Positions 1-64,000 of a DNA stretch of 64,000 nucleotides are shown here, in pieces (within the stretch, counting starts at the first letter, position 1; the number at the start of each line of letters is the position of its first letter). The DNA lies in NCBI RefSeq assembly GCF_024585285.1, contig NZ_CP040755.1, forward strand, positions 3,720,001 to 3,784,000. The letters are read 5' to 3'. Position numbers and translations under genes: made by a program. The stretch is from Colwellia sp. M166 (lineage in GTDB: Bacteria; Pseudomonadota; Gammaproteobacteria; Enterobacterales; Alteromonadaceae). A model generated the notes under the pieces. The model did not search any database, had not been told where the DNA came from, and saw nothing but the letters and a program-made list of their open reading frames with translations.

Positions 1-885
1 GGTAATCAGGGCACCAAATAGCTGGCCTAGTAAACCACATGAAATAATAAATGTGGTTTGATCCATCCACAAAAACACATTGCTTCCGTCGTCATTCATA
101 TAGTATTTTGTGTAATAAGCGATTGACGCAAAACGTGCAACCAAGCCAACAACAACAAAAACCCCAGTGCCAACCAGTATCAACCAAGACTTGTTCTTCA
201 GTAAAGTCGACAGATCATCCTTGATACTAGCCTCATGCTTTTTAGGCATTACTCTTTCTCTAGTAACTGCAAAGGTATACCAAAAAACGGCGACGGAAAG
301 CACTGCAAATAAAATGATAGTTAAGCGAAAACCAAGTAGTTCATCACCACCACCTAAAAACTCAACTAAAGGTTTAGCGGAAGCTCCAACCACTAGCGAC
401 CCTATTGAAGCAAAAATAAATCTAAATTGTGCTGCTTTAGTCCGCTCGCCTGATTCAGGATGAATAACTGCCATGAGCCCTGAATAAGGAACATTAATCG
501 CGGTATAAGCGAGCATGACCAATGAATAAGATACGTAGGCAAAAATTAATTTACCTGTGTCACCAAATTCAGGACCTAAAAATAAAAGGTAACCAAGCAA
601 TGCATAAGGAATTGCCATCCAAAGCAAGTAAGGTCGGTACTTGCCCCACTTAGTGGTTGTGCGATCTGCAAGTAAGCCCATAGCAGGATCACTAATGGCA
701 TCAATTACTTTTGTCACCAATAACATGCTTGCCGCAGCAGCAGCAGAAATACCGTACACATCCGTGTAATAATAAAGCAGGAACAGCGCAAAGAACCCCA
801 TATAGAAGTTTGAAGCCATATCCCCCATGCCATAACCTACCTTTTCTTTAAAAGATAATGGCTCCGTATTAAATCTTGTTTTCAT
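1..885 (-). CDS. GPH-family sugar:cation symporter (partial, C-terminus outside window)
   Basis: The minus-strand frame from ATG 885 stays open for 295 codons to the window edge, so the C-terminal part is missing. The translation starts MKTRFNTEPLSFKEK and continues with GYGMGDMASNFY, a hallmark of the glycoside-pentoside-hexuronide (GPH/MelB-type) symporters, followed by SDPAMGLLADRTTTKWGKYRP, the cytoplasmic loop 2-3 signature of this family. Several hydrophobic helices follow. A GGGGGAA ribosome binding site lies just before the ATG. It is divergent from a sucrose phosphorylase gene, with a LacI-type regulator beyond that, so the probable substrate is sucrose or a related glucoside taken up without phosphorylation. 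The substrate is inferred from context, the family is clear. Confidence 0.88.
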   Translation of the reverse strand, partial: MKTRFNTEPLSFKEKVGYGMGDMASNFYMGFFALFLLYYYTDVYGISAAAAASMLLVTKVIDAISDPAMGLLADRTTTKWGKYRPYLLWMAIPYALLGYLLFLGPEFGDTGKLIFAYVSYSLVMLAYTAINVPYSGLMAVIHPESGERTKAAQFRFIFASIGSLVVGASAKPLVEFLGGGDELLGFRLTIILFAVLSVAVFWYTFAVTRERVMPKKHEASIKDDLSTLLKNKSWLILVGTGVFVVVGLVARFASIAYYTKYYMNDDGSNVFLWMDQTTFIISCGLLGQLFGALIT

Positions 886-1043
886 AATTATAATTCCCCC
901 AAACTACACCCTTAACACCAAACTAAACAACACTTTAAATAAAGGTTAACCACACAGTTAACGTTTTGTAGTGTGTATATTTGACCATGCAATACGATTG
1001 ATTTTTTTTGTTGATGTTTTTTAAGCTAACTGAGCCACAAATT

Positions 1044-1055
1044 TAAAGCGCTTTA
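1044..1055. promoter_or_regulatory. Palindromic LacI-type operator candidate TAAAGCGCTTTA
   Basis: A perfect 12-bp palindrome with a central CG lies between the divergent symporter and sucrose phosphorylase genes. LacI/GalR-family operators are palindromes with a central CG, and a LacI-family gene lies just downstream at 2874. Binding is inferred. Confidence 0.45.
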
Positions 1056-1226
1056 TCAAATAAAGAGGCAAATGCATATAGACTCGCTACATCCTATTTA
1101 TTTAATAAAGGGCTTTTAGCAAAATAATAGCTAAAAAATTAACACCGTATTCAATTCTTATCGTCTTAACAACTTAAAAAGTAAAAATTATTCTTGATTA
1201 AAGTTGCATAGTATATAAACATAAGC

Positions 1227-1240
1227 CTTAATCGATTAAG
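1227..1240. promoter_or_regulatory. Palindromic LacI-type operator candidate CTTAATCGATTAAG
   Basis: A perfect 14-bp palindrome with a central CG sits 28 bp before the sucrose phosphorylase ATG, where a bound repressor would block transcription or early elongation. It differs in sequence from the palindrome at 1044, so the two may serve different LacI-family proteins or only one may be used. Confidence 0.5.
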
Positions 1241-1268
1241 ATGCAACTTGAAATTAAATGGTAAAGTT

Positions 1269-2744
1269 ATGAAAAATAATGTTCAGCTAATCACCTACAT
1301 TGATAGGTTAACCGGTTCAGATACTAAAACATTAAACAATATTTTAAATGATCAACTGGCAGATTTATTCTCTGGCATTCATTTATTACCATTTTATTAC
1401 CCTATTGACGGTAGTGACGCAGGTTTCGACCCGATAGATCACACCCAAGTTGACAGCCGATTAGGTAATTGGAACGATATAAAAGTATTAGGTGAAGGAC
1501 ATGAATTAATGGCCGACCTTATCGTTAATCATATGTCGGCTAAGTCTAAAGAATTTCAAAGTGTATTACAGTATGGTAAAGAATCTCCGTATTGGGATCT
1601 GTTTTTAACAAAAGATAAAGTATTCCCTGACGGCTTAAGTAAAAGTGATGCTGACAAAATATACCGCCCTAGACCAGGTAGTTGCTTTACCAACTTTGCG
1701 TTACCTAATAATGAAAGTGCCGACTTTTGGACAACGTTTACTGATAATCAAATAGATATAGATATTACATCAGACAAAGGTAAAGAATATTTAAATCGTA
1801 TTTTAAAAACATTTTCTGAAAATAATATTAAAATGATCCGCTTAGATGCGGCAGGTTATGCGCTTAAAAAAGCAGGAACCAGTTGCTTTATGCTAGATGA
1901 AACCTTTGAGTTCATTGATGAGCTAAGTAAGGCAGCAAATGATTTAGGCATTGAAACACTGGTAGAAATTCACTCTTATTATCAAACTCAAATTGAAATT
2001 GCAGAACGCGTTGATCGAGTTTATGACTTTGCTTTACCGCCTTTAGTGTTAAATAGCATTTTTACTAAAGACTTTACCGCACTAACAAAATGGTTAAATA
2101 TTTCACCCAAAAATTGTATTACCGTGTTAGATACACACGATGGCATTGGTATCATTGATGTGGGCCCTATGAATGGAAAACCTGGCTTACTTAATAATGA
2201 TGAAATTGATAATCTCGTGGAAACTATTCATGTTAACAGCGCTGGTGAAAGCCAAAAAGCAACAGGAGCCGCCGCGAGTAATGTCGATTTATATCAAGTA
2301 AATTGTACTTATTACGATGCACTTGGCCAAAGTGATTTTGACTATTTAGTCGCCCGAGCTATTCAATTTTTTGCACCAGGAATCCCGCAGGTATATTACG
2401 CAGGTTTGTTGGCTCAGAAGAATGCTATGGAATTATTATCAAACTCGAACGTTGGCAGAGATATAAACCGTCCATACCTTGATAGTGCCAATATTGAAGC
2501 AGCGCTAAAGAAACCGTTTACCAAAGCGATGATCGAACTTATTAAATTACGTAATGATTGTTCAGCTTTTAATGGTGAATTTTCGATTGTTAGTGAAAAA
2601 TCTACATTAAAAATGTCTTGGAAATACGAGCAGCAGAGCATCACGCTAATGGTTGATTTAGTAGAAAATGTCGCACATATTGAAATAAATGAAGATAATA
2701 GCTCTCGTACTATCAGTTTAAATAACCTGTTGAACTTGTCGTAA
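1269..2744 (+). CDS. Sucrose phosphorylase (GH13 subfamily 18)
   Basis: Phosphorolysis of sucrose to glucose-1-phosphate and fructose in the cytoplasm. The protein aligns well from memory with Bifidobacterium adolescentis sucrose phosphorylase: HLLPFYYPIDGSDAGFDPID near the N-terminus, RPRPG, RLDAAGY (nucleophile Asp about 193), EIHSYY (acid/base Glu about 233), DTHDGIG (stabilising Asp about 291) and GESQKATGAAASN. The length of 491 residues is usual. An in-frame TTG exists at 1248, but the conserved start is MKNNVQLITY at ATG 1269. Related GH13_18 enzymes act on sucrose-6'-phosphate or glucosylglycerate; the loop motifs and the neighbouring non-PTS symporter favour plain sucrose. A hairpin terminator follows. 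Confidence 0.9.
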   Translation: MKNNVQLITYIDRLTGSDTKTLNNILNDQLADLFSGIHLLPFYYPIDGSDAGFDPIDHTQVDSRLGNWNDIKVLGEGHELMADLIVNHMSAKSKEFQSVLQYGKESPYWDLFLTKDKVFPDGLSKSDADKIYRPRPGSCFTNFALPNNESADFWTTFTDNQIDIDITSDKGKEYLNRILKTFSENNIKMIRLDAAGYALKKAGTSCFMLDETFEFIDELSKAANDLGIETLVEIHSYYQTQIEIAERVDRVYDFALPPLVLNSIFTKDFTALTKWLNISPKNCITVLDTHDGIGIIDVGPMNGKPGLLNNDEIDNLVETIHVNSAGESQKATGAAASNVDLYQVNCTYYDALGQSDFDYLVARAIQFFAPGIPQVYYAGLLAQKNAMELLSNSNVGRDINRPYLDSANIEAALKKPFTKAMIELIKLRNDCSAFNGEFSIVSEKSTLKMSWKYEQQSITLMVDLVENVAHIEINEDNSSRTISLNNLLNLS

Positions 2745-2820
2745 GCAATGATGTATTACATATAATGCTAAATAGATATTAATACAGCGTTTTTTATATA
2801 GTAAAATCAGTAGTATAATA

Positions 2821-2850
2821 ATCAGCAACTCTATAATTGCTGGTTTTTAT
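2821..2850 (+). terminator. Rho-independent terminator after sucrose phosphorylase
   Basis: Stem CAGCAA (2823-2828) pairs with TTGCTG (2837-2842), can be extended by wobble and A-T pairs, and is followed by a short T-rich run. It lies between the phosphorylase and the regulator gene. Confidence 0.55.
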
Positions 2851-2873
2851 TAAAATAACGGTAAAAGGTAAAC

Positions 2874-3908
2874 ATGACTGACAAGAAAGTTTGGACGCTT
2901 AAAAGTGTTGCTAAAGAACTGGGGGTATCAAATGCCACCGTTTCAAATGCATTCAATAGACCTGACCAACTATCCAAAAATAAACGCATTGATATTCTTG
3001 AATCGTGCAAAAAATTAGGCTATACAGGTCCAAATAAAGCCGCCCAATCGTTAAGAAAAGGTCAGTCGAATATTGTGGCTTTGGTGCTGCCAGACAGCCT
3101 TGAATATATGGTAACAGACCCGGTAGCAAGTGACTTTGTGAAGGGGGTTTCGTCGGTTTTAGAGAAGAGTAAAGTCAACTTACTTTTGTTTTCAGGTATA
3201 TCAGATAACATTAATACTGTTGCTGATTTTGTTGATGGCTTTATTTGTTATGGCTCACCGAGAAATCCTGAATTAATAGAACAGCTGAGAGTAACCTCGA
3301 AAAAAGTCGTCACTGCCGATTTTGATATAGACCGTAATGCCTCTGTTGGAATAGACAATGAAAAAGCGGCTTATGAGATCGCAAAGCTGGCCATTAAATC
3401 AACCAATGATGAAGTTGCCATTTTAGGCTTAAGGCTACTAGAATCTGATCTAACGTGTCGTGTATATGAATTACCTATGACGAGTAATGCCTTGTGTTCT
3501 ATCTCTCATCAGCGTTTAAATGGTTACAGACAAGCACTTAAAGATTCGAATGTTAATTTAAGGTCGGATCGTGTTTGGAATCTTCCTAAAAGTAACCATC
3601 ATTTTGCAGTAATTGCGGCTAAAGAAGCGCTAACATCAACTCCTCGTCCTGATGTTTTACTTTGCATGAGTGATATTATTGCCTTGGCGGCAGTTAAAGA
3701 AATTCACGCAATGGGACTTAAAGTACCTGAAGATATTAGAGTGGTTGGCTTTGACGGCATTGATGAAGCTTTACGCTCAACTCCATCAATAACTACTGTG
3801 CATCAAAATAGTGAAGAGAAAGGCATTAAAGCTGCTGAGCTATTTATTAATAGAGCTACTAACTCAGTTGTGATTTCTTATCACATAGAACATGGTAAAA
3901 GTTGCTAA
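2874..3908 (+). CDS. LacI/GalR-family transcriptional regulator
   Basis: The N-terminal helix-turn-helix and hinge (WTLKSVAKELGVSNATVSNAFNRP, residues about 7-30, quoted here as the key helix pair SVAKELGVSNATVSNAF) is typical of the LacI family. A periplasmic-binding-protein-like effector domain follows, ending with the usual VPEDIRVVGFDG and TTVHQN segments. An AAAGG ribosome binding site precedes the ATG. It follows the sucrose phosphorylase gene in the same direction and probably controls that gene and the divergent symporter through the palindromes at 1044 and/or 1227. The length of 344 residues is normal. The effector is not known; sucrose or fructose is the obvious guess. Confidence 0.9.
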   Translation: MTDKKVWTLKSVAKELGVSNATVSNAFNRPDQLSKNKRIDILESCKKLGYTGPNKAAQSLRKGQSNIVALVLPDSLEYMVTDPVASDFVKGVSSVLEKSKVNLLLFSGISDNINTVADFVDGFICYGSPRNPELIEQLRVTSKKVVTADFDIDRNASVGIDNEKAAYEIAKLAIKSTNDEVAILGLRLLESDLTCRVYELPMTSNALCSISHQRLNGYRQALKDSNVNLRSDRVWNLPKSNHHFAVIAAKEALTSTPRPDVLLCMSDIIALAAVKEIHAMGLKVPEDIRVVGFDGIDEALRSTPSITTVHQNSEEKGIKAAELFINRATNSVVISYHIEHGKSC

Positions 3909-4021
3909 CCGACTATTTATTGTTCCGCCTTAGATATTGTGAATTAAAACCTGTGGGGTCAGGTTCGTTGAAATGCCAGCAATGTTGTTTACCTCATTAG
4001 CGTCTGATATTTTGAATTCAC

Positions 4022-4643
4022 TTAAGTATTATTTGTCGGTTCACTTATCGCTTGATAAGCCAAGGCTAATGTCCGCTTTCGTATCTTTGCTGACTGTTTT
4101 AAGGTCGATTCTTTATTAATAAAAAGGTCGTCTATGTTAAGGTTTTTAGATATCAGCCACGCCACAAAACCTCTCAATAGCTCATCACCAGCGGCTGATG
4201 TCTAAAAGGCCCTCAAAGTGGAAACCGCGGGAAGTTAACGCTGTATTATGGGGATTGCTTTATTGTCTTTGGGTCTTCGTGAGTAAAATATGGAGGGAAT
4301 TCTTTGTCGATACTCATTTTATCGGTTCTACTGTACTTTTCATCATGATATTTTCCACTGGTATCGCTTTATTATAGCGAATATTTATCGATGGGGAATA
4401 AACAAACCAAAGCTATCCCTTATCCCCATTGCCGATAATTTAACCTTACTTATCTGTCACATCTAATTTAACCGTTTAGGCGGTGCTCGCGGTAAATATA
4501 AATGAGGCAATACTTCTCTTTCACGGCTATCAAATCTACAAAAGGTATTGCCATCAATGTCGCATGACAAATATGCGTACCACGGGTTTAAATCGCCCCT
4601 AGCGTAGCTAGGAAATGGTGATGCATCTATTCCATGACCTTAT
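4022..4643 (-). pseudogene. Decayed coding remnant of unknown origin
   Basis: On the minus strand, two stop-to-stop stretches read like protein: 4463-4642 ends with LPHLYLPRAPPKRLN before TAG, and 4022-4204 contains DELLRGFVAWLISKN and RKRTLALAYQAISEP before TAA. Between them a short open piece begins MSIDKEFPPYFTHEDPK. The pieces have no good common frame and are broken by stops. I do not recognise the family. They may be one or more old mobile or horizontally acquired genes, or chance open frames. Confidence 0.25.
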
Positions 4644-4877
4644 CTATTGACCTTTCTTGTATTATTTTTCTCTGTGCGCTTATCAGCGCTTGCCTATTTA
4701 TGACCTTTATTTGAGGTTTTAGTCAACTATCTCTATAGAAAGCTTTAGTGGCATGGTTAATTTATCCAAAGCAATGATACAAAGAATATATAAAGTAGAA
4801 GGTTTTTATCTTCTTTGTTTCATTGTTTTGATAAAGGAAATATAAGTAGCTTTAAAAAATTGTTTCATTTATTATCC

Positions 4878-4935
4878 AACAATCGTTTTGCGCATCTTAT
4901 TTAAGACAGATTATAGGTGTTTTGAAACGATTGTT
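4878..4935. repeat. 11-bp perfect inverted repeat (AACAATCGTTT / AAACGATTGTT)
   Basis: The arms are at 4878-4888 and 4925-4935 with 36 bp between them. No gene is adjacent, so its role is open: a remnant of a mobile element or a transcribed hairpin. Confidence 0.4.
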
Positions 4936-5221
4936 ATAGTATTGCTGACTTGGTACTAAGCAACCCTATTATTTACATAGGACTCACTCACTCACTCACA
5001 TAGTGAAACGAATTCTTATAGATATATTGAAAGATGCATGTAATGGCTAATCAATAGCTTTTGCTAATGATTGCTGATTAGGCCGCTTTTATAAGCGGCT
5101 TAATTGTTTCTAAAGCTCACTCACCTGATCAAGACAAAGCTGCTTTATAAAGTAAACCTAAAACGTTCTATATTTCCGTATTTAAGCTATCTTAATTCTC
5201 AACTTAGCGGCTTTCTCAAAC

Positions 5222-5257
5222 TTATAATACCAAACCTATTAAGTTTTTTTTCTCTCA
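5222..5257. repeat. Solo end of the MITE-like repeat family
   Basis: AATACCAAACCTATTAAGTT followed by T-rich sequence and CTCAG matches the left terminal repeat of the element at 29013 with a few changes. No matching right end is visible nearby. Confidence 0.5.
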
Positions 5258-5338
5258 GCGCTTACGTATTGAAGTTCAATTATTCTGTGAAATACCCAGC
5301 TAGATAAATCCTCAAGAGCTGAATTGAGTACTAGCGAC

Positions 5339-5380
5339 TTGTGACATTAATCAATTTATCTTATTTTTGACCTTAATCAA
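5339..5380. promoter_or_regulatory. Two tandem CRP/FNR-like sites upstream of ccmI
   Basis: TTGAC-CTTA-ATCAA at 5367-5380 fits the FNR consensus TTGAT-N4-ATCAA at nine of ten positions. Twenty-six bp upstream, TTGTGACATTAATCAA (5339-5354) fits half an FNR site and, read as TGTGA-N6-TCA, also a CRP site. They lie about 290 bp before the first ccm gene, and c-type cytochrome genes are common FNR/CRP targets in this group. Function is inferred. Confidence 0.45.
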
Positions 5381-5672
5381 GTTTTCCGTTACTACTGTTG
5401 AATATGGCGCGGTGACTGAATATTTTGTGATATATTAACCACCAATAGTGCGAGCTATAGACAGGTTATGTCGTTTTTGCTTTCGGGTATATGAACTTTG
5501 CGTTGTTACTGAAATGAAAGTGACATTTTTCCGAGTGATATAGCTAGGAAAAGCTGCCCATAATTGTTAATCTTACCGCGCTTAAAAGCAACATCGTAGA
5601 ACATTAGGTATTCGTTTTAATAAATTTAATTAACGCGTCTTATTCGACAATTATAGGTATAAATTAAATAAT

Positions 5673-6935
5673 ATGACTACATTTTGGCTGGCAATTTTAT
5701 TACTAATCGTAATAGCATTACTTATTGTATGGCGAATTTTTACTGCAGCAAATAATGCTATTGGTGCGGAAAATGGGAATATTCGACAAGAAACTAATGT
5801 GACACTTTATCATGAGCATTTATCACAGTTAGAGCATGACCTAGCAGAAGGCAGTATTGAACAAGACAGTTTTCTGCAATTGAAAGCCGAACTAGACAAA
5901 ACACTTTTACAAGATGCTAACTCAAGCGAAAACAATATTACAGAGCAGCAACAAAAGTCTTGGCTATGGCCGGTTGGTATTGCTTTTGCCATTGTTAGTC
6001 TGAGCTTCTATAGCTATATGATCCTTGGTGCTTACCCACAATTAAACTCACCTGCTGCGCTGAATGAAAGTGACGCTCACAGTGAATTGTCTCCAGAGCA
6101 AATGCTTGCTTATCGCTTACAACAACTTCAGCAAGAAATCGCAAATGATCCAACGAATTCCCAAGCACTATTTAGTTTAGGTCAGGCTTATATTTCAGTT
6201 GGTGAGTTTGATAATGCTATTGAAGCCTTTGACGGTGTTATAACGCAAGTAGGTGAGCATGCCGAGTTGCTAGGGCCGAAGGCTCAGGCGATGTATTATA
6301 AAAATAATCAAGTGATAAATGACGATATTCAATTAGTTATAGATAAAGCTTTAGCTTTAGATTCACTTGATGCCTCTACCAACATCCTGTTAGGTATGGA
6401 CAGTTTTAGTAATCGAGACTTTGCAAAAGCAGTAAAGTACTGGGAAACTGTTTTAAACAGTGACCGTCCAGGTATCAGCAAGCAAGCTTTAATAGGGGCG
6501 GTAGAAGAAGCTAAAAATCAATTACGTATGAGTAGTGATGGCGGTGCATTAACAGAAACTGCACAAGGAGTTGACCCGACATTACCTCGACTTAATGTTA
6601 ATGTTTCTTTAGCGTCAAATGTTCAAAAGGCATTAATGAACAGTGAAGACAAAACGGTATTTATTTATGCTATTGCAGCAGATGGTCCTCGTATGCCTTT
6701 GGCTGCGGTAAAAATTAAAGCCAGTGATTTACCATTAAGTATTGTTTTAGATGATAAGCAAGCGATGACGCCGCAAATGCGCTTGAGTAGTGTTGATAAA
6801 GTTCATATCTACGCGGTGGTATCTATGCAAGGCAATGTTGGCATTAAGCCAGGTGACTTCAAAGTTGAAGTGCTTGATATAGATGTGATGGAAAAAAGTC
6901 CGATTAACATGCAAATATCGGCGCAAGTACCATAA
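5673..6935 (+). CDS. ccmI: c-type cytochrome biogenesis protein CcmI
   Basis: CcmI presents apocytochrome c to the CcmF/CcmH haem ligation machinery. The 420-residue protein starts with a membrane helix (residues about 4-22), has a charged coiled-coil-like cytoplasmic segment, a second membrane helix at about 104-122 and then TPR repeats (LFSLGQAYISVGEFDNAIEAF near residue 165). The C-terminal domain (VNVSLASNV to the end) is the typical periplasmic CcmI extension. It is the first of four collinear ccm genes; a 161-bp gap separates it from ccmF. CRP/FNR-like sites lie upstream. Confidence 0.9.
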   Translation: MTTFWLAILLLIVIALLIVWRIFTAANNAIGAENGNIRQETNVTLYHEHLSQLEHDLAEGSIEQDSFLQLKAELDKTLLQDANSSENNITEQQQKSWLWPVGIAFAIVSLSFYSYMILGAYPQLNSPAALNESDAHSELSPEQMLAYRLQQLQQEIANDPTNSQALFSLGQAYISVGEFDNAIEAFDGVITQVGEHAELLGPKAQAMYYKNNQVINDDIQLVIDKALALDSLDASTNILLGMDSFSNRDFAKAVKYWETVLNSDRPGISKQALIGAVEEAKNQLRMSSDGGALTETAQGVDPTLPRLNVNVSLASNVQKALMNSEDKTVFIYAIAADGPRMPLAAVKIKASDLPLSIVLDDKQAMTPQMRLSSVDKVHIYAVVSMQGNVGIKPGDFKVEVLDIDVMEKSPINMQISAQVP

Positions 6936-7096
6936 GAGATAATTGATTCTGTGCTGCAGTAATTATGTTCACTAGCGGTAGTTACCGTAGCATAGGCTTA
7001 GAGAAGATTTGAAATTAACTAACGTTAACTTTAGCTGTGTGAGTTAAATTGAGTTTAGTTTTAATAATGTTTTAACATTGATTTACAGGAATTATC

Positions 7097-9082
7097 ATGA
7101 TCCCAGAGCTCGGCCATTTCGCCCTCATTATCGGATTAGCTTTTGCTTTATGTTTAAGCATAGTGCCGCTAATAGGTGTTGCGCAGAACAATCAACAATT
7201 AATCAATAGTGCCAAACCTTTAAGCTTTGGTTTATTTTTCTTTGTCGGCATTAGTATTTGTTTATTAGCTTATAGTTTTACCGTCGATGATTTTTCAGTT
7301 AAATATATTGCCAATCATTCGAACAGCCTCTTACCTTACTATTTTAAAATTAGTGCGGTGTGGGGGGGGCATGAAGGCTCAATGTTATTTTGGGTATTCG
7401 CTTTAACTGGTTGGACCTTTGCCGTTGGTGTTTTTAGTAAACAATTAGAGCGAGAGTTTGTTGCACGCGTTTTAGCGGTCATGGGCATGATCGCTGTCGG
7501 TTTTATTTTATTTACCTTGCTCACTTCTAATCCATTTGAACGTTTGCTGCCTAATTTTCCAATGGAAGGGCGAGATTTAAACCCATTATTACAAGATATT
7601 GGTTTAATTATTCATCCACCAATGTTGTATATGGGCTATGTTGGTTTTTCTGTTGCTTTTGCCTTTGCTATTGCGGCTTTAATGGCGGGAAAAATGGACG
7701 CGGCTTGGGCTCGTTGGTCACGCCCTTGGACCGTAGCTGCTTGGTCATTTCTATCGGTTGGTATCGCCCTAGGTAGTTGGTGGGCTTATTATGAACTTGG
7801 TTGGGGCGGTTGGTGGTTCTGGGATCCTGTAGAGAACGTTTCATTTATGCCTTGGCTTGCAGGTACAGCGTTAATACATGCACTGGCGGTAACAGAGCAA
7901 CGTAATACTTTTAAACACTGGACTTTATTACTGGCGATATTTACATTTTCATTGAATTTACTTGGTGCCTTCTTGGTACGCTCAGGGGTTATTACCTCAG
8001 TACACTCTTTCGCTGTTGATCCAGGGCGAGGTATGTACTTATTAGTCTTGTTAGCGATAGCGGTGGGCGGTTCATTAACCTTATATGCTATTAGAGCCTC
8101 TAATGTCAGCAGCCCTAATCGCTTTACGCTATATTCACGTGAAAATACTATTTTAGTTGCTATGTCGATTTTAATTACGGCAACCGTGACCATTTTATTA
8201 GGCACATTATATCCGCTGATTATTGATGCCATGGGATTGGGCAAAATTTCAGTTGGTGCCCCTTACTTCAATGCGGTATTTATTCCGATGATGATCGCGT
8301 TATTTGTTTTTATGGGCATAGGGCCACTTATTCGCTGGAAAAAAGCCCGCAAAGGCGAGCTATCTAAACACTTGAACTTTATTTCTATTTTTAGTGTCTT
8401 GTTCGGTATTATTTGGCCATTTCTGTTTGCCGGTGAATTCAACTTTATGGTCTTTGTTGGTATGACCTTAGGTTGCTGGATTGTATTAGCAGTATTAAAA
8501 GACGTATTTAATAACGCTAAACAAGCGGATGGACGTTGGAAGTTTTCAGCTGTTCCGCTTAATCATATAGGTATGGCTGTTGCTCATGCTGGTATTGCGA
8601 TTACCGTTATTGGTGTCACTATGGTGTCTTCTTATGAAAAAGAAATTAATGTTAAAATGTCACCAGGTGAAAGTGTAAAGTTATCAGGCTATACCATTGA
8701 ATTTGCAGGTACAAAAAATGTTTTAGGCCCTAACTATAGTGCCATTCAAGGTCAAGTTAATGTCTTACTTGATGGTGAGTTTATAACGCTATTAAAACCT
8801 GAACAGCGCACTTATACGGTCGAAAGCATGGGCATGACAGAAGCGGGTATACATACCAACTTATTACGTGATATTTATGTGGCGTTAGGTGACCCATTGG
8901 GCCAAAACTCTTGGTCAATGCGTTTATATTATAAGCCGTTCATTGTCTGGATTTGGTTAGGTGGGTTCTTCATGGCAATAGGTGGCTTTTTAGCGATATT
9001 GAGTAAACGTTATCGCAAGCGCGTATTAGCTACAGAAGAAAAGCTTAAACAATCTAACCCTGTCGTTTTACAAGAGGCATAA
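7097..9082 (+). CDS. ccmF: Cytochrome c haem lyase subunit CcmF
   Basis: Large polytopic inner-membrane protein that takes haem from holo-CcmE and attaches it to apocytochrome c. The WWD domain is intact (WGGWWFWDPVENVSFMPWL, residues about 235-253), as are MIPELGHFALIIG at the N-terminus and the LLGAFLVRSGVITSVHSFA segment. The length of 661 residues is usual. The ribosome binding site is AGGAATT before the ATG. The stop is 4 bp before ccmG, consistent with one transcript. Confidence 0.95.
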   Translation: MIPELGHFALIIGLAFALCLSIVPLIGVAQNNQQLINSAKPLSFGLFFFVGISICLLAYSFTVDDFSVKYIANHSNSLLPYYFKISAVWGGHEGSMLFWVFALTGWTFAVGVFSKQLEREFVARVLAVMGMIAVGFILFTLLTSNPFERLLPNFPMEGRDLNPLLQDIGLIIHPPMLYMGYVGFSVAFAFAIAALMAGKMDAAWARWSRPWTVAAWSFLSVGIALGSWWAYYELGWGGWWFWDPVENVSFMPWLAGTALIHALAVTEQRNTFKHWTLLLAIFTFSLNLLGAFLVRSGVITSVHSFAVDPGRGMYLLVLLAIAVGGSLTLYAIRASNVSSPNRFTLYSRENTILVAMSILITATVTILLGTLYPLIIDAMGLGKISVGAPYFNAVFIPMMIALFVFMGIGPLIRWKKARKGELSKHLNFISIFSVLFGIIWPFLFAGEFNFMVFVGMTLGCWIVLAVLKDVFNNAKQADGRWKFSAVPLNHIGMAVAHAGIAITVIGVTMVSSYEKEINVKMSPGESVKLSGYTIEFAGTKNVLGPNYSAIQGQVNVLLDGEFITLLKPEQRTYTVESMGMTEAGIHTNLLRDIYVALGDPLGQNSWSMRLYYKPFIVWIWLGGFFMAIGGFLAILSKRYRKRVLATEEKLKQSNPVVLQEA

Positions 9083-9086
9083 ATTA

Positions 9087-9638
9087 ATGAAAAGTATTAT
9101 CCGTTTTATACCATTAATTTTATTTATTTTATTAGGGGTTTTACTTTATAGAGGCTTGTTTCTTAATCCTCAATCGATGCCGTCGGCTATGATAGGTAAA
9201 CCTCTACCTGAGTTCGAATTACCAAGCTTAACAGCACCAGAGCAAATGTTGGGCCGTGATGATTTACAAGGTGATATTGTCTTACTTAACGTCTGGGCTA
9301 CTTGGTGTATACAGTGTAAATATGAACACCCATATTTACTCAATATTGCTCAAGATCCACGTATTAAGCTCTATGGCCTTAATTTTACTGATGATCGTAA
9401 TGCTGCCTTACAGTGGTTGAAGCAATACAAAGATCCCTATGTGCTATCTATTTTTGATGAGCAAGGGGCTTTAGGTTTAGATATTGGTGTTTTTGGTGCG
9501 CCTGAAACTTTTGTGATTGATCATAAAGGCATTATACGTAAGCGTTTTGCTGGGCCAATTAATGATATGGTATGGAAAAAAGAGTTCTTGCCGTTAATTG
9601 AGGTTATAGTAGCTGAAATGGCACAAGGGGCATCTTAA
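9087..9638 (+). CDS. ccmG: Thiol:disulfide interchange protein CcmG/DsbE
   Basis: Membrane-anchored periplasmic thioredoxin-like protein that reduces the apocytochrome haem-binding cysteines via CcmH. A single N-terminal helix (residues 5-22) is followed by a TlpA-like fold with the active site WATWCIQC (Cys74 and Cys77) and the cis-proline region FGAPETFVID. The dipeptide between the cysteines, IQ, differs from the PT or VP commonly seen in DsbE, which could shift redox potential. The gene overlaps ccmH by one base. Confidence 0.94.
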   Translation: MKSIIRFIPLILFILLGVLLYRGLFLNPQSMPSAMIGKPLPEFELPSLTAPEQMLGRDDLQGDIVLLNVWATWCIQCKYEHPYLLNIAQDPRIKLYGLNFTDDRNAALQWLKQYKDPYVLSIFDEQGALGLDIGVFGAPETFVIDHKGIIRKRFAGPINDMVWKKEFLPLIEVIVAEMAQGAS

Positions 9639-10150
9639 TGAAGCATCAAGCAAAACACAATTATATAGCTAGGTTGCAAAAAACGATTGGCTTTGCAGTC
9701 AGTATTATATTGTTGAGTTTCTTGTCGATAAGTAGTGCTAATGCAAGTCCTGTTGACACTTTTCAGTTCAAAGATGAAGCAACTAAAGTACGCTTTCAAG
9801 TTTTATCGAAAGAGTTACGTTGTCCTAAGTGCCAAAACCAAAATTTAGCCGATTCAAACTCTAAAATAGCTGTCGATCTAAGGAAAAACTTGTATAACCT
9901 CTTACAAGAGGGCAAGAGCGATCAGGAAATTATCGATTTTATGGTTTATCGCTACGGAGATTTTGTGTTATATCGTCCACAATTAACCAAGCAAACCTAT
10001 ATTTTATGGTTTGGACCCCTGGTCATTCTGATGGGCTTTATTGTCAGTTTAATATTTGTTTTACGTCGACGTAGCAAACTTAAGGCAAGTGAGCTTAATC
10101 TATCGTCGAGCGAGCAAGCTAATTTGGATGATATTCTTAATAAGAAATAA
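9638..10150 (+). CDS. ccmH: Cytochrome c maturation protein CcmH
   Basis: Periplasmic thioredox protein that binds apocytochrome together with CcmF and CcmI. A signal sequence or first helix (residues about 17-36) is followed by the haem-lyase motif LRCPKCQNQNLADSNS (Cys62, Cys65) and one C-terminal membrane helix (about 114-140). It is the short form without a fused TPR part, consistent with a separate ccmI gene upstream. A strong hairpin terminator ends the operon. Confidence 0.95.
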   Translation: MKHQAKHNYIARLQKTIGFAVSIILLSFLSISSANASPVDTFQFKDEATKVRFQVLSKELRCPKCQNQNLADSNSKIAVDLRKNLYNLLQEGKSDQEIIDFMVYRYGDFVLYRPQLTKQTYILWFGPLVILMGFIVSLIFVLRRRSKLKASELNLSSSEQANLDDILNKK

Positions 10151-10180
10151 AAATTAATCCCGCTACTTCGATGCAAAAAT

Positions 10181-10215
10181 AGAGTAAGTGTTACAGTAAC
10201 GCTTACTCTTTTTTG
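10181..10215 (+). terminator. Rho-independent terminator after ccmH
   Basis: AGAGTAAGTG pairs with CGCTTACTCT, with one G-T wobble, followed by TTTTTT. The remaining about 295 bases up to ppiD hold a presumed promoter region without another recognisable feature. Confidence 0.85.
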
Positions 10216-10510
10216 ATCTAAAAGCTGAAATTGTGAAAGTCTATTTTCAAAGCAAGTTGGTGGTTATTTGACCGTTATTTCATCGCCAGAGTAAAAGAGT
10301 TTCATTTTCATTATTATTGGGCTAACATGCCCGTTCAAATTGTGATTTTAAAGCGTGTAAGTTGGTAAAATAACCTTGTTAGTTTGTTATTGGAGTGAAA
10401 TTCACTTGTTCATTGGCAGGGTTACGGAACAACTAAAACGTATAATAGGGGTAAGTTAAAACCTCAAAAATCACACCGAAAGTACCATACCCTCGTGTAA
10501 AGAGATAAAG

Positions 10511-12418
10511 ATGTTAGAAAATATTCGAGAAAGCTCTCAAGGATTAACCGCTAAGATTATTCTTGGTTTTATTATTTTAACCTTCGCTGTTGCTGGCATT
10601 GGTAGCTACAACAACTCTGTTGACACTTCTGTTGCAGATGTTAATGGTGAAAAAATATCACAAGATGAGTTTAATAAAGCTTATCAAGCACAGCGTAATC
10701 GCATGGCGCAGCAATTTGGTGATATGTTTGAAACATTATCGGCTGACCCTGGCTACATGAAAAACTTTCGTGATGGTGTAGTTGACAGTTTAATTAATCA
10801 AAAACTTGTTGACCAAAACTCAGCCTCGCTTGCTATTCGTGTGGCGGACCAACGTATTAAAAGTACTATTCGTAATATGCCAGAATTTCAAATTGATGGT
10901 ATTTTTGATAATAATCGCTATTTAGCGATGATCAATCAAGCTGGCTTTTATCAGTCGTCTGATTTTCGTGATTATTTACGTACAGAAATGACGCGTCGAC
11001 AACTGACGCAAGCGTTAGTTGCCAGTGAATTTAGCTTGCCTTATCAAGAAGACATATATACTGCGCTACAAAACCAGCAACGTGATATTCGTTTTGCAAC
11101 CATTGATGCTGAGCAATTTAAAGCGACGGTGGAATTAAGCGACGAAGAAATTAATGACTATTACCTTGCTAATCAAACGCGTTTTGAAAATCAAGAGCAA
11201 GTCAAGGTTAATTACATCACGCTTGATGTTAATGATATTGCCAAGACAATAGTGTTAACCGATGCCGATATCGAAGCTTATTATCAAACGAACATAAGTC
11301 AATACCGTGATGAAGAACAACGCCGTGTTGCCCATATTTTAGTTGAATTTGGTGATGATGAAGCGAGTGCTAAAACCCGTGCCGATGCATTACTGGTAAA
11401 AGTTCATGCAGGTGAAGACTTTGCTACATTAGCAAAAGAAAATTCAGATGATACCTTCAGTGGTGAAAATGGCGGTGATCTTGATTGGATTGATGCTGGT
11501 GTTATGGATGCAGCCTTTGATGAAGCAGCGTTTGCTTTAACGGATATTGGCAGTGTTAGTGATGTGGTTAAAACAGATTTTGGTTTTCACATTATTAAAT
11601 TAACTGATTATAAAGCTGAAAATGTCCAGAGCCTCGCAGACGTTCGTGATGTCTTAGTTGCTAAAGCGAAAAATGAAAAAGCACAAGATAAATTTTTTGA
11701 GCTACAGCAAGAAATTGCACGTTTAAGCTTTGAGTTTCCAGATAGTTTAGAAGACGCTGCTGGTGCGATAAATACCACAGTAAAAACTTCTGACTGGTTA
11801 ACTCGTGGCAATAATATTGCACCGTTTAATGTTAGCGCTGTTGTCGATATTGCCTTTTCTGACCTTGTAATTAATGAACAATTAAACTCTGACATTGTTG
11901 AAGTAAGTGACAACTTAGCGATTGTAATGCGCTTGAATGAATATCAAGGAGCCAGCGTTAAACCATTAGCTGAAGTTAGCCCGCAAATTAGAGATATGCT
12001 TATTGCGCAAAAAGCTTCAGAAAAAGCACTAACTGTTGCAGATGAGCTATTAGTTGCATTTAAAGCGGGTACTGATATTACGGAGCAATTAGCAGAGATT
12101 GGTGCAACAATGGAAGTTAAAGCTTCGGTTGCTCGCGTTGGTAGTGGTTTAGATGCAAGTTTAGCTAGAGAAGCATTCAAATTACCTCGTCCTAACGAAG
12201 ACACTGTTTCAGCAACAACCGTTAACTTAAGTAATGGCAACTTAGCATTATTAGAAGTACAAGCGGTGAACGATGGTGAAGTAACAGCGTCAGCTAATTT
12301 ATCACAGCAATTAACCCAGCAATTAGCACAAGCGGCCTATTTAAGTTACATAGAATCGCTAAAAGCAGATGCGGATATTGTTCGTCGAGAAATAGCAGCA
12401 CCAAGTTCTCAATACTAG
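10511..12418 (+). CDS. ppiD: Periplasmic folding chaperone PpiD
   Basis: Inner-membrane-anchored chaperone near the Sec translocon, acting on proteins emerging into the periplasm. The N-terminus MLENIRESSQGLTAKIILGF with a membrane helix (residues about 14-33) is the family hallmark. A SurA-like N-domain follows, then one parvulin (PPIC) domain at about 270-360 (VAHILVEF, GGDLDWIDAGVM, FGFHIIKL) and a C-terminal SurA-like part. Length 635 residues, normal. It is monocistronic, with its own terminator. Confidence 0.95.
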   Translation: MLENIRESSQGLTAKIILGFIILTFAVAGIGSYNNSVDTSVADVNGEKISQDEFNKAYQAQRNRMAQQFGDMFETLSADPGYMKNFRDGVVDSLINQKLVDQNSASLAIRVADQRIKSTIRNMPEFQIDGIFDNNRYLAMINQAGFYQSSDFRDYLRTEMTRRQLTQALVASEFSLPYQEDIYTALQNQQRDIRFATIDAEQFKATVELSDEEINDYYLANQTRFENQEQVKVNYITLDVNDIAKTIVLTDADIEAYYQTNISQYRDEEQRRVAHILVEFGDDEASAKTRADALLVKVHAGEDFATLAKENSDDTFSGENGGDLDWIDAGVMDAAFDEAAFALTDIGSVSDVVKTDFGFHIIKLTDYKAENVQSLADVRDVLVAKAKNEKAQDKFFELQQEIARLSFEFPDSLEDAAGAINTTVKTSDWLTRGNNIAPFNVSAVVDIAFSDLVINEQLNSDIVEVSDNLAIVMRLNEYQGASVKPLAEVSPQIRDMLIAQKASEKALTVADELLVAFKAGTDITEQLAEIGATMEVKASVARVGSGLDASLAREAFKLPRPNEDTVSATTVNLSNGNLALLEVQAVNDGEVTASANLSQQLTQQLAQAAYLSYIESLKADADIVRREIAAPSSQY

Positions 12419-12439
12419 CTTTTAAGAGCTCAATTCAAA

Positions 12440-12466
12440 AAAACCAGCCAACAGGCTGGTTTTTTA
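12440..12466 (+). terminator. Rho-independent terminator after ppiD
   Basis: AACCAGCC and GGCTGGTT form a perfect 8-bp stem with an AACA loop and are followed by a T run. Confidence 0.9.
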
Positions 12467-12486
12467 TTATCAAAATTTCACTATTT

Positions 12487-12714
12487 AACCTAAGTTCGGG
12501 TTAATGGACTTTATAACCTGTTGATTCATAGTGTTATTGGCTAAATTATTCACGATATTTTTTAAGTGAAAGATTAAAAAAAGCGCAATGATGGAATTTA
12601 GGCGCTTAGCAAGGAATTTTTACAAACCAACAGCGAGCTATTGGGCGTAAAAATAACGCTGATAGGCGTTTAAATAGCATTGTTGGGTAAAGTAGCTTAA
12701 CCCGAACTGGGGTT
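12487..12714. mobile_element. MITE-like element with 18-bp terminal inverted repeats
   Basis: AACCTAAGTTCGGGTTAA (12487-12504) and TTAACCCGAACTGGGGTT (12697-12714) are inverted copies matching at 16 of 18 positions and enclose about 190 bp without a gene. The element sits between the ppiD terminator and the sapF stop codon, which lies only 8 bp away. The size and the lack of a transposase suggest a miniature element mobilised in trans. No clear target duplication was found. Confidence 0.5.
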
Positions 12715-12721
12715 ATTTTAG

Positions 12722-13507
12722 TTAACGGTGTAAAAGTTGGAAACGCTGGCTCATGATGAGCTTTTTAGTATATTTGTGCTGAGGCTTTTGCAATATATCA
12801 GTCGTTTTACCAACCTCTAAGACTTTACCTTTACATAACACCATCATGTCGTCACTGAAGTGCCTGACAATGCCTAGGTTATGAGAAATCAATATAAATG
12901 CTAATCCCATCTGCTGCTGTAAATCTAACAGCAAATTTATTATTTGAGAGCGTAGTGAGGGATCAAGTGAGGCTAATGCTTCATCAAGAATGATCACTTG
13001 CGGTTTCAAGATAATCGCTCGTGCTAATGAAATACGCTGCTTTTGACCACCAGAAAACATATGAGGGTAAAAACTCATATGTTCAGCCAGTAAACCTACT
13101 TTCTTTAAAGTGTCACGGATCAATTGATGACGTTCGGTTTCATCAAGATCGGTATTGAGTTGCAGGGGCTCATCTAATAGCTGCTCAATAGTCAGACTGG
13201 GATTTAAGGTTGTGCCTGAGTCTTGAAATATCATACGAATATGTTGGCAACGTTGCTTAAAATTTCCTGGTGCTAGCGTTTGACCATTTAAACGAATGTG
13301 ACCGGTCGTCGGCAATTCAGCACCAACCAGTAACTTGGCTAAAGTGGATTTACCTGAGCCAGTTTCTCCAACAATGGCCAAAGTTTTATGCGCCATAATA
13401 TCAAAAGATAGTGGCTCTAATGCGGCCACGCATTTACGGTTAAACCAGTAATTTTTATCTTTATAGGTTTTACTTAAATTAATAACTTGTAATAGCACAT
13501 TACTCAC
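12722..13507 (-). CDS. sapF: Peptide ABC transporter ATP-binding protein SapF
   Basis: Second ATPase of the Sap (sensitivity to antimicrobial peptides) importer of the oligopeptide/nickel type. Walker A GETGSGKST (residues about 47-55), signature FSGGQKQRISLARAI and Walker B VIILDEAL are all intact. Length 261 residues. The stop codon lies 8 bp from the MITE-like element, so the extreme C-terminus may have been altered by the insertion. It overlaps sapD by 4 bp (ATGA) as the last gene of the operon. Confidence 0.9.
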   Translation of the reverse strand: MSNVLLQVINLSKTYKDKNYWFNRKCVAALEPLSFDIMAHKTLAIVGETGSGKSTLAKLLVGAELPTTGHIRLNGQTLAPGNFKQRCQHIRMIFQDSGTTLNPSLTIEQLLDEPLQLNTDLDETERHQLIRDTLKKVGLLAEHMSFYPHMFSGGQKQRISLARAIILKPQVIILDEALASLDPSLRSQIINLLLDLQQQMGLAFILISHNLGIVRHFSDDMMVLCKGKVLEVGKTTDILQKPQHKYTKKLIMSQRFQLLHR

Positions 13508-14496
13508 GAGTAACTATCCTTTAATGGGAAATGGCAACTCACTTGATGACCATGAAAGTTTGTAATTTTCGGTGCGTGCACGCATTTTTGTTGCGCACGT
13601 GGACATCTAGGGCCTAAGCGACAACCGATAGGTAAATGTTGCAAAATTGGAATACTGCCAGGTAAGGTCATCAATCTGGACTTATTGGGTATCATTCTAT
13701 TGGCTTTCGGACTACTGTCAACCAATGCTCTAGTATAGGGGTGATAAGGTTGATTAAATATTTGTTCGGTTGTGCCAGCTTCAACAAATTGGCCACTGTA
13801 CATTACGGTGATCGCGTTAGTCCAATGGGTAACATTTTCTAAGTCATGGCTGATCAATAATATCGACATATTTTTCAGTTGATTTAGACTGGCGAGTAGG
13901 CGAAATATTTGCCCTTGATTAGTACTTTCCATTGCAGCAGTAGGTTCATCAGCAATGAGCAGCATAGGACGGCGTGCTAAGGCCATGGCTATCATAACTC
14001 GCTGACATAGTGCATCGGTTAATTGATGTGGAAAGCTTTTAACACAAACCTCGTGCTGCTTAATGCCCACTTTGTGCAATAAATTAATAGCAGCAAGTTT
14101 GCGTTGTTGTCGCTTTTGCCAAAAAAATCCGGTTAACTGCTCAACATCTACAGCTTCCTCTAGTTGCTCTCCTATGGTGGTGGTCGGATCTAAACAGGCC
14201 ATAGGTTCTTGAAAAATCATTGCAACATCTTTGGATATAATGGCTTTTCTTTCTTCAGGCGAAAGTCGCATTAAATCATTACCTCGCCAGTGAAAACGGT
14301 CGGCATCAACTTTCCACTTTTCGTCGAGCACGCCAACAATGGCTTGTGCTAATAATGACTTTCCAGAGCCTGATTCGCCAACCAAACCTCTAACTTCGCC
14401 TTCTTTCATGGTTAAATTGACCCTGTCGACAGCAAGGATTGGTTGTGTTGTCGTCTGCAGTTCAATGGAAAGGTTTCGAATATCAATTAAATTCAT
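13504..14496 (-). CDS. sapD: Peptide ABC transporter ATP-binding protein SapD
   Basis: First ATPase of the Sap importer. Walker A GESGSGKS is intact and Walker B is LLIADEPT. The ABC signature is replaced by QLTDALCQRVMIAMALA, a degenerate form also found in Escherichia coli SapD, so it is a family trait rather than damage. The C-terminal oligopeptide-transporter extension carries Cys-rich residues (CRLGPRCPRAQQKC) as in OppD/DppD-type proteins. Overlaps sapC by one base. Confidence 0.92.
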   Translation of the reverse strand: MNLIDIRNLSIELQTTTQPILAVDRVNLTMKEGEVRGLVGESGSGKSLLAQAIVGVLDEKWKVDADRFHWRGNDLMRLSPEERKAIISKDVAMIFQEPMACLDPTTTIGEQLEEAVDVEQLTGFFWQKRQQRKLAAINLLHKVGIKQHEVCVKSFPHQLTDALCQRVMIAMALARRPMLLIADEPTAAMESTNQGQIFRLLASLNQLKNMSILLISHDLENVTHWTNAITVMYSGQFVEAGTTEQIFNQPYHPYTRALVDSSPKANRMIPNKSRLMTLPGSIPILQHLPIGCRLGPRCPRAQQKCVHAPKITNFHGHQVSCHFPLKDSYS

Positions 14497-15389
14497 TAAT
14501 TTTCCTTGCGCACTTTAAGCGCATGACGCATGCCTTCACCGACGAGGTTTGTTGCAATAACTGAAAATAAAATTGCTAAACCCGGTAGATAAACGGTCCA
14601 AGGGGCAATATAAAAGAAGTCAATACCATTGGCTAACATTGCGCCCCATTCAGGCATAGGAATAGGAGCGCCTAAACCTAAAAATCCTAATGCGGCAATT
14701 TCGAGAATTGCTGTTGATTGAGCAAGTGTTGCTTGGCTAATTAATTTTTCGATAATATTAGGGAAAATTGAATACCACAATATTCTAATTGAGCTAGCAC
14801 CATCAAGGCGTGATGCTAAGACATAATCCTTAGCAAACTCTTCTTTTACTGCGTTGCGAGTTATATGGACGAATTGCGGAATGAGCACCATAATAATTGC
14901 CCATAAAGTATTTTCTAAACCTGGGCCTAATATTGCAACAATGATAATGGCTAGCAGTAGCGACGGTATGGACAAAATAACATCGAGAAAGTGATTTAGA
15001 ATGCTTGATTTAATCCCGCTAGTTAAGGCTGATAGTGAGCCAATAATCACGCCAATTATTAATGACGCCATAACGACAATAATACTTAAACCAAAGGTTA
15101 ATGAGGCACCGTGCATTAAACGCGATAACATATCTCTACCTAGGTTATCTGTGCCCAGTAAAAAGCTAACATTACCTTCATCACTCCATGCTGGTGGCAA
15201 TAACAAGTGATCTAGGTGGTTCTCTACAGAAGAGTATGGCGTGATGACACTCGCCAATACGGCCAAAGCAATGAGAAATAAAAAACAACCAAAACCAATC
15301 AAAACCACCGGTGGTTGTTTGAAGTTATGCCATAACTGCATTAATGGTGTAGGGAACTCTTCTTCGAGATAAATCTTATCACGTGCCAT
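14496..15389 (-). CDS. sapC: Peptide ABC transporter permease SapC
   Basis: Inner-membrane permease of the DppC/OppC type: one N-terminal helix (residues about 28-50), a periplasmic loop with LGTDNLGRDMLSRL, and five further helices including the EAA-like segment DGASSIRILWYSIFPN. Length 297 residues. It overlaps sapB by 11 bp, consistent with translational coupling. Confidence 0.92.
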   Translation of the reverse strand: MARDKIYLEEEFPTPLMQLWHNFKQPPVVLIGFGCFLFLIALAVLASVITPYSSVENHLDHLLLPPAWSDEGNVSFLLGTDNLGRDMLSRLMHGASLTFGLSIIVVMASLIIGVIIGSLSALTSGIKSSILNHFLDVILSIPSLLLAIIIVAILGPGLENTLWAIIMVLIPQFVHITRNAVKEEFAKDYVLASRLDGASSIRILWYSIFPNIIEKLISQATLAQSTAILEIAALGFLGLGAPIPMPEWGAMLANGIDFFYIAPWTVYLPGLAILFSVIATNLVGEGMRHALKVRKEN

Positions 15390-16407
15390 GATTAGGCTCC
15401 CGAGCTAAGGGGTTAAGCGCCGCATAGAAAAAATCAATAATAATATGGACAATAAATATAAAGCTTGATAGCACAATAAGTCCCCCCTGAATCGCCGTAT
15501 AGTCGCGCTGATATATGCTTTCTATTAACCAGCGGCCAATGCCTGGCCAACTAAAAATCACTTCGGTAACCATGGCAATGGTTATAAGGTGAGCAAACTG
15601 TAAACCAACGTCCCGAATAACTTTAATTACCGCATTACGCATGGCATGTCGATAAATAATTTGACTAAAAGTTAAGCCCTTGGCTTTTGCTGCTTTAATG
15701 TAATGGGTGTCTAGAACCTCCAGCATGGCTGTTCGGGCTAAGCGCATAAAAATAGTTGCAGGTGCTAAGGCAACAACAATAACGGGTAAGATTAGGTGAC
15801 GTGTAGCATCTTGAAAGGCTTGCCATTTATACTCACTATCGCTGAGTAAGATATCGATCAACTGCAAACCGGTTACATGTGGTATTTCGAATAATAGACT
15901 TATCTGACCTGCCGATGGTAACCAACCTAATTGAATAGAAAATACCAAGATAGCTAAGATCCCTAGCCAGAAAACGGGGATTGAATAACCAATCATTGCA
16001 ATGGCTAATATAACGTTGTCAGCCGCTTTTCTGTGATAAATAGCCGCACAGAAACCAATAGGAATACCAAAAAACATAGCAACGAGCAGTGCGACACAGG
16101 TTAATTCGACTGTCGCGGGTAAACGGTTCATAATTTCTGTCATTATCGGTAGGTGACTGGTCATTGAATAGCCCATTTCACCGTGAAATAGATGACTGAC
16201 GTAACTGAAATATTGTGTCAATAAACTTGCTTGTTGCTGATATTCATTAGCTAAAGCAGTTAATTGCTCAGCTGAGGCGTTTATTTGCCCTGTCAGATTA
16301 ATTAATTGTTCACCAGGAAATAAAAAGCTCAAGCTAAAGGATAATATTGTTAATAGCCACATAGTAAAAAAGAATAAACTAAAACGTCGTAGAGTAAAAA
16401 TTAGCAT
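15379..16407 (-). CDS. sapB: Peptide ABC transporter permease SapB
   Basis: Permease partner of SapC, DppB/OppB type, with an N-terminal helix, a large periplasmic segment and a C-terminal permease domain that includes AAKAKGLTFSQIIYRHAMRNA (the coupling loop) and TEVIFSWPGIGRWL. Length 342 residues. The gene is separated from sapA by one base. Confidence 0.92.
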   Translation of the reverse strand: MLIFTLRRFSLFFFTMWLLTILSFSLSFLFPGEQLINLTGQINASAEQLTALANEYQQQASLLTQYFSYVSHLFHGEMGYSMTSHLPIMTEIMNRLPATVELTCVALLVAMFFGIPIGFCAAIYHRKAADNVILAIAMIGYSIPVFWLGILAILVFSIQLGWLPSAGQISLLFEIPHVTGLQLIDILLSDSEYKWQAFQDATRHLILPVIVVALAPATIFMRLARTAMLEVLDTHYIKAAKAKGLTFSQIIYRHAMRNAVIKVIRDVGLQFAHLITIAMVTEVIFSWPGIGRWLIESIYQRDYTAIQGGLIVLSSFIFIVHIIIDFFYAALNPLAREPNHGT

Positions 16408-16408
16408 A

Positions 16409-18025
16409 TTAGTTTTTGGTCACCCCATTGAAGTCGATGCCACCTATTGAGCGTAATAGACTACCGTTAATGTTGTTCGCTCTTGCTTGATACCTTTTAG
16501 AATGAGCAATAGGAATTAATGGTACCTCTTCATTAATTAATTTTAACGCCTTAGAATAATAGGCTTTTCTACGGTTAATATTACTGGTCTGCAATGCGCT
16601 TTGGATAAGTTGATCGAACTCTTCATTACACCAAAAGGTTCTATTACTACCGGTAATTGCTGATGCGCAGCTGAGTAATGTTGAAAAAAAGTTGTCTGGA
16701 TCTGGGTGATCAGCAGACCAACCTAATAACACGCTTTGGTGTTCACCCTCGGAGATTTTTCGTAAAAAAGTAGCCCATTCATAGTCAAAAACTATTTCTA
16801 CATCGACACCTATTTTTTGTAAGTCAGCTTGGATAAGTTTTGCCATAGTCACAGCGTCAGGGTTATAAGCTCGCTGTACCGGCATCGCCCATAAGTCCAT
16901 TGAAAAACCTTCGCTATAGCCAGCTTCCGCTAGCAATGCTTGAGCTTTAGTTATTGAATACTCTTGACTTGTTATTGATGAATCATAGGCCCAAGAAGAG
17001 TTTGGGATCAAACCATCTGCAATTTCAGCTTGTCCGGTATAAACGGTTTCTAGAATTGCTTGTTTATTTATCGCGTAAGATAGCGCTTTTCTAACTAACG
17101 GGTCGTTAAATGGGGGCTTACTGGTATTAAAACCAAAATAGCCGACATTAAAGGAAGTGACCGACTCCAAAGTGAGGTTGGGGTGCTGCTTAATTTTTTC
17201 ATGGGCGATTGGGTAGGCAATAATGTCACATTCACCGGCTAATAATTTCGTTAAGCGTCCGGTATCTCGTGGTGTGATATCAAACACTAATTGTTTAAGT
17301 TCAGACTTACCACGCCAATAATTGGCATGAGGTTCATAGCGAATAAACGCACCAGAGCTATATTGTTTAAATTTAAATGGCCCTGTGCCAATTGGCAGCA
17401 TATCTATTTCTTGCATAGTGTTCAGTTCAACTAATTCATCAGCATATTCTTTTGACAAGATAACGGCTGAATTACCACCAATATTGGCGAGAAATGAGCT
17501 ATCAGAATGTGTTAATTGAAAGCGAATGGTGTAGTCGTTGATTTTTTCTATACTATCAATCAAATTAACTAGTTGGGCATTCTGAAAGAAAGGATATTTA
17601 CCGCCAGAAATGGGGTGATATTGATGATTTTCATCAAGCATACGGTTAAAGCTAAACAATACGTCATCAGCGTTGAGAGTGCGTGTTGGCGAAAAGTAGG
17701 TTGTTTGATGAAACTCAATATCTTTGCGTAAATAGAAAGTTACCATTTTACCATCGCGTGTGACATGCCATGATTTTGCGATAGCTGGAATAATTGAATT
17801 ATCAGTAGGGTTAAATTCTATTAAACGGTTATACAACTGATTGGCTGTTGCATCTATGGTAGTACCAGAGGTAACGGTTTGGGGATTAAAACTTTCAGGT
17901 GCGCCTTCACTGCAGTAAATAATACTTTTTTTACTTAAAGAAAGCGTTTCGTTTGAGTCACAGCCCGATAGCACTATGATAAATAGTGCCAAATAGTTGT
18001 AATAGTTGAATTTACAGTAAGTCAT
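16409..18025 (-). CDS. sapA: Peptide ABC transporter substrate-binding lipoprotein SapA
   Basis: Extracytoplasmic solute-binding protein family 5. The N-terminal signal FIIVLSGCDS has a lipobox with the modified Cys about residue 22, so the protein is predicted to be a lipoprotein. Domains follow the family order, with GTGPFKFKQY and YFGFNTSKPPFNDPLVRKA as typical segments. Length 538 residues. First gene of the sap operon; it follows pspF by 9 bp, so pspF may share the transcript as in some enterobacteria. Confidence 0.92.
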   Translation of the reverse strand: MTYCKFNYYNYLALFIIVLSGCDSNETLSLSKKSIIYCSEGAPESFNPQTVTSGTTIDATANQLYNRLIEFNPTDNSIIPAIAKSWHVTRDGKMVTFYLRKDIEFHQTTYFSPTRTLNADDVLFSFNRMLDENHQYHPISGGKYPFFQNAQLVNLIDSIEKINDYTIRFQLTHSDSSFLANIGGNSAVILSKEYADELVELNTMQEIDMLPIGTGPFKFKQYSSGAFIRYEPHANYWRGKSELKQLVFDITPRDTGRLTKLLAGECDIIAYPIAHEKIKQHPNLTLESVTSFNVGYFGFNTSKPPFNDPLVRKALSYAINKQAILETVYTGQAEIADGLIPNSSWAYDSSITSQEYSITKAQALLAEAGYSEGFSMDLWAMPVQRAYNPDAVTMAKLIQADLQKIGVDVEIVFDYEWATFLRKISEGEHQSVLLGWSADHPDPDNFFSTLLSCASAITGSNRTFWCNEEFDQLIQSALQTSNINRRKAYYSKALKLINEEVPLIPIAHSKRYQARANNINGSLLRSIGGIDFNGVTKN

Positions 18026-18034
18026 AGTGAATAC

Positions 18035-19129
18035 TTATTCTTCGTCTGCACTACTTGAATCAAGTAAATTATATTTTTTTAAGTAGCCTCTTAATTGATG
18101 ATAGGTTAATTCTAAGGCATCAGCTGTTTTCTTTTGATTATATTGGCAATTAGCCAGTGCTGACTTGATCAAATCGACTTCATAGTCCTGTGACAAGGTT
18201 TTTAACGACAATGGGAATTGCAAAGCTTTGGCCATAGGTTGGATTTTCTGTACTAGTTTTTTTGGTGTTTCAATGCTCTGTTCAGCAATATCGCTTGTTG
18301 GTGTGGCAATAATTCGATCTTGAGTTTTAATGCGTTTAGATGGGCGATAAGGAGATTCAAATGGGTCAATCACTAGCTCGTGCACTGGTAAGTGTGGGTT
18401 GTTACAGCGATAAACACTACGTTCAACCACATTTTTTAATTCACGAATGTTTCCCGGCCAGTGATATTCAAGCAGGGCGCGCTTAGCTTTTTCGGTAAAG
18501 CCGCTGAAAAGTTCAAACTCGAGTTCACGTGCCATATTAATGGCAAAGTGTTCAGCTAATACCAGTATATCGTCTAAACGTTCACGCAACGGCGGTAGTG
18601 TTATAACATCAAAGGCTAATCTATCTAAAAGATCAGCTCGAAATTCCCCTGCTGCTGCCATTGATGGCAAGTCTTCATTGGTTGCAGCGACGAGTCGAGC
18701 ATTGGTTTTAATAGTTCTTGAGCCACCAACACGTTCAAATTCACCATATTCAACAACGCGCAATAGTTTTTCTTGAATTAACCCTGAGGTATTGGCAATT
18801 TCATCTAAAAATAATGTGCCGTTATCTGCACGTTCAAAACGACCTTCATGGCGCTTACTTGCACCAGTAAAAGCGCCACTGTCATAACCAAATAACTCAC
18901 TTTCTAATAAATTTTCATTTAATGCGGCACAATTGAGTTTAAGATAATTTTGATCCCAGCGCCTTGACAAATAATGTAAGCGCGCAGCGACCAGCTCTTT
19001 ACCGGTACCGCGTTCACCAATAATGAGTACCGGTTTACTTAAGGGGGCGATCTGAGAAATTTGCTCTAAAACTTCTAAAAAGTTATTAGATTGACCAATG
19101 AGGTTATCTTGTTGATTGAAACGTGCCAT
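18035..19129 (-). CDS. pspF: Phage shock protein operon transcriptional activator PspF
   Basis: Sigma-54 enhancer-binding AAA+ activator without a receiver domain. Walker A GERGTGKE (residues 38-45), the sigma-54 contact loop GAFTGA (85-90), Walker B TLFLDEI and a C-terminal Fis-type helix-turn-helix (NQKKTADALELTYHQLRGYLKKY) are present. It is divergent from pspA, the normal arrangement, and PspA normally represses it by direct binding. Length 364 residues, with a longer linker before the HTH than in E. coli. Confidence 0.95.
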   Translation of the reverse strand: MARFNQQDNLIGQSNNFLEVLEQISQIAPLSKPVLIIGERGTGKELVAARLHYLSRRWDQNYLKLNCAALNENLLESELFGYDSGAFTGASKRHEGRFERADNGTLFLDEIANTSGLIQEKLLRVVEYGEFERVGGSRTIKTNARLVAATNEDLPSMAAAGEFRADLLDRLAFDVITLPPLRERLDDILVLAEHFAINMARELEFELFSGFTEKAKRALLEYHWPGNIRELKNVVERSVYRCNNPHLPVHELVIDPFESPYRPSKRIKTQDRIIATPTSDIAEQSIETPKKLVQKIQPMAKALQFPLSLKTLSQDYEVDLIKSALANCQYNQKKTADALELTYHQLRGYLKKYNLLDSSSADEE

Positions 19130-19254
19130 TTACTGACCTAATAATTGGTTTTTTTCACTAACAAATAGTGTATTTTATTAACAGCTGAGATAGAAGTCTT
19201 TTTTTAAATATTAATAAAGCTTTATTATTCATATTGTTACTATGTTTTAAAAAC

Positions 19255-19271
19255 TTGGCGCAAAACATGAA
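19255..19271 (+). promoter_or_regulatory. Probable sigma-54 promoter of pspA
   Basis: TTGGCGC with GG at 19257-19258 is followed 10 bases later by GA at 19269-19270, giving GG-N10-GA where the consensus is GG-N10-GC. The -24 element is good and the -12 element is degenerate, as is known for psp promoters. It lies about 50 bp before the pspA ATG. Confidence 0.6.
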
Positions 19272-19320
19272 TAGTAAAAGGCAAGACAATTAACGTAATT
19301 TTTTGAACGAGGAAGTAATT

Positions 19321-19989
19321 ATGGGTGTTTTTTCAAGGTTCACAGATATCATTAATTCTAATATTAACAACTTATTAGACAAAGCAGAAGATCCTGCAAA
19401 AATGGTGCGCTTGATCATACAAGAAATGGAAGACACGCTAGTTGAAGTACGTTCTTCATCAGCAAAAACATTAGCAGATAAAAAAGAATTAGCACGTCAA
19501 GCCAATCGCTTTGAATCTGATGCCGCGCAATGGCAAGATAAAGCTGAGTTAGCGCTAAGTAAAGATCGTGAAGATTTAGCACGTGCAGCATTAATGGAAA
19601 AGAAAAAATGTCTTGAAAGTGCAGGGACTCTACGTGATGAACTAGAACACGTAGATGGCCATATAGCAAAACTTCAAGATGAAATATCGCAGTTACAAGA
19701 TAAGTTAGCAGATGCAAAATCACGTCAAAAAGCAATTATTATGCGTGAAAAAACTGCTAGCTCTCGATTGAAAGTGAAAAAGAATATCGACAGTGATCGT
19801 GTTAATGATGCTTTAAGTCGTTTTGATCGCTATGAACGTAAAATTGATGATATCGAAGCACAAGTCGAGTCTTATGATATGGGCAGTAAGTCGTTAGCTG
19901 ATGAAATTGCTGATTTAGCCTCTGATGAAAAAGTTGATGATGAATTAGCCGCATTAAAAGCTAAAATGAAATCAGAAGCTAAAAAGTAA
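19321..19989 (+). CDS. pspA: Phage shock protein A
   Basis: Peripheral inner-membrane ESCRT-III-related protein that stabilises damaged membrane and inhibits PspF. The start MGVFSRFTDIINSNINNLLDKAEDPAKM is the family N-terminal amphipathic region (quoted key part GVFSRFTDIINSN), followed by long coiled coils. An in-frame TTG at 19303 exists, but the GAGGAA ribosome binding site and family alignment favour ATG 19321. Length 222 residues. Confidence 0.95.
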   Translation: MGVFSRFTDIINSNINNLLDKAEDPAKMVRLIIQEMEDTLVEVRSSSAKTLADKKELARQANRFESDAAQWQDKAELALSKDREDLARAALMEKKKCLESAGTLRDELEHVDGHIAKLQDEISQLQDKLADAKSRQKAIIMREKTASSRLKVKKNIDSDRVNDALSRFDRYERKIDDIEAQVESYDMGSKSLADEIADLASDEKVDDELAALKAKMKSEAKK

Positions 19990-20045
19990 ATAATTAGCCG
20001 TTAACAACGCATGCCTGGAATTAGGTGCAAGTAAGGGGAAGTATT

Positions 20046-20273
20046 GTGGAAGAGATTATTGTCGCTCCAGTTATTATATTTATGATAGTCGTAGCACCTA
20101 TCTGGTTGATTTTACACTATCGTAGTAAACGACAAATTAGTCAGGGCTTTAGTGAAGAAGAGTATATTCAGTTATCAGAGCTGTCTGAACTCGCTGATAA
20201 AATGGCTGATAGAATTAAAACTTTAGAAGCTATTTTGGATGCTGAAACGCCGGAGTGGAGAAATAAATTATGA
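20046..20273 (+). CDS. pspB: Phage shock protein B
   Basis: Small inner-membrane sensor working with PspC. One membrane helix (IIVAPVIIFMIVVAPIWLIL) is followed by a coiled coil ending LEAILDAETPEWRNKL, the PspB signature. The GTG at 20046 is chosen because AAGGGGAAG lies at the proper distance; an earlier GTG at 20025 lies on the far side of that site and would add seven residues. Overlaps pspC by 4 bp. Confidence 0.9.
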   Translation: MEEIIVAPVIIFMIVVAPIWLILHYRSKRQISQGFSEEEYIQLSELSELADKMADRIKTLEAILDAETPEWRNKL

Positions 20274-20746
20274 CCAGTAAAGGCCGAGGTGAGTTATATA
20301 GAAATACGAGCCAAGGAAAATTAGCCGGAGTTTGTGCAGGTATTGCCGATTACTTTGGCTGGGAAACTTGGCTGGTGCGTATATTGGTAGTTTCAGGTGT
20401 ATTGTTAGGCATGGGATGGTTTATTGTTATCTATATTGCTGCATGGTTTATCTTGGATAAAAAATCTGGCAATGCGGCTAATATTCATCGTAATGGGCAA
20501 CAAGCTAATAATGCTCAAGCACAAACGGCGCAGCAACGAACGGCAAAGCAACAGCGCTTTGATGAAGATATTACTAATGAATCGATTAAAGTGAAGTCAA
20601 GGGTTTGGCAAGCAGGAGAGCCACCAAAGCAAGCTTTTCATGACATTAGACGTAAATTTAAAACCTTAGAGCTAGAATTACAGGTTATTGAACGTTATGT
20701 AACATCGCCCGAGTTCACGGTTTCACGAGAAATAAATAAGTTATAA
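20270..20746 (+). CDS. pspC: Phage shock protein C
   Basis: Inner-membrane PspC-domain protein; residues about 8-65 carry GKLAGVCAGIADYFGWETWLVR and the following membrane helix. A low-complexity Q/A/N linker (about 72-100) and a coiled-coil tail follow. The tail ends ERYVTSPEFTVSREINKL, a motif also found at the end of the PspB-like protein at 54466. Length 158 residues. Last gene of pspABC, ahead of a strong terminator. Confidence 0.92.
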   Translation: MTSKGRGELYRNTSQGKLAGVCAGIADYFGWETWLVRILVVSGVLLGMGWFIVIYIAAWFILDKKSGNAANIHRNGQQANNAQAQTAQQRTAKQQRFDEDITNESIKVKSRVWQAGEPPKQAFHDIRRKFKTLELELQVIERYVTSPEFTVSREINKL

Positions 20747-20771
20747 AAAAAGCGGTTAAGCCGCTTTTTTA
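20746..20771 (+). terminator. Rho-independent terminator after pspC
   Basis: AAAAAGCGG and CCGCTTTTTT form a stem around TTAA with a T-run tail. Confidence 0.88.
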
Positions 20772-20949
20772 TTGGCAAAAATTTATCAGTAAGTCCGATA
20801 AAGTACTGTTATCAAAACTTAAAAACCGCTAGTATCAATGCTAATAATAGTATTGATACGCTGACTTTAGTCGACTACTTCCTAATGTGCTACACGTAGC
20901 GGACAGTGATTATCTTCAACGTATGTAAAATCCAAAATAGCACCCAACT

Positions 20950-22380
20950 ATGGCATTTATTAATAAAGCTCGATTAAAAAAATTAAAACAAAAAGCTAGT
21001 GATCTCGTTAATCGCTCTATCGATCAACATATAACACTTGCTGTGACTGGTTTAAGTCGTAGTGGTAAAACAGCTTTCATTACCTCACTGGTTAATCAAT
21101 TATTAAATGAAGGCAATAATTCACAATTAAGTTTTTTTAATGTTGTTCATGAGGGGCGTTATATTGCTGCGAAACGAGTGCCACAAAAGCACCTTCATAT
21201 CCCGAGGTTTGAATATGATGGCGCGTTTTCAGCATTGTGTCAGTCACCGCCACAATGGCCAAAACCAACCAATGGTATTAGTGAACTACGTCTAGCTGTG
21301 CGTTATCAACCGAAAGACTCTTTGTTAAAATATGCCACGGGATCAGCAACGCTGTATATTGATATCACCGACTATCCTGGTGAGTGGTTGCTTGATTTAC
21401 CGATGTTATCACTGACCTTTGAAGAATGGTCCAAACAAACCACAGCGTTACTTAGTCAAGCACCCAGAAATGCACATGCACAGACATTTCTCGATAAATT
21501 AGCCGACTTTGATCCTTTTGCCAGTGTCGACGAAAGCGTATTAGCGCAATTGTCAAAAGAGTACACCGAACTGTTACTGATTTTTCGCCATCAGCTAGGT
21601 TTATCAGTTATTCAACCGGGTCGTTTTATTTTACCCGGCGAGTTAGAAGATGCGCCAATATTACAGTTTTTTCCTTACAGCGGCTTTGATGAGATTGACA
21701 GCAATAACTACCAAAATGCCAAGGACGATTGTTATATTGGCATGTTACGAGCACGATTTATTGAATACAAAGAACGTGTTGTTCGTCGCTTTTACAAAGA
21801 GCACTTTATTAACTTTGATCGACAAATTGTCCTTGCCGAATGTTTAACGCCATTAAATAATGGCCCTGAGAGCTTTGCTGATTTACAAAATGCTATGGCG
21901 ATGATCATGGAAAGCTTTCAATATGGACAATCGAGTATATTTTCTCGCTTATTTTCACCGAAAATTGATCGACTATTATTTGCTGCAACTAAGGCTGACC
22001 ATGTTACACCTGAACAACATGGTAACTTGGTTTCACTGTTAAATAAGCTAGTTTTTCAAACTAAGCAACAATTAAGCTTTGATGCTATCAAGATGAAAAC
22101 CATTGCTATTGCTTCCGTTAAAGCAACGCAAGTTGGTAAAAGCCAATACCAAGGGCGCACCATTCCTGTTATTAAAGGCCGACAATTAACTAATGATAAA
22201 ATGATCACTTTATTTCCGGGTACCGTGCCTGCGAGTATTCCAGAGCTTGATTATTGGCAAAAGCAAGCATTTAACTATATCGCTTTTTCACCAATAAGCT
22301 CAGCCAATAAAGAAGAGTGTTTACCACACCTTCGCATGGATCAAATGTTACAGTTTTTGTTGGGAGATAAATTAAAATGA
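20950..22380 (+). CDS. ycjX: YcjX-family GTP-binding protein
   Basis: P-loop protein of the DUF463/YcjX family, co-occurring with psp genes and part of the membrane stress response in enterobacteria. Walker A is GLSRSGKT (residues 34-41), DITDYPGEWLLDLP is a switch-like conserved segment and LFAATKADHV resembles a guanine-specificity (TKxD) motif. Length 476 residues. It overlaps ycjF by 4 bp. Confidence 0.92.
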   Translation: MAFINKARLKKLKQKASDLVNRSIDQHITLAVTGLSRSGKTAFITSLVNQLLNEGNNSQLSFFNVVHEGRYIAAKRVPQKHLHIPRFEYDGAFSALCQSPPQWPKPTNGISELRLAVRYQPKDSLLKYATGSATLYIDITDYPGEWLLDLPMLSLTFEEWSKQTTALLSQAPRNAHAQTFLDKLADFDPFASVDESVLAQLSKEYTELLLIFRHQLGLSVIQPGRFILPGELEDAPILQFFPYSGFDEIDSNNYQNAKDDCYIGMLRARFIEYKERVVRRFYKEHFINFDRQIVLAECLTPLNNGPESFADLQNAMAMIMESFQYGQSSIFSRLFSPKIDRLLFAATKADHVTPEQHGNLVSLLNKLVFQTKQQLSFDAIKMKTIAIASVKATQVGKSQYQGRTIPVIKGRQLTNDKMITLFPGTVPASIPELDYWQKQAFNYIAFSPISSANKEECLPHLRMDQMLQFLLGDKLK

Positions 22381-23396
22381 TTGAGAATAAAGAGAAATAT
22401 CAACAACAAATATTGTTTGATGCGGTTGATATTACTGACGAGGCTATCAAAGAAAATACCTCGCAAATTATTGTTAATGAGCAAGATTGGGTAAGTGATG
22501 AACAAATAGAACAAGTCGATGATAACTTAGTCATAGAAAGTAAGAAACCAAGTTGGCTTTGGCGTACGCTCGGTATTGTTTTTATCACTTTAGTTGGTGT
22601 TGAAACGGTACAATTCTTTATGAATGGTTTTAGCCAGTCACCAATAATTGCTAGTTTATATGCTATTTTATTGGCTGGTTTATCACTTGTTTGTGGGCGT
22701 AGTATTTGGCGCGAGTGGTCAGGGTTGAGACAATTTAAATCTCAGCAGAATCTTAAGCAACAAGCACAAAATATTATCAATGAAACTGAAACTGATGATG
22801 TTGATGCCGCGAGCCTCTGTGAAAAAATTTCTCAACGTTTACCGAGCGATCTAGCTGAGTTTGACCATGGTGCATGGCAAAACTTAAAGCTTGAGGAATA
22901 CAATGATGTTGAAATTATGCAATTATATTCACGTAATGTGTTGTCTCAAGTTGATCAAAAAGCCCTAAAAGAAATAGCCAAGTTTTCCTCCGAATCAGTC
23001 GTTTTAGTCGCACTCAGTCCTATTGCTATTCTTGATATGCTGCTGATGCTGTGGCGAAATTTACGCTTAGTAAATAAAATAGCGGCTTTATATGGTTTAA
23101 AGCTAAGTTATTGGAGTCGGGTAAAGTTAATTAAGCAAGTTATTGTCAATATGGCTTATGCCGGCGCAAGTGAATTAGTAGCAGATTTAGGTGCAGATTT
23201 ACTCGGTGCTGAGCTCTTAGGGAAATTGTCTACACGTATGGCACAAGGCCTAGGGGCAGGCATGCTAACGGCCAGATTAGGGCTAAAAGCTATGCATTTG
23301 TGTCGACCAATCCCTTTTGCTGATGATGCTCCTAGACTTGGTCATATACGCCAAAAAATAGTTAGTCAAGTACAACAGTTGATAAAGAAACCATAA
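22377..23396 (+). CDS. ycjF: YcjF-family inner-membrane protein
   Basis: Membrane protein of the YcjF/TIGR01620 family with an acidic cytoplasmic N-terminus, two adjacent helices (residues about 62-110) and a C-terminal DUF697-type hydrophobic region (VVLVALSPIAILDMLLMLWRN, YAGASELVADLGADLLG). Partner of YcjX; the pairing beside pspABC is the same as in E. coli. Biochemical role not established. Confidence 0.9.
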   Translation: MIENKEKYQQQILFDAVDITDEAIKENTSQIIVNEQDWVSDEQIEQVDDNLVIESKKPSWLWRTLGIVFITLVGVETVQFFMNGFSQSPIIASLYAILLAGLSLVCGRSIWREWSGLRQFKSQQNLKQQAQNIINETETDDVDAASLCEKISQRLPSDLAEFDHGAWQNLKLEEYNDVEIMQLYSRNVLSQVDQKALKEIAKFSSESVVLVALSPIAILDMLLMLWRNLRLVNKIAALYGLKLSYWSRVKLIKQVIVNMAYAGASELVADLGADLLGAELLGKLSTRMAQGLGAGMLTARLGLKAMHLCRPIPFADDAPRLGHIRQKIVSQVQQLIKKP

Positions 23397-23441
23397 TATA
23401 TCATTGAAAATAAACACTAATTTTTCATTTGTACATTTAGA

Positions 23442-23459
23442 TGTAACACAAATTTTACA
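23442..23459 (+). promoter_or_regulatory. TyrR box upstream of phhA
   Basis: TGTAAC-N6-TTTACA departs from the TyrR consensus TGTAAA-N6-TTTACA at one position. It lies about 143 bp before phhA; tyrR is encoded three genes downstream. Confidence 0.7.
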
Positions 23460-23601
23460 CTCTTTTGTTCTGCTTGAAAAATAGCCACTTTGAAAGTCGT
23501 GCTTTTTCTACTGTTGTTGCCTTACTATTGAAGCACAACAGTTGTTCTAAATATCAAAATAACATTAAAAAAATTGATATTCACTAAGTAAGGTTAACAT
23601 A

Positions 23602-24414
23602 ATGGCGAAGGCGACTAAGTATGTTTCAAAAGTTGCAGATGAACAGGGTAATATTGCTTGGTCTGTAGCAGAAAACAAAATTTGGCAAGCATTAATTACC
23701 CGACAATTGTCAACGGTGCATGATACTGCATGTGACGAATTTATTGAAGGTTTAAGCAAGTTAAAGCTTCCGCAAGACCATATCCCTCAATTAGAAGAAG
23801 TTAGTATGGTATTGAGATCTACAACCGGTTGGAGCTGTGAACCTGTACCGGCACTGATTGGTTTTGGTGAGTTTTTTCGTTTGCTATCAGAGCGAAAGTT
23901 TCCGGTTGCGACATTTATCCGTTCGCAGGAAGAGTTTGATTATTTACAGGAGCCCGATATATTTCATGAAATATATGGTCACTGTCCATTATTGACTAAT
24001 GAATCTTTCGCTAATTACACCCAAGCCTATGGCATGATGGGGTTAAATGCATCGAAAGAAGATCGCGTGTTCTTAGCACGCTTATACTGGTTTACTGTTG
24101 AGTTTGGTTTATTAAATACGCCCAAAGGCTTACGTGTATATGGCGGTGGTATCTTGTCTTCACCAAGTGAGACAGAATATGCGCTAAATGATAAAAATGT
24201 CGAAAGAAAGCCACTCGATGTTTTAGATGTTTTACGAACACAATATCGTATTGATATTATGCAACCTATTTACTTTATGCTTACCAAAGTCAGTGATCTT
24301 GATGATATACGAAAATTAGAAGTAGAAGATATTATGGCATTAGTAGAACAAGCAAAAGTAATGGGCTTACATCCAGCTAAATTTGAATTAAAAACAACCT
24401 CAAAAGCGAGTTAA
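23602..24414 (+). CDS. phhA: Phenylalanine 4-monooxygenase
   Basis: Iron- and tetrahydropterin-dependent hydroxylation of phenylalanine to tyrosine in the cytoplasm. Residues [11 protein letters not shown] contain iron ligands His122 and His127, and Glu167 in WFTVEFGLL is the third ligand. [13 protein letters not shown] and [11 protein letters not shown] are conserved active-site segments. Length 270 residues, the usual single-domain bacterial form. phhB follows by 11 bp. A TyrR box lies in the promoter region. Confidence 0.96.
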
Positions 24415-24425
24415 AGGAATTTTTT

Positions 24426-24764
24426 ATGAGCGGTGAATTATCCAATCAACAATGTGAAGCATGCCAAGTTGACGCACCTAAAGTGAGTGACGACGAGCTA
24501 GCAAGTCTTTTAGCGCAAATACCTGACTGGGTACCGGCAGTAAATAATGGCGTTATGATGCTAGAAAGGGTTTATAAGTTTAAAAATTATAAACTAGCTT
24601 GGGCGTTTGCAAATAAAGTTTCAGAATTAGCCGAAGAGGAGTTCCACCATCCAGCTATTTTATTAGAGTGGGGTAAAGTAAAAGTTACTTGGTGGACCCA
24701 TGCTATCAAAGGGCTGCATAAAAATGACTTTATCTGTGCAGCAAAAACTGATCAGCTTCTGTAA
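24426..24764 (+). CDS. phhB: 4a-hydroxytetrahydrobiopterin dehydratase
   Basis: Recycles the pterin cofactor after the PhhA reaction (PCD/DCoH fold). Conserved [22 protein letters not shown] contains the catalytic histidines, and the C-terminal [14 protein letters not shown] is typical. Length 112 residues. Co-transcribed with phhA; a terminator follows. Confidence 0.95.
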
Positions 24765-24788
24765 CGTTTGCTTACAACAATATCGACT

Positions 24789-24819
24789 AGCCTCCTATTA
24801 CAGGGGGCTTTTTTTTTTG
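24789..24819 (+). terminator. Rho-independent terminator after phhB
   Basis: AGCCTCCT (24789-24796) pairs with AGGGGGCT (24802-24809), with one G-T wobble, and is followed by a long T run. It separates phhAB from the tyrR promoter. Confidence 0.85.
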
Positions 24820-24820
24820 T

Positions 24821-24838
24821 TGTAAAAAATAGTTTACA
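24821..24838 (+). promoter_or_regulatory. TyrR box upstream of tyrR
   Basis: TGTAAA-AAATAG-TTTACA is a perfect match to the TyrR consensus, 40 bp before the tyrR ATG and just after the phhB terminator. This position implies autoregulation. Confidence 0.78.
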
Positions 24839-24878
24839 ATAGCATTACTAGGTTTTGTTGTTTGCTTGAGGTTAATAA

Positions 24879-26429
24879 ATGCGTTTAGAAATTGGTTGTC
24901 ACGACCGAGTTGGTATCGCACAAAGTGTTTTGGCAATATTTGTTGACCGCGACATTGATCTGCGCGGTATTGAATTGAAACAACCCGGAAAAATCTTTAT
25001 AAATATACCAGACTTAGAATTTTCTGAGTTACAGGATTTTATGCCACAATTACGTTTAATTGACGGCGTTTTAGATGTAAAAACCACACCCTATATGCCG
25101 TCTGAGCGTGAGCGAAATGAATTTGAAACTTTAGTTAAAACTTTTCCTGATCCTTTTATTTCAGTTGATAGTAAAGGGCAAATACGTATGGTCAATAATG
25201 CTGCAGCGCAAATTATGTGTAATTCGCTTGAACATATTGTTGGCGAGAATGTTGGGCAGTGGCTAAAAGGCTTTAATTTTACTCGCTGGCTCGATGGAGA
25301 AGAAGTATTGGCGCAAACACGTCGCATTAAATTTCAAGAAGATGATTTTGTTGCTGATATAATTCCTATTCATGTTGCTGAAGGCAATGAAGCACAAGTA
25401 CTGGCTGGTGCAGTATTGATATTAAAGTCGGAAGCGAGATTAGGCCAACAAATAAGTGCTTTTAAGAAAGCCAATGAAAATAACTTTACTGGTATTCAAG
25501 CGAACAGTAGCTCAATGCGTAAATTGATACGTGAAGCTAAGCGTATGGCTTTACTTGATTCTTCTATGTTGATTGTTGGAGAAACAGGTACCGGTAAAGA
25601 GCTATTGGCTCGAGCTTGTCATGCCGCGAGTGATCGAACTGATAAACCTTTTATGACGCTAAGTTGTGCAGCATTACCCGATGATGCTGCCGAAACTGAA
25701 TTGTTTGGCTCAGGCACGGCCGGCGCAGTAAACAGCAAGCGTGGCATTTTTGAATCAGCTGATGGCGGCACGATATTTTTTGATGAAGTCGGTGAAATGT
25801 CGGCAAAATTACAGACCAAAGTTTTGCGTGTAATTCAAGATGGTACATTTAGGCGTATTGATGACGAGAAAGAAATTAAAGTTAATGTCCGTATTATTGG
25901 CTCGACCAATCGTGATTTACTTAGCATGGTCTCACTTGGTGAATTTCGAGAAGACTTATATTATCGTTTAAATGTCTTAGGCCTTAACATTCCTTCTTTG
26001 AGAGAACGGCGTGCAGATATTGTTCCTCTAGCGGAACTTTTTGTTGCTAAATTTGGTCAACGTATTGGTAAAACGCATATTTCTTTTGATAAAGAATGTC
26101 TTGAGTTTATTGAGCATTACCCTTGGCCGGGCAATGTTAGGCAACTTGAGAACGTTTTGATCAGAGCCGTGTCGTTAATTGAGGGTAATATCATCATGAC
26201 TTCTCATTTACAATTACCCGCATATACGCGTGAGCATGGTTATTTAGAACAAGATTTTGAAGGTACTTTGGATGCGGCAGTGAAAAATTTTGAAGCAGAT
26301 TTATTGCGTAAATTGTATCCAGCTTACCCGAGTACACGACAATTAGCCAAAAAGTTAGGCCTTAGCCATACGGCTATTGCCAACAAACTGCGTGACTACG
26401 ATATTAATAAAAAAACCGTTAAAATTTAA
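24879..26429 (+). CDS. tyrR: Aromatic amino acid regulator TyrR/PhhR
   Basis: Ligand-responsive regulator of aromatic amino acid genes. Domains in order: N-terminal ACT (residues 1-70), PAS (about 80-180), AAA+ (about 205-430, Walker A GETGTGKE 234-241, Walker B TIFFDEV), and a C-terminal helix-turn-helix (TRQLAKKLGLSHTAIANKL). The sigma-54 contact GAFTGA is absent: the matching place reads GSGTAGAVNSKRG. The same loss is known in E. coli TyrR, which works with sigma-70. A perfect TyrR box precedes the gene, and phhAB is the likely target. Confidence 0.95.
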   Translation: MRLEIGCHDRVGIAQSVLAIFVDRDIDLRGIELKQPGKIFINIPDLEFSELQDFMPQLRLIDGVLDVKTTPYMPSERERNEFETLVKTFPDPFISVDSKGQIRMVNNAAAQIMCNSLEHIVGENVGQWLKGFNFTRWLDGEEVLAQTRRIKFQEDDFVADIIPIHVAEGNEAQVLAGAVLILKSEARLGQQISAFKKANENNFTGIQANSSSMRKLIREAKRMALLDSSMLIVGETGTGKELLARACHAASDRTDKPFMTLSCAALPDDAAETELFGSGTAGAVNSKRGIFESADGGTIFFDEVGEMSAKLQTKVLRVIQDGTFRRIDDEKEIKVNVRIIGSTNRDLLSMVSLGEFREDLYYRLNVLGLNIPSLRERRADIVPLAELFVAKFGQRIGKTHISFDKECLEFIEHYPWPGNVRQLENVLIRAVSLIEGNIIMTSHLQLPAYTREHGYLEQDFEGTLDAAVKNFEADLLRKLYPAYPSTRQLAKKLGLSHTAIANKLRDYDINKKTVKI

Positions 26430-26488
26430 TACAGAGCAGGCTAATATGCTGATATTAGCCTTACGATAAAATGATTTGAGTATTAAAA

Positions 26489-27130
26489 ATGAAATTATAT
26501 GGTTATTGGCGTTCATCTGCGGCCTATAGGGTTAGAATCGTACTGCACTTAAAAGGTTTAGAATTTGAATCTATTCCGGTACATTTGGTTAAGAATGGTG
26601 GCGAGCAGCATGATGCTATGTATACCCAACTGAATCCAACACATTTAGTACCAACTTTTGTTGATGAAGATGTGGTGTTACATCAGTCAATTGCTATTAT
26701 TGAGTATCTAGATGAGAAGTACCCTGTATCAGTACTTTATCCTGAAGATGTCGTTGTTAAAGCGAAAGTGAAAGCATTAGCACTTGATATTGCCTGTGAA
26801 ATTCATCCGGTTAATAATTTGCGAGTGCAACAATATTTGGCTAAACATTTATCGGCACAAGAGAGTGATAAATTGGCTTGGAGCCATCATTGGATGAGGA
26901 TAGGTTTCCACGCTATAGAACAGCAGTTAAAAGTAAACTCGGGTAAATACTGTTTTGGTGATAATATTACTATGGCTGATATTTGTTTAGTACCACAAGT
27001 TTATAATGCTTATCGATTTAATCTTGATATGAGCGAGTTCCCAAATATTTGTCGAGTGGCTGATAATTGTAATCAGCACGCAGCATTTATTGCAGCATTA
27101 CCCGAAAATCAGGCAGATGCACAACATTAA
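26489..27130 (+). CDS. maiA: Maleylacetoacetate isomerase
   Basis: Zeta-class glutathione transferase fold isomerising maleylacetoacetate to fumarylacetoacetate in tyrosine/homogentisate catabolism. The motif SSAAYRVRIVLHLKGL (residues 9-24) includes the zeta-class SS-x-C/A active site, and HQSIAIIEYLDE binds glutathione. Length 213 residues. It follows tyrR by 59 bp. The other homogentisate genes are not in the window. Confidence 0.93.
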   Translation: MKLYGYWRSSAAYRVRIVLHLKGLEFESIPVHLVKNGGEQHDAMYTQLNPTHLVPTFVDEDVVLHQSIAIIEYLDEKYPVSVLYPEDVVVKAKVKALALDIACEIHPVNNLRVQQYLAKHLSAQESDKLAWSHHWMRIGFHAIEQQLKVNSGKYCFGDNITMADICLVPQVYNAYRFNLDMSEFPNICRVADNCNQHAAFIAALPENQADAQH

Positions 27131-27207
27131 TATAAAATTTTTCTTAAGGTTAGTGTGTCAATACTTACCATTTGTTATGTCATTAACTACAAAAAATAAA
27201 GGTTATT

Positions 27208-28056
27208 ATGTCAACTCAAAATGCTGAACAGAAACAAACACCTTGGGCTATTATTGCGATAATCATTGCCGCTATTATGGCATTTGTCGTCTATTACTAT
27301 GTCATTGCTGAAGATGATAAAATAGATGTTCCGGCGATTTCAACCACGGTGACAGAGCCAGAACTTGTAGTTGAAGCTACACCTGAGATAATTGAGCCTG
27401 AAGTTCTAGATGAGCTGGTTATTGAAGACGTTGTTGAGCCCGAACCAGAGATTATATTACCGACCTTGGATGAAAGCGATAGCTGGTTTACGGCTAAACT
27501 GCCAGATTTAACCTGGCGTAAGGAGTTAGTCAAATTAATGGTAACTGACGATATGATTCGCCGCTTTGTAGTTTTTACTGATAACTTCAGTCAAGGCACT
27601 TTAGCTTATGAACACACGCCATTAGTTACGCCTAATGCAAAATTCACGGCAATAGAATCACAAGCTGATAATGGTGTTAAATGGCAGTGGGATGAAAGCA
27701 ATACGCGTCGTTTTAGTCTTTATGTTGACTTATTGCGCTCGATGGATAGTGAAATGCTTATCCAATGGTACGTCGAGTTAAAACCATTAATTGATCAAGC
27801 TTATGCTGAATTAGGCTATCCCGATGATGACTTTACGGAAGTTTTGCATGGGGCAATAACGAAGGTTTTGGATATGGAAATCCCTAAAAATCAACCCGAA
27901 TTAGAGCGACCTAGTGTTATGTATAAATATAAAGATGAATCTTTAGAATCTTTAGATGACGCAGAGAAACTTTTACTTAGGTTAGGCAAAGAAAACCTGC
28001 TTGTCATCAAGTCAGTGTTATTAGAGATTAATGAAAAGCTAGCTAAAGCGCGTTAA
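27208..28056 (+). CDS. DUF3014 domain-containing membrane-anchored protein
   Basis: One N-terminal membrane helix (WAIIAIIIAAIMAFVVYYYV, residues 13-32), an acidic Glu/Pro-rich linker (about 45-85), then a DUF3014 domain starting LPTLDESDSWFTAKLPDL with DDMIRRFVVFTDNFSQGTLA. Length 282 residues. Function unknown; the topology places the domain in the periplasm. The next gene begins close behind the stop, so they may be cotranscribed. Confidence 0.8.
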   Translation: MSTQNAEQKQTPWAIIAIIIAAIMAFVVYYYVIAEDDKIDVPAISTTVTEPELVVEATPEIIEPEVLDELVIEDVVEPEPEIILPTLDESDSWFTAKLPDLTWRKELVKLMVTDDMIRRFVVFTDNFSQGTLAYEHTPLVTPNAKFTAIESQADNGVKWQWDESNTRRFSLYVDLLRSMDSEMLIQWYVELKPLIDQAYAELGYPDDDFTEVLHGAITKVLDMEIPKNQPELERPSVMYKYKDESLESLDDAEKLLLRLGKENLLVIKSVLLEINEKLAKAR

Positions 28057-28076
28057 CATTGAGCAAGAAATTGAAA

Positions 28077-28655
28077 ATGCCAATGGTTCCAACAAGCGTT
28101 CCAAGACGAGATTATGGCGTCTTGGGACGCTTAGCGAGAAAAATGCTACTGCTCAATGGCTGGAAAATTTGTGGAGAGTTACCACCGCAAGATAAATTTA
28201 TTCTGGCAGTTGCCCCGCATACTTCAAATTGGGATTTCTTTATCGGTATTGCTGCGATGTTTTCATTAAACCTCAAAGTATCTTTTTTTGGTAAGGCGAG
28301 TATTTTTCGTTGGCCAGTGAAAACATTATTAAAAGCAATTGGTGGCATTGCTGTTGATCGTAGTCACAGCCGTGGTGTTGTTGGCCAGATAGTCGAAAAA
28401 TTTAAGCAAAGTGATGCATTCATTTTAGGCTTAGCACCAGAAGGTACTCGCAGCAAAACGGTTGAATGGAGAACGGGGTTTCTACATATAGCCAAACAAG
28501 CAAATGTACCTGTCATACCTGTGAGTTTTGATTTTATTAAAAAAGAAGTACGATTTCATCTAGCGGTCAGCATAACCGGGGAGATCGAGCAAGAATTAAT
28601 TGACTTTAAGCAAGTGTTTTCTGAAGTTTGTGCAAAAAATCCCCAAGCAGTTTGA
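28077..28655 (+). CDS. PlsC-type lysophospholipid acyltransferase family protein
   Basis: Acyltransferase of the 1-acyl-glycerol-3-phosphate type. APHTSNWDFFIG provides the catalytic HxxxxD, and LGLAPEGTRSKTVEWRTGF carries the second conserved EGTR block. Length 192 residues from ATG 28077; an in-frame TTG at 28059 would add six residues, and neither start has a strong ribosome binding site. Probably acts on phospholipid or an acylated substrate at the inner membrane; the exact acceptor is not known. Confidence 0.85.
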   Translation: MPMVPTSVPRRDYGVLGRLARKMLLLNGWKICGELPPQDKFILAVAPHTSNWDFFIGIAAMFSLNLKVSFFGKASIFRWPVKTLLKAIGGIAVDRSHSRGVVGQIVEKFKQSDAFILGLAPEGTRSKTVEWRTGFLHIAKQANVPVIPVSFDFIKKEVRFHLAVSITGEIEQELIDFKQVFSEVCAKNPQAV

Positions 28656-28671
28656 TTTTAGCAACTAGCGC

Positions 28672-28700
28672 TTGCAACTGAGCAATTGATTAGCGATAAT
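28672..28700 (+). promoter_or_regulatory. Probable sigma-70 promoter of the 4.5S RNA gene
   Basis: TTGCAA (28672-28677) and GATAAT (28695-28700) are separated by exactly 17 bases and followed by a GC-rich discriminator, as expected for a growth-controlled stable RNA promoter. Confidence 0.65.
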
Positions 28701-28736
28701 TCGCGCCGCGCTAAAGATATTCTTAAGCGCTACTAT

Positions 28737-28850
28737 GGTGACCCTTTTGGTCCCTTCGCAATGATACTCTGTGAACTCGGCCAGATCCGGAAGGAAGCAA
28801 CCGCAGCAGACGACTCATGTGCCGGAGTGTGGCTATTAGGGTCGCCACCC
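28737..28850 (+). ncRNA. ffs: Signal recognition particle 4.5S RNA
   Basis: GGTGACCC at the 5' side pairs with GGGTCGCC at the 3' side, and the universally conserved apical loop region AGATCCGGAAGGAAGCAACC with the CAGCAGACGACTC segment and GTGCCGGAGTGT is present. The order and length of about 114 nt match the gammaproteobacterial 4.5S RNA that binds Ffh. Any open reading frame across it is incidental. The mature ends are estimated to a few bases. Confidence 0.95.
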
Positions 28851-29012
28851 AATCTTAAAAGTCTATCTAATTGTTCAATATTATACTTCCTCAAAAACAG
28901 GCTTTAATATCGCATTACACTATTGGTGATTAAATTTTGACTTTTAGCGTTCACCGTTAAGTATTTATACATCGTTTTTGAATTTATGTTGCAATTATCT
29001 TCCGTCATTATC

Positions 29013-29245
29013 TTATACCAAGTCTATTAAGTTTGTTCCCACTCAGAGCTCCTGAAGGGTGATTTTAAAAGGCTTACAGGCCGCGTTATTGATTTCGACA
29101 AGGGAATAACCATTATCTTTAATCAATGCCTACTTACATGGATGTAGGTACTGATCTGAGGTTCAGTCTGGAACTGCGAACCTGTGTCGCTAAACCTTTT
29201 AAACTGCACTGAGTGGGAAGAAACTTAGTAGAATTGGTACTAAAT
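29013..29245. mobile_element. MITE-like element, full copy (about 230 bp, about 34-bp inverted ends)
   Basis: The left end begins TTATACCAAGTCTATTAAGT and runs through TTCCCACTCAG; the right end, read in reverse, is TTAGTACCAATTCTACTAAG followed by the same TTCCCACTCAG. About 165 bp of non-coding sequence lies between. No transposase is inside, so it would need help in trans. Related pieces are at 5222, 29319 and 35495. Confidence 0.7.
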
Positions 29246-29318
29246 TAAGTTGTTTGAGAATATCTTAATTGGCTTTACAAACATTTTCGCTAGCTAACTC
29301 AAAATATCAAGAAAGTTT

Positions 29319-29342
29319 ATACCAACTTATTAGAATTGGTAT
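29319..29342. repeat. Minimal hairpin related to the MITE-like ends
   Basis: ATACCAA and TTGGTAT arms surround CTTATTAGAA. The arms equal the outer ends of the element at 29013. It sits 35 bp beyond the stop of the minus-strand cytochrome gene and could act as a transcription end. Confidence 0.4.
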
Positions 29343-29376
29343 TAGTTGCGAAATTTTTGATTTTTGTTGTAATTAT

Positions 29377-30069
29377 TTATTGCGGGCAAGGTGCGCCTGC
29401 ATCTATCCATAGACCTACCGCGCGGATAAAGTCTTGATGCTGGCCAGGGGCTTTCTCTCTTCCTGGGCCTGGAGACCAGCTCCATGCCACGAGCGGATCA
29501 AGTGTAACATGGTGCTGGTGAAATTCTTTTTTAAAGGTGACAAGATCATCTTTGCCACCTCGCTGGGCTAAGTGGCTACTATTGTGCGTGGGATCTAGCC
29601 ATTTGTTACATAATTGCTGAGCGGTAATACCATTAGAAATAACCATATTTTTTTGTGGCATATGCCAAACAAAACCTGGCATTTCTGCTGTGATATTACC
29701 TGGCGGCATACCCTTTTTATCACCATTTTGGTGCTGATGGCAGGAGCTACAGTTGAGCGCAACACCCGGTACTTGCTTAAATGTTTCAGCATCTTTAAAC
29801 AGTACGACATTATTGGCGATGGTAATATTCATTGGATGAGGGCGGCGTTGCTCGCCAACCGTTGGATAAAAACTGCCGTTTTTATCGACCTCGCCATGGC
29901 AATTTTGACAGCGAGGATGTATGGCAACTTGGTGTATATATTGAAATGCAGTATCGGCATTGGGTTGCTTAATAAACGCTTGATAAGGATCTTCGGCTGC
30001 AGCCGGTAATGATAGAGCACTTATCGCGAGTGTTAAAGCAGATATACCGACTTTACTTAGGCAGTTCAT
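29377..30069 (-). CDS. Dihaem c-type cytochrome subunit of a molybdenum hydroxylase
   Basis: A Sec signal peptide (residues 1-25, cleavage near LPAAAED) is followed by two CxxCH haem c sites, CQNCH (54-58) and CSSCH (107-111). Length 230 residues. It overlaps the molybdopterin subunit gene by 4 bp (ATGA), so it is almost certainly the electron acceptor of that enzyme, passing electrons to the respiratory chain from the periplasm. Its haem would be attached by the Ccm system, part of which is at 5.7-10.2 kb. I cannot name a closer family. Confidence 0.85.
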   Translation of the reverse strand: MNCLSKVGISALTLAISALSLPAAAEDPYQAFIKQPNADTAFQYIHQVAIHPRCQNCHGEVDKNGSFYPTVGEQRRPHPMNITIANNVVLFKDAETFKQVPGVALNCSSCHQHQNGDKKGMPPGNITAEMPGFVWHMPQKNMVISNGITAQQLCNKWLDPTHNSSHLAQRGGKDDLVTFKKEFHQHHVTLDPLVAWSWSPGPGREKAPGQHQDFIRAVGLWIDAGAPCPQ

Positions 30070-32369
30070 GCGCTAGCTCCTTGCTTAGGTTTTAACATGG
30101 CTTGTACACTTTTTGGCGTCATTGGCAGTGCTCTAAGTCTAATTCCCATGGCGTTAAAAATAGCATTACCAATGGCTGGCGCTACTACCGTAGTGCCTGG
30201 CTCACCAAGGCCGACTGGAAACTCGTCGCTTTTAATAAAGGAAATATCCATTTCAGGAACATCTTTCATACGTAAAGGAAAGTAGTTATGTAAATTGTTA
30301 CTCGCAACTTGTCCGTGTTTAAATTCAGTACCTTCGTGCAGTGCTAAACTGACGCCCCAAAGTAATGAACCTTCCAGTTGTGCTAGTGCGCCATCAGGAT
30401 GAACAACTACACCGCAATCAACCACACAAGTTAATTTTTTGACTGTGACTTTACCTGAGTCAGGATCGACTTCAATATGCGCAGCTAGTGCGACCCAAGT
30501 TGGCATAGAACGCTCTTGACCGAAGCTGAGCGCAATTCCGATGCCTTGATTTTTAGGTAACACTTGCGCGGTATCTACTTTTTCAGCTAATGTTGTTAAA
30601 ACATTTTTTAAGCGTTTAGCACCTCCAACTGAGTGTGGTGCGCTGCCTGATTGTCGGCCTTGGGCATCAAGTAAAGCTAGGCGGAACTGGGTCGGATCCT
30701 GACCACTTTTATGAGCCAACTCATCCATAAATGACTCGACACTCCATTGGATCCAGCCGGGTCCTACTGATCTTAACCAACCCGGTACAAATGTTTTTTG
30801 CGCAAGGTCATTGTTATAAACTAACACTTTGTGATTAGGTAGTGAGTACCAGTGGTCTGAACCACTAGCGGAGAACATATCAATTTTCTTTTTGCCATCT
30901 TTGCTTGGTGCTAAAAAACCTGGTGCCATGGCTTTAGTTGGCCAGCCAGAGGTGAATCTGTGTTCAACGCTAACCAGTTTATTATTGTCATCAAATGTTG
31001 CGTTTAAATGGCTAACACTAGGTGAACGAGGTTGATCAAAATGTGAATCGTCTTCGCGAGTAAAAATCATTTTTACCGGTTTACCTATCGCTTTGGCCGC
31101 AAGTGCTGCTGGAATCATATAATCACCAAAGAGCCGTCTACCGAAGCCGCCGCCTAGATAATATTGATGAATAATAACTTTTGAACTATCGACCTCAAGG
31201 GCTTTAGCTACCTCAGGTAACGTTAGCGATTGCCATTGATTACCACTATGAATGTGCCAAACATCGTCTTTAAATTCTACCACGGCATTAACCGGTTCAA
31301 GCTGAAAGTGCATCGCTGTCGATGTTGTGTAAGTGGCATTAATTTGGCTAGCAGCACTTTTTTGTGCCTTAGTGGTATTGCCAACATCAACCAGCAATGC
31401 ACCGGCATCAGGATCAGATATCAGCGCTTGTCCGTGCTGCTGAATGTTCGCTTCAGAAATACTCAAGGCATCATTGTTGAAATAGCTGACCTTTATCTGT
31501 TCTGCTGCTTGTATTGCCACCGGGTAACTGTCAGCAAAAACCACTACCCAGCCTTCAAGCCAGCCACTTGGGTCGGATAGCTCTTTATAACCTTGGTAAC
31601 CTTTTATTTTTTTTGCCGCGCTTTCGTCAACGCCTTTAACCTTATTACCATATCTCGTTGGGGGAACTACTGGCCGAGCGTAAAGCATACCCGGAACTTC
31701 CACATCGATACCATAAACGGCGCTGCCATTGACTTTAGCGGGTATATCGAGTGCTTGACTCGGTTTACCGATAATCGTGTGGTGCTTGCGTGATTTAATG
31801 GCGAGGTTTTTAAGTTCATCAACAGGAATGGTTTTACTGAATTGTTGGCTTTTAATTAAGTCAGCAAAGCTGACTCGTTGCTCGCCACAAATGACAAAGC
31901 CATTGTCTGTACGACAGTTTTTTATTGGCTTGTTCAAGACTTTGGCGCCAGCCTCAATTAAAATTGCTCTGCCTGCGGCACCAGCACGTGATAACGGTTC
32001 ATAGCTTTGGAACACCGACCAAGAGCCGCCGGTTACCATCATGCCCCACTTAGGGTCAGTATCAACGTGTTCAATAATGACATCGTTCCAATTGGCACCT
32101 AATTCTTCAGCCACTATTTTAGCTAATGCAGTACCGACATGCTGACCCATTTCAGCGCGCGCAATATTAACTTTAATCACACCATGTTGATCTATTTCGT
32201 ACCAAAGCGTTGGCGAAAAGTTATGCTCAGCAAGCATTTTGTTGACTGATATTTTTTGCGCTAGCAGCGTAGGTGCAAAAGCAACAACAAATGCTGCTCC
32301 AACTGAACCAATAAGCAGATTGCGTCGTGACAGATCTATCTTGTCATTGCTGTTATCTGAGATGCTCAT
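30066..32369 (-). CDS. Xanthine dehydrogenase-family molybdopterin-binding subunit (IorB-like)
   Basis: Large subunit of an isoquinoline 1-oxidoreductase-type molybdenum hydroxylase. The N-terminus has a twin-arginine signal, [16 protein letters not shown] (residues about 12-27), indicating export as a folded protein. Family segments include [32 protein letters not shown], and [19 protein letters not shown] near the C-terminus with the catalytic Glu region (GEPG). Length 767 residues. It overlaps the 2Fe-2S subunit by 4 bp. The substrate is unknown: N-heterocycles or aldehydes are the usual ones. Confidence 0.9.
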
Positions 32370-32872
32370 GATTGCACCTTCTGTTCAGTGGCAGTGAAAA
32401 TATTAACCCCTGCATTGGCGACTGTTGATGTATCTTTTGCTGCGCGTTTGATGGCTTTTTTAATGCGAAGATAAGCCATACAACGACATAAATTACCATT
32501 CATGTGGGTAACTATTTGCTCATCGCTAGGTGACGGATAATATTTAAGTAACGTAGCTGCTTGCATAATTTGTCCAGACTGGCAGTAACCGCATTGGGGT
32601 ACTTGCTCTGCTATCCAAGCTTTTTGCAGCGGGTGGGAATTGTTAAGCCCTTCTATAGTGGTTATAGCTTTACCTTGCGCTTGCTTCAGTGGGAAATTAC
32701 AAGAACGCACCGCTTGTTCGTCAATATGAATGGTACAGGCGCCACACATGGCGATACCACAGCCAAATTTAGTGCCTTTAAACCCTAATTCATCACGAAT
32801 AATCCAAAGTAGTGGGGTATCTTCAGGGGAGTTGGATTCAACGTTTTTGCCGTTTAACGTAAACGTCACCAT
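32366..32872 (-). CDS. 2Fe-2S subunit of a molybdenum hydroxylase (IorA-like)
   Basis: Small subunit carrying two 2Fe-2S clusters: plant-type ferredoxin cysteines in [15 protein letters not shown] plus a downstream Cys, and the second cluster in [12 protein letters not shown] and [10 protein letters not shown]. Length 168 residues, slightly longer than usual at the C-terminus. It has no signal and is presumably exported with the TAT-signal-bearing large subunit. First gene of the three-gene operon. Confidence 0.92.
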
Positions 32873-33061
32873 AGTACGGTCCTTTAATCGCGGAGGTCTA
32901 TGGACAATACTAGACTATATTTTGTTATCTTTAGTTTTAATTTCACAAAGTTGACACTGAGTAGCTTAGCCATCATCGATTAACTTATTTGCTTAGCGGC
33001 TAATCATTATTATTTTGATTATATTTTTGCGGTGAATTAGCCGTATCGAGCAGAAATTCAA

Positions 33062-33091
33062 TGGTGGTTAGCTGCTATTGACTAACCACCA
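33062..33091. terminator. 10-bp perfect hairpin after the SLC13 permease gene
   Basis: TGGTGGTTAG and CTAACCACCA surround a 10-base loop. It lies 35 bp past the stop of the minus-strand permease. There is no strong T run on that strand, so it may be a weak terminator or an RNA stabiliser. Confidence 0.4.
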
Positions 33092-33125
33092 GTTTAGATA
33101 ATTTTGGCCTGTGAGTTATTTTAGA

Positions 33126-34955
33126 TTATAAATACAACCAATTTAACAATAGTGACAGTGTTATCCACATTAATATAATTAGCGGAATACCAATGCGCAT
33201 AAAGTCAGAAAACTTGTAGCCACCGGCATTCATCACTAATAAATTGGTTTTATAAGCCATAGGAGTGGCATAACTTAAATTAGCGCCAAACAATACCGCT
33301 AAAATAAATGGCTCAGGTGAAAGGTTTAACTGACTGGCAACTGAGATCGCAATTGGTGTACCGATAACAGCAGCAGCATTGTTAGAAACAATATTCGTTA
33401 AGATGGCTAATAACAGCATTAAAGCGGATAAAACACCTCCAGGAGGTAGCCCGTAGGATAATGCAACAAATACCTGTGCGATATATTCTGCGCCACCTGT
33501 TATCATCATTGCAGAGCCTAAGGCTAAAGATGCAGCAACTATTAAGATAACTTGAGTACTCAATGCTGAGGATGCTTCTTGCCAATCTAAACATTTAGTC
33601 AGTAATAATATTAATACCCCACAGATTGAGCTAATTTCAATCGGTACAATACCGAGTGCTGACGTTACAACTACCGCAAGTAAAGTGCCCAAGGCTAATG
33701 GTGCTTTTTTTGTTTGCGGTAAAGCTTCAGCACCATCAATGATCAACAGACCGGGTTTTAATTTAAGTAAATCTATTTGTTCTGACTCACCTTGCACTAG
33801 CAAGACATCGCCGATTAGTAAACGGGTTTTTCCTATACCGCTGCGACCAATCTCCATTGCTTTACCTGCCCGGTGTAATGCCACGACAGAAATAGCATGT
33901 TTATTGATGAAATTTGCCTGTTGTAGTGTTTTGCCTTCAATGCCTGAGCCGGCAATAATGACGATCTCTGCTAGTGTTTGTTTTTCAGCTTTTAACGGGT
34001 GTTCGTCACTTACTTTATGCAAACCAGAAAACAAAGTAGCTCCTAATACGGTTTCATATTCTTTTAGCTTGTCTGGATAATCATGAACTTTCAACCTATC
34101 ACCCTCGACAAGTACAGTATCAGGTAAGGGCATAATACTGCGATAATCAGGTCCTCGTTGTATGCCTTCTATTTTTAACTGGCCATCGGTTAAGGCGATT
34201 ACTTCAGTAATAGTTTTGTCGTTAACCGTACTTTCTTCGTTAATATTGAGGTAAGCACTGAATAAACGTGGCGAAGTGTCAGGCATTGAAGATGTTCTAC
34301 TGGGTAAAAGTTTTGGTGCAATAAGCCATAAGTAGAGCGCCGCAACAACAGCTGCGATAAGTGCTGGCTGAGCAAAGTCAAATAAGCCAAACTCAGCGGC
34401 GCCCATATTTTTTGCAATACTTACCACTAATAAATTTGTCGAAGTGCCTATTGTCGTAGCCATTCCGCCGACTAAAGTGGCTAGTCCCATCGGCAGTAAC
34501 ATTGGAGATGAGTCTGTTTTAGTGCGTAATGAAACACTGATTAAAATAGGCAGCAATAACACAACAACAGGTGTATTGTTGATGAAAGCACTTAACGCCC
34601 CAGCAAGTACTAAGGTTATTAATAAAGATAGAGTCGGACTTATTTTCCATAATTTAGCTAAGTATCGACCAATAGGCTCTAGAGCTCCTGTACGTACAAT
34701 ACCATGGCCAATGATCATTAATGAACAAACCGTTACTAAGGCTTCATGTCCAAAGCCAAAAAATAAGGAACTTGCCTCAAAGTGCACACCTTCCTTGTAA
34801 AATGGGAATAAGGCAAACATTAAGCAAAGTATTGCTATGACAGCTAATGAAGAGGTTTCTAAGGGGGTATCTTCTCTGCGGAATAAATACAACGCTAGCA
34901 CGGTAATTAATAACACCGCTAAGGCGTGATAGTTCGGGAGTTCGGGAATATTCAA
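33126..34955 (-). CDS. SLC13/DASS-family permease with two RCK_C (TrkA-C) domains
   Basis: Secondary transporter of anions. Hydrophobic domains at residues about 1-210 and 415-609 flank two soluble TrkA-C domains (about 220-300 and 310-395; the second includes VIIAGSGIEGKTL and IGDVLLVQGESEQI). SAFINNTPVVVLLLPI and NNAAAVIGTPIAIS are the paired helix-hairpin substrate motifs, GTSTNLLV is the conserved SNT-like motif. The start codon is TTG, since no ATG or GTG is available before conserved sequence. Related proteins take up sulphate, phosphate or dicarboxylates; the substrate here is not predictable. Confidence 0.88.
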   Translation of the reverse strand: MNIPELPNYHALAVLLITVLALYLFRREDTPLETSSLAVIAILCLMFALFPFYKEGVHFEASSLFFGFGHEALVTVCSLMIIGHGIVRTGALEPIGRYLAKLWKISPTLSLLITLVLAGALSAFINNTPVVVLLLPILISVSLRTKTDSSPMLLPMGLATLVGGMATTIGTSTNLLVVSIAKNMGAAEFGLFDFAQPALIAAVVAALYLWLIAPKLLPSRTSSMPDTSPRLFSAYLNINEESTVNDKTITEVIALTDGQLKIEGIQRGPDYRSIMPLPDTVLVEGDRLKVHDYPDKLKEYETVLGATLFSGLHKVSDEHPLKAEKQTLAEIVIIAGSGIEGKTLQQANFINKHAISVVALHRAGKAMEIGRSGIGKTRLLIGDVLLVQGESEQIDLLKLKPGLLIIDGAEALPQTKKAPLALGTLLAVVVTSALGIVPIEISSICGVLILLLTKCLDWQEASSALSTQVILIVAASLALGSAMMITGGAEYIAQVFVALSYGLPPGGVLSALMLLLAILTNIVSNNAAAVIGTPIAISVASQLNLSPEPFILAVLFGANLSYATPMAYKTNLLVMNAGGYKFSDFMRIGIPLIILMWITLSLLLNWLYL

Positions 34956-35157
34956 ATGGCAATACCAAGTTAATTGAGTTATTGAGCCTCAAATATTATA
35001 AGTCACTATAACTCGATTGTTTACTTTTAGAACAATTCAACTTCAAGCTTATATTATAAATATTAGCTTGAAGGTGGCCATTCATATTGGCAGAGTAAAC
35101 AAGGTCAATTGATCGTGAGAGTTTATAGCCTTGAACAAAATATACTTAATCAGGCTG

Positions 35158-35418
35158 CTAGCTATGCTCTTTCATGAACTCTAAAGCTTTTGCTACCGCG
35201 ACCTTGACATTGTTTTCCATTTCAAAACGTTCGGATGCAGGTAAGTAAAAGGCCATGTCAACTTCATGACGGATATAGCGTGTAGGTAATTGGTTTAATA
35301 CTACGCAAACCAAATCAGCAATAAATTCAGCATCATACTTATCTTCTAATTTTAATGCGGTAAAATGCTGAGAAACTAATTTTTCATAGTAGTTGTGAAT
35401 ATCATCAGAAATTTTCAT
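35158..35418 (-). CDS. ComFB-family protein
   Basis: An 86-residue soluble protein matching the late competence ComFB family: MKISDDIHNYYEKLV, then DAEFIADLVCVVLNQLPTRYIRHEVDM, where the LNxLPxRY core is characteristic. In other bacteria related ComFB domains bind cyclic dinucleotides or have unknown roles. It stands alone here between a permease and a repeat hairpin. A competence role is not implied. Confidence 0.82.
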   Translation of the reverse strand: MKISDDIHNYYEKLVSQHFTALKLEDKYDAEFIADLVCVVLNQLPTRYIRHEVDMAFYLPASERFEMENNVKVAVAKALEFMKEHS

Positions 35419-35494
35419 GTATACAATCCTCTTATCATAGCTATGTCGTTAAGCGTAATGCTAGTGCAATGAAAACACCAACCTTTTTTATTTG

Positions 35495-35552
35495 TTAATA
35501 CTAATTCTACTAAGTTCTTGGGTGGGAACAAACTTAATAGACTTGGTATAAG
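35495..35552. repeat. Internally deleted MITE-like element forming a 58-bp hairpin
   Basis: AATACTAATTCTACTAAGTT is the reverse copy of the right end of the 29013 element, and AACTTAATAGACTTGGTATA is the reverse copy of its left end. Only 14 bases lie between them. It therefore looks like the same family in opposite orientation with the interior lost. It lies between two minus-strand genes and could end or stabilise transcripts. Confidence 0.65.
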
Positions 35553-35592
35553 TTCTTTTTATAAAAAAAATTAGCTTGAAGGAAGAGATTGA

Positions 35593-36195
35593 TCAAAATT
35601 TTTCAGCTTGTGCTATTTCTCGCTCAAGTTTAGAAATTGCTTGGCGACAACGGCCAAGTCGCTGATGAAGTACTAGTACTTCTTCTAAGAGCTGCTTACT
35701 TCGTTTGACGTTTGCATGTTGTCGTTCTAATTCACGGGCTTGGACCATTTCGAGCAATCGGCGTTCAAATTCAAAAGTTTCATTGAGTTTTTTATGTAAA
35801 TTATGACTTGATTGCATAACGGCTTGCGCTGCTTTCTTATAGCGTCGAGCTTTTATTGCCTCAAGTCGCTGCGCGGGTTCTTTATGTAACTCGCTATTGG
35901 CATTTAACGCGTTACGCAAAGCAGATATTTGCTGTTCTATTAACAAGAGGCGACTATGGGCAAGCATATTTTTATTGGCGGAAAGTAACCTTGATAATTC
36001 ATTGGTTTTATTTTTAACTTCTGCAATATAAGGTTGAAACAAGTCACTGTGAGTGAGAAATAACGCTTCAGAAAAAATATCATTTTCTTGAATGATTTTA
36101 TGAGATTTAGAATGCTTATTATGTTGATCAACCAGTATAGCTTGTTGGTTAAGCTGTTCAATAATAGCCTGGATTTTATTAATTGCACTATGCAT
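35593..36195 (-). CDS. priC: Primosomal replication protein PriC
   Basis: Replication restart protein that loads DnaB at stalled forks. The all-helical, basic 200-residue sequence fits PriC: NKIQAIIEQLNQQAILVDQHN at the start, FSEALFLTHSDLFQPYIAEV, LLLIEQQISALRNALN, and a basic coiled-coil second half. No other primosome gene is nearby. It is 12 bp downstream of the TSUP permease gene. PriC is poorly conserved, so the call rests on pattern and size. Confidence 0.75.
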   Translation of the reverse strand: MHSAINKIQAIIEQLNQQAILVDQHNKHSKSHKIIQENDIFSEALFLTHSDLFQPYIAEVKNKTNELSRLLSANKNMLAHSRLLLIEQQISALRNALNANSELHKEPAQRLEAIKARRYKKAAQAVMQSSHNLHKKLNETFEFERRLLEMVQARELERQHANVKRSKQLLEEVLVLHQRLGRCRQAISKLEREIAQAEKF

Positions 36196-36207
36196 AAATA
36201 ATCTCTA

Positions 36208-36990
36208 TTAGCTTAGCCAAGCTTGATAACCTAAGTTAAGTGACATGATAATTACCACGGTGATAAAAACTGGTCGAATAAATTTCCCGCCAAATTTAAT
36301 CGCCCAGTGTGCACCTACCCAAGCACCTAGCATAATAAATATTCCCATAGAAATACCTAAAATAAAGTTTACGTGACCTAGATAGATAAAGGTTAATAAG
36401 CTGAAAAAGTTACTGACAAAATTGGTCGAACGGGCTAAGCCAGAACTTAATAAAATATCTATTTTATAGAGTACATTTGAAGAACTTACCCAAAATGCAC
36501 CTGTGCCAGGACCTGCGATACCATCATAAAAGCCGAGAATTAAGCCCTGAATGATCTGTTTAGTCTTTATATAGGTCGTTTTTAGCGGAAGACCTTGCAC
36601 CTTGTTAATTTTTGAACGAGAAAATAGCGTATATACTGCCGTCAACAGAACTAATACAGGGATGTATTTATCTAAAAACTCAACGGAGAGAAAGTTAACA
36701 ATTACAGTGCCCGAGATAGCGCCGATAGCGGTAGCAATAATCGCAAGTTTCCAATATTTTGGATCGAAAAGTTTTTTTCTATAAAAAGTAATAGATGCCG
36801 TTAATGAACCAAAAGATGCTGCAAGTTTATTAGTGCCTAAAGCAACATGAGGTGGTAAACCAGAAGTCAACAATGTTGGAACTGTCAGCATGCCGCCGCC
36901 ACCAGCAATAGCGTCAATTAGTCCAGCAATAAATCCGACACTGCATAAAGTTATCCATAAACTGAGGTCTAGGACGGGATCAATAACCAT
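36208..36990 (-). CDS. TSUP-family permease (TauE/SafE, YfcA-like)
   Basis: Inner-membrane protein with about eight helices. The family motif AGLIDAIAGGGGMLTVPTLL (residues about 22-41) and the repeat GFYDGIAGPGTGAFWV (about 153-168) mark the two halves. Length 260 residues, typical of YfcA. Family members export or import sulphur-containing anions; the substrate is not known. Likely cotranscribed with priC. Confidence 0.92.
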   Translation of the reverse strand: MVIDPVLDLSLWITLCSVGFIAGLIDAIAGGGGMLTVPTLLTSGLPPHVALGTNKLAASFGSLTASITFYRKKLFDPKYWKLAIIATAIGAISGTVIVNFLSVEFLDKYIPVLVLLTAVYTLFSRSKINKVQGLPLKTTYIKTKQIIQGLILGFYDGIAGPGTGAFWVSSSNVLYKIDILLSSGLARSTNFVSNFFSLLTFIYLGHVNFILGISMGIFIMLGAWVGAHWAIKFGGKFIRPVFITVVIIMSLNLGYQAWLS

Positions 36991-38101
36991 AGAGTTTTTG
37001 CCTTTAAAATTAGACGGCTATTATATCATAGGCAATCCTTAATCTTGTCGACATTTATTCCTCTGGTTCGTTGATTTTTAACAATTGGATTGAATCTGAG
37101 TATCAATATAAATACTTGAATAGACTTAACTTTACAAGGCGTTAGGTAAGGTGTTGTTTTTAAAAGGTGATTTTTTATTTGTTCTTCGATAAAAGGAGTT
37201 GCAAAGGAGGATAGTTTTTTTTGCTGTATCAAAGAACTTAATCATCTGAAGTACAGATAAAGTCGGCTCTAAAAATATAATTGTTGACCTAGCTGTTTGC
37301 ATATAAATAAGCAAATAAAACCCTATCCATGCAACTATTAGTACAATATTTTAACAGTAATATATTGAGTATCTCAACATACTACTGTGCTAACTATCAT
37401 GATACTTAATACTTAATACTTAATACTTAAATGCAAGATTTTCTTTAATCCCGTTTATGGTTTTTTTTGAGGGATATAAAATAACTCATTCTATGGGGGG
37501 GGGCCTTAGTTACATTTAATTCTGTATATTAAGTGTTGCGTGATATTTCGAATATGACAAATTAACTGCTCTAGTGCGCTTGAAAAACATCAGTTGATCG
37601 CTTGGTTACAAAATAAGTATTCAAAAATAATGAAAACTGTTTCATTTTGTTTACGCTAAAAAAGTGGTTTTTAAGTTGTTGTTTTTATAGTTTTTTGTAC
37701 GTTGTAGATATTTTTCGTTTTATTAAAAAATAGGTGTTTATTGAATAGCGTCTAATTTTATCAAACACTAATAGTGTTAAGTTATTGTTTTTATTTGGTT
37801 AATTATTGCTATGTATTGAGGGGGTGTTGGATTGTAACTGTATTGTTATAAGCATGTTATGTAAAAATGTTGTTTACTTATCCTATTGTAATTAATCGTT
37901 CTTGTCCTGCTTTGGTATTGCGTTTAAGCATTAACTGTGAATAATGTAATTAGAACGTAACTATTCGTGTTGACCAAATAACAAGATTAGGTTTAATATC
38001 TTGACCTACAGTTTGGGTCTATGATCAAAATTATTAACAACAAGGCAATATAGTCTTGAATTTAAACACTAGTATCACGAAAGTGGTCCAGGGAGTAAAA
38101 T
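36991..38101. other. 1.1-kb intergenic region before the TonB-dependent receptor
   Basis: AT-rich and without a credible gene; small minus-strand open frames near 37026-37314 overlap each other and lack ribosome binding sites. It holds four tandem ATACTTA heptamers (37402-37429) and a run of nine G (37495-37503). Close to the receptor, TTGACC (about 37969) and TTAATA 17 bases later may form its promoter. A GGGAG ribosome binding site precedes ATG 38102. Confidence 0.6.
37402..37429. repeat. Tandem heptamer repeat (ATACTTA)4
   Basis: Four perfect 7-bp copies in a row in a non-coding region. Such arrays change copy number by slippage, but this one is far from any start codon. Confidence 0.8.
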
Positions 38102-40879
38102 ATGTATAGTAATAGCAAAGTAGCTAAGGCAGTGCGCATCGCGATGATGGTTGGCGCAGGTGCAACAGCAACAATTTCAACACAAGCATTTTCAGCTGAA
38201 GATGGTGCAGAGTCAGTCGAACGCATTGAAGTAACAGGTTCGCGTATTAAGCGTGCGGATATGGAAACAGCTAGCCCTGTAACTATTATCGATGCCGCAG
38301 CAATTTTGGCAACCGGTGCTACATCAATTGATGGCGTTTTACAGAGTATTACGGCTGCTGGCGGCGCAATGACTAACCCAGGTATTAACAATGGCTCAGG
38401 TGGTAATGCTCGTGTTAACTTACGTGGTTTAGGTTCTGCACGTACATTGGTACTTGTAAATGGTCGCAGAATGATTGCTTCAGGTACTGGTGCTGCAGCT
38501 TCTGTTGATTTAAACACAATTCCTGTTTCGATGATTCAACGTATTGAAATTTTAAAAGATGGTGCCTCTGCTGTTTACGGTACAGATGCTGTGTCTGGCG
38601 TTGTTAACGTTATTTTAAAGCGTGATTATGAAGGCTTTGAAATGAACGTACAAACAGGTATGTCAGGTGAGGGCGATGCGGAAGAGTCAAGTATTGATTT
38701 TACCTTAGGTGCCTCAAGCGACAAAGGTAATATTGTTATTGGCGTACAATACACAGACCGTGGTGAAGCAAGTCAAGCTGATCGTGATTTCTCTAACTGT
38801 CCTATTGATGAATCAGCAGGCGGCGCTGAAATATTTTGTGCGGGTAGCTCATACTCTGAAGGTGGACATGTTTGGGGTAATGCTAACCACGGTATTGTGA
38901 AGTCAGGTGTAGATGACGAGGGTAACGCAATTTACGCTGTTGGTGATAGTGGTCAATACGGTCATTATGTTGCGAAAACCGGCGATGATGGAGTTGTAAA
39001 ACCGGCATTTGAGTATTTTAAAGATGCGGCGGGTAATGATACGACTGAAGCAGACTTAAGTGGTCTTGGTAGCGAGTACCATGATTTTACTAACGATGAT
39101 AAGTATAACTACTCAAAAGATAGCTACTTATTTACACCAATGCAGCGTTTAAACCTGACAGTTAACGGTACTTATGAGCTTTCTGATGATCTAACTTTTT
39201 TCTCAGAAGCAATGTACACCAAGCGCTGGTCTGAGCAGCAAATGGCACCACAACCAATTTGGAACAGTGAAGCTTGGGTCTATGATTCAAGTTGGATGAA
39301 CCCTGCTCTACTTGCCAATGGCGTACAAGATGGTGAGGCGTTAGACTATGGTCGTCGTATGACAGACTCTGGTACACGTGACTTTTCACAAGTAGTGGAT
39401 ACTGTGCGTATCGTAGTTGGTTTAGAAGGTGAGTTTGACAATGGTTACACTTGGGATATGTCATATAACAAAGGTCGTAACGACTCTGTAGACACACTTT
39501 CAAACTTACATAATATTGGTTCAATCAATGATGCGGTACAAAATAAGCAATTTGACCCATTCACTCAAACATCTTGGCAAGGAGATTCAATTTCACCTTA
39601 CGTTTATACTGAATTAAATGCTGGTGGTAGTGAAATGGATATTTTTGCTGCTTCTATATCGGGTGAGCTAATGGAAGTTCCTGCCGGTGTTGTCGGCTTT
39701 GCTGCTGGTTATGAGCATCGTTTAGAGTCAGCTTACTACACACCTGATTCTTTGACTGCACAAGGTTTGGCGAATGATCCTCGTGTCGAGGCGACATCTG
39801 GTTCGTTTAATGTCAATGAAGCATATGTTGAATTTGCTATTCCATTATTAAGTGACATGGACTTTGCAGAACATGTCGAATTAAGTGCAGCAATGCGTTA
39901 TTTTGATTACAGCACGTTTGGCGATGACACTACTTGGAAGCTAGGCTTAACTTGGAAAATCAATGAACAAGTTATGCTTCGTGGTGTAGCTTCTACAGCA
40001 TTCAGAGCTCCTACAGTAGATGAATTATATGGTGGTGAGTCTCCATCATTTGAACAAATTACGCATCCAGCATCTACACAAACTCAAGCAGAAGTTACTG
40101 TTGGTGGTAATGCATTATTGACACCAGAAGAAGCTGATATTATGACCTTAGGTGTTGTACTAGAACCTGACTTTATGCCTGGTTTGTCTTTGACGTTAGA
40201 TTATTATGACATTGAATTAACAAATGCTATTGGTTCAGTCGATGACAACTATATTGCTAACCTTTGTTTAGATGCTGATGGCAATACACAAAACAACGGC
40301 TCTGCTGTATGTCAATCTGCTAGTATCTCAATGGATGGTACTGGAAGAATTAAATTCAACAATGGCTTGCAAAATATTGGCGGTCAAAAAACGTCAGGTT
40401 ACGATATTAATGCAACTTACGTTTTTGAAAGTGCTGGTTTAGATTGGCGAGTAAGCTTAGATACAACAATTTTAGATAATTTTGAAGAGTCTGATCAAGA
40501 TGGAACTATTATTGATTATACTGGCTTTGTTACTTCAGGTAGTGGCGCTTATGCTGATATCAAGTCTAATTTAACTTTAAATGTTAAAGGTGATAGCTGG
40601 CAAGCAACTTATGAAGGTCGTTATATTTCAGGTATGGACTCATTATCATGTAAAGATGATCCATCAAGTTGTTATGCACCTACTGTAGGTTCAGTGGTGT
40701 ACCATGACTTGTCAGGTGCATACTTCTTAAATGAAAATGTTACTTTGTCAGCAGGTGTGAATAATTTGTTAGATAAACAACCACCTTACTACACTGGTAA
40801 TAATGATGCGAATACTGACCCGTATACATATGATGTTTTAGGTCGTTACTTCTTTGTAAAAGCTAACGTTAAGTTTTAA
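38102..40879 (+). CDS. TonB-dependent outer-membrane receptor
   Basis: Outer-membrane beta-barrel importer energised by a TonB system. A signal peptide (residues 1-31) is followed by a TonB-box-like segment ERIEVTGSRIKR, a plug domain with VNLRGLGSARTLVLVNGRRM and EILKDGASAVYGTDAVSGVVN, and a large barrel ending LGRYFFVKANVKF with a terminal Phe. The family typical of Alteromonadales that imports peptides, sugars or other organics shares the RIEVTGSRI start. The substrate cannot be told. Length 925 residues. A TonB2 energiser operon lies downstream after a 1.6-kb gap. Confidence 0.93.
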   Translation: MYSNSKVAKAVRIAMMVGAGATATISTQAFSAEDGAESVERIEVTGSRIKRADMETASPVTIIDAAAILATGATSIDGVLQSITAAGGAMTNPGINNGSGGNARVNLRGLGSARTLVLVNGRRMIASGTGAAASVDLNTIPVSMIQRIEILKDGASAVYGTDAVSGVVNVILKRDYEGFEMNVQTGMSGEGDAEESSIDFTLGASSDKGNIVIGVQYTDRGEASQADRDFSNCPIDESAGGAEIFCAGSSYSEGGHVWGNANHGIVKSGVDDEGNAIYAVGDSGQYGHYVAKTGDDGVVKPAFEYFKDAAGNDTTEADLSGLGSEYHDFTNDDKYNYSKDSYLFTPMQRLNLTVNGTYELSDDLTFFSEAMYTKRWSEQQMAPQPIWNSEAWVYDSSWMNPALLANGVQDGEALDYGRRMTDSGTRDFSQVVDTVRIVVGLEGEFDNGYTWDMSYNKGRNDSVDTLSNLHNIGSINDAVQNKQFDPFTQTSWQGDSISPYVYTELNAGGSEMDIFAASISGELMEVPAGVVGFAAGYEHRLESAYYTPDSLTAQGLANDPRVEATSGSFNVNEAYVEFAIPLLSDMDFAEHVELSAAMRYFDYSTFGDDTTWKLGLTWKINEQVMLRGVASTAFRAPTVDELYGGESPSFEQITHPASTQTQAEVTVGGNALLTPEEADIMTLGVVLEPDFMPGLSLTLDYYDIELTNAIGSVDDNYIANLCLDADGNTQNNGSAVCQSASISMDGTGRIKFNNGLQNIGGQKTSGYDINATYVFESAGLDWRVSLDTTILDNFEESDQDGTIIDYTGFVTSGSGAYADIKSNLTLNVKGDSWQATYEGRYISGMDSLSCKDDPSSCYAPTVGSVVYHDLSGAYFLNENVTLSAGVNNLLDKQPPYYTGNNDANTDPYTYDVLGRYFFVKANVKF

Positions 40880-40963
40880 TTTCAGCTAATCTTAGATATA
40901 AACGTAGTTAAGGAATTAATACTATAGTAGTAATTTTCTAGTGTTACTTTCTAATTAATTGAT

Positions 40964-41000
40964 AAAGGCTTCTGAATTTATTCAGAAGCCTTTATTTTTT
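40964..41000 (+). terminator. Rho-independent terminator after the receptor gene
   Basis: AAAGGCTTCTGAA and TTCAGAAGCCTTT form a perfect 13-bp stem around TTTA, followed by an ATTTTTT tail. Confidence 0.92.
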
Positions 41001-42533
41001 GCAATCCTCTATTCTAAGTAAAAATGATGATTTTTTTAAAAATTAAGAATCTCATAAAACTAACCACTAACAGAACAAAAAAACTTATCCCATCGTATTA
41101 TAAATAGACACTCTAGCCCAAGTGATCGAGATGGATTAATTTACAGAAAAGTATGGAATTAATACAACATAACGGGGGCTACTGTGCTTATTTTGGTATG
41201 TAAACTAAACATAATCGATATGATTGATATTATGAAGTATTAAATTTTTAAATCAAAGGTTTATCTATGTTCAAGCTTCACTAAAAAAGCACTAACATAT
41301 ACCATTAAGGCGTTAGAAGATCGTTGACGAAGAGTGAACGTTAATTTCTGGTTTTTGAGACGATTATTTATGTCACCGATAATCAATGACAATGCACATT
41401 TAAAAGCAAAGCCAAGAAAGTTGTCAAATAGCAATGGATAGATTGTTTGTCACTTAGGCTTGCACTTTTATTGGTATATTTCGTCAGCCTATTTAAAAGC
41501 AATGTATGACTCAGATTGAATGTCTATTGCAGCCTATGTAGGCATGTGAGCTTAAGTACTTAATACCTTGGTAGCAAGTATTGATGGGGCAACTGTGCAG
41601 TGTTTATCGTTATACATGCTTCAAGACTTTGAGGCCTTTATAAGCAGCCATAACGACATAATAACGAAATTTTCAACTTCTATTGTTTTGAATAGTTATG
41701 TACTACATCAATAGTTATGTACTACATCAATAGTCATAAATAGTAAGATTATAGCTTGATATTATTTTAACGAAATTAATTTGCATTAATTTTATAACGT
41801 GATCATCAATTAAATAAAAAGTGACTAGAAAGGTAGTTTTAGTAGGGCTATATCAATTAGCCATAATTTAATCTCAATGGTTAAATCATCAAAGTTTAAT
41901 CTTATTCGCTGCTTTAGTTTGAAGCTTAGAAATGCCTATTGCATTACTACATGGTGACATTATTAAGCATAATAGGCCGAAACTGCACTTATAATGTACT
42001 CATAAATCTTATTGTTTTGTTATAAAGTTCAATTGGTGATAAATAATTTGTTGCTTATTGGGGGAAAGTTCGTGTTTTTTTAAACAAATATGGCAATAAT
42101 TACTTTGTTTAAGTATCTGAGAAATTTGAGTGATGATGTAAAATTGATTAACTACTGCTTAATTCTTCATCTAATTTACAATATAGCCTCGCAATTAGAC
42201 AATTAAAATTGACTTACTACGAAAGAGTTAGTAAAACATAGATAGCATATATTGTTACTATTAAAAGGAGTGTTTGTAATAACGAAGATTAGCGATAATG
42301 TTTTTTAATTAATTAACTAAATATTATTTTCAATTCTCGTTGCAAATAAGGTTATTTCTCTCTTCTGAGTGAAATAAACCGACTTTTTAATGGTCTTAGT
42401 TGACAGCTTGGCTGTGGTCTGGGAATATTGCATGGTTTTATTCTAGAGAAATTAAAACTTAAAATGGCAGATTATTAAATTTGCGTTAACAATAAGCTTG
42501 TTATCAAAATTCAATAGCAATTGGTTGGGAAAT
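41001..42533. other. 1.5-kb intergenic region before the TonB2 operon
   Basis: No convincing gene. A 61-codon minus-strand stretch without stops near 41267-41450 has no ribosome binding site or known similarity. A 19-bp tandem duplication is at 41691-41728. The last 100 bases presumably hold the promoter of the TonB2 operon; I see no clear Fur box. Confidence 0.55.
41691..41728. repeat. Tandem duplication of a 19-bp unit
   Basis: AATAGTTATGTACTACATC occurs twice back to back (41691-41709, 41710-41728) and starts a third time (AATAGT). Confidence 0.8.
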
Positions 42534-44657
42534 ATGTCCAAATTAAGCAAGAAAAGCCTTATCGCATCGACGATAATTGGCGCATTAGCATTTTCAGCAA
42601 GTAACTTCGCTGCTGCAGATGCATTGACAGAACTACAAAAAGCAGAAGCTCAAATTTTTAAAGCTTCAAGTAAATCACAAAGTAAAATCAACAATATTTA
42701 CGAGCAAACTCAAGAGCTTTTAGCTGAGTATCGTAATACGGTTGATGAAGCTGAAGTGCTTAGCGGCTATAACGATCACGTTCAACTGATGGTTGACGAT
42801 CAAAAAGCTAATATTAAATCATTAGAAACTCAAATTGCTGGGATTGATAAAACCAAGCAAGGTGTCGTGCCGTTGATGTACAAAATGATTGATACTTTAG
42901 AAAAGTTTGTTGACCTTGATGTTCCTATGAACATTGATGCACGTAAAGAGCGTATTGCTGGTTTACGTGATGTAATGGGTGATTCAGATGTTTCTGTTTC
43001 TGAGCAGTTTCGCTTAGTACTTGAAGCATATGAAATTGAAGCTAGTTACGGCACTATTTTCGGTGTGTATCAAGGTGAGCTTGACTTAGGTGATCGCATG
43101 ATCACTGCTGATTTCGTTCATATGGGTCGTATTTCATTTGTTGCACAATCACTTGACATGAAAAATGCTTGGGTTTGGAACAATGATAAACGTGCTTGGG
43201 ATGCTTTAGGTGATGAATACTTAAAACCTGTTACGGATGCCGTTCGTATGGCACGTAAGCAATTACCACTTGATTTAGCTAAACTTCCAGTATTTGCAGC
43301 AGGAGGCAAAATAATGAAAAAAGTAATTAATTTTGTCTTACTTGCTGCGTCAATGGCAGTAGCAACATCAGCATCAGCGAATCAATTAGATGACTTGTTA
43401 AAGCAAGTAAAATCTGATCGTATTTCTGAAGCTAAGATTGATAGCAAACGTGAAGCTGAATTCACTTCCGCTCGTGCAGATAAGCAAGCCTTATTAAACA
43501 AAGCGAAAAAAGAATTAGCGAACCAACAAGCACGTAATAAACGTTTAACTAAAGAGTATGCTGCTAATGAAATTACACTAGCACAAAAAGCTGTTGAGTT
43601 AGATAACGCTAAAGGTACGTTAGGTGAAATGTTCGGTGTAAGTCGTGCAGCTGCAGCTAATGCTTATGGTTCAATTGCTACGTCAATTGTTTCAGCTGAA
43701 TATCCCGGGCGTGGCGAAGTATTAGATGTTATTGCTAACTCTAAGGCGATCCCAGAACTTGAGCAACTTGAAGAATTATGGTTTGCTTTGCAAACTGAAA
43801 TGACGCAATCAGGTGAAGTATCTAAGTTTACTACGGAAGTAACTAACTTAGATGGTTCAAAGTCGACTCAATCGGTAACACGTATTGGTACGTTTAACTT
43901 AGTATCTGAAGATGGTTACTTAAACTACAATGATGAAGTCGGTCAAGTTCAGCCACTAGCTAAACAACCTGCTGGCTTTATTGCTGGTGCAGCGGCTTCT
44001 TTCTTTGGCGAAACTTCTGGTTATGCCCCTCTTTATGTCGATCCATCTCGTGGTGCTATCTTAACGCTAGAAACGCGTAAGAAAACATTGATGGAATTCT
44101 ATCATGAAGGTAAAGAAGTTGGTTATGCCATCACAGTGCTTCTTGTTATTGGCCTTTTGATTGCATTAGAGCGTATGGTTGTTCTTGGTAGCATGAGTGC
44201 TAAAATCAATGCTCAAACGAAGAATCTTGATCAGCCGAACGAGAACAACCCTCTTGGTCGCTTATTAAAAGTTTACTTCGACAATAAGTCGGTTGACGCT
44301 GAAACACTTGAACTTAAACTTGATGAAGCTATTTTACGCGAGACACCAAAAGTGGACCGTGGTATTAACTTAATCAAAATGTTCGCTGCAATTGCACCAT
44401 TGATGGGTCTATTAGGTACAGTAATCGGTATGATTATGACTTTCCAAACGATTACATTATTTGGTACTGGTGACCCGAAAATCATGGCGGGTAACATCTC
44501 TCTAGCACTTGTAACAACAGCATTAGGTTTGATTTGTGCATTACCACTTATCTTAATCCACAGTATTGTTGCTGGTAAGAGTAAATCTGTACTACAGAAA
44601 CTAGATGAGCAAAGTGCTGGCTTAATCGCTGCGATCGCAGAGAAGGAGTCTAAATAA
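42534..44657 (+). CDS. DUF3450 protein fused in frame to a TtpC/ExbB-like protein
   Basis: One uninterrupted frame of 707 residues encodes two proteins that are normally separate. The first part (about residues 1-258) has a Sec signal (LIASTIIGALAFSASNFAAA) and a coiled-coil DUF3450 domain (ARKERIAGLRDVMGDSDVSV). The second part starts MKKVINFVLLAASMAVATSA, itself a signal peptide, then a periplasmic coiled coil, a membrane helix and a MotA/TolQ/ExbB domain (AAIAPLMGLLGTVIGMIMTF). ATG 42534 with GGGA before it is favoured over the TTG at 42498. The junction contains AGGAGG, an A4 tract and TAATG: one A fewer would restore a TAA stop for DUF3450. The gene may thus be a real fusion or a one-base indel. 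Confidence 0.8.
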   Translation: MSKLSKKSLIASTIIGALAFSASNFAAADALTELQKAEAQIFKASSKSQSKINNIYEQTQELLAEYRNTVDEAEVLSGYNDHVQLMVDDQKANIKSLETQIAGIDKTKQGVVPLMYKMIDTLEKFVDLDVPMNIDARKERIAGLRDVMGDSDVSVSEQFRLVLEAYEIEASYGTIFGVYQGELDLGDRMITADFVHMGRISFVAQSLDMKNAWVWNNDKRAWDALGDEYLKPVTDAVRMARKQLPLDLAKLPVFAAGGKIMKKVINFVLLAASMAVATSASANQLDDLLKQVKSDRISEAKIDSKREAEFTSARADKQALLNKAKKELANQQARNKRLTKEYAANEITLAQKAVELDNAKGTLGEMFGVSRAAAANAYGSIATSIVSAEYPGRGEVLDVIANSKAIPELEQLEELWFALQTEMTQSGEVSKFTTEVTNLDGSKSTQSVTRIGTFNLVSEDGYLNYNDEVGQVQPLAKQPAGFIAGAAASFFGETSGYAPLYVDPSRGAILTLETRKKTLMEFYHEGKEVGYAITVLLVIGLLIALERMVVLGSMSAKINAQTKNLDQPNENNPLGRLLKVYFDNKSVDAETLELKLDEAILRETPKVDRGINLIKMFAAIAPLMGLLGTVIGMIMTFQTITLFGTGDPKIMAGNISLALVTTALGLICALPLILIHSIVAGKSKSVLQKLDEQSAGLIAAIAEKESK
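43314..44657 (+). CDS. TtpC/ExbB-like proton channel subunit of the TonB2 system (internal start)
   Basis: Alternative, probably native, reading unit inside the fused frame. ATG 43314 is preceded by a perfect AGGAGG (43301-43306) with 7-base spacing and begins with a normal Sec signal (MKKVINFVLLAASMAVATSASA). The 447-residue product has a long periplasmic coiled-coil region (about 25-200), a helix VGYAITVLLVIGLLIALERM, and a C-terminal MotA/TolQ/ExbB channel domain. In Vibrio-type TonB2 systems TtpC bridges the energiser with TonB2. It overlaps exbB2 by one base (TAATG). Confidence 0.75.
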   Translation: MKKVINFVLLAASMAVATSASANQLDDLLKQVKSDRISEAKIDSKREAEFTSARADKQALLNKAKKELANQQARNKRLTKEYAANEITLAQKAVELDNAKGTLGEMFGVSRAAAANAYGSIATSIVSAEYPGRGEVLDVIANSKAIPELEQLEELWFALQTEMTQSGEVSKFTTEVTNLDGSKSTQSVTRIGTFNLVSEDGYLNYNDEVGQVQPLAKQPAGFIAGAAASFFGETSGYAPLYVDPSRGAILTLETRKKTLMEFYHEGKEVGYAITVLLVIGLLIALERMVVLGSMSAKINAQTKNLDQPNENNPLGRLLKVYFDNKSVDAETLELKLDEAILRETPKVDRGINLIKMFAAIAPLMGLLGTVIGMIMTFQTITLFGTGDPKIMAGNISLALVTTALGLICALPLILIHSIVAGKSKSVLQKLDEQSAGLIAAIAEKESK

Positions 44658-45181
44658 TGTTATTCCTGATAGAGCTTTGGGAATCTGTCAGGAGTTTTAT
44701 TGCGACTGGCGGTAACGTATTATACGTTGTTGCCTTCGCTCTCTTATTGATGTGGATAATGATGATAGAGCGTTATTGGTTTCTATCTAAAACTTATCCT
44801 AAAATGAAAGACGATATTGTCGGACGTTGGGATGCGAGAGAAGATACAACTTCTTGGTATGCACATCGAATTAGAGATACTTGGATCTCCGAAGCGACAG
44901 AACTACTAGAGCAGCGTATGCTCACAATTAGAACCTTAGTGGCAATGTGTCCACTGATTGGACTACTTGGAACCGTAACCGGCATGATCGGTGTGTTTGA
45001 AGTTATGGCACAACAAGGTACAGGTAATCCGCGTCTGATGGCGTCTGGTATATCAATGGCAACAATTCCGACAATGGCGGGTATGGTTGCTGCATTATCA
45101 GGTGTGTTTTTCAGTTCAAGGTTAGACGCTAAAGTTAAACTAGCAAAGGCTAAACTGGTTGACAGTTTACCTCATCACTAG
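44657..45181 (+). CDS. exbB2: Biopolymer transport protein ExbB2
   Basis: Inner-membrane proton channel subunit of the TonB2 energiser. Three helices: VLYVVAFALLLMWIMMIERY (residues about 21-40), LVAMCPLIGLLGTVTGMIGVF (about 94-114) and MASGISMATIPTMAGMVAALS (about 131-151). Length 174 residues, the short ExbB2 form. It overlaps the TtpC stop by one base, and exbD2 follows by 12 bp. Confidence 0.94.
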   Translation: MLFLIELWESVRSFIATGGNVLYVVAFALLLMWIMMIERYWFLSKTYPKMKDDIVGRWDAREDTTSWYAHRIRDTWISEATELLEQRMLTIRTLVAMCPLIGLLGTVTGMIGVFEVMAQQGTGNPRLMASGISMATIPTMAGMVAALSGVFFSSRLDAKVKLAKAKLVDSLPHH

Positions 45182-45193
45182 AGAGATATTCGA

Positions 45194-45595
45194 ATGGCAC
45201 GTAAACGTATTCGTGAAGACGAAGAAGCAGCAATTGATATGACACCGATGCTAGACATCGTATTTATCATGTTGATCTTCTTTATCGTTACTACTTCTTT
45301 TGTAAAAGAAGCCGGTATTGAAGTTAATAAGCCAAAAGCGGCAAATCAATCTAAACAAAAATCAGCTAATATCTTTATTGCAGTTAAAGATAATGGTGAA
45401 ATTTGGTTAGATAAACGTCGTGTAGATGTTGAACGCGTAGCGGCTAATATTGAAAAATTATTGGCTGAACAACCAACTGACGTTGTAATCATTCAAGCTG
45501 ACAAAGATGCCAAACATGGCGTAGTTGTTAAAGTAATGGATGCAATTAAAGAAGCGGGCATAGACAGAATATCTATTGCTGCAGCTAAGGGGTAG
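45194..45595 (+). CDS. exbD2: Biopolymer transport protein ExbD2
   Basis: Single-pass partner of ExbB2. The helix MTPMLDIVFIMLIFFIVTTS carries the essential Asp (about residue 21) in the conserved DMTPMLD motif. A periplasmic domain follows. Length 133 residues. Encoded three bp before tonB2. Confidence 0.95.
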   Translation: MARKRIREDEEAAIDMTPMLDIVFIMLIFFIVTTSFVKEAGIEVNKPKAANQSKQKSANIFIAVKDNGEIWLDKRRVDVERVAANIEKLLAEQPTDVVIIQADKDAKHGVVVKVMDAIKEAGIDRISIAAAKG

Positions 45596-45598
45596 TCT

Positions 45599-46216
45599 AT
45601 GGTTCGCTTTTTAGTATCTATACTACTAGGCGCCGCAGTAACTTTTGCATTATTTTCTTTTATGGCATTTCTTGTTTCTAGCGGTGATAGAAACAAGGAA
45701 GAGCAGTTAGAGAATATAATTGTTGAAGTTAATACGACGCCACCTAAGTCGCAGGCAGAGAGGCGTCAGCGTGTGCCGCCACCGCCACCGCCACCGCCTA
45801 AAACGCCACCTAAGCCTCAAGCTCCTGAGCCTGAGACTAATGCTGACACTGGTGGATTAACGTTTAATATGCCGGGTGTACAATTAGCTGGAGCTAATGC
45901 AGGTATATCAGCACCAGGCGCCGGTTTTGGTCGAGATGGTGATGCAACTCCGATAGTACGTATTGAGCCTAAGTATCCGATACAAGCTGCTCGTGATGGT
46001 AAAGAAGGTTGGGTAACACTTTCTTTTACTATTAACGAAATTGGCGGTGTTGAGGATGTTGATGTTATCGATGCTGATCCTAAACGTGTTTTCGATAAAG
46101 AAGCTAAGCGTGCATTACGTAAATGGAAGTACAAACCTAAAGTTGTTGATGGTAAAGCCATGAAGCAGCCTGGTTTGACAGTGAGACTTGACTTTAATAT
46201 GGACGGAGGGAATTAA
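45599..46216 (+). CDS. tonB2: Energy transducer TonB2
   Basis: Periplasm-spanning protein passing energy to outer-membrane receptors. An N-terminal helix (residues about 4-27), a proline-rich spacer (RVPPPPPPPPKTPPKPQAPEP, about 61-81; shorter than in TonB1) and a C-terminal TonB domain (PIVRIEPKYPIQAARDGKEG to the end) are in order. Length 205 residues, consistent with the TonB2 subtype. The TPR gene follows by 2 bp. Confidence 0.94.
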   Translation: MVRFLVSILLGAAVTFALFSFMAFLVSSGDRNKEEQLENIIVEVNTTPPKSQAERRQRVPPPPPPPPKTPPKPQAPEPETNADTGGLTFNMPGVQLAGANAGISAPGAGFGRDGDATPIVRIEPKYPIQAARDGKEGWVTLSFTINEIGGVEDVDVIDADPKRVFDKEAKRALRKWKYKPKVVDGKAMKQPGLTVRLDFNMDGGN

Positions 46217-46218
46217 GA

Positions 46219-47469
46219 ATGAATAAGATTTTTTCATCTTTACTATTAATAGTTTCAGTTGTTCTAATTCAGTTACCTATTGCTGTAGATGCTTCTGCGG
46301 CAGAGTCTGATAAGCCTGAACGTAAAACGCAATTAGTTGGTCCTACTGTAGGTAAAAAAGTGGCTAAAGCTTTTGAAGCCTACTCTGCGGACGATATTCC
46401 AGGTGCTTTAGCTATATTATTGGATATTGATGCCAGTAAAAAATATGATAAAGCTTATGTTTCTCGTTTTATTGCCATTATGTATGCTCAAATGGGTAAT
46501 GAAGAAGCAAAAGCAATTCAATATTTAAAAGCAGCGGTAGAACCTGATATCCTTAATGAAGGCGATCAAGATCAATCTTTAAAATTGTTAGCTGATTTGC
46601 AGATGCAAACAAAGTCTTATGAAGAAGCCTTAGTTAATTACAAGGCTTGGATGGACTTTACTGGGAAATCAGATGGTGATACTTGGACTAAAATAGCTAA
46701 TGCTCATTATGCTTTAAAACAATTAGATAAAATGATTGTACCAGCGAATAATGCCATTGCAGCTTATGGTGACAAGCAAAACAAAAATCCTTATATTTTA
46801 AAAGTTACTTCCTATTATGAAAGTAAAAAGTTTAAAGATGCTGTTAAAACGCTTGAAACTGTTATTCAAATATTTCCAGAGGATAAAACTTGGTGGACTC
46901 AGCTTGGCATGTTTTATTTGCTGATTGAAGATTATAAGAAAGGTTTGGCAACATTAGACCTTGCTTATAAACAAGGTTTCCTTGATAAAGAATCTGAAAT
47001 TAAAACGTTAGCGAGTTTATATTCACAGAATCAAGTGCCGTATAAAGCTGCTGTCTTACTCGAAAAGTATATTGATTCAGGTCTAGTTAAGCGTGATGAT
47101 AAAAACTTGTCTTCTTTAGCTAATGCATGGCATGCATCTCAACATATTGATAAAGCTGCAAAGTATTATGGTGAGTTGGCTAAAATGACAAATAGTGCTA
47201 AGCACTATAGCAAGCAAGGGATGTTGTTAAAGCAAGACGAACAATTTAAAGCGGCTATTGTAGCTTTAAATAAAGCTTTAGATCTTGGTGCTAAGAATAA
47301 AGGTAGACTGCAAATGAGTATTGCAGAATCACACTTTTATTTAGAAGAGTATAAGCAAGCTTACAAGGCAATTAATCTCGCAATGAAAGACCCTAAAACC
47401 AAAAGATCGGCTAAAGGTTGGGTGGATTTCATTAAAGATACAGCCAGACGTAAAAAAGTTTCTATCTAA
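46219..47469 (+). CDS. TPR-repeat periplasmic protein of the TonB2 operon
   Basis: A signal peptide (residues 1-27) precedes a 416-residue protein made largely of tetratricopeptide repeats (for example DTWTKIANAHYALKQLDKMI, TWWTQLGMFYLLIEDYKKGL and AKYYGELAKM). Genes of this type regularly follow tonB2 in Alteromonadales, probably as periplasmic scaffold proteins for the energiser. Exact role unknown. It is the last gene of the operon, with a terminator behind it. Confidence 0.88.
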   Translation: MNKIFSSLLLIVSVVLIQLPIAVDASAAESDKPERKTQLVGPTVGKKVAKAFEAYSADDIPGALAILLDIDASKKYDKAYVSRFIAIMYAQMGNEEAKAIQYLKAAVEPDILNEGDQDQSLKLLADLQMQTKSYEEALVNYKAWMDFTGKSDGDTWTKIANAHYALKQLDKMIVPANNAIAAYGDKQNKNPYILKVTSYYESKKFKDAVKTLETVIQIFPEDKTWWTQLGMFYLLIEDYKKGLATLDLAYKQGFLDKESEIKTLASLYSQNQVPYKAAVLLEKYIDSGLVKRDDKNLSSLANAWHASQHIDKAAKYYGELAKMTNSAKHYSKQGMLLKQDEQFKAAIVALNKALDLGAKNKGRLQMSIAESHFYLEEYKQAYKAINLAMKDPKTKRSAKGWVDFIKDTARRKKVSI

Positions 47470-47490
47470 TTTATTAGTATAAAAGCCTTA

Positions 47491-47520
47491 AAAACCAGCC
47501 ATCTAGGCTGGTTTTTTTTT
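47491..47520 (+). terminator. Rho-independent terminator of the TonB2 operon
   Basis: AAAACCAGCC and GGCTGGTTTT form a perfect 10-bp stem around ATCTA, with a T-run tail. Confidence 0.92.
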
Positions 47521-47691
47521 ATGTTTGTAATAATTGTTAGGTGATATATATTTAATATCAGCGGGTATCACTGTTTTTATCAAGAAAGAGATAGTTTGAT
47601 ATTAACAGTCAGATATTTTGGCCAGATAAAGTAATTCGTATCAATAAAAAGTTAGTTTCCTTGTAGTTAAGACAAAGTATTGAAAGGTTGC

Positions 47692-47705
47692 TTGATCTAG
47701 GTCAA
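47692..47705 (+). promoter_or_regulatory. FNR-like site upstream of a small membrane protein gene
   Basis: TTGAT-CTAG-GTCAA matches the FNR consensus TTGAT-N4-ATCAA at nine of ten positions. A possible -10 element TACAAT lies at 47736-47741, so the site would be about 45-50 bp before the start of transcription, close to a class II activator position. Confidence 0.5.
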
Positions 47706-47779
47706 ATAAAGCTACCTTTGATAGACTTTTTAGTCTACAATCCGCGCGGTTTAATTACTCGATGTCGATAGGAAGCCTA

Positions 47780-47902
47780 ATGTCAGAAGAAAATTTTAAA
47801 GATAGTTCATCTAAACGCCATTTATTCATCGCAATATTGGCCATGTTTTCGGCACCTTTATTGCCAATGCTAGCTGGTTGGTTTACAGTTCTAGCAAATT
47901 AA
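47780..47902 (+). CDS. 40-residue single-helix membrane protein
   Basis: A short open frame with AGGAAG four bases before the ATG encodes MSEENFKDSSSKRHLF, then a hydrophobic helix IAILAMFSAPLLPMLAGWFT and ends VLAN. A charged N-terminus and one helix suggest an inner-membrane microprotein. An in-frame ATG at 47762 would add six residues. An FNR-like site is in its promoter region. I do not recognise the family. It is followed 21 bp later by a response regulator gene. Confidence 0.65.
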   Translation: MSEENFKDSSSKRHLFIAILAMFSAPLLPMLAGWFTVLAN

Positions 47903-47923
47903 ATTCAAGTTGTTTAGAAAAAT

Positions 47924-48307
47924 ATGCAAATTCTTGTTGTTGATGATAAACAAATAATATTAGATAGTTTAGATGAGCTATTAACTACGCATGGCTACCT
48001 TGTAGATACGGCATGTAATGGTTTAGCTGCATCTGAAAAGTTGCAAAATTCGGGCTATGATTTGTTTATTGTCGACCATTTAATGCCTGTCATGAATGGA
48101 ATTCAGTTAACTAAGCAGATACGACAACACGACATCTATGCCCATACGCCAGTAATATTTATGACGACTCAAGGAAAAAGCTTGGTCGAGTCACTTGGTG
48201 ATAGTCAATTATTTTCGACAATAATCGATAAGCCGATAGATGAAGAAAATCTGCTTAAATCGATAAATGCTCTACTAACATCAAATACTCGCTGTCAGTC
48301 ACTATAA
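47924..48307 (+). CDS. Receiver-only response regulator (CheY-like)
   Basis: A single REC domain of 127 residues: acidic pair Asp7/Asp8, phospho-acceptor Asp51 in DLFIVDHLMPVMNG, Thr81 in MTTQ and Lys103 in IDKPI are all present, so it should be phosphorylated. There is no output domain and no adjacent histidine kinase. It may act through protein contacts, as CheY or Spo0F do. It may be cotranscribed with the small membrane protein just upstream. Confidence 0.9.
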   Translation: MQILVVDDKQIILDSLDELLTTHGYLVDTACNGLAASEKLQNSGYDLFIVDHLMPVMNGIQLTKQIRQHDIYAHTPVIFMTTQGKSLVESLGDSQLFSTIIDKPIDEENLLKSINALLTSNTRCQSL

Positions 48308-48361
48308 TTTCTAGTTGAATTGCTTTATTCTGTAACTAAAATTTTTTTTGACTTTTAGAAC

Positions 48362-48907
48362 ATGACTGAAACACAAATCGATACACTCAGATCCGCAATT
48401 CATAGCATTCCAGACTACCCAAAAGCCGGCATTATGTTTAGAGACGTAACCGGCATATTAGATGATGCAGAGGCATTTCAACTTACGATCGAAATTTTAG
48501 CAAATAAATTTAAAGATGGTGGTTTTACAAAAATTGTTGGCACCGAAGCGCGTGGTTTCCTCTTTGGCGCACCATTAGCACTCGCTATGGGCTTAGGCTT
48601 TGTGCCTGTTCGTAAACCCGGTAAACTTCCGCGCGCGACATATGCACAAGACTATCAGCTAGAGTATGGCCATGACACTTTAGAGATTCATCAAGATGCC
48701 TTAACTAAAGACGATAATGTCTTGATCATCGATGATCTTTTGGCTACTGGTGGCACTATTGAAGCGACCACAAAACTTATAAGACGCTTAGGCGCTAAAG
48801 TAACAGATGCAGCATTTGTTATTTCGTTACCAGATTTAGGCGGTGAAGTAAAAATCCAAGATATGGGCTTATCCGTATTCTCTTTACTGCAATATGCAGG
48901 TGAATGA
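48362..48907 (+). CDS. apt: Adenine phosphoribosyltransferase
   Basis: Purine salvage enzyme converting adenine and PRPP to [31 protein letters not shown], and the PRPP-binding motif [16 protein letters not shown] are intact. Length 181 residues. It precedes dnaX by 9 bp, the classic apt-dnaX-ybaB order of gammaproteobacteria. Confidence 0.97.
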
Positions 48908-48916
48908 GGCTAAAGA

Positions 48917-51232
48917 ATGAGTTATCAGGTTTTAGCAAGAAAATGGCGACCAAAGTCCTTTAGTGAATTAGTTGGCCAAGAACATGTTGTTACCGTATTG
49001 GTTAATGCATTAACGCAGCAGAGGTTGCACCATGCTTATTTATTTACCGGTACTCGTGGGGTTGGTAAGACAACCATCGCCAGGATTTTTGCTAAAAGCC
49101 TGAATTGCGAACAAGGCATAACTGCTCATCCATGTGGAGTATGTGAGGCATGTGTTGATATAGACTCAGGTAAATTTGTTGATTTACTTGAAATTGATGC
49201 GGCTTCTCGCACTAAAGTAGATGATACTCGCGAAATATTAGACAATGTACAATATGCTCCGACACGTGGCCGATATAAGGTCTACTTGATCGATGAAGTT
49301 CATATGTTATCGCGTAGTAGTTTCAATGCCCTATTGAAGACACTTGAAGAACCGCCGGAACACGTTAAATTTATTCTCGCCACGACGGATCCACAAAAGC
49401 TTCCGGTTACGGTTTTATCTCGCTGTTTACAGTTTCATTTAAAAGCACTAACAGTGAAGCAAATCAGTGATAAAGTTACTGAAATTCTTGGAAAAGAAAG
49501 CGTTTCATTTGAGGATGAAGCTATTACGCTTTTAGCTAAGGCCGCACGTGGCAGTATGCGCGACTGCTTAAGCTTAACAGATCAAAGCATTGCCCAAGGT
49601 AATGGCAATATATCGCGGGACAATGTTCAGCAAATGCTGGGCGGTGTGGATCGAGATTGGGTCTTCAAAATTTTAATTGCCTTATTAAAGCAAGATGCCG
49701 CGGTATTAATGCAACTATCACTTGCTATAGCATCATATGCACCTAGTTATAGTCGGTTATCTGCAGAGTTGATCCAATTACTTCATCAAGTGGCTATGGC
49801 ACAAGTCGTTGAAACTAACTTTAGCTTACCGGTCGAACATCAACAAATGTTGACACAATTCTGCCAACTTATGTCGCCTGAAGACGTACAGCTTTATTAT
49901 CAAATTGTTTTAACTGCTAGAAAAGATTTACCGTATGCTGATGATGAACAAGCTGCATTTGATATGATGCTGTTAAGATTGTTAGCCTTTAAGCCTTTGG
50001 TCAATAGTAATAATTTAGCTCAGTCGACTAAAGAAATATTGGATGTTGAGAAAGGTCTTGATCATTTATCAATGACAGAATTGGCACACGCAGCTCCAAA
50101 TAAGAATAAAAGTATGGGGTCTGATAAAGTATCACCGACTTCAACCGCAGTACCTGATTTAACTCAAGCTTTGCCATCATCTGATGATAGCAGCGAAAAT
50201 ATCAGTAGTAATAGTGGCTCGGATAGTGGCCTTAGTGTACAAACGCAAGCTAATCAAGATGATAATGGGCTTGATAGTGGTTTTGCCAATAATCTTGATA
50301 GCAATTCATTATTAGCGGACGAGATGTTAGCGATTGAACGTCAAGCGGACGCACTTATAGATCCAATGCCTCATGAACAGCTTTCTTCATCTAAAACTGA
50401 ACAGTATAACGAAAGCCCACAAACCGGTTCTCAAGTAAGTTCTGAAGAGCAAAAGCTAAGTCCAGAACCTAGCGTTGAGCATAATTATCAAGTGAGTATT
50501 AATAGCCCCAGCCAAAATGTTCAGGGTACTGAAAAGAATACTCCGTTGCCTATTGAGAGTAATGTCGCTGATGTTTTGGATACTGAACACCAGGATACAA
50601 AAAAACTATCGCCAGTCGCTGCTGCAATTGCGACCCGAAACATGCTCAGAAGCCGAAAAAAAGCTTTGGAGAAAGGTGGAAAAAAGTTTAGTGACGCTAT
50701 TGAGCGTCCACGCGTTGGCTTAGTTGATGATAGCAGTGATAAAAGTGCGACGACTGAACCTGAAGTGGCTAAAAAATCTGAGCTTACAACGGTACCAGAA
50801 CAACCTTATAGCGAAGATTTTATTGACCCAGCGACAATAAAACTGGCGAACCAAGTCGATAAATGGGCGCATATGATTGATAGTATGTCCTTAGCTGCTC
50901 GTCTTCGACAACTGGCTATTCATGCAACCATTGATGAAAACTCGACCGCTGATTTATTGATCCTACAGCTAGATCAATCAATTAAGCATTTAAATAGTGA
51001 TGCAGCACATAAGCAATTAGAGACAAAGATTTCTGAATATTTACAACGAAAAATTACCGTTGAATTGAATATTGTTGAAAGAACTGTCGCTGATCCTTAT
51101 CAGATTCAAGCTAATATTAATGCTAAGCGCTATGAATATGCAAAACGAGTGTTAGCAGAAGATGAAATAGTTATGGCATTGCAACAACAATTTCAGGCTG
51201 AGCTTGATCAAGAAACTATCGTAGCGCGTTAA
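48917..51232 (+). CDS. dnaX: DNA polymerase III subunits tau and gamma
   Basis: Clamp-loader ATPase (tau) that also tethers polymerase cores and DnaB. Walker A GTRGVGKTTIARIFAKSL, zinc cysteines in CGVCEAC, DEVHMLS and the SRC motif (LSRCLQF) lie in the first 220 residues. A long low-complexity Ser/Gln/Asp-rich linker (about 375-560) leads to the tau-specific C-terminal domain. Length 771 residues. An internal -1 frameshift signal at 50680 would give a shorter gamma of about 591 residues, described separately. Confidence 0.96.
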   Translation: MSYQVLARKWRPKSFSELVGQEHVVTVLVNALTQQRLHHAYLFTGTRGVGKTTIARIFAKSLNCEQGITAHPCGVCEACVDIDSGKFVDLLEIDAASRTKVDDTREILDNVQYAPTRGRYKVYLIDEVHMLSRSSFNALLKTLEEPPEHVKFILATTDPQKLPVTVLSRCLQFHLKALTVKQISDKVTEILGKESVSFEDEAITLLAKAARGSMRDCLSLTDQSIAQGNGNISRDNVQQMLGGVDRDWVFKILIALLKQDAAVLMQLSLAIASYAPSYSRLSAELIQLLHQVAMAQVVETNFSLPVEHQQMLTQFCQLMSPEDVQLYYQIVLTARKDLPYADDEQAAFDMMLLRLLAFKPLVNSNNLAQSTKEILDVEKGLDHLSMTELAHAAPNKNKSMGSDKVSPTSTAVPDLTQALPSSDDSSENISSNSGSDSGLSVQTQANQDDNGLDSGFANNLDSNSLLADEMLAIERQADALIDPMPHEQLSSSKTEQYNESPQTGSQVSSEEQKLSPEPSVEHNYQVSINSPSQNVQGTEKNTPLPIESNVADVLDTEHQDTKKLSPVAAAIATRNMLRSRKKALEKGGKKFSDAIERPRVGLVDDSSDKSATTEPEVAKKSELTTVPEQPYSEDFIDPATIKLANQVDKWAHMIDSMSLAARLRQLAIHATIDENSTADLLILQLDQSIKHLNSDAAHKQLETKISEYLQRKITVELNIVERTVADPYQIQANINAKRYEYAKRVLAEDEIVMALQQQFQAELDQETIVAR
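50654..50708 (+). promoter_or_regulatory. Programmed -1 ribosomal frameshift signal in dnaX
   Basis: The heptamer A-AAA-AAG (50680-50686) is in the required phase (codons GGA AAA AAG). A shift by -1 reads GTT and then TAG (50689-50691). An earlier in-phase A-AAA-AAA (50656-50662) leads to the same stop. A GGAG lies 8 bases upstream of the main heptamer, and a 6-bp stem GACGCT/AGCGTC (50693-50708, ATTG loop) starts 6 bases downstream. This is the same architecture as the E. coli dnaX signal. Confidence 0.8.
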
Positions 51233-51298
51233 TCGCTACTTGAATTTTTAGCCGTTAAGCACTATCTTTGGCGGCATATTACTTTTGGAGTGAAAATT

Positions 51299-51625
51299 AT
51301 GATGAAAGGTGGCATGGGCAACTTAATGAAACAAGCCCAACAAATGCAAGCAAAAATGGCTAAAGCGCAAGAAGAGCTAGCCAATATGGAAGTTACTGGT
51401 GAGTCTGGTGCTGGTATGGTTAAGGTCACTATGACTGGTAATCATAACGTTCGACGTGTTGCTATCGATGATAGCTTAATGGCTGATGATAAAGATATGC
51501 TTGAAGACCTAGTCGCAGCAGCAATGAATGATGCGGTACGTCGTGTTGAAGAGCAAAATAAAGAAAAAATGGGGGCTTTAACTGGCGGAATGCAAATGCC
51601 TCCAGGGATGAAAATGCCGTTTTAG
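51299..51625 (+). CDS. ybaB: YbaB/EbfC-family nucleoid-associated protein
   Basis: Small DNA-binding protein of the YbaB/EbfC family. [39 protein letters not shown] and the end PPGMKMPF match the E. coli protein closely. ATG 51299 is chosen because GGAG lies 8 bases before it; the GTG at 51290 overlaps that site. Length 108 residues. recR, often next, is absent here. Confidence 0.95.
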
Positions 51626-51671
51626 CTCTATCCAAGGGATAAAAGCATAGCGTTCGACGTTATACTTTAAT

Positions 51672-51698
51672 AAAACTCAGCTACGCTGGGTTTTTTGT
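51672..51698 (+). terminator. Rho-independent terminator after ybaB
   Basis: AACTCAGC and GCTGGGTT form a stem with a TAC loop and one G-T pair, followed by a T run. Confidence 0.8.
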
Positions 51699-51767
51699 TT
51701 TTTATATCGGCACTTTCCTGATAAAACGTAGATTGCTTAATTAATCAAATTTGATAAGGATAATTTT

Positions 51768-52376
51768 TTGGGAGCTCAACTATATTATATTTACGATCCT
51801 ATGTGCAGTTGGTGCTGGGGTTATACGCCGACTTGGCAACGTTTACAAAAGGAACTCGGCTCGGACGTCGATATTATCTATGGCCTTGGTGGCTTAGCCG
51901 AAGATTCCGATGTGATCATGCCAAAAGCAATGCAGGCATTTTTACAGCAAACCTGGCGCAAAATAGCTCAGCAACTTGGTACTGAATTTAATTTTGATTT
52001 TTGGCTGTATTGTCAGCCAAGACGTTCAACTTTTCCTGCTTGTCGAGCCGCATTGGTGGCAAGAGAGTTCGGCAAAGAGCAAGAAATGCTTGCCGCTATT
52101 CAACATGCTTATTATTTGCAAGCAAGAAATCCTTCGAATATTGATACTTTGCAATTACTGGCGAATGACATTGGCTTGGATGATAATGACTTTCTCCAGA
52201 AAATGAATAGCCAGTCAGTAGATGATGCGCTAAAGGCTGAGATCAGTAAAATGAGATCTATGCCTATCAATGGTTTTCCGGCATTAGTTTTGGTCAAAGA
52301 GCAAGTTTTCACATCTATACCTGTTGATTATAAAGATTGGCGCAAAAGCTTTGATATAATTATGGCAAAAATTTAA
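51768..52376 (+). CDS. DsbA-family thiol oxidoreductase-like protein
   Basis: Thioredoxin-fold protein with the active site CSWC (Cys13, Cys16) in YIYDPMCSWCWGYTP and a cis-proline in NGFPALVLV. There is no signal peptide, so the protein is cytoplasmic, like the FrnE or YwbO type of DsbA relatives. The start is TTG at 51768, preceded by AAGGA; no ATG is available before the active site. Length 202 residues. Substrate unknown. Confidence 0.86.
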   Translation: MGAQLYYIYDPMCSWCWGYTPTWQRLQKELGSDVDIIYGLGGLAEDSDVIMPKAMQAFLQQTWRKIAQQLGTEFNFDFWLYCQPRRSTFPACRAALVAREFGKEQEMLAAIQHAYYLQARNPSNIDTLQLLANDIGLDDNDFLQKMNSQSVDDALKAEISKMRSMPINGFPALVLVKEQVFTSIPVDYKDWRKSFDIIMAKI

Positions 52377-52520
52377 TTTTGACAAGATAAATGCCTAATA
52401 TTAACGATAAATCAGATAAATTGCCGATAAGATGGTGTTTTTTTGTAGTATGATATTGTCATAAAGAACAAACTATTTTTACTGGTTGGAAGTAAAAGTA
52501 ATAGCAGAGTAAGGTTTAAT

Positions 52521-53591
52521 ATGACATATGCAGCAATCACCGGGTGGGGGAAATGTTTACCGCCCGCTATTCTTAGTAATGATGATTTAGCAACGTTTTT
52601 AGCAACAGATGATGAGTGGATTACTTCCAGAACCGGCATGAAAGAACGCAGAATTTCTCATGTCTCTGTCAGTGAATTGGCTTATGTAGCTTGTGAACGA
52701 GCATTAGCAGCAGCCGGAAAAACCGCGAAAGATGTCGACTTGATTGTCTTTGGTAGTACGACTTTTGACGAACTTTGTCCCAATGCTGCGTCTAACGTAC
52801 AACGACTACTAGGGGCTGATAATGCCGCTTGTATGGATGTTAGTACTGCATGTACTGGTGGTATGTATAGCCTTAGTGTTGCAACAGCTATGATAAAAAG
52901 TGGCGTGGTTAAGTCGGCATTAGTTATTGGTGCTGAAACTATTTCACCGATTATGGACTGGGATAATCGCGATGTTGCGGTGCTCTTTGGTGATGGCTCT
53001 GCAGCGCTGTACTTGGAAGAAAGTGAAGAAGAAACTGGTGTTATCACGCAAGCTTTAGGTTGCTACGGTGAATCTCGTGATATTCTTTCAGTGCAAGGTT
53101 GGGGTATGAAGTATGCGAACAAAGGTCGTATGCTTGGCCAAAGTAACTGGGCGTTTTTAGGACAGGAAATTTTCAAAAAAGCTGTTTCAGGTATGGCACA
53201 AGCGTGTGAAAAAGCACTTGCACAAGCACAACTTAGTGCAGATCAAATGGCAAGTGTTGTTCCCCACCAAGCGAATTTACGTATTATAGATACCTTGATA
53301 AAACGTTTGAAAATGGACAAAAACAAAGTGTTTGTCAATATTCATAAATACGGCAATATGTCAGCGGCCACTACCTTGGTTGCTTTTGTTGAAGCAATAG
53401 AAGAAGGCTTTATTGCTAAGCAATCTTATGTACTATTACCGGCTTTTGGCGGTGGTTTAACCTGGAGCGCCCATGTTGTTAAATGGGGTGAAAGAACCCA
53501 CGCTTTGGCAACGTCTGATGTTGAGCTACCTAAATGCAATAAAACCGGCCTCGAACTGGTTAACGATATTATTGCCGCTAAATCAGTTTAA
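52521..53591 (+). CDS. 3-oxoacyl-ACP synthase III (FabH-like)
   Basis: Condensing enzyme of the KAS III type. Catalytic triad residues are Cys111 in DVSTACTGGMY, His249 in VVPHQANLRI and Asn279 in HKYGNMSAAT. Length 356 residues, about 35 longer than E. coli FabH, due to a C-terminal extension after WSAHVVKWGE. It is not next to other fab genes and is probably a second FabH with another acyl preference. A hot-dog thioesterase gene follows by 78 bp. Confidence 0.88.
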   Translation: MTYAAITGWGKCLPPAILSNDDLATFLATDDEWITSRTGMKERRISHVSVSELAYVACERALAAAGKTAKDVDLIVFGSTTFDELCPNAASNVQRLLGADNAACMDVSTACTGGMYSLSVATAMIKSGVVKSALVIGAETISPIMDWDNRDVAVLFGDGSAALYLEESEEETGVITQALGCYGESRDILSVQGWGMKYANKGRMLGQSNWAFLGQEIFKKAVSGMAQACEKALAQAQLSADQMASVVPHQANLRIIDTLIKRLKMDKNKVFVNIHKYGNMSAATTLVAFVEAIEEGFIAKQSYVLLPAFGGGLTWSAHVVKWGERTHALATSDVELPKCNKTGLELVNDIIAAKSV

Positions 53592-53669
53592 AAATATTAT
53601 CTTCATATTATCAGCCAATGCTAGATCAGCTTGGCTGAGTATCTTTTATACTTATAAATAAGGTTACTT

Positions 53670-54053
53670 ATGCGCTTTCTATCTCGCCGGCTAATTTTGC
53701 CTAATGATTTAAATTATGCCAACTCATTATTTGGTGGCAGAGCACTAGCGTGGATCGATGAAGAAGCTGCGATATATGCTATTTGTCAACTTGAAACCAA
53801 TTGTTTGGTAACTAAACATATTGGCGCTATAAACTTTGAGTCGCCAGCGCAACAGGGCGATGTCGTTGAATTTGGTTTAACCACTAAAGCGGTAGGAAAA
53901 ACCTCAATTACCATTACTTGTATGATGCGTAATAAGGTGACAAAAAAAACCATCTGTTTGGCTGATGATATTGTTTTTGTACAAGTTGATCCTGAGACTA
54001 AGCTACCCATTCCACATGGAAAAACTCTAGAGTCACTGTCAGATAGCTTTTAA
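53670..54053 (+). CDS. Acyl-CoA thioesterase, hot-dog fold (YciA-like)
   Basis: Single hot-dog domain with LPNDLNYANSLFGGRALAWIDEEAAIYA, the segment carrying the catalytic Asn/Asp of the YciA/BACH group (quoted key part NSLFGGRALAWIDEEAA). Length 127 residues. Hydrolyses acyl-CoAs in the cytoplasm; chain specificity not predictable. Proximity to a FabH-like enzyme may indicate a link in fatty acid metabolism. Confidence 0.88.
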   Translation: MRFLSRRLILPNDLNYANSLFGGRALAWIDEEAAIYAICQLETNCLVTKHIGAINFESPAQQGDVVEFGLTTKAVGKTSITITCMMRNKVTKKTICLADDIVFVQVDPETKLPIPHGKTLESLSDSF

Positions 54054-54110
54054 ACACTCGAGATTAGTTTGAGGTTTTTGTTTGGATTGATGTTTACCTA
54101 TGGTTTAAAG

Positions 54111-54314
54111 CTAGATTTCTTCTGCCGTTAAGTATCGCAGATAGCCTTTAACGGCAAAGTAACGTATTGATTTTTTGAGAGTGATTTTTTTTGCAATTAA
54201 CTGTTCGTTTCGAAATATTTTAACCACTTGCTTGTCACCATTTACATCAATTTCAAAGCCATGTAATGGATTAAGTCGTAAGTTGTCAAACGCTGATCTC
54301 ATGATTAATTTCAT
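54111..54314 (-). CDS. Small hypothetical protein
   Basis: A 67-residue basic open frame: MKLIMRSAFDNLRLNPLHGF, then EIDVNGDKQVVKIFRNEQLI and a C-terminus KGYLRYLTAEEI. There is no clear ribosome binding site; an internal ATG at residue 5 is an alternative start. The sequence looks protein-like with a beta-rich pattern, but I do not recognise a family. Confidence 0.45.
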   Translation of the reverse strand: MKLIMRSAFDNLRLNPLHGFEIDVNGDKQVVKIFRNEQLIAKKITLKKSIRYFAVKGYLRYLTAEEI

Positions 54315-54361
54315 ATCAAATACAGGTGTTAGTTTTAAGTGAAAAGATAACGATAAGTTTG

Positions 54362-54433
54362 AAGCTATCAGCTGCTAGTAAAATAAAAAAATATAATATG
54401 AGTTCGGAGTTCGAATTTTTTTACTGATAGCTT
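54362..54433. repeat. 10-bp inverted repeat AAGCTATCAG / CTGATAGCTT
   Basis: Perfect arms at 54362-54371 and 54424-54433 surround about 50 AT-rich bases, in the gap between two minus-strand genes. It may be a transcription end for the PspB-like gene or a short dispersed repeat. Confidence 0.4.
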
Positions 54434-54465
54434 ACGACTGTGCCTTTTGAAAGCTTATAGCGGTA

Positions 54466-54708
54466 TCATAATTTATTTATTTCTTTTCGAACATCGTATC
54501 CTTCATCAGTAACAATTTTTTCTAACACTTGCATGCGCTCTTCCAGTGTTTGTACTTGTTTTTTCATGGCAATAACTTGCTCAGTACTTTGACTGTTATG
54601 GTTTAAGGTTTTTTCTTTAAATTCTAAATGCTTTTTATACATGTCGAATATCACCCCGAAACCTACTGAAATAAATACTATTGCTACCACCATTGCTGTA
54701 CCAGACAT
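54466..54708 (-). CDS. PspB-like membrane protein with coiled-coil tail
   Basis: An 80-residue protein with one N-terminal helix (AMVVAIVFISVGFGVIFDMY, residues about 5-24), a short basic linker and a coiled coil (about 45-66). Size and design equal PspB. The last residues LEKIVTDEGYDVRKEINKL correspond position by position to the end of PspC at 20.7 kb (ERYVTSPEFTVSREINKL). It may be a second stress partner in the Psp system. It is monocistronic, about 34 kb from pspABC. Confidence 0.7.
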   Translation of the reverse strand: MSGTAMVVAIVFISVGFGVIFDMYKKHLEFKEKTLNHNSQSTEQVIAMKKQVQTLEERMQVLEKIVTDEGYDVRKEINKL

Positions 54709-54816
54709 ACCTTATCCTCATTTTTATTTTCTTTACTATATTGATTAAATATTAAATATTGAATTTAGTTATCATTATAAATAAGCATAGCGTATAAAAA
54801 TAAAAATAAATAATGC

Positions 54817-55797
54817 TTATTTATCAGAGGCAAGAGCGGTTAGTTCTTGTTTAGCTAAATAATTATCCATAGTTGAGCGCAATAATTTATAAAGGAGTAT
54901 TGAACCGTCAATTTCTTCTTTTCGGTTGGTTAAGCTTTCAATATTAAGCCCTAGGGGTAACTTGTATGGCAATACGGCATCAAGTATTTGTACTAAGGTA
55001 TTACTGCAAATTCTAATCGATTCATATAACGGTCGTTCGGCATTTAAAATGCGTAAACTTGTCGCTTCAGGTACACTAACACCAAGCCATTCAATAAATT
55101 CTAAAGTTTTTTTGCTGCCACAGGGTGAGAAGGTTAGAATAATACGTTGTGGTTTTAGCCCTTGTTGTTGACACTCAATAGCATAGCGGGTCAACATATC
55201 GATTGTAGCCTGGGCATTGTAGATAGCTTGTGAGATAAAAAAGTTGCAACCTTGCTGGTGCTTTTCAATTAACTTAGCATGCTCATTGCCTTTGTTTGCA
55301 TGGCGTTCAGCAATCGTGATACCACCAACAAAAAAGTCATTTTCATTGGCTACTAAGGTTTTATAGGCGTCAGTTAAAGGTAAGCTAATATTATTTTGCT
55401 TAGATGGGCTACCAACAAGCACAATATCGCGAACACCATAGTCATGCCATGCATCATTAGCCCATTGTTCAAAATCATCAGCATTTGACTGCACAACACT
55501 TTTATAGGTGATCACAGGTCTTGCGGACTTTTTATTTAAAAGTGACGAGTAAAGCCGAGGATCGTGTGTGGTTTTAAAAGGAAACGGACGCGGTTGTGAG
55601 GTACGAGAATCTTCATCTTGTATGTCATAAACAATTAAACCATCAAAGTCGACATCACTGACTCGTTCAAGTAATTTATCGGCAATAGCCGATACTTGCT
55701 CAATTGGCGTATCATTTTTCGGTGGGGTTGTACCAATAAAGTATACACCACGATTGATGTCGTTATAACGAGCCCTTAACTCTGAACCTTTTTTCAC
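54817..55797 (-). CDS. Methylenetetrahydrofolate reductase-family protein
   Basis: A 326-residue TIM-barrel protein of the MetF/MTHFR group: DFDGLIVYDIQDEDSR, RDIVLVGSPSK, VGGITIAERHANKGNEHAKL and GCNFFISQAIYNA are in the expected order, the last two being family signatures. It is divergent from canonical MetF and not next to metE, metH or other met genes, so its reaction may differ. Folate and flavin use are inferred from the fold. Confidence 0.75.
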   Translation of the reverse strand: MKKGSELRARYNDINRGVYFIGTTPPKNDTPIEQVSAIADKLLERVSDVDFDGLIVYDIQDEDSRTSQPRPFPFKTTHDPRLYSSLLNKKSARPVITYKSVVQSNADDFEQWANDAWHDYGVRDIVLVGSPSKQNNISLPLTDAYKTLVANENDFFVGGITIAERHANKGNEHAKLIEKHQQGCNFFISQAIYNAQATIDMLTRYAIECQQQGLKPQRIILTFSPCGSKKTLEFIEWLGVSVPEATSLRILNAERPLYESIRICSNTLVQILDAVLPYKLPLGLNIESLTNRKEEIDGSILLYKLLRSTMDNYLAKQELTALASDK

Positions 55798-55984
55798 TAT
55801 TATTACTTCTTATTTCATCAGATTAATTATCTTTTAGACGAATTATATTACCTTGTTAAATATTAAAAAGCTGCGTTAGTTTAATAATTATTTCTACGAC
55901 ATTATGCTTATTACTCATAAGTATACCCATGCCACTTCAAGATGCAGGATCCAGCTGAAACTCGAATCTTGAGAATAAATGTTC

Positions 55985-56947
55985 TTAACTTGACTGTACG
56001 GACGTGATGAGGTCAATTTGCTGCAGAATATCTGCTTTATTTTTTAATAGCTTAATGGCATTAAATAATTGTTCAGCTTGAATGTATTGTAATTTTAAGT
56101 AGCGTAGCCATTGTTTTAAACGGCTTGAGAAGTAGAAACTTTTATTACCATGCAATTCTAATTCACTATAACGCTTTAATAATAAGCTGAGATCAGACCA
56201 AGGCATTGGCGTTTCATCAAATTTAATTACATTGGCTAAATTAGGGAGTGCTAATGCACCTCGACCGAGCATTAAGTTAGTTGTTTTGCTTTGATTTAGG
56301 CAGTTTATTGCATCATTTTTACTCCATATTTCACCATTAGCAAATATTTCAATCTTATGTTTTTGCGTTAATTCAGCGATAAAGTGCCAATAAGCAGGAG
56401 GGCGATAGCCATCGAGTTTGGTACGTGCATGAATGGTTAGTTGACCAGCATTGGCAGATTCAACGGCACTGACAATTTCATTAAGTTTTGATGCATCATT
56501 AAAGCCGAGTCTAATTTTTGCTGATAATATTGTGCTTTCCCCTATGGCCGCTCTGACCCTGGTTAATATCTGATAAATTTTTTCTGGCTCATTCAATAAA
56601 ACAGCGCCACCTTTACTTTTATTAACGGCTTTGGCAGGACAGCCAAAATTCACATCAATGCCATGTGAGCCTAACTCAATTGCTCTGATCGCATTTTCTG
56701 CCATCCAATCGGGCTCTTGGCCGAGTAACTGCATTCTTAATGGCGTGCCATTCTCGGTGTAGCAATGATTGGCGATTTCAGGACAAGTTTTTCTAAACAC
56801 ATGTTTAGGTACTAATGAGTCAACCACCCGAACAAATTCAGTGATGCAAAAGTCATAGCTATTTAATGATGTCAGTAATTGGCGCATTAATTGGTCTGCA
56901 ACACCTTCCATCGGCGCCAGAATGATTTTTTTAACTTGTGGTTTCAT
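55985..56947 (-). CDS. dusC: tRNA-dihydrouridine(16) synthase DusC
   Basis: FMN-dependent reduction of uridine 16 in tRNA. LAPMEGVADQLMRQLL at the N-terminus (the DusC form of the PMAGVT motif), the catalytic Cys103 in DVNFGCPAKAVNKSKGGAVLL, the KIRLGF segment and HARTKLDGYRPPAYW are clear. Length 320 residues. Divergent from the HvfA-like gene, with 164 bp between start codons. Confidence 0.93.
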   Translation of the reverse strand: MKPQVKKIILAPMEGVADQLMRQLLTSLNSYDFCITEFVRVVDSLVPKHVFRKTCPEIANHCYTENGTPLRMQLLGQEPDWMAENAIRAIELGSHGIDVNFGCPAKAVNKSKGGAVLLNEPEKIYQILTRVRAAIGESTILSAKIRLGFNDASKLNEIVSAVESANAGQLTIHARTKLDGYRPPAYWHFIAELTQKHKIEIFANGEIWSKNDAINCLNQSKTTNLMLGRGALALPNLANVIKFDETPMPWSDLSLLLKRYSELELHGNKSFYFSSRLKQWLRYLKLQYIQAEQLFNAIKLLKNKADILQQIDLITSVQSS

Positions 56948-57031
56948 GAAGATAAAGCTAGGCTCAATTATGTTGGAGAAATGAATAATTTCTTTAAATT
57001 AATTTAGAAAAATTTATAGCGCTTGAAATTT

Positions 57032-57059
57032 ATTTACAGCCAATATGGTCTTTGTAAAT
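57032..57059. promoter_or_regulatory. Inverted repeat ATTTACA-N14-TGTAAAT before the HvfA-like gene
   Basis: Perfect 7-bp arms 21 bp apart, just upstream of the likely -10 region (TATACT, 57063-57068) of the gene at 57112 and 85 bp from the dusC start. A repressor or activator site is possible; the regulator is not known. Confidence 0.35.
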
Positions 57060-57111
57060 AGCTATACTTATATGATGTAGTGTCAAATTGAAAAATTAAA
57101 AGGAAAAAGTA

Positions 57112-57516
57112 ATGAAATTAATCAAAAAATCTTCAATAGCAGCTTTATTAGGCTTGTTTGCATTAACTGTTGCGGCAACTATGCCTGTAAAAGCCGAAAC
57201 TAATCCATTTGCTGTGCAAAATGTCATGACGATTGTTTCCGCTGATGATCACGAGAAAGGCAAATGTGGTGAAGGTAAATGCGGTGAAAGTAAAATGAAA
57301 GACAAAGCCAAAGGCAAGTGTGGTGAAGGCAAGTGCGGCGAAAGTAAAATGAAAGATAAAGCCAAAGGTAAATGTGGTGAAGGTAAGTGCGGCGAAAGTA
57401 AAATGAAAGGTGAAGCCAAAGGTAAATGTGGTGAAAGTAAAATGAAAGGTGAAGCCAAAGGTAAATGTGGCGAAAGTAAAATGAAAGGTGAAGCCAAAGG
57501 CAAATGTGGTGAATAA
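57112..57516 (+). CDS. HvfA-like secreted Cys-repeat RiPP metallophore precursor
   Basis: A 134-residue protein with a Sec signal (residues 1-28, cleavage after VKA), a short conserved-looking segment ETNPFAVQNVM, and a C-terminal repeat domain (49-134) built from GKCG motifs: nine cysteines at 52, 57, 70, 75, 88, 93, 106, 119 and 132, each as KGKCG or EGKCG. Signal, NPF segment and EGKCG repeats are the hallmarks of HvfA-type precursors, whose cysteines are converted to oxazolone/thioamide groups by an MNIO (DUF692) enzyme with a DUF2063 partner to give copper-binding peptides. No such enzyme gene is nearby: a terminator follows and both neighbours are unrelated. AAAAGGAAAAAG precedes the ATG. 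Confidence 0.85.
   Translation: MKLIKKSSIAALLGLFALTVAATMPVKAETNPFAVQNVMTIVSADDHEKGKCGEGKCGESKMKDKAKGKCGEGKCGESKMKDKAKGKCGEGKCGESKMKGEAKGKCGESKMKGEAKGKCGESKMKGEAKGKCGE
57256..57513 (+). repeat. In-frame tandem repeat array of the HvfA-like gene
   Basis: Three 54-bp units (18 residues, two Cys each), two 39-bp units (13 residues, one Cys each) and a partial unit. The short unit equals the long one minus one EGKCG block, so copy number has changed in steps of whole motifs. Confidence 0.9.
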
Positions 57517-57558
57517 AGTTACCCTCAGTAGCTAAGCGTTCTCATTTGATTGCTATTA

Positions 57559-57588
57559 GAAACCACTTCACTTGAAGTGGTTTTTTAA
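57559..57588 (+). terminator. Rho-independent terminator after the HvfA-like gene
   Basis: AACCACTTC and GAAGTGGTT form a perfect stem around ACTT, followed by TTTTT. It makes the precursor gene monocistronic. Confidence 0.9.
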
Positions 57589-57660
57589 TTCTATAGTTCT
57601 CGTGTTTACATGGTCATTGCTTTAATATTAAGTAATGACCAAATAAAAGGGTTTTTAAAA

Positions 57661-58755
57661 GTGAATTTTAATTACAGCGTAATTGTTTTAATTCTGTTAC
57701 TTTTTTATGTTGTGTCGTGTTCACCTACAGATTACAGCCAAGCAGTAAGTGCTTATGAAGAGGCTCAAAAATCTCAGAAGCTTTCATCATTAACTTTAGC
57801 ATTGAAAAAATTGGCACAGTTAGAGCCAGAAACTTATCAACAGCAATTAGTGAACGCTGAAAATTCGCAGGCGAAATTAATATCCTCACAGCGCGCACTT
57901 GCTACTCATAATTATTACGCCGCTTATCTTGCTAGTCATGATTCTTATCGAAGTTTTCCTAGTTTAGATAGTAAAAAAGTATTGATTGAATCTGGCAGTC
58001 AGTTGTTAATTTTATTAAAAGCCCAAGAAAGTATTGCTCGTTCATATCAATACCGGCAATTAAGGTTAACTTCATTATTTGAACGTTTTTATCAATCAGC
58101 GGTTATTGATTGGGATTTAATTCAAGCGAATAACTTGGTGAGTAAACTCAATCAAAGCACAACTGAATTACATCGCGCTTTTGAGTATATTCAAGACAGT
58201 GGTTTGCAAAATGAAATGCCAGAAGTGCTGTTGTGGGAAAAGGCAATTGCAAGACAATTAACTGAGTTGCAGCAAGTCCGTGATTACTTCCCTGATCTTG
58301 CTCGCCATCGCAGTGCGAAAGTTTTGTTATCGTTGGCTAAATCACTGGCTGATGAAAGTCTAGAGTTGTTATCTCTGGTACGCCCAAGCATGGCTAAAGA
58401 CGCTACACAGCGCTCTTTTATCAAGGCAAAAGATGAATATGCCCTCTATCAGCAGGTAATGGAAAATATATCGTTAGCAGAGAACTCAAGCCGTCAGGAT
58501 ATTCATGCTAGTTGGTACACAGGTTGGGAAAAAACAGTATTAAACGTGCTTGAAGCAGATGAGAGTTTTGCCAATTACCCAGTCAAAGTTAAGCAAAGTA
58601 TCAACAACATCGAACAGGTTATTCGCGATAATAATGCTAAATCACCGCCAAGTATTAAAGACGAATTTTATGATAAAGCGCAGTTCACAAGCCAATTTCC
58701 CAGTATTAATGCACTATTAGCAAAATTAAAGAGAGATAAAGCTCTTTTAATCTAA
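57661..58755 (+). CDS. Hypothetical helical lipoprotein
   Basis: GTG 57661, preceded by AAAGGG, gives MNFNYSVIVLILLLFYVVSC, a lipoprotein signal with the lipobox VVSC; a TTG-led or ATG-led extension upstream (from 57610) would bury the signal and lacks a ribosome binding site. The mature part of about 345 residues is almost wholly helical with TPR-like periodicity (YEEAQKSQKLSSLTLALKKL, ALATHNYYAAYLASHDSY). No known domain recognised. It overlaps the next small gene (TAATG). Confidence 0.75.
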   Translation: MNFNYSVIVLILLLFYVVSCSPTDYSQAVSAYEEAQKSQKLSSLTLALKKLAQLEPETYQQQLVNAENSQAKLISSQRALATHNYYAAYLASHDSYRSFPSLDSKKVLIESGSQLLILLKAQESIARSYQYRQLRLTSLFERFYQSAVIDWDLIQANNLVSKLNQSTTELHRAFEYIQDSGLQNEMPEVLLWEKAIARQLTELQQVRDYFPDLARHRSAKVLLSLAKSLADESLELLSLVRPSMAKDATQRSFIKAKDEYALYQQVMENISLAENSSRQDIHASWYTGWEKTVLNVLEADESFANYPVKVKQSINNIEQVIRDNNAKSPPSIKDEFYDKAQFTSQFPSINALLAKLKRDKALLI

Positions 58756-58952
58756 TGAATGCTTAGGGACTGTTGTCAAGAGATAGCGCTTGTGAACTTA
58801 GCGAGTACTTTTCAACAGATGCTTTTATCTTAAGTGATGAAGTCAAAATAACCTCTGAAGCATACCGTCTATCTTTATTTTTTGGGGAAGATGGAGAACA
58901 AAATTTACTATACGAGGCAGAGTTAATAATTAATTTACTCTTTAATGAATGA
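58755..58952 (+). pseudogene. Small coupled gene with an amber codon at position 4
   Basis: ATG 58755 overlaps the stop of the lipoprotein gene (TAATG), but codon 4 is TAG. The same frame then runs open for 61 codons (CELSEYFSTDAFILSDEVKI, YRLSLFFGEDGEQNLLYEAE) to a TGA at 58950 that overlaps the next start (ATGA). Overlap at both ends and a protein-like sequence mean this was or is a gene of about 65 residues. It may now start at TTG 58773 (59 residues), or be inactivated. Function unknown. Confidence 0.55.
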
Positions 58953-59332
58953 TGGTCACTCAATTAATTTCACCAATAAAGTTTAATGATAAGCATATAA
59001 AAATATGGCAGGCGGTGCAGGCTATTCCGCTTGGAAAAATTGCCTATTATGGTCAAATTGCTGATTTAGCCGGTTTGCCTGGTCGTGCGCGATTAGTGGG
59101 TAAAGCGTTAGGCTCTGTACCTAAAAATGGCTGGCGTGGTCAGGCTGTGCCATGGTATCGAGTGGTCAATTCTCAAGGGAAAATTTCTTTTTCGCCAGGT
59201 ACAGAAAACTTTCAGCGCCAACGAGACTTGCTGCAAGATGAGCAAGTTGTGGTTATTGGCGGCAAAATTAAATTAAAAGACTTTCAATGGCAGCCCGATT
59301 TGGCTGAATTATTATTTGTTTTAGAAGGTTAA
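58949..59332 (+). CDS. Alkyltransferase-like (ATL) protein of the MGMT family
   Basis: Single DNA-binding domain of O6-alkylguanine transferases: IPLGKIAYYGQIADLAGLPG (helix-turn-helix region), RLVGKALGSVPKNG and the active-site motif PWYRVVNSQGKISF, where Trp69 replaces the acceptor Cys of PCHRV. It can therefore bind but not repair O6-alkylguanine and would direct nucleotide excision repair, as known for E. coli Atl/YbaZ and yeast Atl1. Length 127 residues. No own ribosome binding site; translation is probably coupled to the preceding small frame. Confidence 0.9.
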   Translation: MMVTQLISPIKFNDKHIKIWQAVQAIPLGKIAYYGQIADLAGLPGRARLVGKALGSVPKNGWRGQAVPWYRVVNSQGKISFSPGTENFQRQRDLLQDEQVVVIGGKIKLKDFQWQPDLAELLFVLEG

Positions 59333-59430
59333 CTTTTCAAAAAACGCATGTTCGCACTAAAACAGTAGAGCGTCCCCCGTCATGACAATTTTACATGACG
59401 GTTTAACAATTACTGGCTTACAAATTTGAT

Positions 59431-60378
59431 TTATAAATGCGTGCGCACTTCAAAAAGCTCAGGAAAAAAGCTCACATCTAAGGCCTTTTTCAAAAAACCA
59501 ACACCAGACGAGCCACCGGTACCTTTTTTATAGCCTATGATACGTTGTACTGTATACATATGTTTGAAGCGCCATTGCTGAAAAGCATCTTCTATGTCGA
59601 CTAATTTTTCCGCTAGCTCATAGAGTTCAAAATAGATTCCTGGTTGCTGATAGACATTAAGCCAAGCAGCTAATACGCTGTCATTGCGCTGATAGGCCTG
59701 AGTAACATCACGTTCTCTGACGGTACTGTCAATGTCAAACCCAGCTTTTGCTAAGGCAATAATCACTTCATCATATAGGCTATTTTGTTTCAGCAGCGTA
59801 TCTAATTCTTGATAGGCTGTGCTGTTCGCTTGATGAATTTTAAGCATGTCCGCGTTTTTATTGCCGAGCAGAAATTCCAGTTTTCGATAGCCGCATGACT
59901 GAAAACCTGATGAGTGACCTAAGTCATCACGAAATTTTAGGTAATCACTGGGGGTAAGGGTAGATAAAATATTCCAAGATTGTGTCAATTGCATAAATAT
60001 TTGTTTTACCCGGGCAATGACTTTAAATGCCGGGCCAAAATCTTCAGCCTTTATATAAGCAATGGCACTTTGCAATTCGTGTCCGGCAAGCTTTAGCCAT
60101 AATTCACTGGTTTGATGAATAATAATAAAGAGCATTTCATCATGTTCACCGCTTAACGGCTTCTGCGCAGATAATACCTGTCCCAATTGCAAGTAATCCC
60201 CATAAGACATTTCATTATTGAAATCCTGATGAATGTCTTGTTCTAGCTCTCGAGAGTTATTATCAATATTAGGTGTTTGTTGGTGAAAAGGGCAGCCAGT
60301 TGCATTGCGCTGATTGTCCGTGGTATTTTTCGAATCAAGCTTTGCCGACTTAGCTTTACTGTCGCTGGATTTAGTCAT
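59431..60378 (-). CDS. kynA: Tryptophan 2,3-dioxygenase
   Basis: Haem dioxygenase opening the indole ring of tryptophan to N-formylkynurenine. Family segments: MSYGDYLQLGQVLSAQKPLS, MLFIIIHQTSELWLKL (with the distal His), FRDDLGHSSGFQSCGYRKLEFLLGNK (quoted key part SSGFQSCGYRKLEFLLG) and FKHMYTVQRIIGYKKGTGGS near the C-terminus (haem-ligand His). ATG 60378 with GGAGAG before it is preferred over the ATG at 60417; the coding end of kmo overlaps it by 8 bp. Length 315 residues with an unusual Ser/Lys-rich N-terminal stretch. Confidence 0.95.
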   Translation of the reverse strand: MTKSSDSKAKSAKLDSKNTTDNQRNATGCPFHQQTPNIDNNSRELEQDIHQDFNNEMSYGDYLQLGQVLSAQKPLSGEHDEMLFIIIHQTSELWLKLAGHELQSAIAYIKAEDFGPAFKVIARVKQIFMQLTQSWNILSTLTPSDYLKFRDDLGHSSGFQSCGYRKLEFLLGNKNADMLKIHQANSTAYQELDTLLKQNSLYDEVIIALAKAGFDIDSTVRERDVTQAYQRNDSVLAAWLNVYQQPGIYFELYELAEKLVDIEDAFQQWRFKHMYTVQRIIGYKKGTGGSSGVGFLKKALDVSFFPELFEVRTHL

Positions 60379-61780
60379 GTTTTTGCTCTCCAGTTTTTCT
60401 ATCAGCCGATAAATCATTGTTATTATCGCTAGCAGATGCTTGTGCTAATTCTTGTAATTTTGCATAAACGAAGTCTTCTTGCCAACAGCTTTCAATATTG
60501 GGGATTTGCATAATTTGTTGCATAATTTCTTGTTGAATATCACCAATGGCTAAGGCTTGTGAATAGGGCAAGCTTGGCGAAAAGGTTACCATTGAATACA
60601 GAGGCGTCCAAAGTTCTGGGTGGCGCTGATGAAAGTTTGCTTCAATCTGCTTTTGTAGTAAAAAACTGGCTTGACCTGAGCGTTCGCTCATCTCAACAAA
60701 GTTACGTTTGGCTAGTTCAGTGATAGCATCGGCATTTATTTTTCTTTGCGCTTGATAGCCGAGAAATATTCTTGACCAGTCGTAGTTATGCTTAGTAATT
60801 AATTGCCCTAGCTCACGGCAATCTTCAAAGCCGCAGTTCATGCCTTGGCCATAAAACGGTACCATGGCATGAGCGGCATCACCAATAAGTGCAACTTTTT
60901 CGTTGATCACCCAAGGATCAATGTTAACCAGAAACAGTGGATTAGCCGTTTTTGCCATAAACTCATCAATTGGGTTCTCCAATAAAGCCATAGCATCGGC
61001 AAAGTTAGCTTGGAAAAACTGTTCAACGTCATCACGCTGAGTTAATGATGAAAATGACACCTCACCTTGAAAGTCGAGAAATAATGTACAAGTGAACGAA
61101 CCGTCAGGGTTTGGTAAGGCGATCAACATAAACTTTTTTCGTGGCCAGATGTGTAAGGCATCTTTCGCCATCTTAAATGAACCGTCATCATTGGCTGGAA
61201 TATGTAGCTCAATATAGCTTTGCGGCATATAAGACTGGCTGTAGCTAAAACGTGGTGTTTCTTGTGCTAAACGCCGTACTTTTGAATAAGCGCCGTCGGC
61301 GCCAAATAATATATCTGCAGATACTTTTTCAATATTATGTTCGTGTAAAAAACTGGCGCAGGCATTGTCAAAGTTAACGTCGACTAAGCGCTGATCAAAC
61401 TTTATGCTAATTAATGGTTCTTGCTCAGCTAAATCAAGCAATTGTTCGTTAATACCGGCACGAGAAACCGACCAAATCGCTTGCTCTGGTGTGCCATATG
61501 CTTGTTCGGTAATGTTACCGTCAATAGCGTGCATAACACGTTTATGCATGGCAATGGCTTGCTGTTTTACTTGTTGCTTGAGACCGACTGATGCTAACGC
61601 CAACCAACCTCTATCTGAAAGGGCAATGTTAATGGATTTACCTTGATAAATGCTCTTTACCCGTGAATCGGGCCGCGATTCAAATAAGTTAACGCGATAG
61701 CCATGTCTGGCTAAAATAATCGCTAGTAAGGTACCAACGGGTCCCGCCCCGGCAATGGTTATTTTTTCTCTAGGCGACAT
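60371..61780 (-). CDS. kmo: Kynurenine 3-monooxygenase
   Basis: FAD enzyme hydroxylating kynurenine to 3-hydroxykynurenine. N-terminal Rossmann motif IAGAGPVGTLLAIILARHGY, the GADGAYSKVR (DG) motif and GDAAHAMVPFYGQGMNCGFED are intact. The ATG at 61780 overlaps the kynU stop (TAATG) with AAGGAG upstream; an in-frame GTG at 61789 is inside kynU. Length 469 residues. Middle gene of the operon. Confidence 0.95.
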   Translation of the reverse strand: MSPREKITIAGAGPVGTLLAIILARHGYRVNLFESRPDSRVKSIYQGKSINIALSDRGWLALASVGLKQQVKQQAIAMHKRVMHAIDGNITEQAYGTPEQAIWSVSRAGINEQLLDLAEQEPLISIKFDQRLVDVNFDNACASFLHEHNIEKVSADILFGADGAYSKVRRLAQETPRFSYSQSYMPQSYIELHIPANDDGSFKMAKDALHIWPRKKFMLIALPNPDGSFTCTLFLDFQGEVSFSSLTQRDDVEQFFQANFADAMALLENPIDEFMAKTANPLFLVNIDPWVINEKVALIGDAAHAMVPFYGQGMNCGFEDCRELGQLITKHNYDWSRIFLGYQAQRKINADAITELAKRNFVEMSERSGQASFLLQKQIEANFHQRHPELWTPLYSMVTFSPSLPYSQALAIGDIQQEIMQQIMQIPNIESCWQEDFVYAKLQELAQASASDNNNDLSADRKTGEQKHD

Positions 61781-63111
61781 TACAGGCACTCCTTTAATAT
61801 TCTGACAAAATGATAAACATCTTGAAAGTTATTGTATAAAGGTACGGGGGCGACTCGAATAACATTAGGCTCGCGCCAATCGGTAGTTACGCCATTTTCT
61901 TCTAAGGCATTAAACATAGCTTTGCCGTCAAGTCCGTCGACATTCAGCATTAATGATAATTGGCAGCCACGTTCTGCTGGCGCTTGTGGGGTGATAATAC
62001 GAATTTTTTCGCCCAACTCAGCTTTGATTAATCTCATCATATAATCTGTTAATAACAAAGATTTTTTACGCAGTGCCGGCATGCCTCCGGCAAGGCTAAT
62101 GGTATCAAAAGATCCGCGTACAGCAGCAAGTGAAAGTACTGGCGGATTGGATAATTGCCAACCTTCTGCGGTAGGGATGGGCTTAAAAGTATTTTCCATT
62201 TTAAAGCGGCTAGATTTGTCATGACCCCACCAACCGGCGAAGCGATTAAGTTCGGTATTTTCAACATGCCTTTGGTGAACAAAACAGCCGGCGACAGAGC
62301 CGGCACCGCTGTTAAGGTATTTATAGCTACACCAACAAGCAAAGTCGACTTGCCATTGGTGCAGGGATAATTCTATATTGCCAGCGGCATGAGCAAGATC
62401 AAAACCAACCTTTATACCTTTGGCATGCGCAACTTCTGTAATACCAGCCATATCCAGAACTTGGCCGGTATAATACTGTACGCCAGGTAATAATATTAAG
62501 GCAATTTCATCACCATGTTGCTCAATCAATTGCCAAAGGTCTTGATAGTTTAGTAACTCTTCATGTGCTCTTGGTGTCCATAACAGTAAATTGTCGTCGA
62601 CACTTTTACCATGATGTTTTAGTTGCGACTCAACCGCATAATGATCTGAGGGAAAGGCATGATGCTCAATTAATATTTTCGAGCGCTTTGCTGTCGGTTG
62701 ATAAAAACTCGCCATCATAAAATGTAAGTTGGCGGTGAGTGAATTCATCATCACAACTTCTTGTGGCAATGCACCAACGATTTCAGCCGCTTGTTCAGTT
62801 AAAAATTCATGATAAGGCAGCCAAGGGAATTCGCCTTCAAAATGACCTTTTACGCCTCGTGTTTGCCAAGCATCAAGTAGCTCAATCACCGCGGCGCGAG
62901 CGAGCTTAGGCTGCAAGCCCAACGAGTTGCCAGTGAAATAGTATTCATTGGAGCCATCCGCTTGTTTAGGGATGGAGAAATGCTCACGCATGGCGGCAAG
63001 TGGATCGTTTTGATCTAAATTCTGCGCGTAAGCTAAAGAAAATATATTTGTCTCAGCGCTTATTTCAGTGCTCATGTCAGTATGTGGTGTTGAATTAATG
63101 TCGTTGCTCAT
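61780..63111 (-). CDS. kynU: Kynureninase
   Basis: PLP enzyme cleaving kynurenine or 3-hydroxykynurenine to anthranilate or 3-hydroxyanthranilate plus alanine. YYFTGNSLGLQPK, EHHAFPSDHYAVESQ, GFDLAHAAGN and the PLP lysine Lys264 in WCSYKYLNSGAG are clear. Length 443 residues. It is one base into kmo at its 3' end. With kmo, its likely substrate is 3-hydroxykynurenine, leading to 3-hydroxyanthranilate; the following enzymes are not in the window. Confidence 0.95.
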   Translation of the reverse strand: MSNDINSTPHTDMSTEISAETNIFSLAYAQNLDQNDPLAAMREHFSIPKQADGSNEYYFTGNSLGLQPKLARAAVIELLDAWQTRGVKGHFEGEFPWLPYHEFLTEQAAEIVGALPQEVVMMNSLTANLHFMMASFYQPTAKRSKILIEHHAFPSDHYAVESQLKHHGKSVDDNLLLWTPRAHEELLNYQDLWQLIEQHGDEIALILLPGVQYYTGQVLDMAGITEVAHAKGIKVGFDLAHAAGNIELSLHQWQVDFACWCSYKYLNSGAGSVAGCFVHQRHVENTELNRFAGWWGHDKSSRFKMENTFKPIPTAEGWQLSNPPVLSLAAVRGSFDTISLAGGMPALRKKSLLLTDYMMRLIKAELGEKIRIITPQAPAERGCQLSLMLNVDGLDGKAMFNALEENGVTTDWREPNVIRVAPVPLYNNFQDVYHFVRILKECL

Positions 63112-63176
63112 CTTGTACTCATTTTAATTATTATTGCATCGATTTTTTAGCCCGTTCAGTGCTTCAAACTGTGTTG

Positions 63177-64000
63177 CTAACTTAATCGTTCGGCCTGATA
63201 TAACATCGGCCGACTAGGCGCTGCGTCATTTACGAAAGCCGGTATTTGTAGGCTCATAAAATAAAAACCATCGTGTAAACTGTTGTTGATATAAGCCATT
63301 TCAGTGATGGTTTTATTGATCAAACTATTGGAACTAGGTTGATGAACCCCTTCCTTCACTTGCCAAAAAATATGGTGGCAAGTCAGCAGGCCATCGTCAT
63401 TAAGTCTGTCTAACGACGGTAGGTCGAGTACTAAGTGCTCAACGCCGCGTTCGTTAAGATAAAGCACAGCGTCACGAGTGAAAAATGCCGGTTGATTAGC
63501 CTGGTTATAATTTGCCTGACATTTATCAGCGCTATTAGGTAAGGTTCTTACCACTACGCTTTGCAATTGAATATCAGGATAAGTAGCTAAACTTTGCTCA
63601 AGTTGCTGGCGACTGATCACCTTGTCGTGCACGCTAAAACTTGGGCTATATTGGTCAGTGGTGTCGCTTGCCTTTATCGGGGTAAGTGAAATTAACGCAC
63701 AGGGCATTAGTGGTGGTAATTCTAGTGCTGAAATACTTAACGCTAAGGCATTGTCTTGATCGCAAATGTGGCCGATAGTTTCGGTATGAGTGCCATTGCA
63801 ATGTGGGTTGAAGCTTAATTCAAACACATTGCAACTGCCGCCTTGAGTGGTGTCGCCAATAAAACCGCTTGCTTGCATAGGTTTTGCTAATGCAGGGGCA
63901 GCGCCAAAGTGATTTGGCTGATTTTCACTACGGTCAAAGTCTAGTGCGATGGCTAACGAATGGCCAAAGTCAGTATTGACATTATACTGTTGTTCACCAA
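63177..64000 (-). CDS. Cyclase-family protein, probable arylformamidase (partial, N-terminus outside window)
   Basis: The frame runs open from the stop at 63177 to the window end, so the start lies outside. It contains FNPHCNGTHTETIGHI, the zinc-binding histidine cluster of the KynB/cyclase family (HxGTHxE form), GGSCNVFELSF and HLVLDLPSLDRLNDDGL. Position at the head of a kyn operon suggests the N-formylkynurenine formamidase step that KynA's product needs. It is a distant relative of classical KynB, so the role is inferred from context. The gap to kynU is 65 bp. Confidence 0.8.
   Translation of the reverse strand, partial: GEQQYNVNTDFGHSLAIALDFDRSENQPNHFGAAPALAKPMQASGFIGDTTQGGSCNVFELSFNPHCNGTHTETIGHICDQDNALALSISALELPPLMPCALISLTPIKASDTTDQYSPSFSVHDKVISRQQLEQSLATYPDIQLQSVVVRTLPNSADKCQANYNQANQPAFFTRDAVLYLNERGVEHLVLDLPSLDRLNDDGLLTCHHIFWQVKEGVHQPSSNSLINKTITEMAYINNSLHDGFYFMSLQIPAFVNDAAPSRPMLYQAERLS

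Follow-up and report, generated by a model that had tools for sequence, protein, structure and literature searches.

The window (the whole 64,000-nucleotide stretch of DNA that was analysed) carries a GKCG-repeat gene that, by its sequence, stands alone and belongs to a class distinct from the precursors linked to MNIO genes. We consider it probable that this gene encodes a stand-alone, ECF-controlled, secreted thiol- or metal-binding peptide that needs no MNIO modification. Four points are seen in the sequences themselves: the class is distinct, it occurs independently of MNIO genes, its dN/dS is low where MNIO is lacking, and a promoter motif is shared. We infer that inheritance is vertical, that the peptide is exported, binds metal or oxidants and serves in stress, and that its cysteines stay unmodified.

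The gene, its neighbors, and the MNIO genes of its genome

The gene starts with an ATG and encodes a 134-amino-acid product (Table 1) whose nine cysteines all sit in GKCG. The residue preceding each GKCG, here called position 1, is in order K, E, K, E, K, E, K, K, K, i.e., six lysines and three glutamates. The first-pass annotation had described these motifs, the NPF, and the lysine excess, and the translation confirms all of it. The leader has a lysine near its start, a hydrophobic helix at residues 4 to 23 (in a low-confidence model), and VKA ahead of E29 (placed by eye). Within the gene, a 54-nt unit is repeated 3.4 times and a 39-nt unit 3.4 times. The product scores 71.9 bits against the NF050137 "HvfA family" repeat domain (cutoff, 19.5), as expected for the HvfA-type sequence that had been proposed. 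It falls short of the NF050188 "HvfA" equivalog cutoff of 95 (75.9 bits), as does the MNIO-linked precursor of the same genome (65.2 bits). The predicted structure is disordered, and at a mean pLDDT of 44.9 with 22 sequences the model did not reproduce a beta-helix fold like that of a mid-size relative described in the available text of PMC12452194.

Table 1. Features of the stand-alone gene and its locus, in window coordinates
Feature	Position	Strand	Basis
Stand-alone HvfA-like (class B) gene, 134 aa, nine GKCG cysteines	57112..57516	+	ORF list, translation, profile match
Signal-peptide-like leader, residues 1-28	57112..57195	+	class-wide conservation; cleavage site by eye
NPF, residues 31-33	57202..57210	+	translation
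Repeat region, 18-residue units then 13-residue units	57256..57513	+	DNA repeat analysis
Terminator-like hairpin with T run	57558..57585	+	folding
Dus-family gene, divergent, recurrent neighbor	55985..56947	-	profile match, 221.5 bits
ECF-type promoter TGAAAT-N17-GGTCT	57024..57051	+	inferred from conservation

The gene does stand alone, as the first-pass annotation had it, between the divergent Dus-family gene upstream and a 381-amino-acid ORF downstream, with no MNIO gene and DUF2063 partner beside it. The Dus-family identity of the upstream neighbor is upheld by its profile match, while the more specific name dusC was the annotator's own. The downstream ORF (57610-58755) matched nothing in Pfam or NCBIfam and was detected in 11 of 147 family genomes, the source genome included. 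We rejected it as a partner, since in the same-genus relatives that have it (G007, G053, and G112) it is located away from the class B gene. The hairpin 3' of the stop codon (-24.6 kcal/mol; z, -4.77) agrees with the strong terminator previously reported, although it is absent from the output of a consensus terminator scan. A consensus promoter scan gave no sigma-70-like site ahead of the gene.

The source genome, a single contig of 4.845 Mb, contains two MNIO genes, one in a bufferin cluster at 4.681 Mb and one in an hvfABC cluster at 2.463 Mb, 1.31 Mb from the window gene. HvfB and HvfC of the latter both exceed their profile cutoffs (383.2 bits over 360 and 241.3 over 142). Thus, "orphan" does not equal "no enzyme": the presence of hvfB, hvfC, and a BufB set rules out a simple orphan in a genome without enzyme, and bears out the earlier suggestion that maturation enzymes lie elsewhere in the genome. 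The genes recommended at that stage as search targets (DUF692, DUF2063, DoxX, and further GKCG precursors) are all represented in these two clusters. The bufferin-2 cluster (G000:C1:4681406-4682188; L003 7230-10078) comprises DoxX/HvfX, BufA2 (two matched stretches), BufB, and DUF2063. The hvfABC cluster (G000:C1, about 2.4578-2.4658 Mb; L004 3790-11826) also contains DoxX and redoxin genes and is flanked by two ECF sigma/zf-HC2 pairs.

The precursor in the hvfABC cluster has six EGKCG motifs and is 48% identical to the window gene over 108 columns, with GKCGEGKCGE blocks common to both. An exact scan of the genome for GGNAARTGYGGNGA gave 15 sites, all within these two GKCG genes. A recent duplication of the linked precursor is not supported by the leader tree (short leaders, midpoint root). 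Among six same-genus genomes compared, only the source genome has a linked HvfA, so its hvfABC cluster may be an acquisition.

Two gene classes and their relation to MNIO

Our first sample held 147 family genomes, 110 of them with an NF050137 match, and 27 of the 110 were searched again for HvfA and MNIO (the 6 same-genus genomes of that sample and 21 others, the latter all single-contig except one of two contigs). Six of the 27 selected genomes had no MNIO, five of those being single-contig. We defined class A as the 13 MNIO-linked genes, including the hvfA of the source genome, and class B as 15 unlinked genes, including the window gene, later enlarged by 19 further loci to 34 genes. No MNIO gene lies beside the class B gene in any of the 15 initial loci. 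In the leader tree, which is based on short leaders and midpoint rooted, A is split from B with support of 0.979; the window gene falls in B and the linked hvfA of the same genome in A. A Dus-family homolog accompanies 13 of the first 15 class B loci (with another ORF intervening in L060, and absent near L065 and L067) and lies within 1.5 kb in 16 of the 19 further loci (exceptions, L106, L117, and L129). Besides this gene, no enzyme gene recurs beside class B genes in the loci compared.

The motifs themselves differ between the classes. Position 1 is glutamate in 164 of 164 motifs of the MNIO-linked genes that were read, versus 188 of 348 in the 34 class B genes, where 136 are lysine and 24 are other residues; at least one non-glutamate occurs in 33 of the 34. 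The NPF, which the first-pass annotation took as typical of HvfA-type precursors, does not mark MNIO substrates: all 34 class B genes have it, versus 6 of 13 class A genes. The fewest cysteines in any class B gene is four (L132/L237).

We built a profile from the 15 class B leaders; of 394 family genomes, a subset of a larger collection, 277 matched it. The class B cut was placed at 70 bits, which 88 genomes reached (the lowest with 70.4), and this threshold was set after the gap was visible. Three in-between genomes (65.9 to 67.5 bits) were left out: G054 and G008, without MNIO, and G020, with an MNIO gene about 1 kb away. The 186 weaker matches were handled as class A-like. A PF05114 (MNIO) match was found in 42 of 88 class B genomes, 181 of 186 class A-like genomes, and 78 of 117 with no leader match. 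Put differently, 46 of the 88 class B carriers have no such match, versus 5 of the 186 class A-like genomes; the genomes are related, and a Fisher value on these counts is not a fair probability. Of the 16 same-genus genomes in this sample, all have class B and 7 have MNIO. One class B genome counted as having MNIO, G182, shows a weak two-piece match (best E, 1.2e-19), perhaps from a decaying or divergent gene. Five further MNIO ORFs were scanned and all were of BufB type; four came from class B carriers (G007, G112, G013, and G144; one ORF per genome, with G007 and G112 having others).

Class B genes keep their cysteines with or without MNIO in the genome, averaging 11.5 in 15 genes without it (minimum, 8) and 10.8 in 19 genes with it (minimum, 4). 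Leader residues 1 to 28 have a dN/dS of 0.100 across the 16 same-genus genomes and 0.097 across the 9 that are MNIO-less. Leader dS is below that of the spacer (0.49 versus 1.02), a hint that selection may act in part on the nucleotide sequence, as DNA or RNA. At the level of sequence, then, class B does not depend on MNIO genes. The first-pass annotation had named a genome without MNIO, together with an unmodified peptide, as evidence against its RiPP metallophore precursor; the source genome, with two MNIO genes, is no such case, but 46 of the 88 class carriers are. Of that proposal the HvfA-type sequence stands, while the metallophore is unproven and, given those 46 genomes, unlikely as the retained function of the class.

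A shared promoter motif and a candidate sigma factor

Upstream of the window gene, a -35 box at 57024-57029 and a -10 box at 57047-57051 end 60 nt before the ATG and form the pattern TGAAAT-N17-GGTCT. At 10 or more of 11 positions, this pattern precedes every one of the 15 class B genes and 12 of the 13 in class A; in a shuffle control of these first 28 loci, a mean of 0.7 loci and at most 4 per class reached 9 of 11. Since the motif was first noticed in these initial loci, the 19 held-out class B loci are a fairer test, and all 19 have it at 10 or more of 11 (shuffles: mean, 0.9; at most, 6). The promoter is also present in 25 of 25 named-genome loci from the leader search, whose genomes partly overlap the earlier ones. 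In L065 and L129, the match lies farther upstream, at 128 and 169 nt. The spacing is N17 in 27 of 27 loci, with any other spacing from 12 to 23 in at most 2 of 27 (the linked hvfA of the source genome left out). That linked hvfA, whose best match is 8 of 11, is the single exception among class A, and control therefore probably differs between the source genome's two GKCG genes.

Across 24 genomes, the exact pattern occurs at 107 sites versus 72 for the reversed control, and therefore many matches are due to chance; the source genome has 7 versus 5, and the class B genome G108 has none. We examined the genes downstream of 59 of the 107 exact sites, picked by eye, plus one near-match. Of these 60 sites, 8 lie inside ORFs of at least 100 amino acids and 12 have no nearby ORF, although one of the 12 (L221) precedes a sigma gene. 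Genes that recur downstream by BLAST are TonB-receptor-like (6), thioredoxin-like (5), redoxin (4), MsrA (3, all same-genus), DUF417 (2), and ECF sigma (2); a CutA-like gene (by eye) was seen twice, and DoxX and KatG once each. For one member each, profile scores exceed the cutoffs for KatG (1201.7 over 981), MsrA (144.2 over 108.1), thioredoxin-like (45.5 over 27), redoxin (104.2 over 26), and DoxX (64.2 over 23.6). The DUF417 member scores 63.5 over 27 but only 30.5 against the RclC equivalog (cutoff, 275), and the TonB match of the TonB-receptor-like member is below its cutoff. The TonB-receptor-like gene lies behind the promoter in the five same-genus genomes of the set and in G140; the source genome's copy is L223 (G000:C1:3601123). 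Separately, a 216-amino-acid, exported-looking protein (L099/L224; G000:C1:2274359, minus strand) is encoded 35 nt behind a one-mismatch promoter (TGAAAC); it has no Pfam match and is cupredoxin-like by eye.

The sigma factor of G102 is of the PRK12517 type (295.3 bits over 197). A search of 35 genomes (class B, 29; class A, 6) gave one clear ortholog in every one, so having this sigma factor sets no group apart. The promoter precedes 27 of 30 sigma loci at 10 or more of 11 (without a shuffle control), and the sole class A-genome locus, G055, has 9 of 11. In the source genome, the sigma gene at 1.633 Mb has an exact promoter at 1632957-1632984, and exact sites also precede the window gene, the TonB-like gene, and the DUF417 gene. 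Because the sigma gene carries the same promoter, an autoregulatory pattern, the PRK12517-type sigma factor most likely reads TGAAAT-N17-GGTCT. In 25 of 30 loci (in the source genome, G000:C1:1632957-1633505, L258), 8 nt separate the -10 box from the first Met of the query, which suggests that the sigma mRNA is leaderless or that translation starts later. A DUF3379 gene directly follows the sigma gene, and its product is a possible candidate anti-sigma factor; we found nothing in the open-licence literature on DUF3379 with a sigma and anti-sigma factor.

Modified or unmodified: alternatives and known systems

In the explanation we favor, transcription of the window gene would be driven by TGAAAT-N17-GGTCT, with the PRK12517-type ECF sigma factor as the likeliest reader, and the product, presumably exported by Sec, would work beyond the cytoplasm as a peptide rich in lysine and cysteine. 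Its thiols may bind soft metal, Cu(I) for example, or take up oxidants under oxidative or reactive-chlorine stress, or do both, an activity that would not need MNIO modification. Against this, the source genome has hvfB and hvfC, three of the nine motifs are canonical EGKCG, and the highly conserved leader could still be recognised by some enzyme. A broader version, in which class B peptides are plain, unmodified polypeptides, the oxazolins modified by MNIO form either a parallel or a derived line that shares the promoter, and glutamate at position 1 marks enzyme substrates, strikes us as evenly balanced between right and wrong.

The cysteines might instead be modified in trans, with HvfB and HvfC, encoded 1.31 Mb away, placing 5-thiooxazoles on some or all nine and so producing a second copper-binding oxazolin precursor. 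The same genome does encode hvfA, hvfB, and hvfC, its two precursors share GKCGEGKCGE blocks, and modification from another locus has been suggested for stand-alone precursors in the available text of PMC12452194. We nevertheless think this unlikely, if worth keeping in mind: MNIO is missing from more than half of the class B genomes (46/88), a second HvfA-type locus occurs in none of five same-genus relatives, and the window gene's leader and promoter are unlike those of the hvfABC cluster. The leader bears on this further, as HvfBC favors full-length HvfA and scarcely modifies HvfA without its signal sequence, at less than one modification per molecule (PMC13419390, a preprint available in part). 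Lysine at position 1 had been flagged as a possible recognition problem, and the uniform glutamate of MNIO-linked precursors fits that concern; published variants cut both ways. In the accessible part of PMC13097082, a position-1 Arg double variant went unprocessed by FonBC, with two arginines given as the explanation; other non-Pro variants were processed, E1A and E11A being modified twice and E6A impaired, and lysine is not among the variants named there. HvfB of the source genome and HvfB-type enzymes caught by a protein sequence pattern beside class A genes (9/12) have Arg-Arg-Glu, while five BufB-type enzymes caught by it have Arg-Thr or Arg-Ser. The HvfB arginines resemble, and may be equivalent to, the pair said there to disfavor a positive position 1. 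As for the product itself, the oxazolone/thioamide chemistry of the first-pass annotation is outdated, having since been reassigned to 5-thiooxazole (PMC13419390 and PMC13097082, both available in part).

That a different, unrecognised maturation enzyme reads the conserved leader and modifies the cysteines in all carriers would fit the invariant NPF of the 34 class B genes and the low leader dN/dS that persists in MNIO-less species. Yet only the Dus-family gene recurs as a neighbor in the loci compared, a weak argument that covers neighborhoods only, and we judge such an enzyme improbable. Least credible of all is a low-complexity resemblance or a decaying, functionless copy. The repetitive Lys/Gly/Cys composition and the disordered model (mean pLDDT, 44.9) would allow it, but the repeat-domain score is far above the cutoff, and the recurring locus, promoter, and leader with low dN/dS already contradict it; the first-pass annotation had listed low-complexity resemblance as a potential refutation, and the same evidence speaks against it.

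If the peptides are indeed MNIO independent, the family offers a natural comparison of modified and apparently unmodified forms, in which position 1 and leader class would predict which GKCG proteins are MNIO substrates. The NCBIfam label "oxazolone/thioamide-modified" may then be wrong for class B, and the promoter and sigma factor give something concrete with which to test why GKCG peptides are made. Stand-alone precursors are already in print, while an MNIO-independent GKCG class and the TGAAAT-N17-GGTCT promoter apparently are not; our search of the open-licence literature found neither. KGKCG or GKCGEGKCG appeared there only in the Haemophilus preprint, besides apparently unrelated work.

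How does the window gene compare with known systems? It resembles HvfA/oxazolin and the Buf_EGKCG precursors (fontiphorin and gonophorin) in its signal-like leader, its repeated GKCGEGKCGE, and an NF050137 score over the cutoff. It differs from them in lacking a linked MNIO and DUF2063, in the lysine that opens 6 of its 9 motifs at position 1 (0 of 164 in the MNIO-linked relatives read), and in its separate leader class, its Dus-family neighbor, and the occurrence of its class in MNIO-less genomes. The stand-alone Buf_EGKCG genes of Antoine et al. (PMC12452194) are similar in being single-gene units away from MNIO genes, and in the available text they are suggested to be modified from another locus or not at all. 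That text counts 67 of 2,583 carrier genomes without MNIO, called very few, versus 46 of 88 in our single-family sample, a comparison across profiles that may not collect the same class. BufA2 of the source genome is likewise a Cys-rich precursor whose family is tied to copper in print, but it has other motifs, and its gene is accompanied at 4.681 Mb by an MNIO gene of its own. On the regulatory side, the promoter of Shewanella oneidensis RpoE2-ChrR, given as TGATCC/CGTATT in the accessible part of PMC4336711, differs from the TGAAAT/GGTCT found here; the likeness is ECF control over periplasmic oxidant defence. In Haemophilus influenzae, RpoE2 is tied to msrAB and hypochlorite (PMC7907618, available in part). 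There, a 67-amino-acid anti-sigma gene follows the sigma gene, versus the DUF3379 gene here, and the two sigma factors are likened by description; in both, an ECF sigma factor is tied to methionine sulfoxide reductase.
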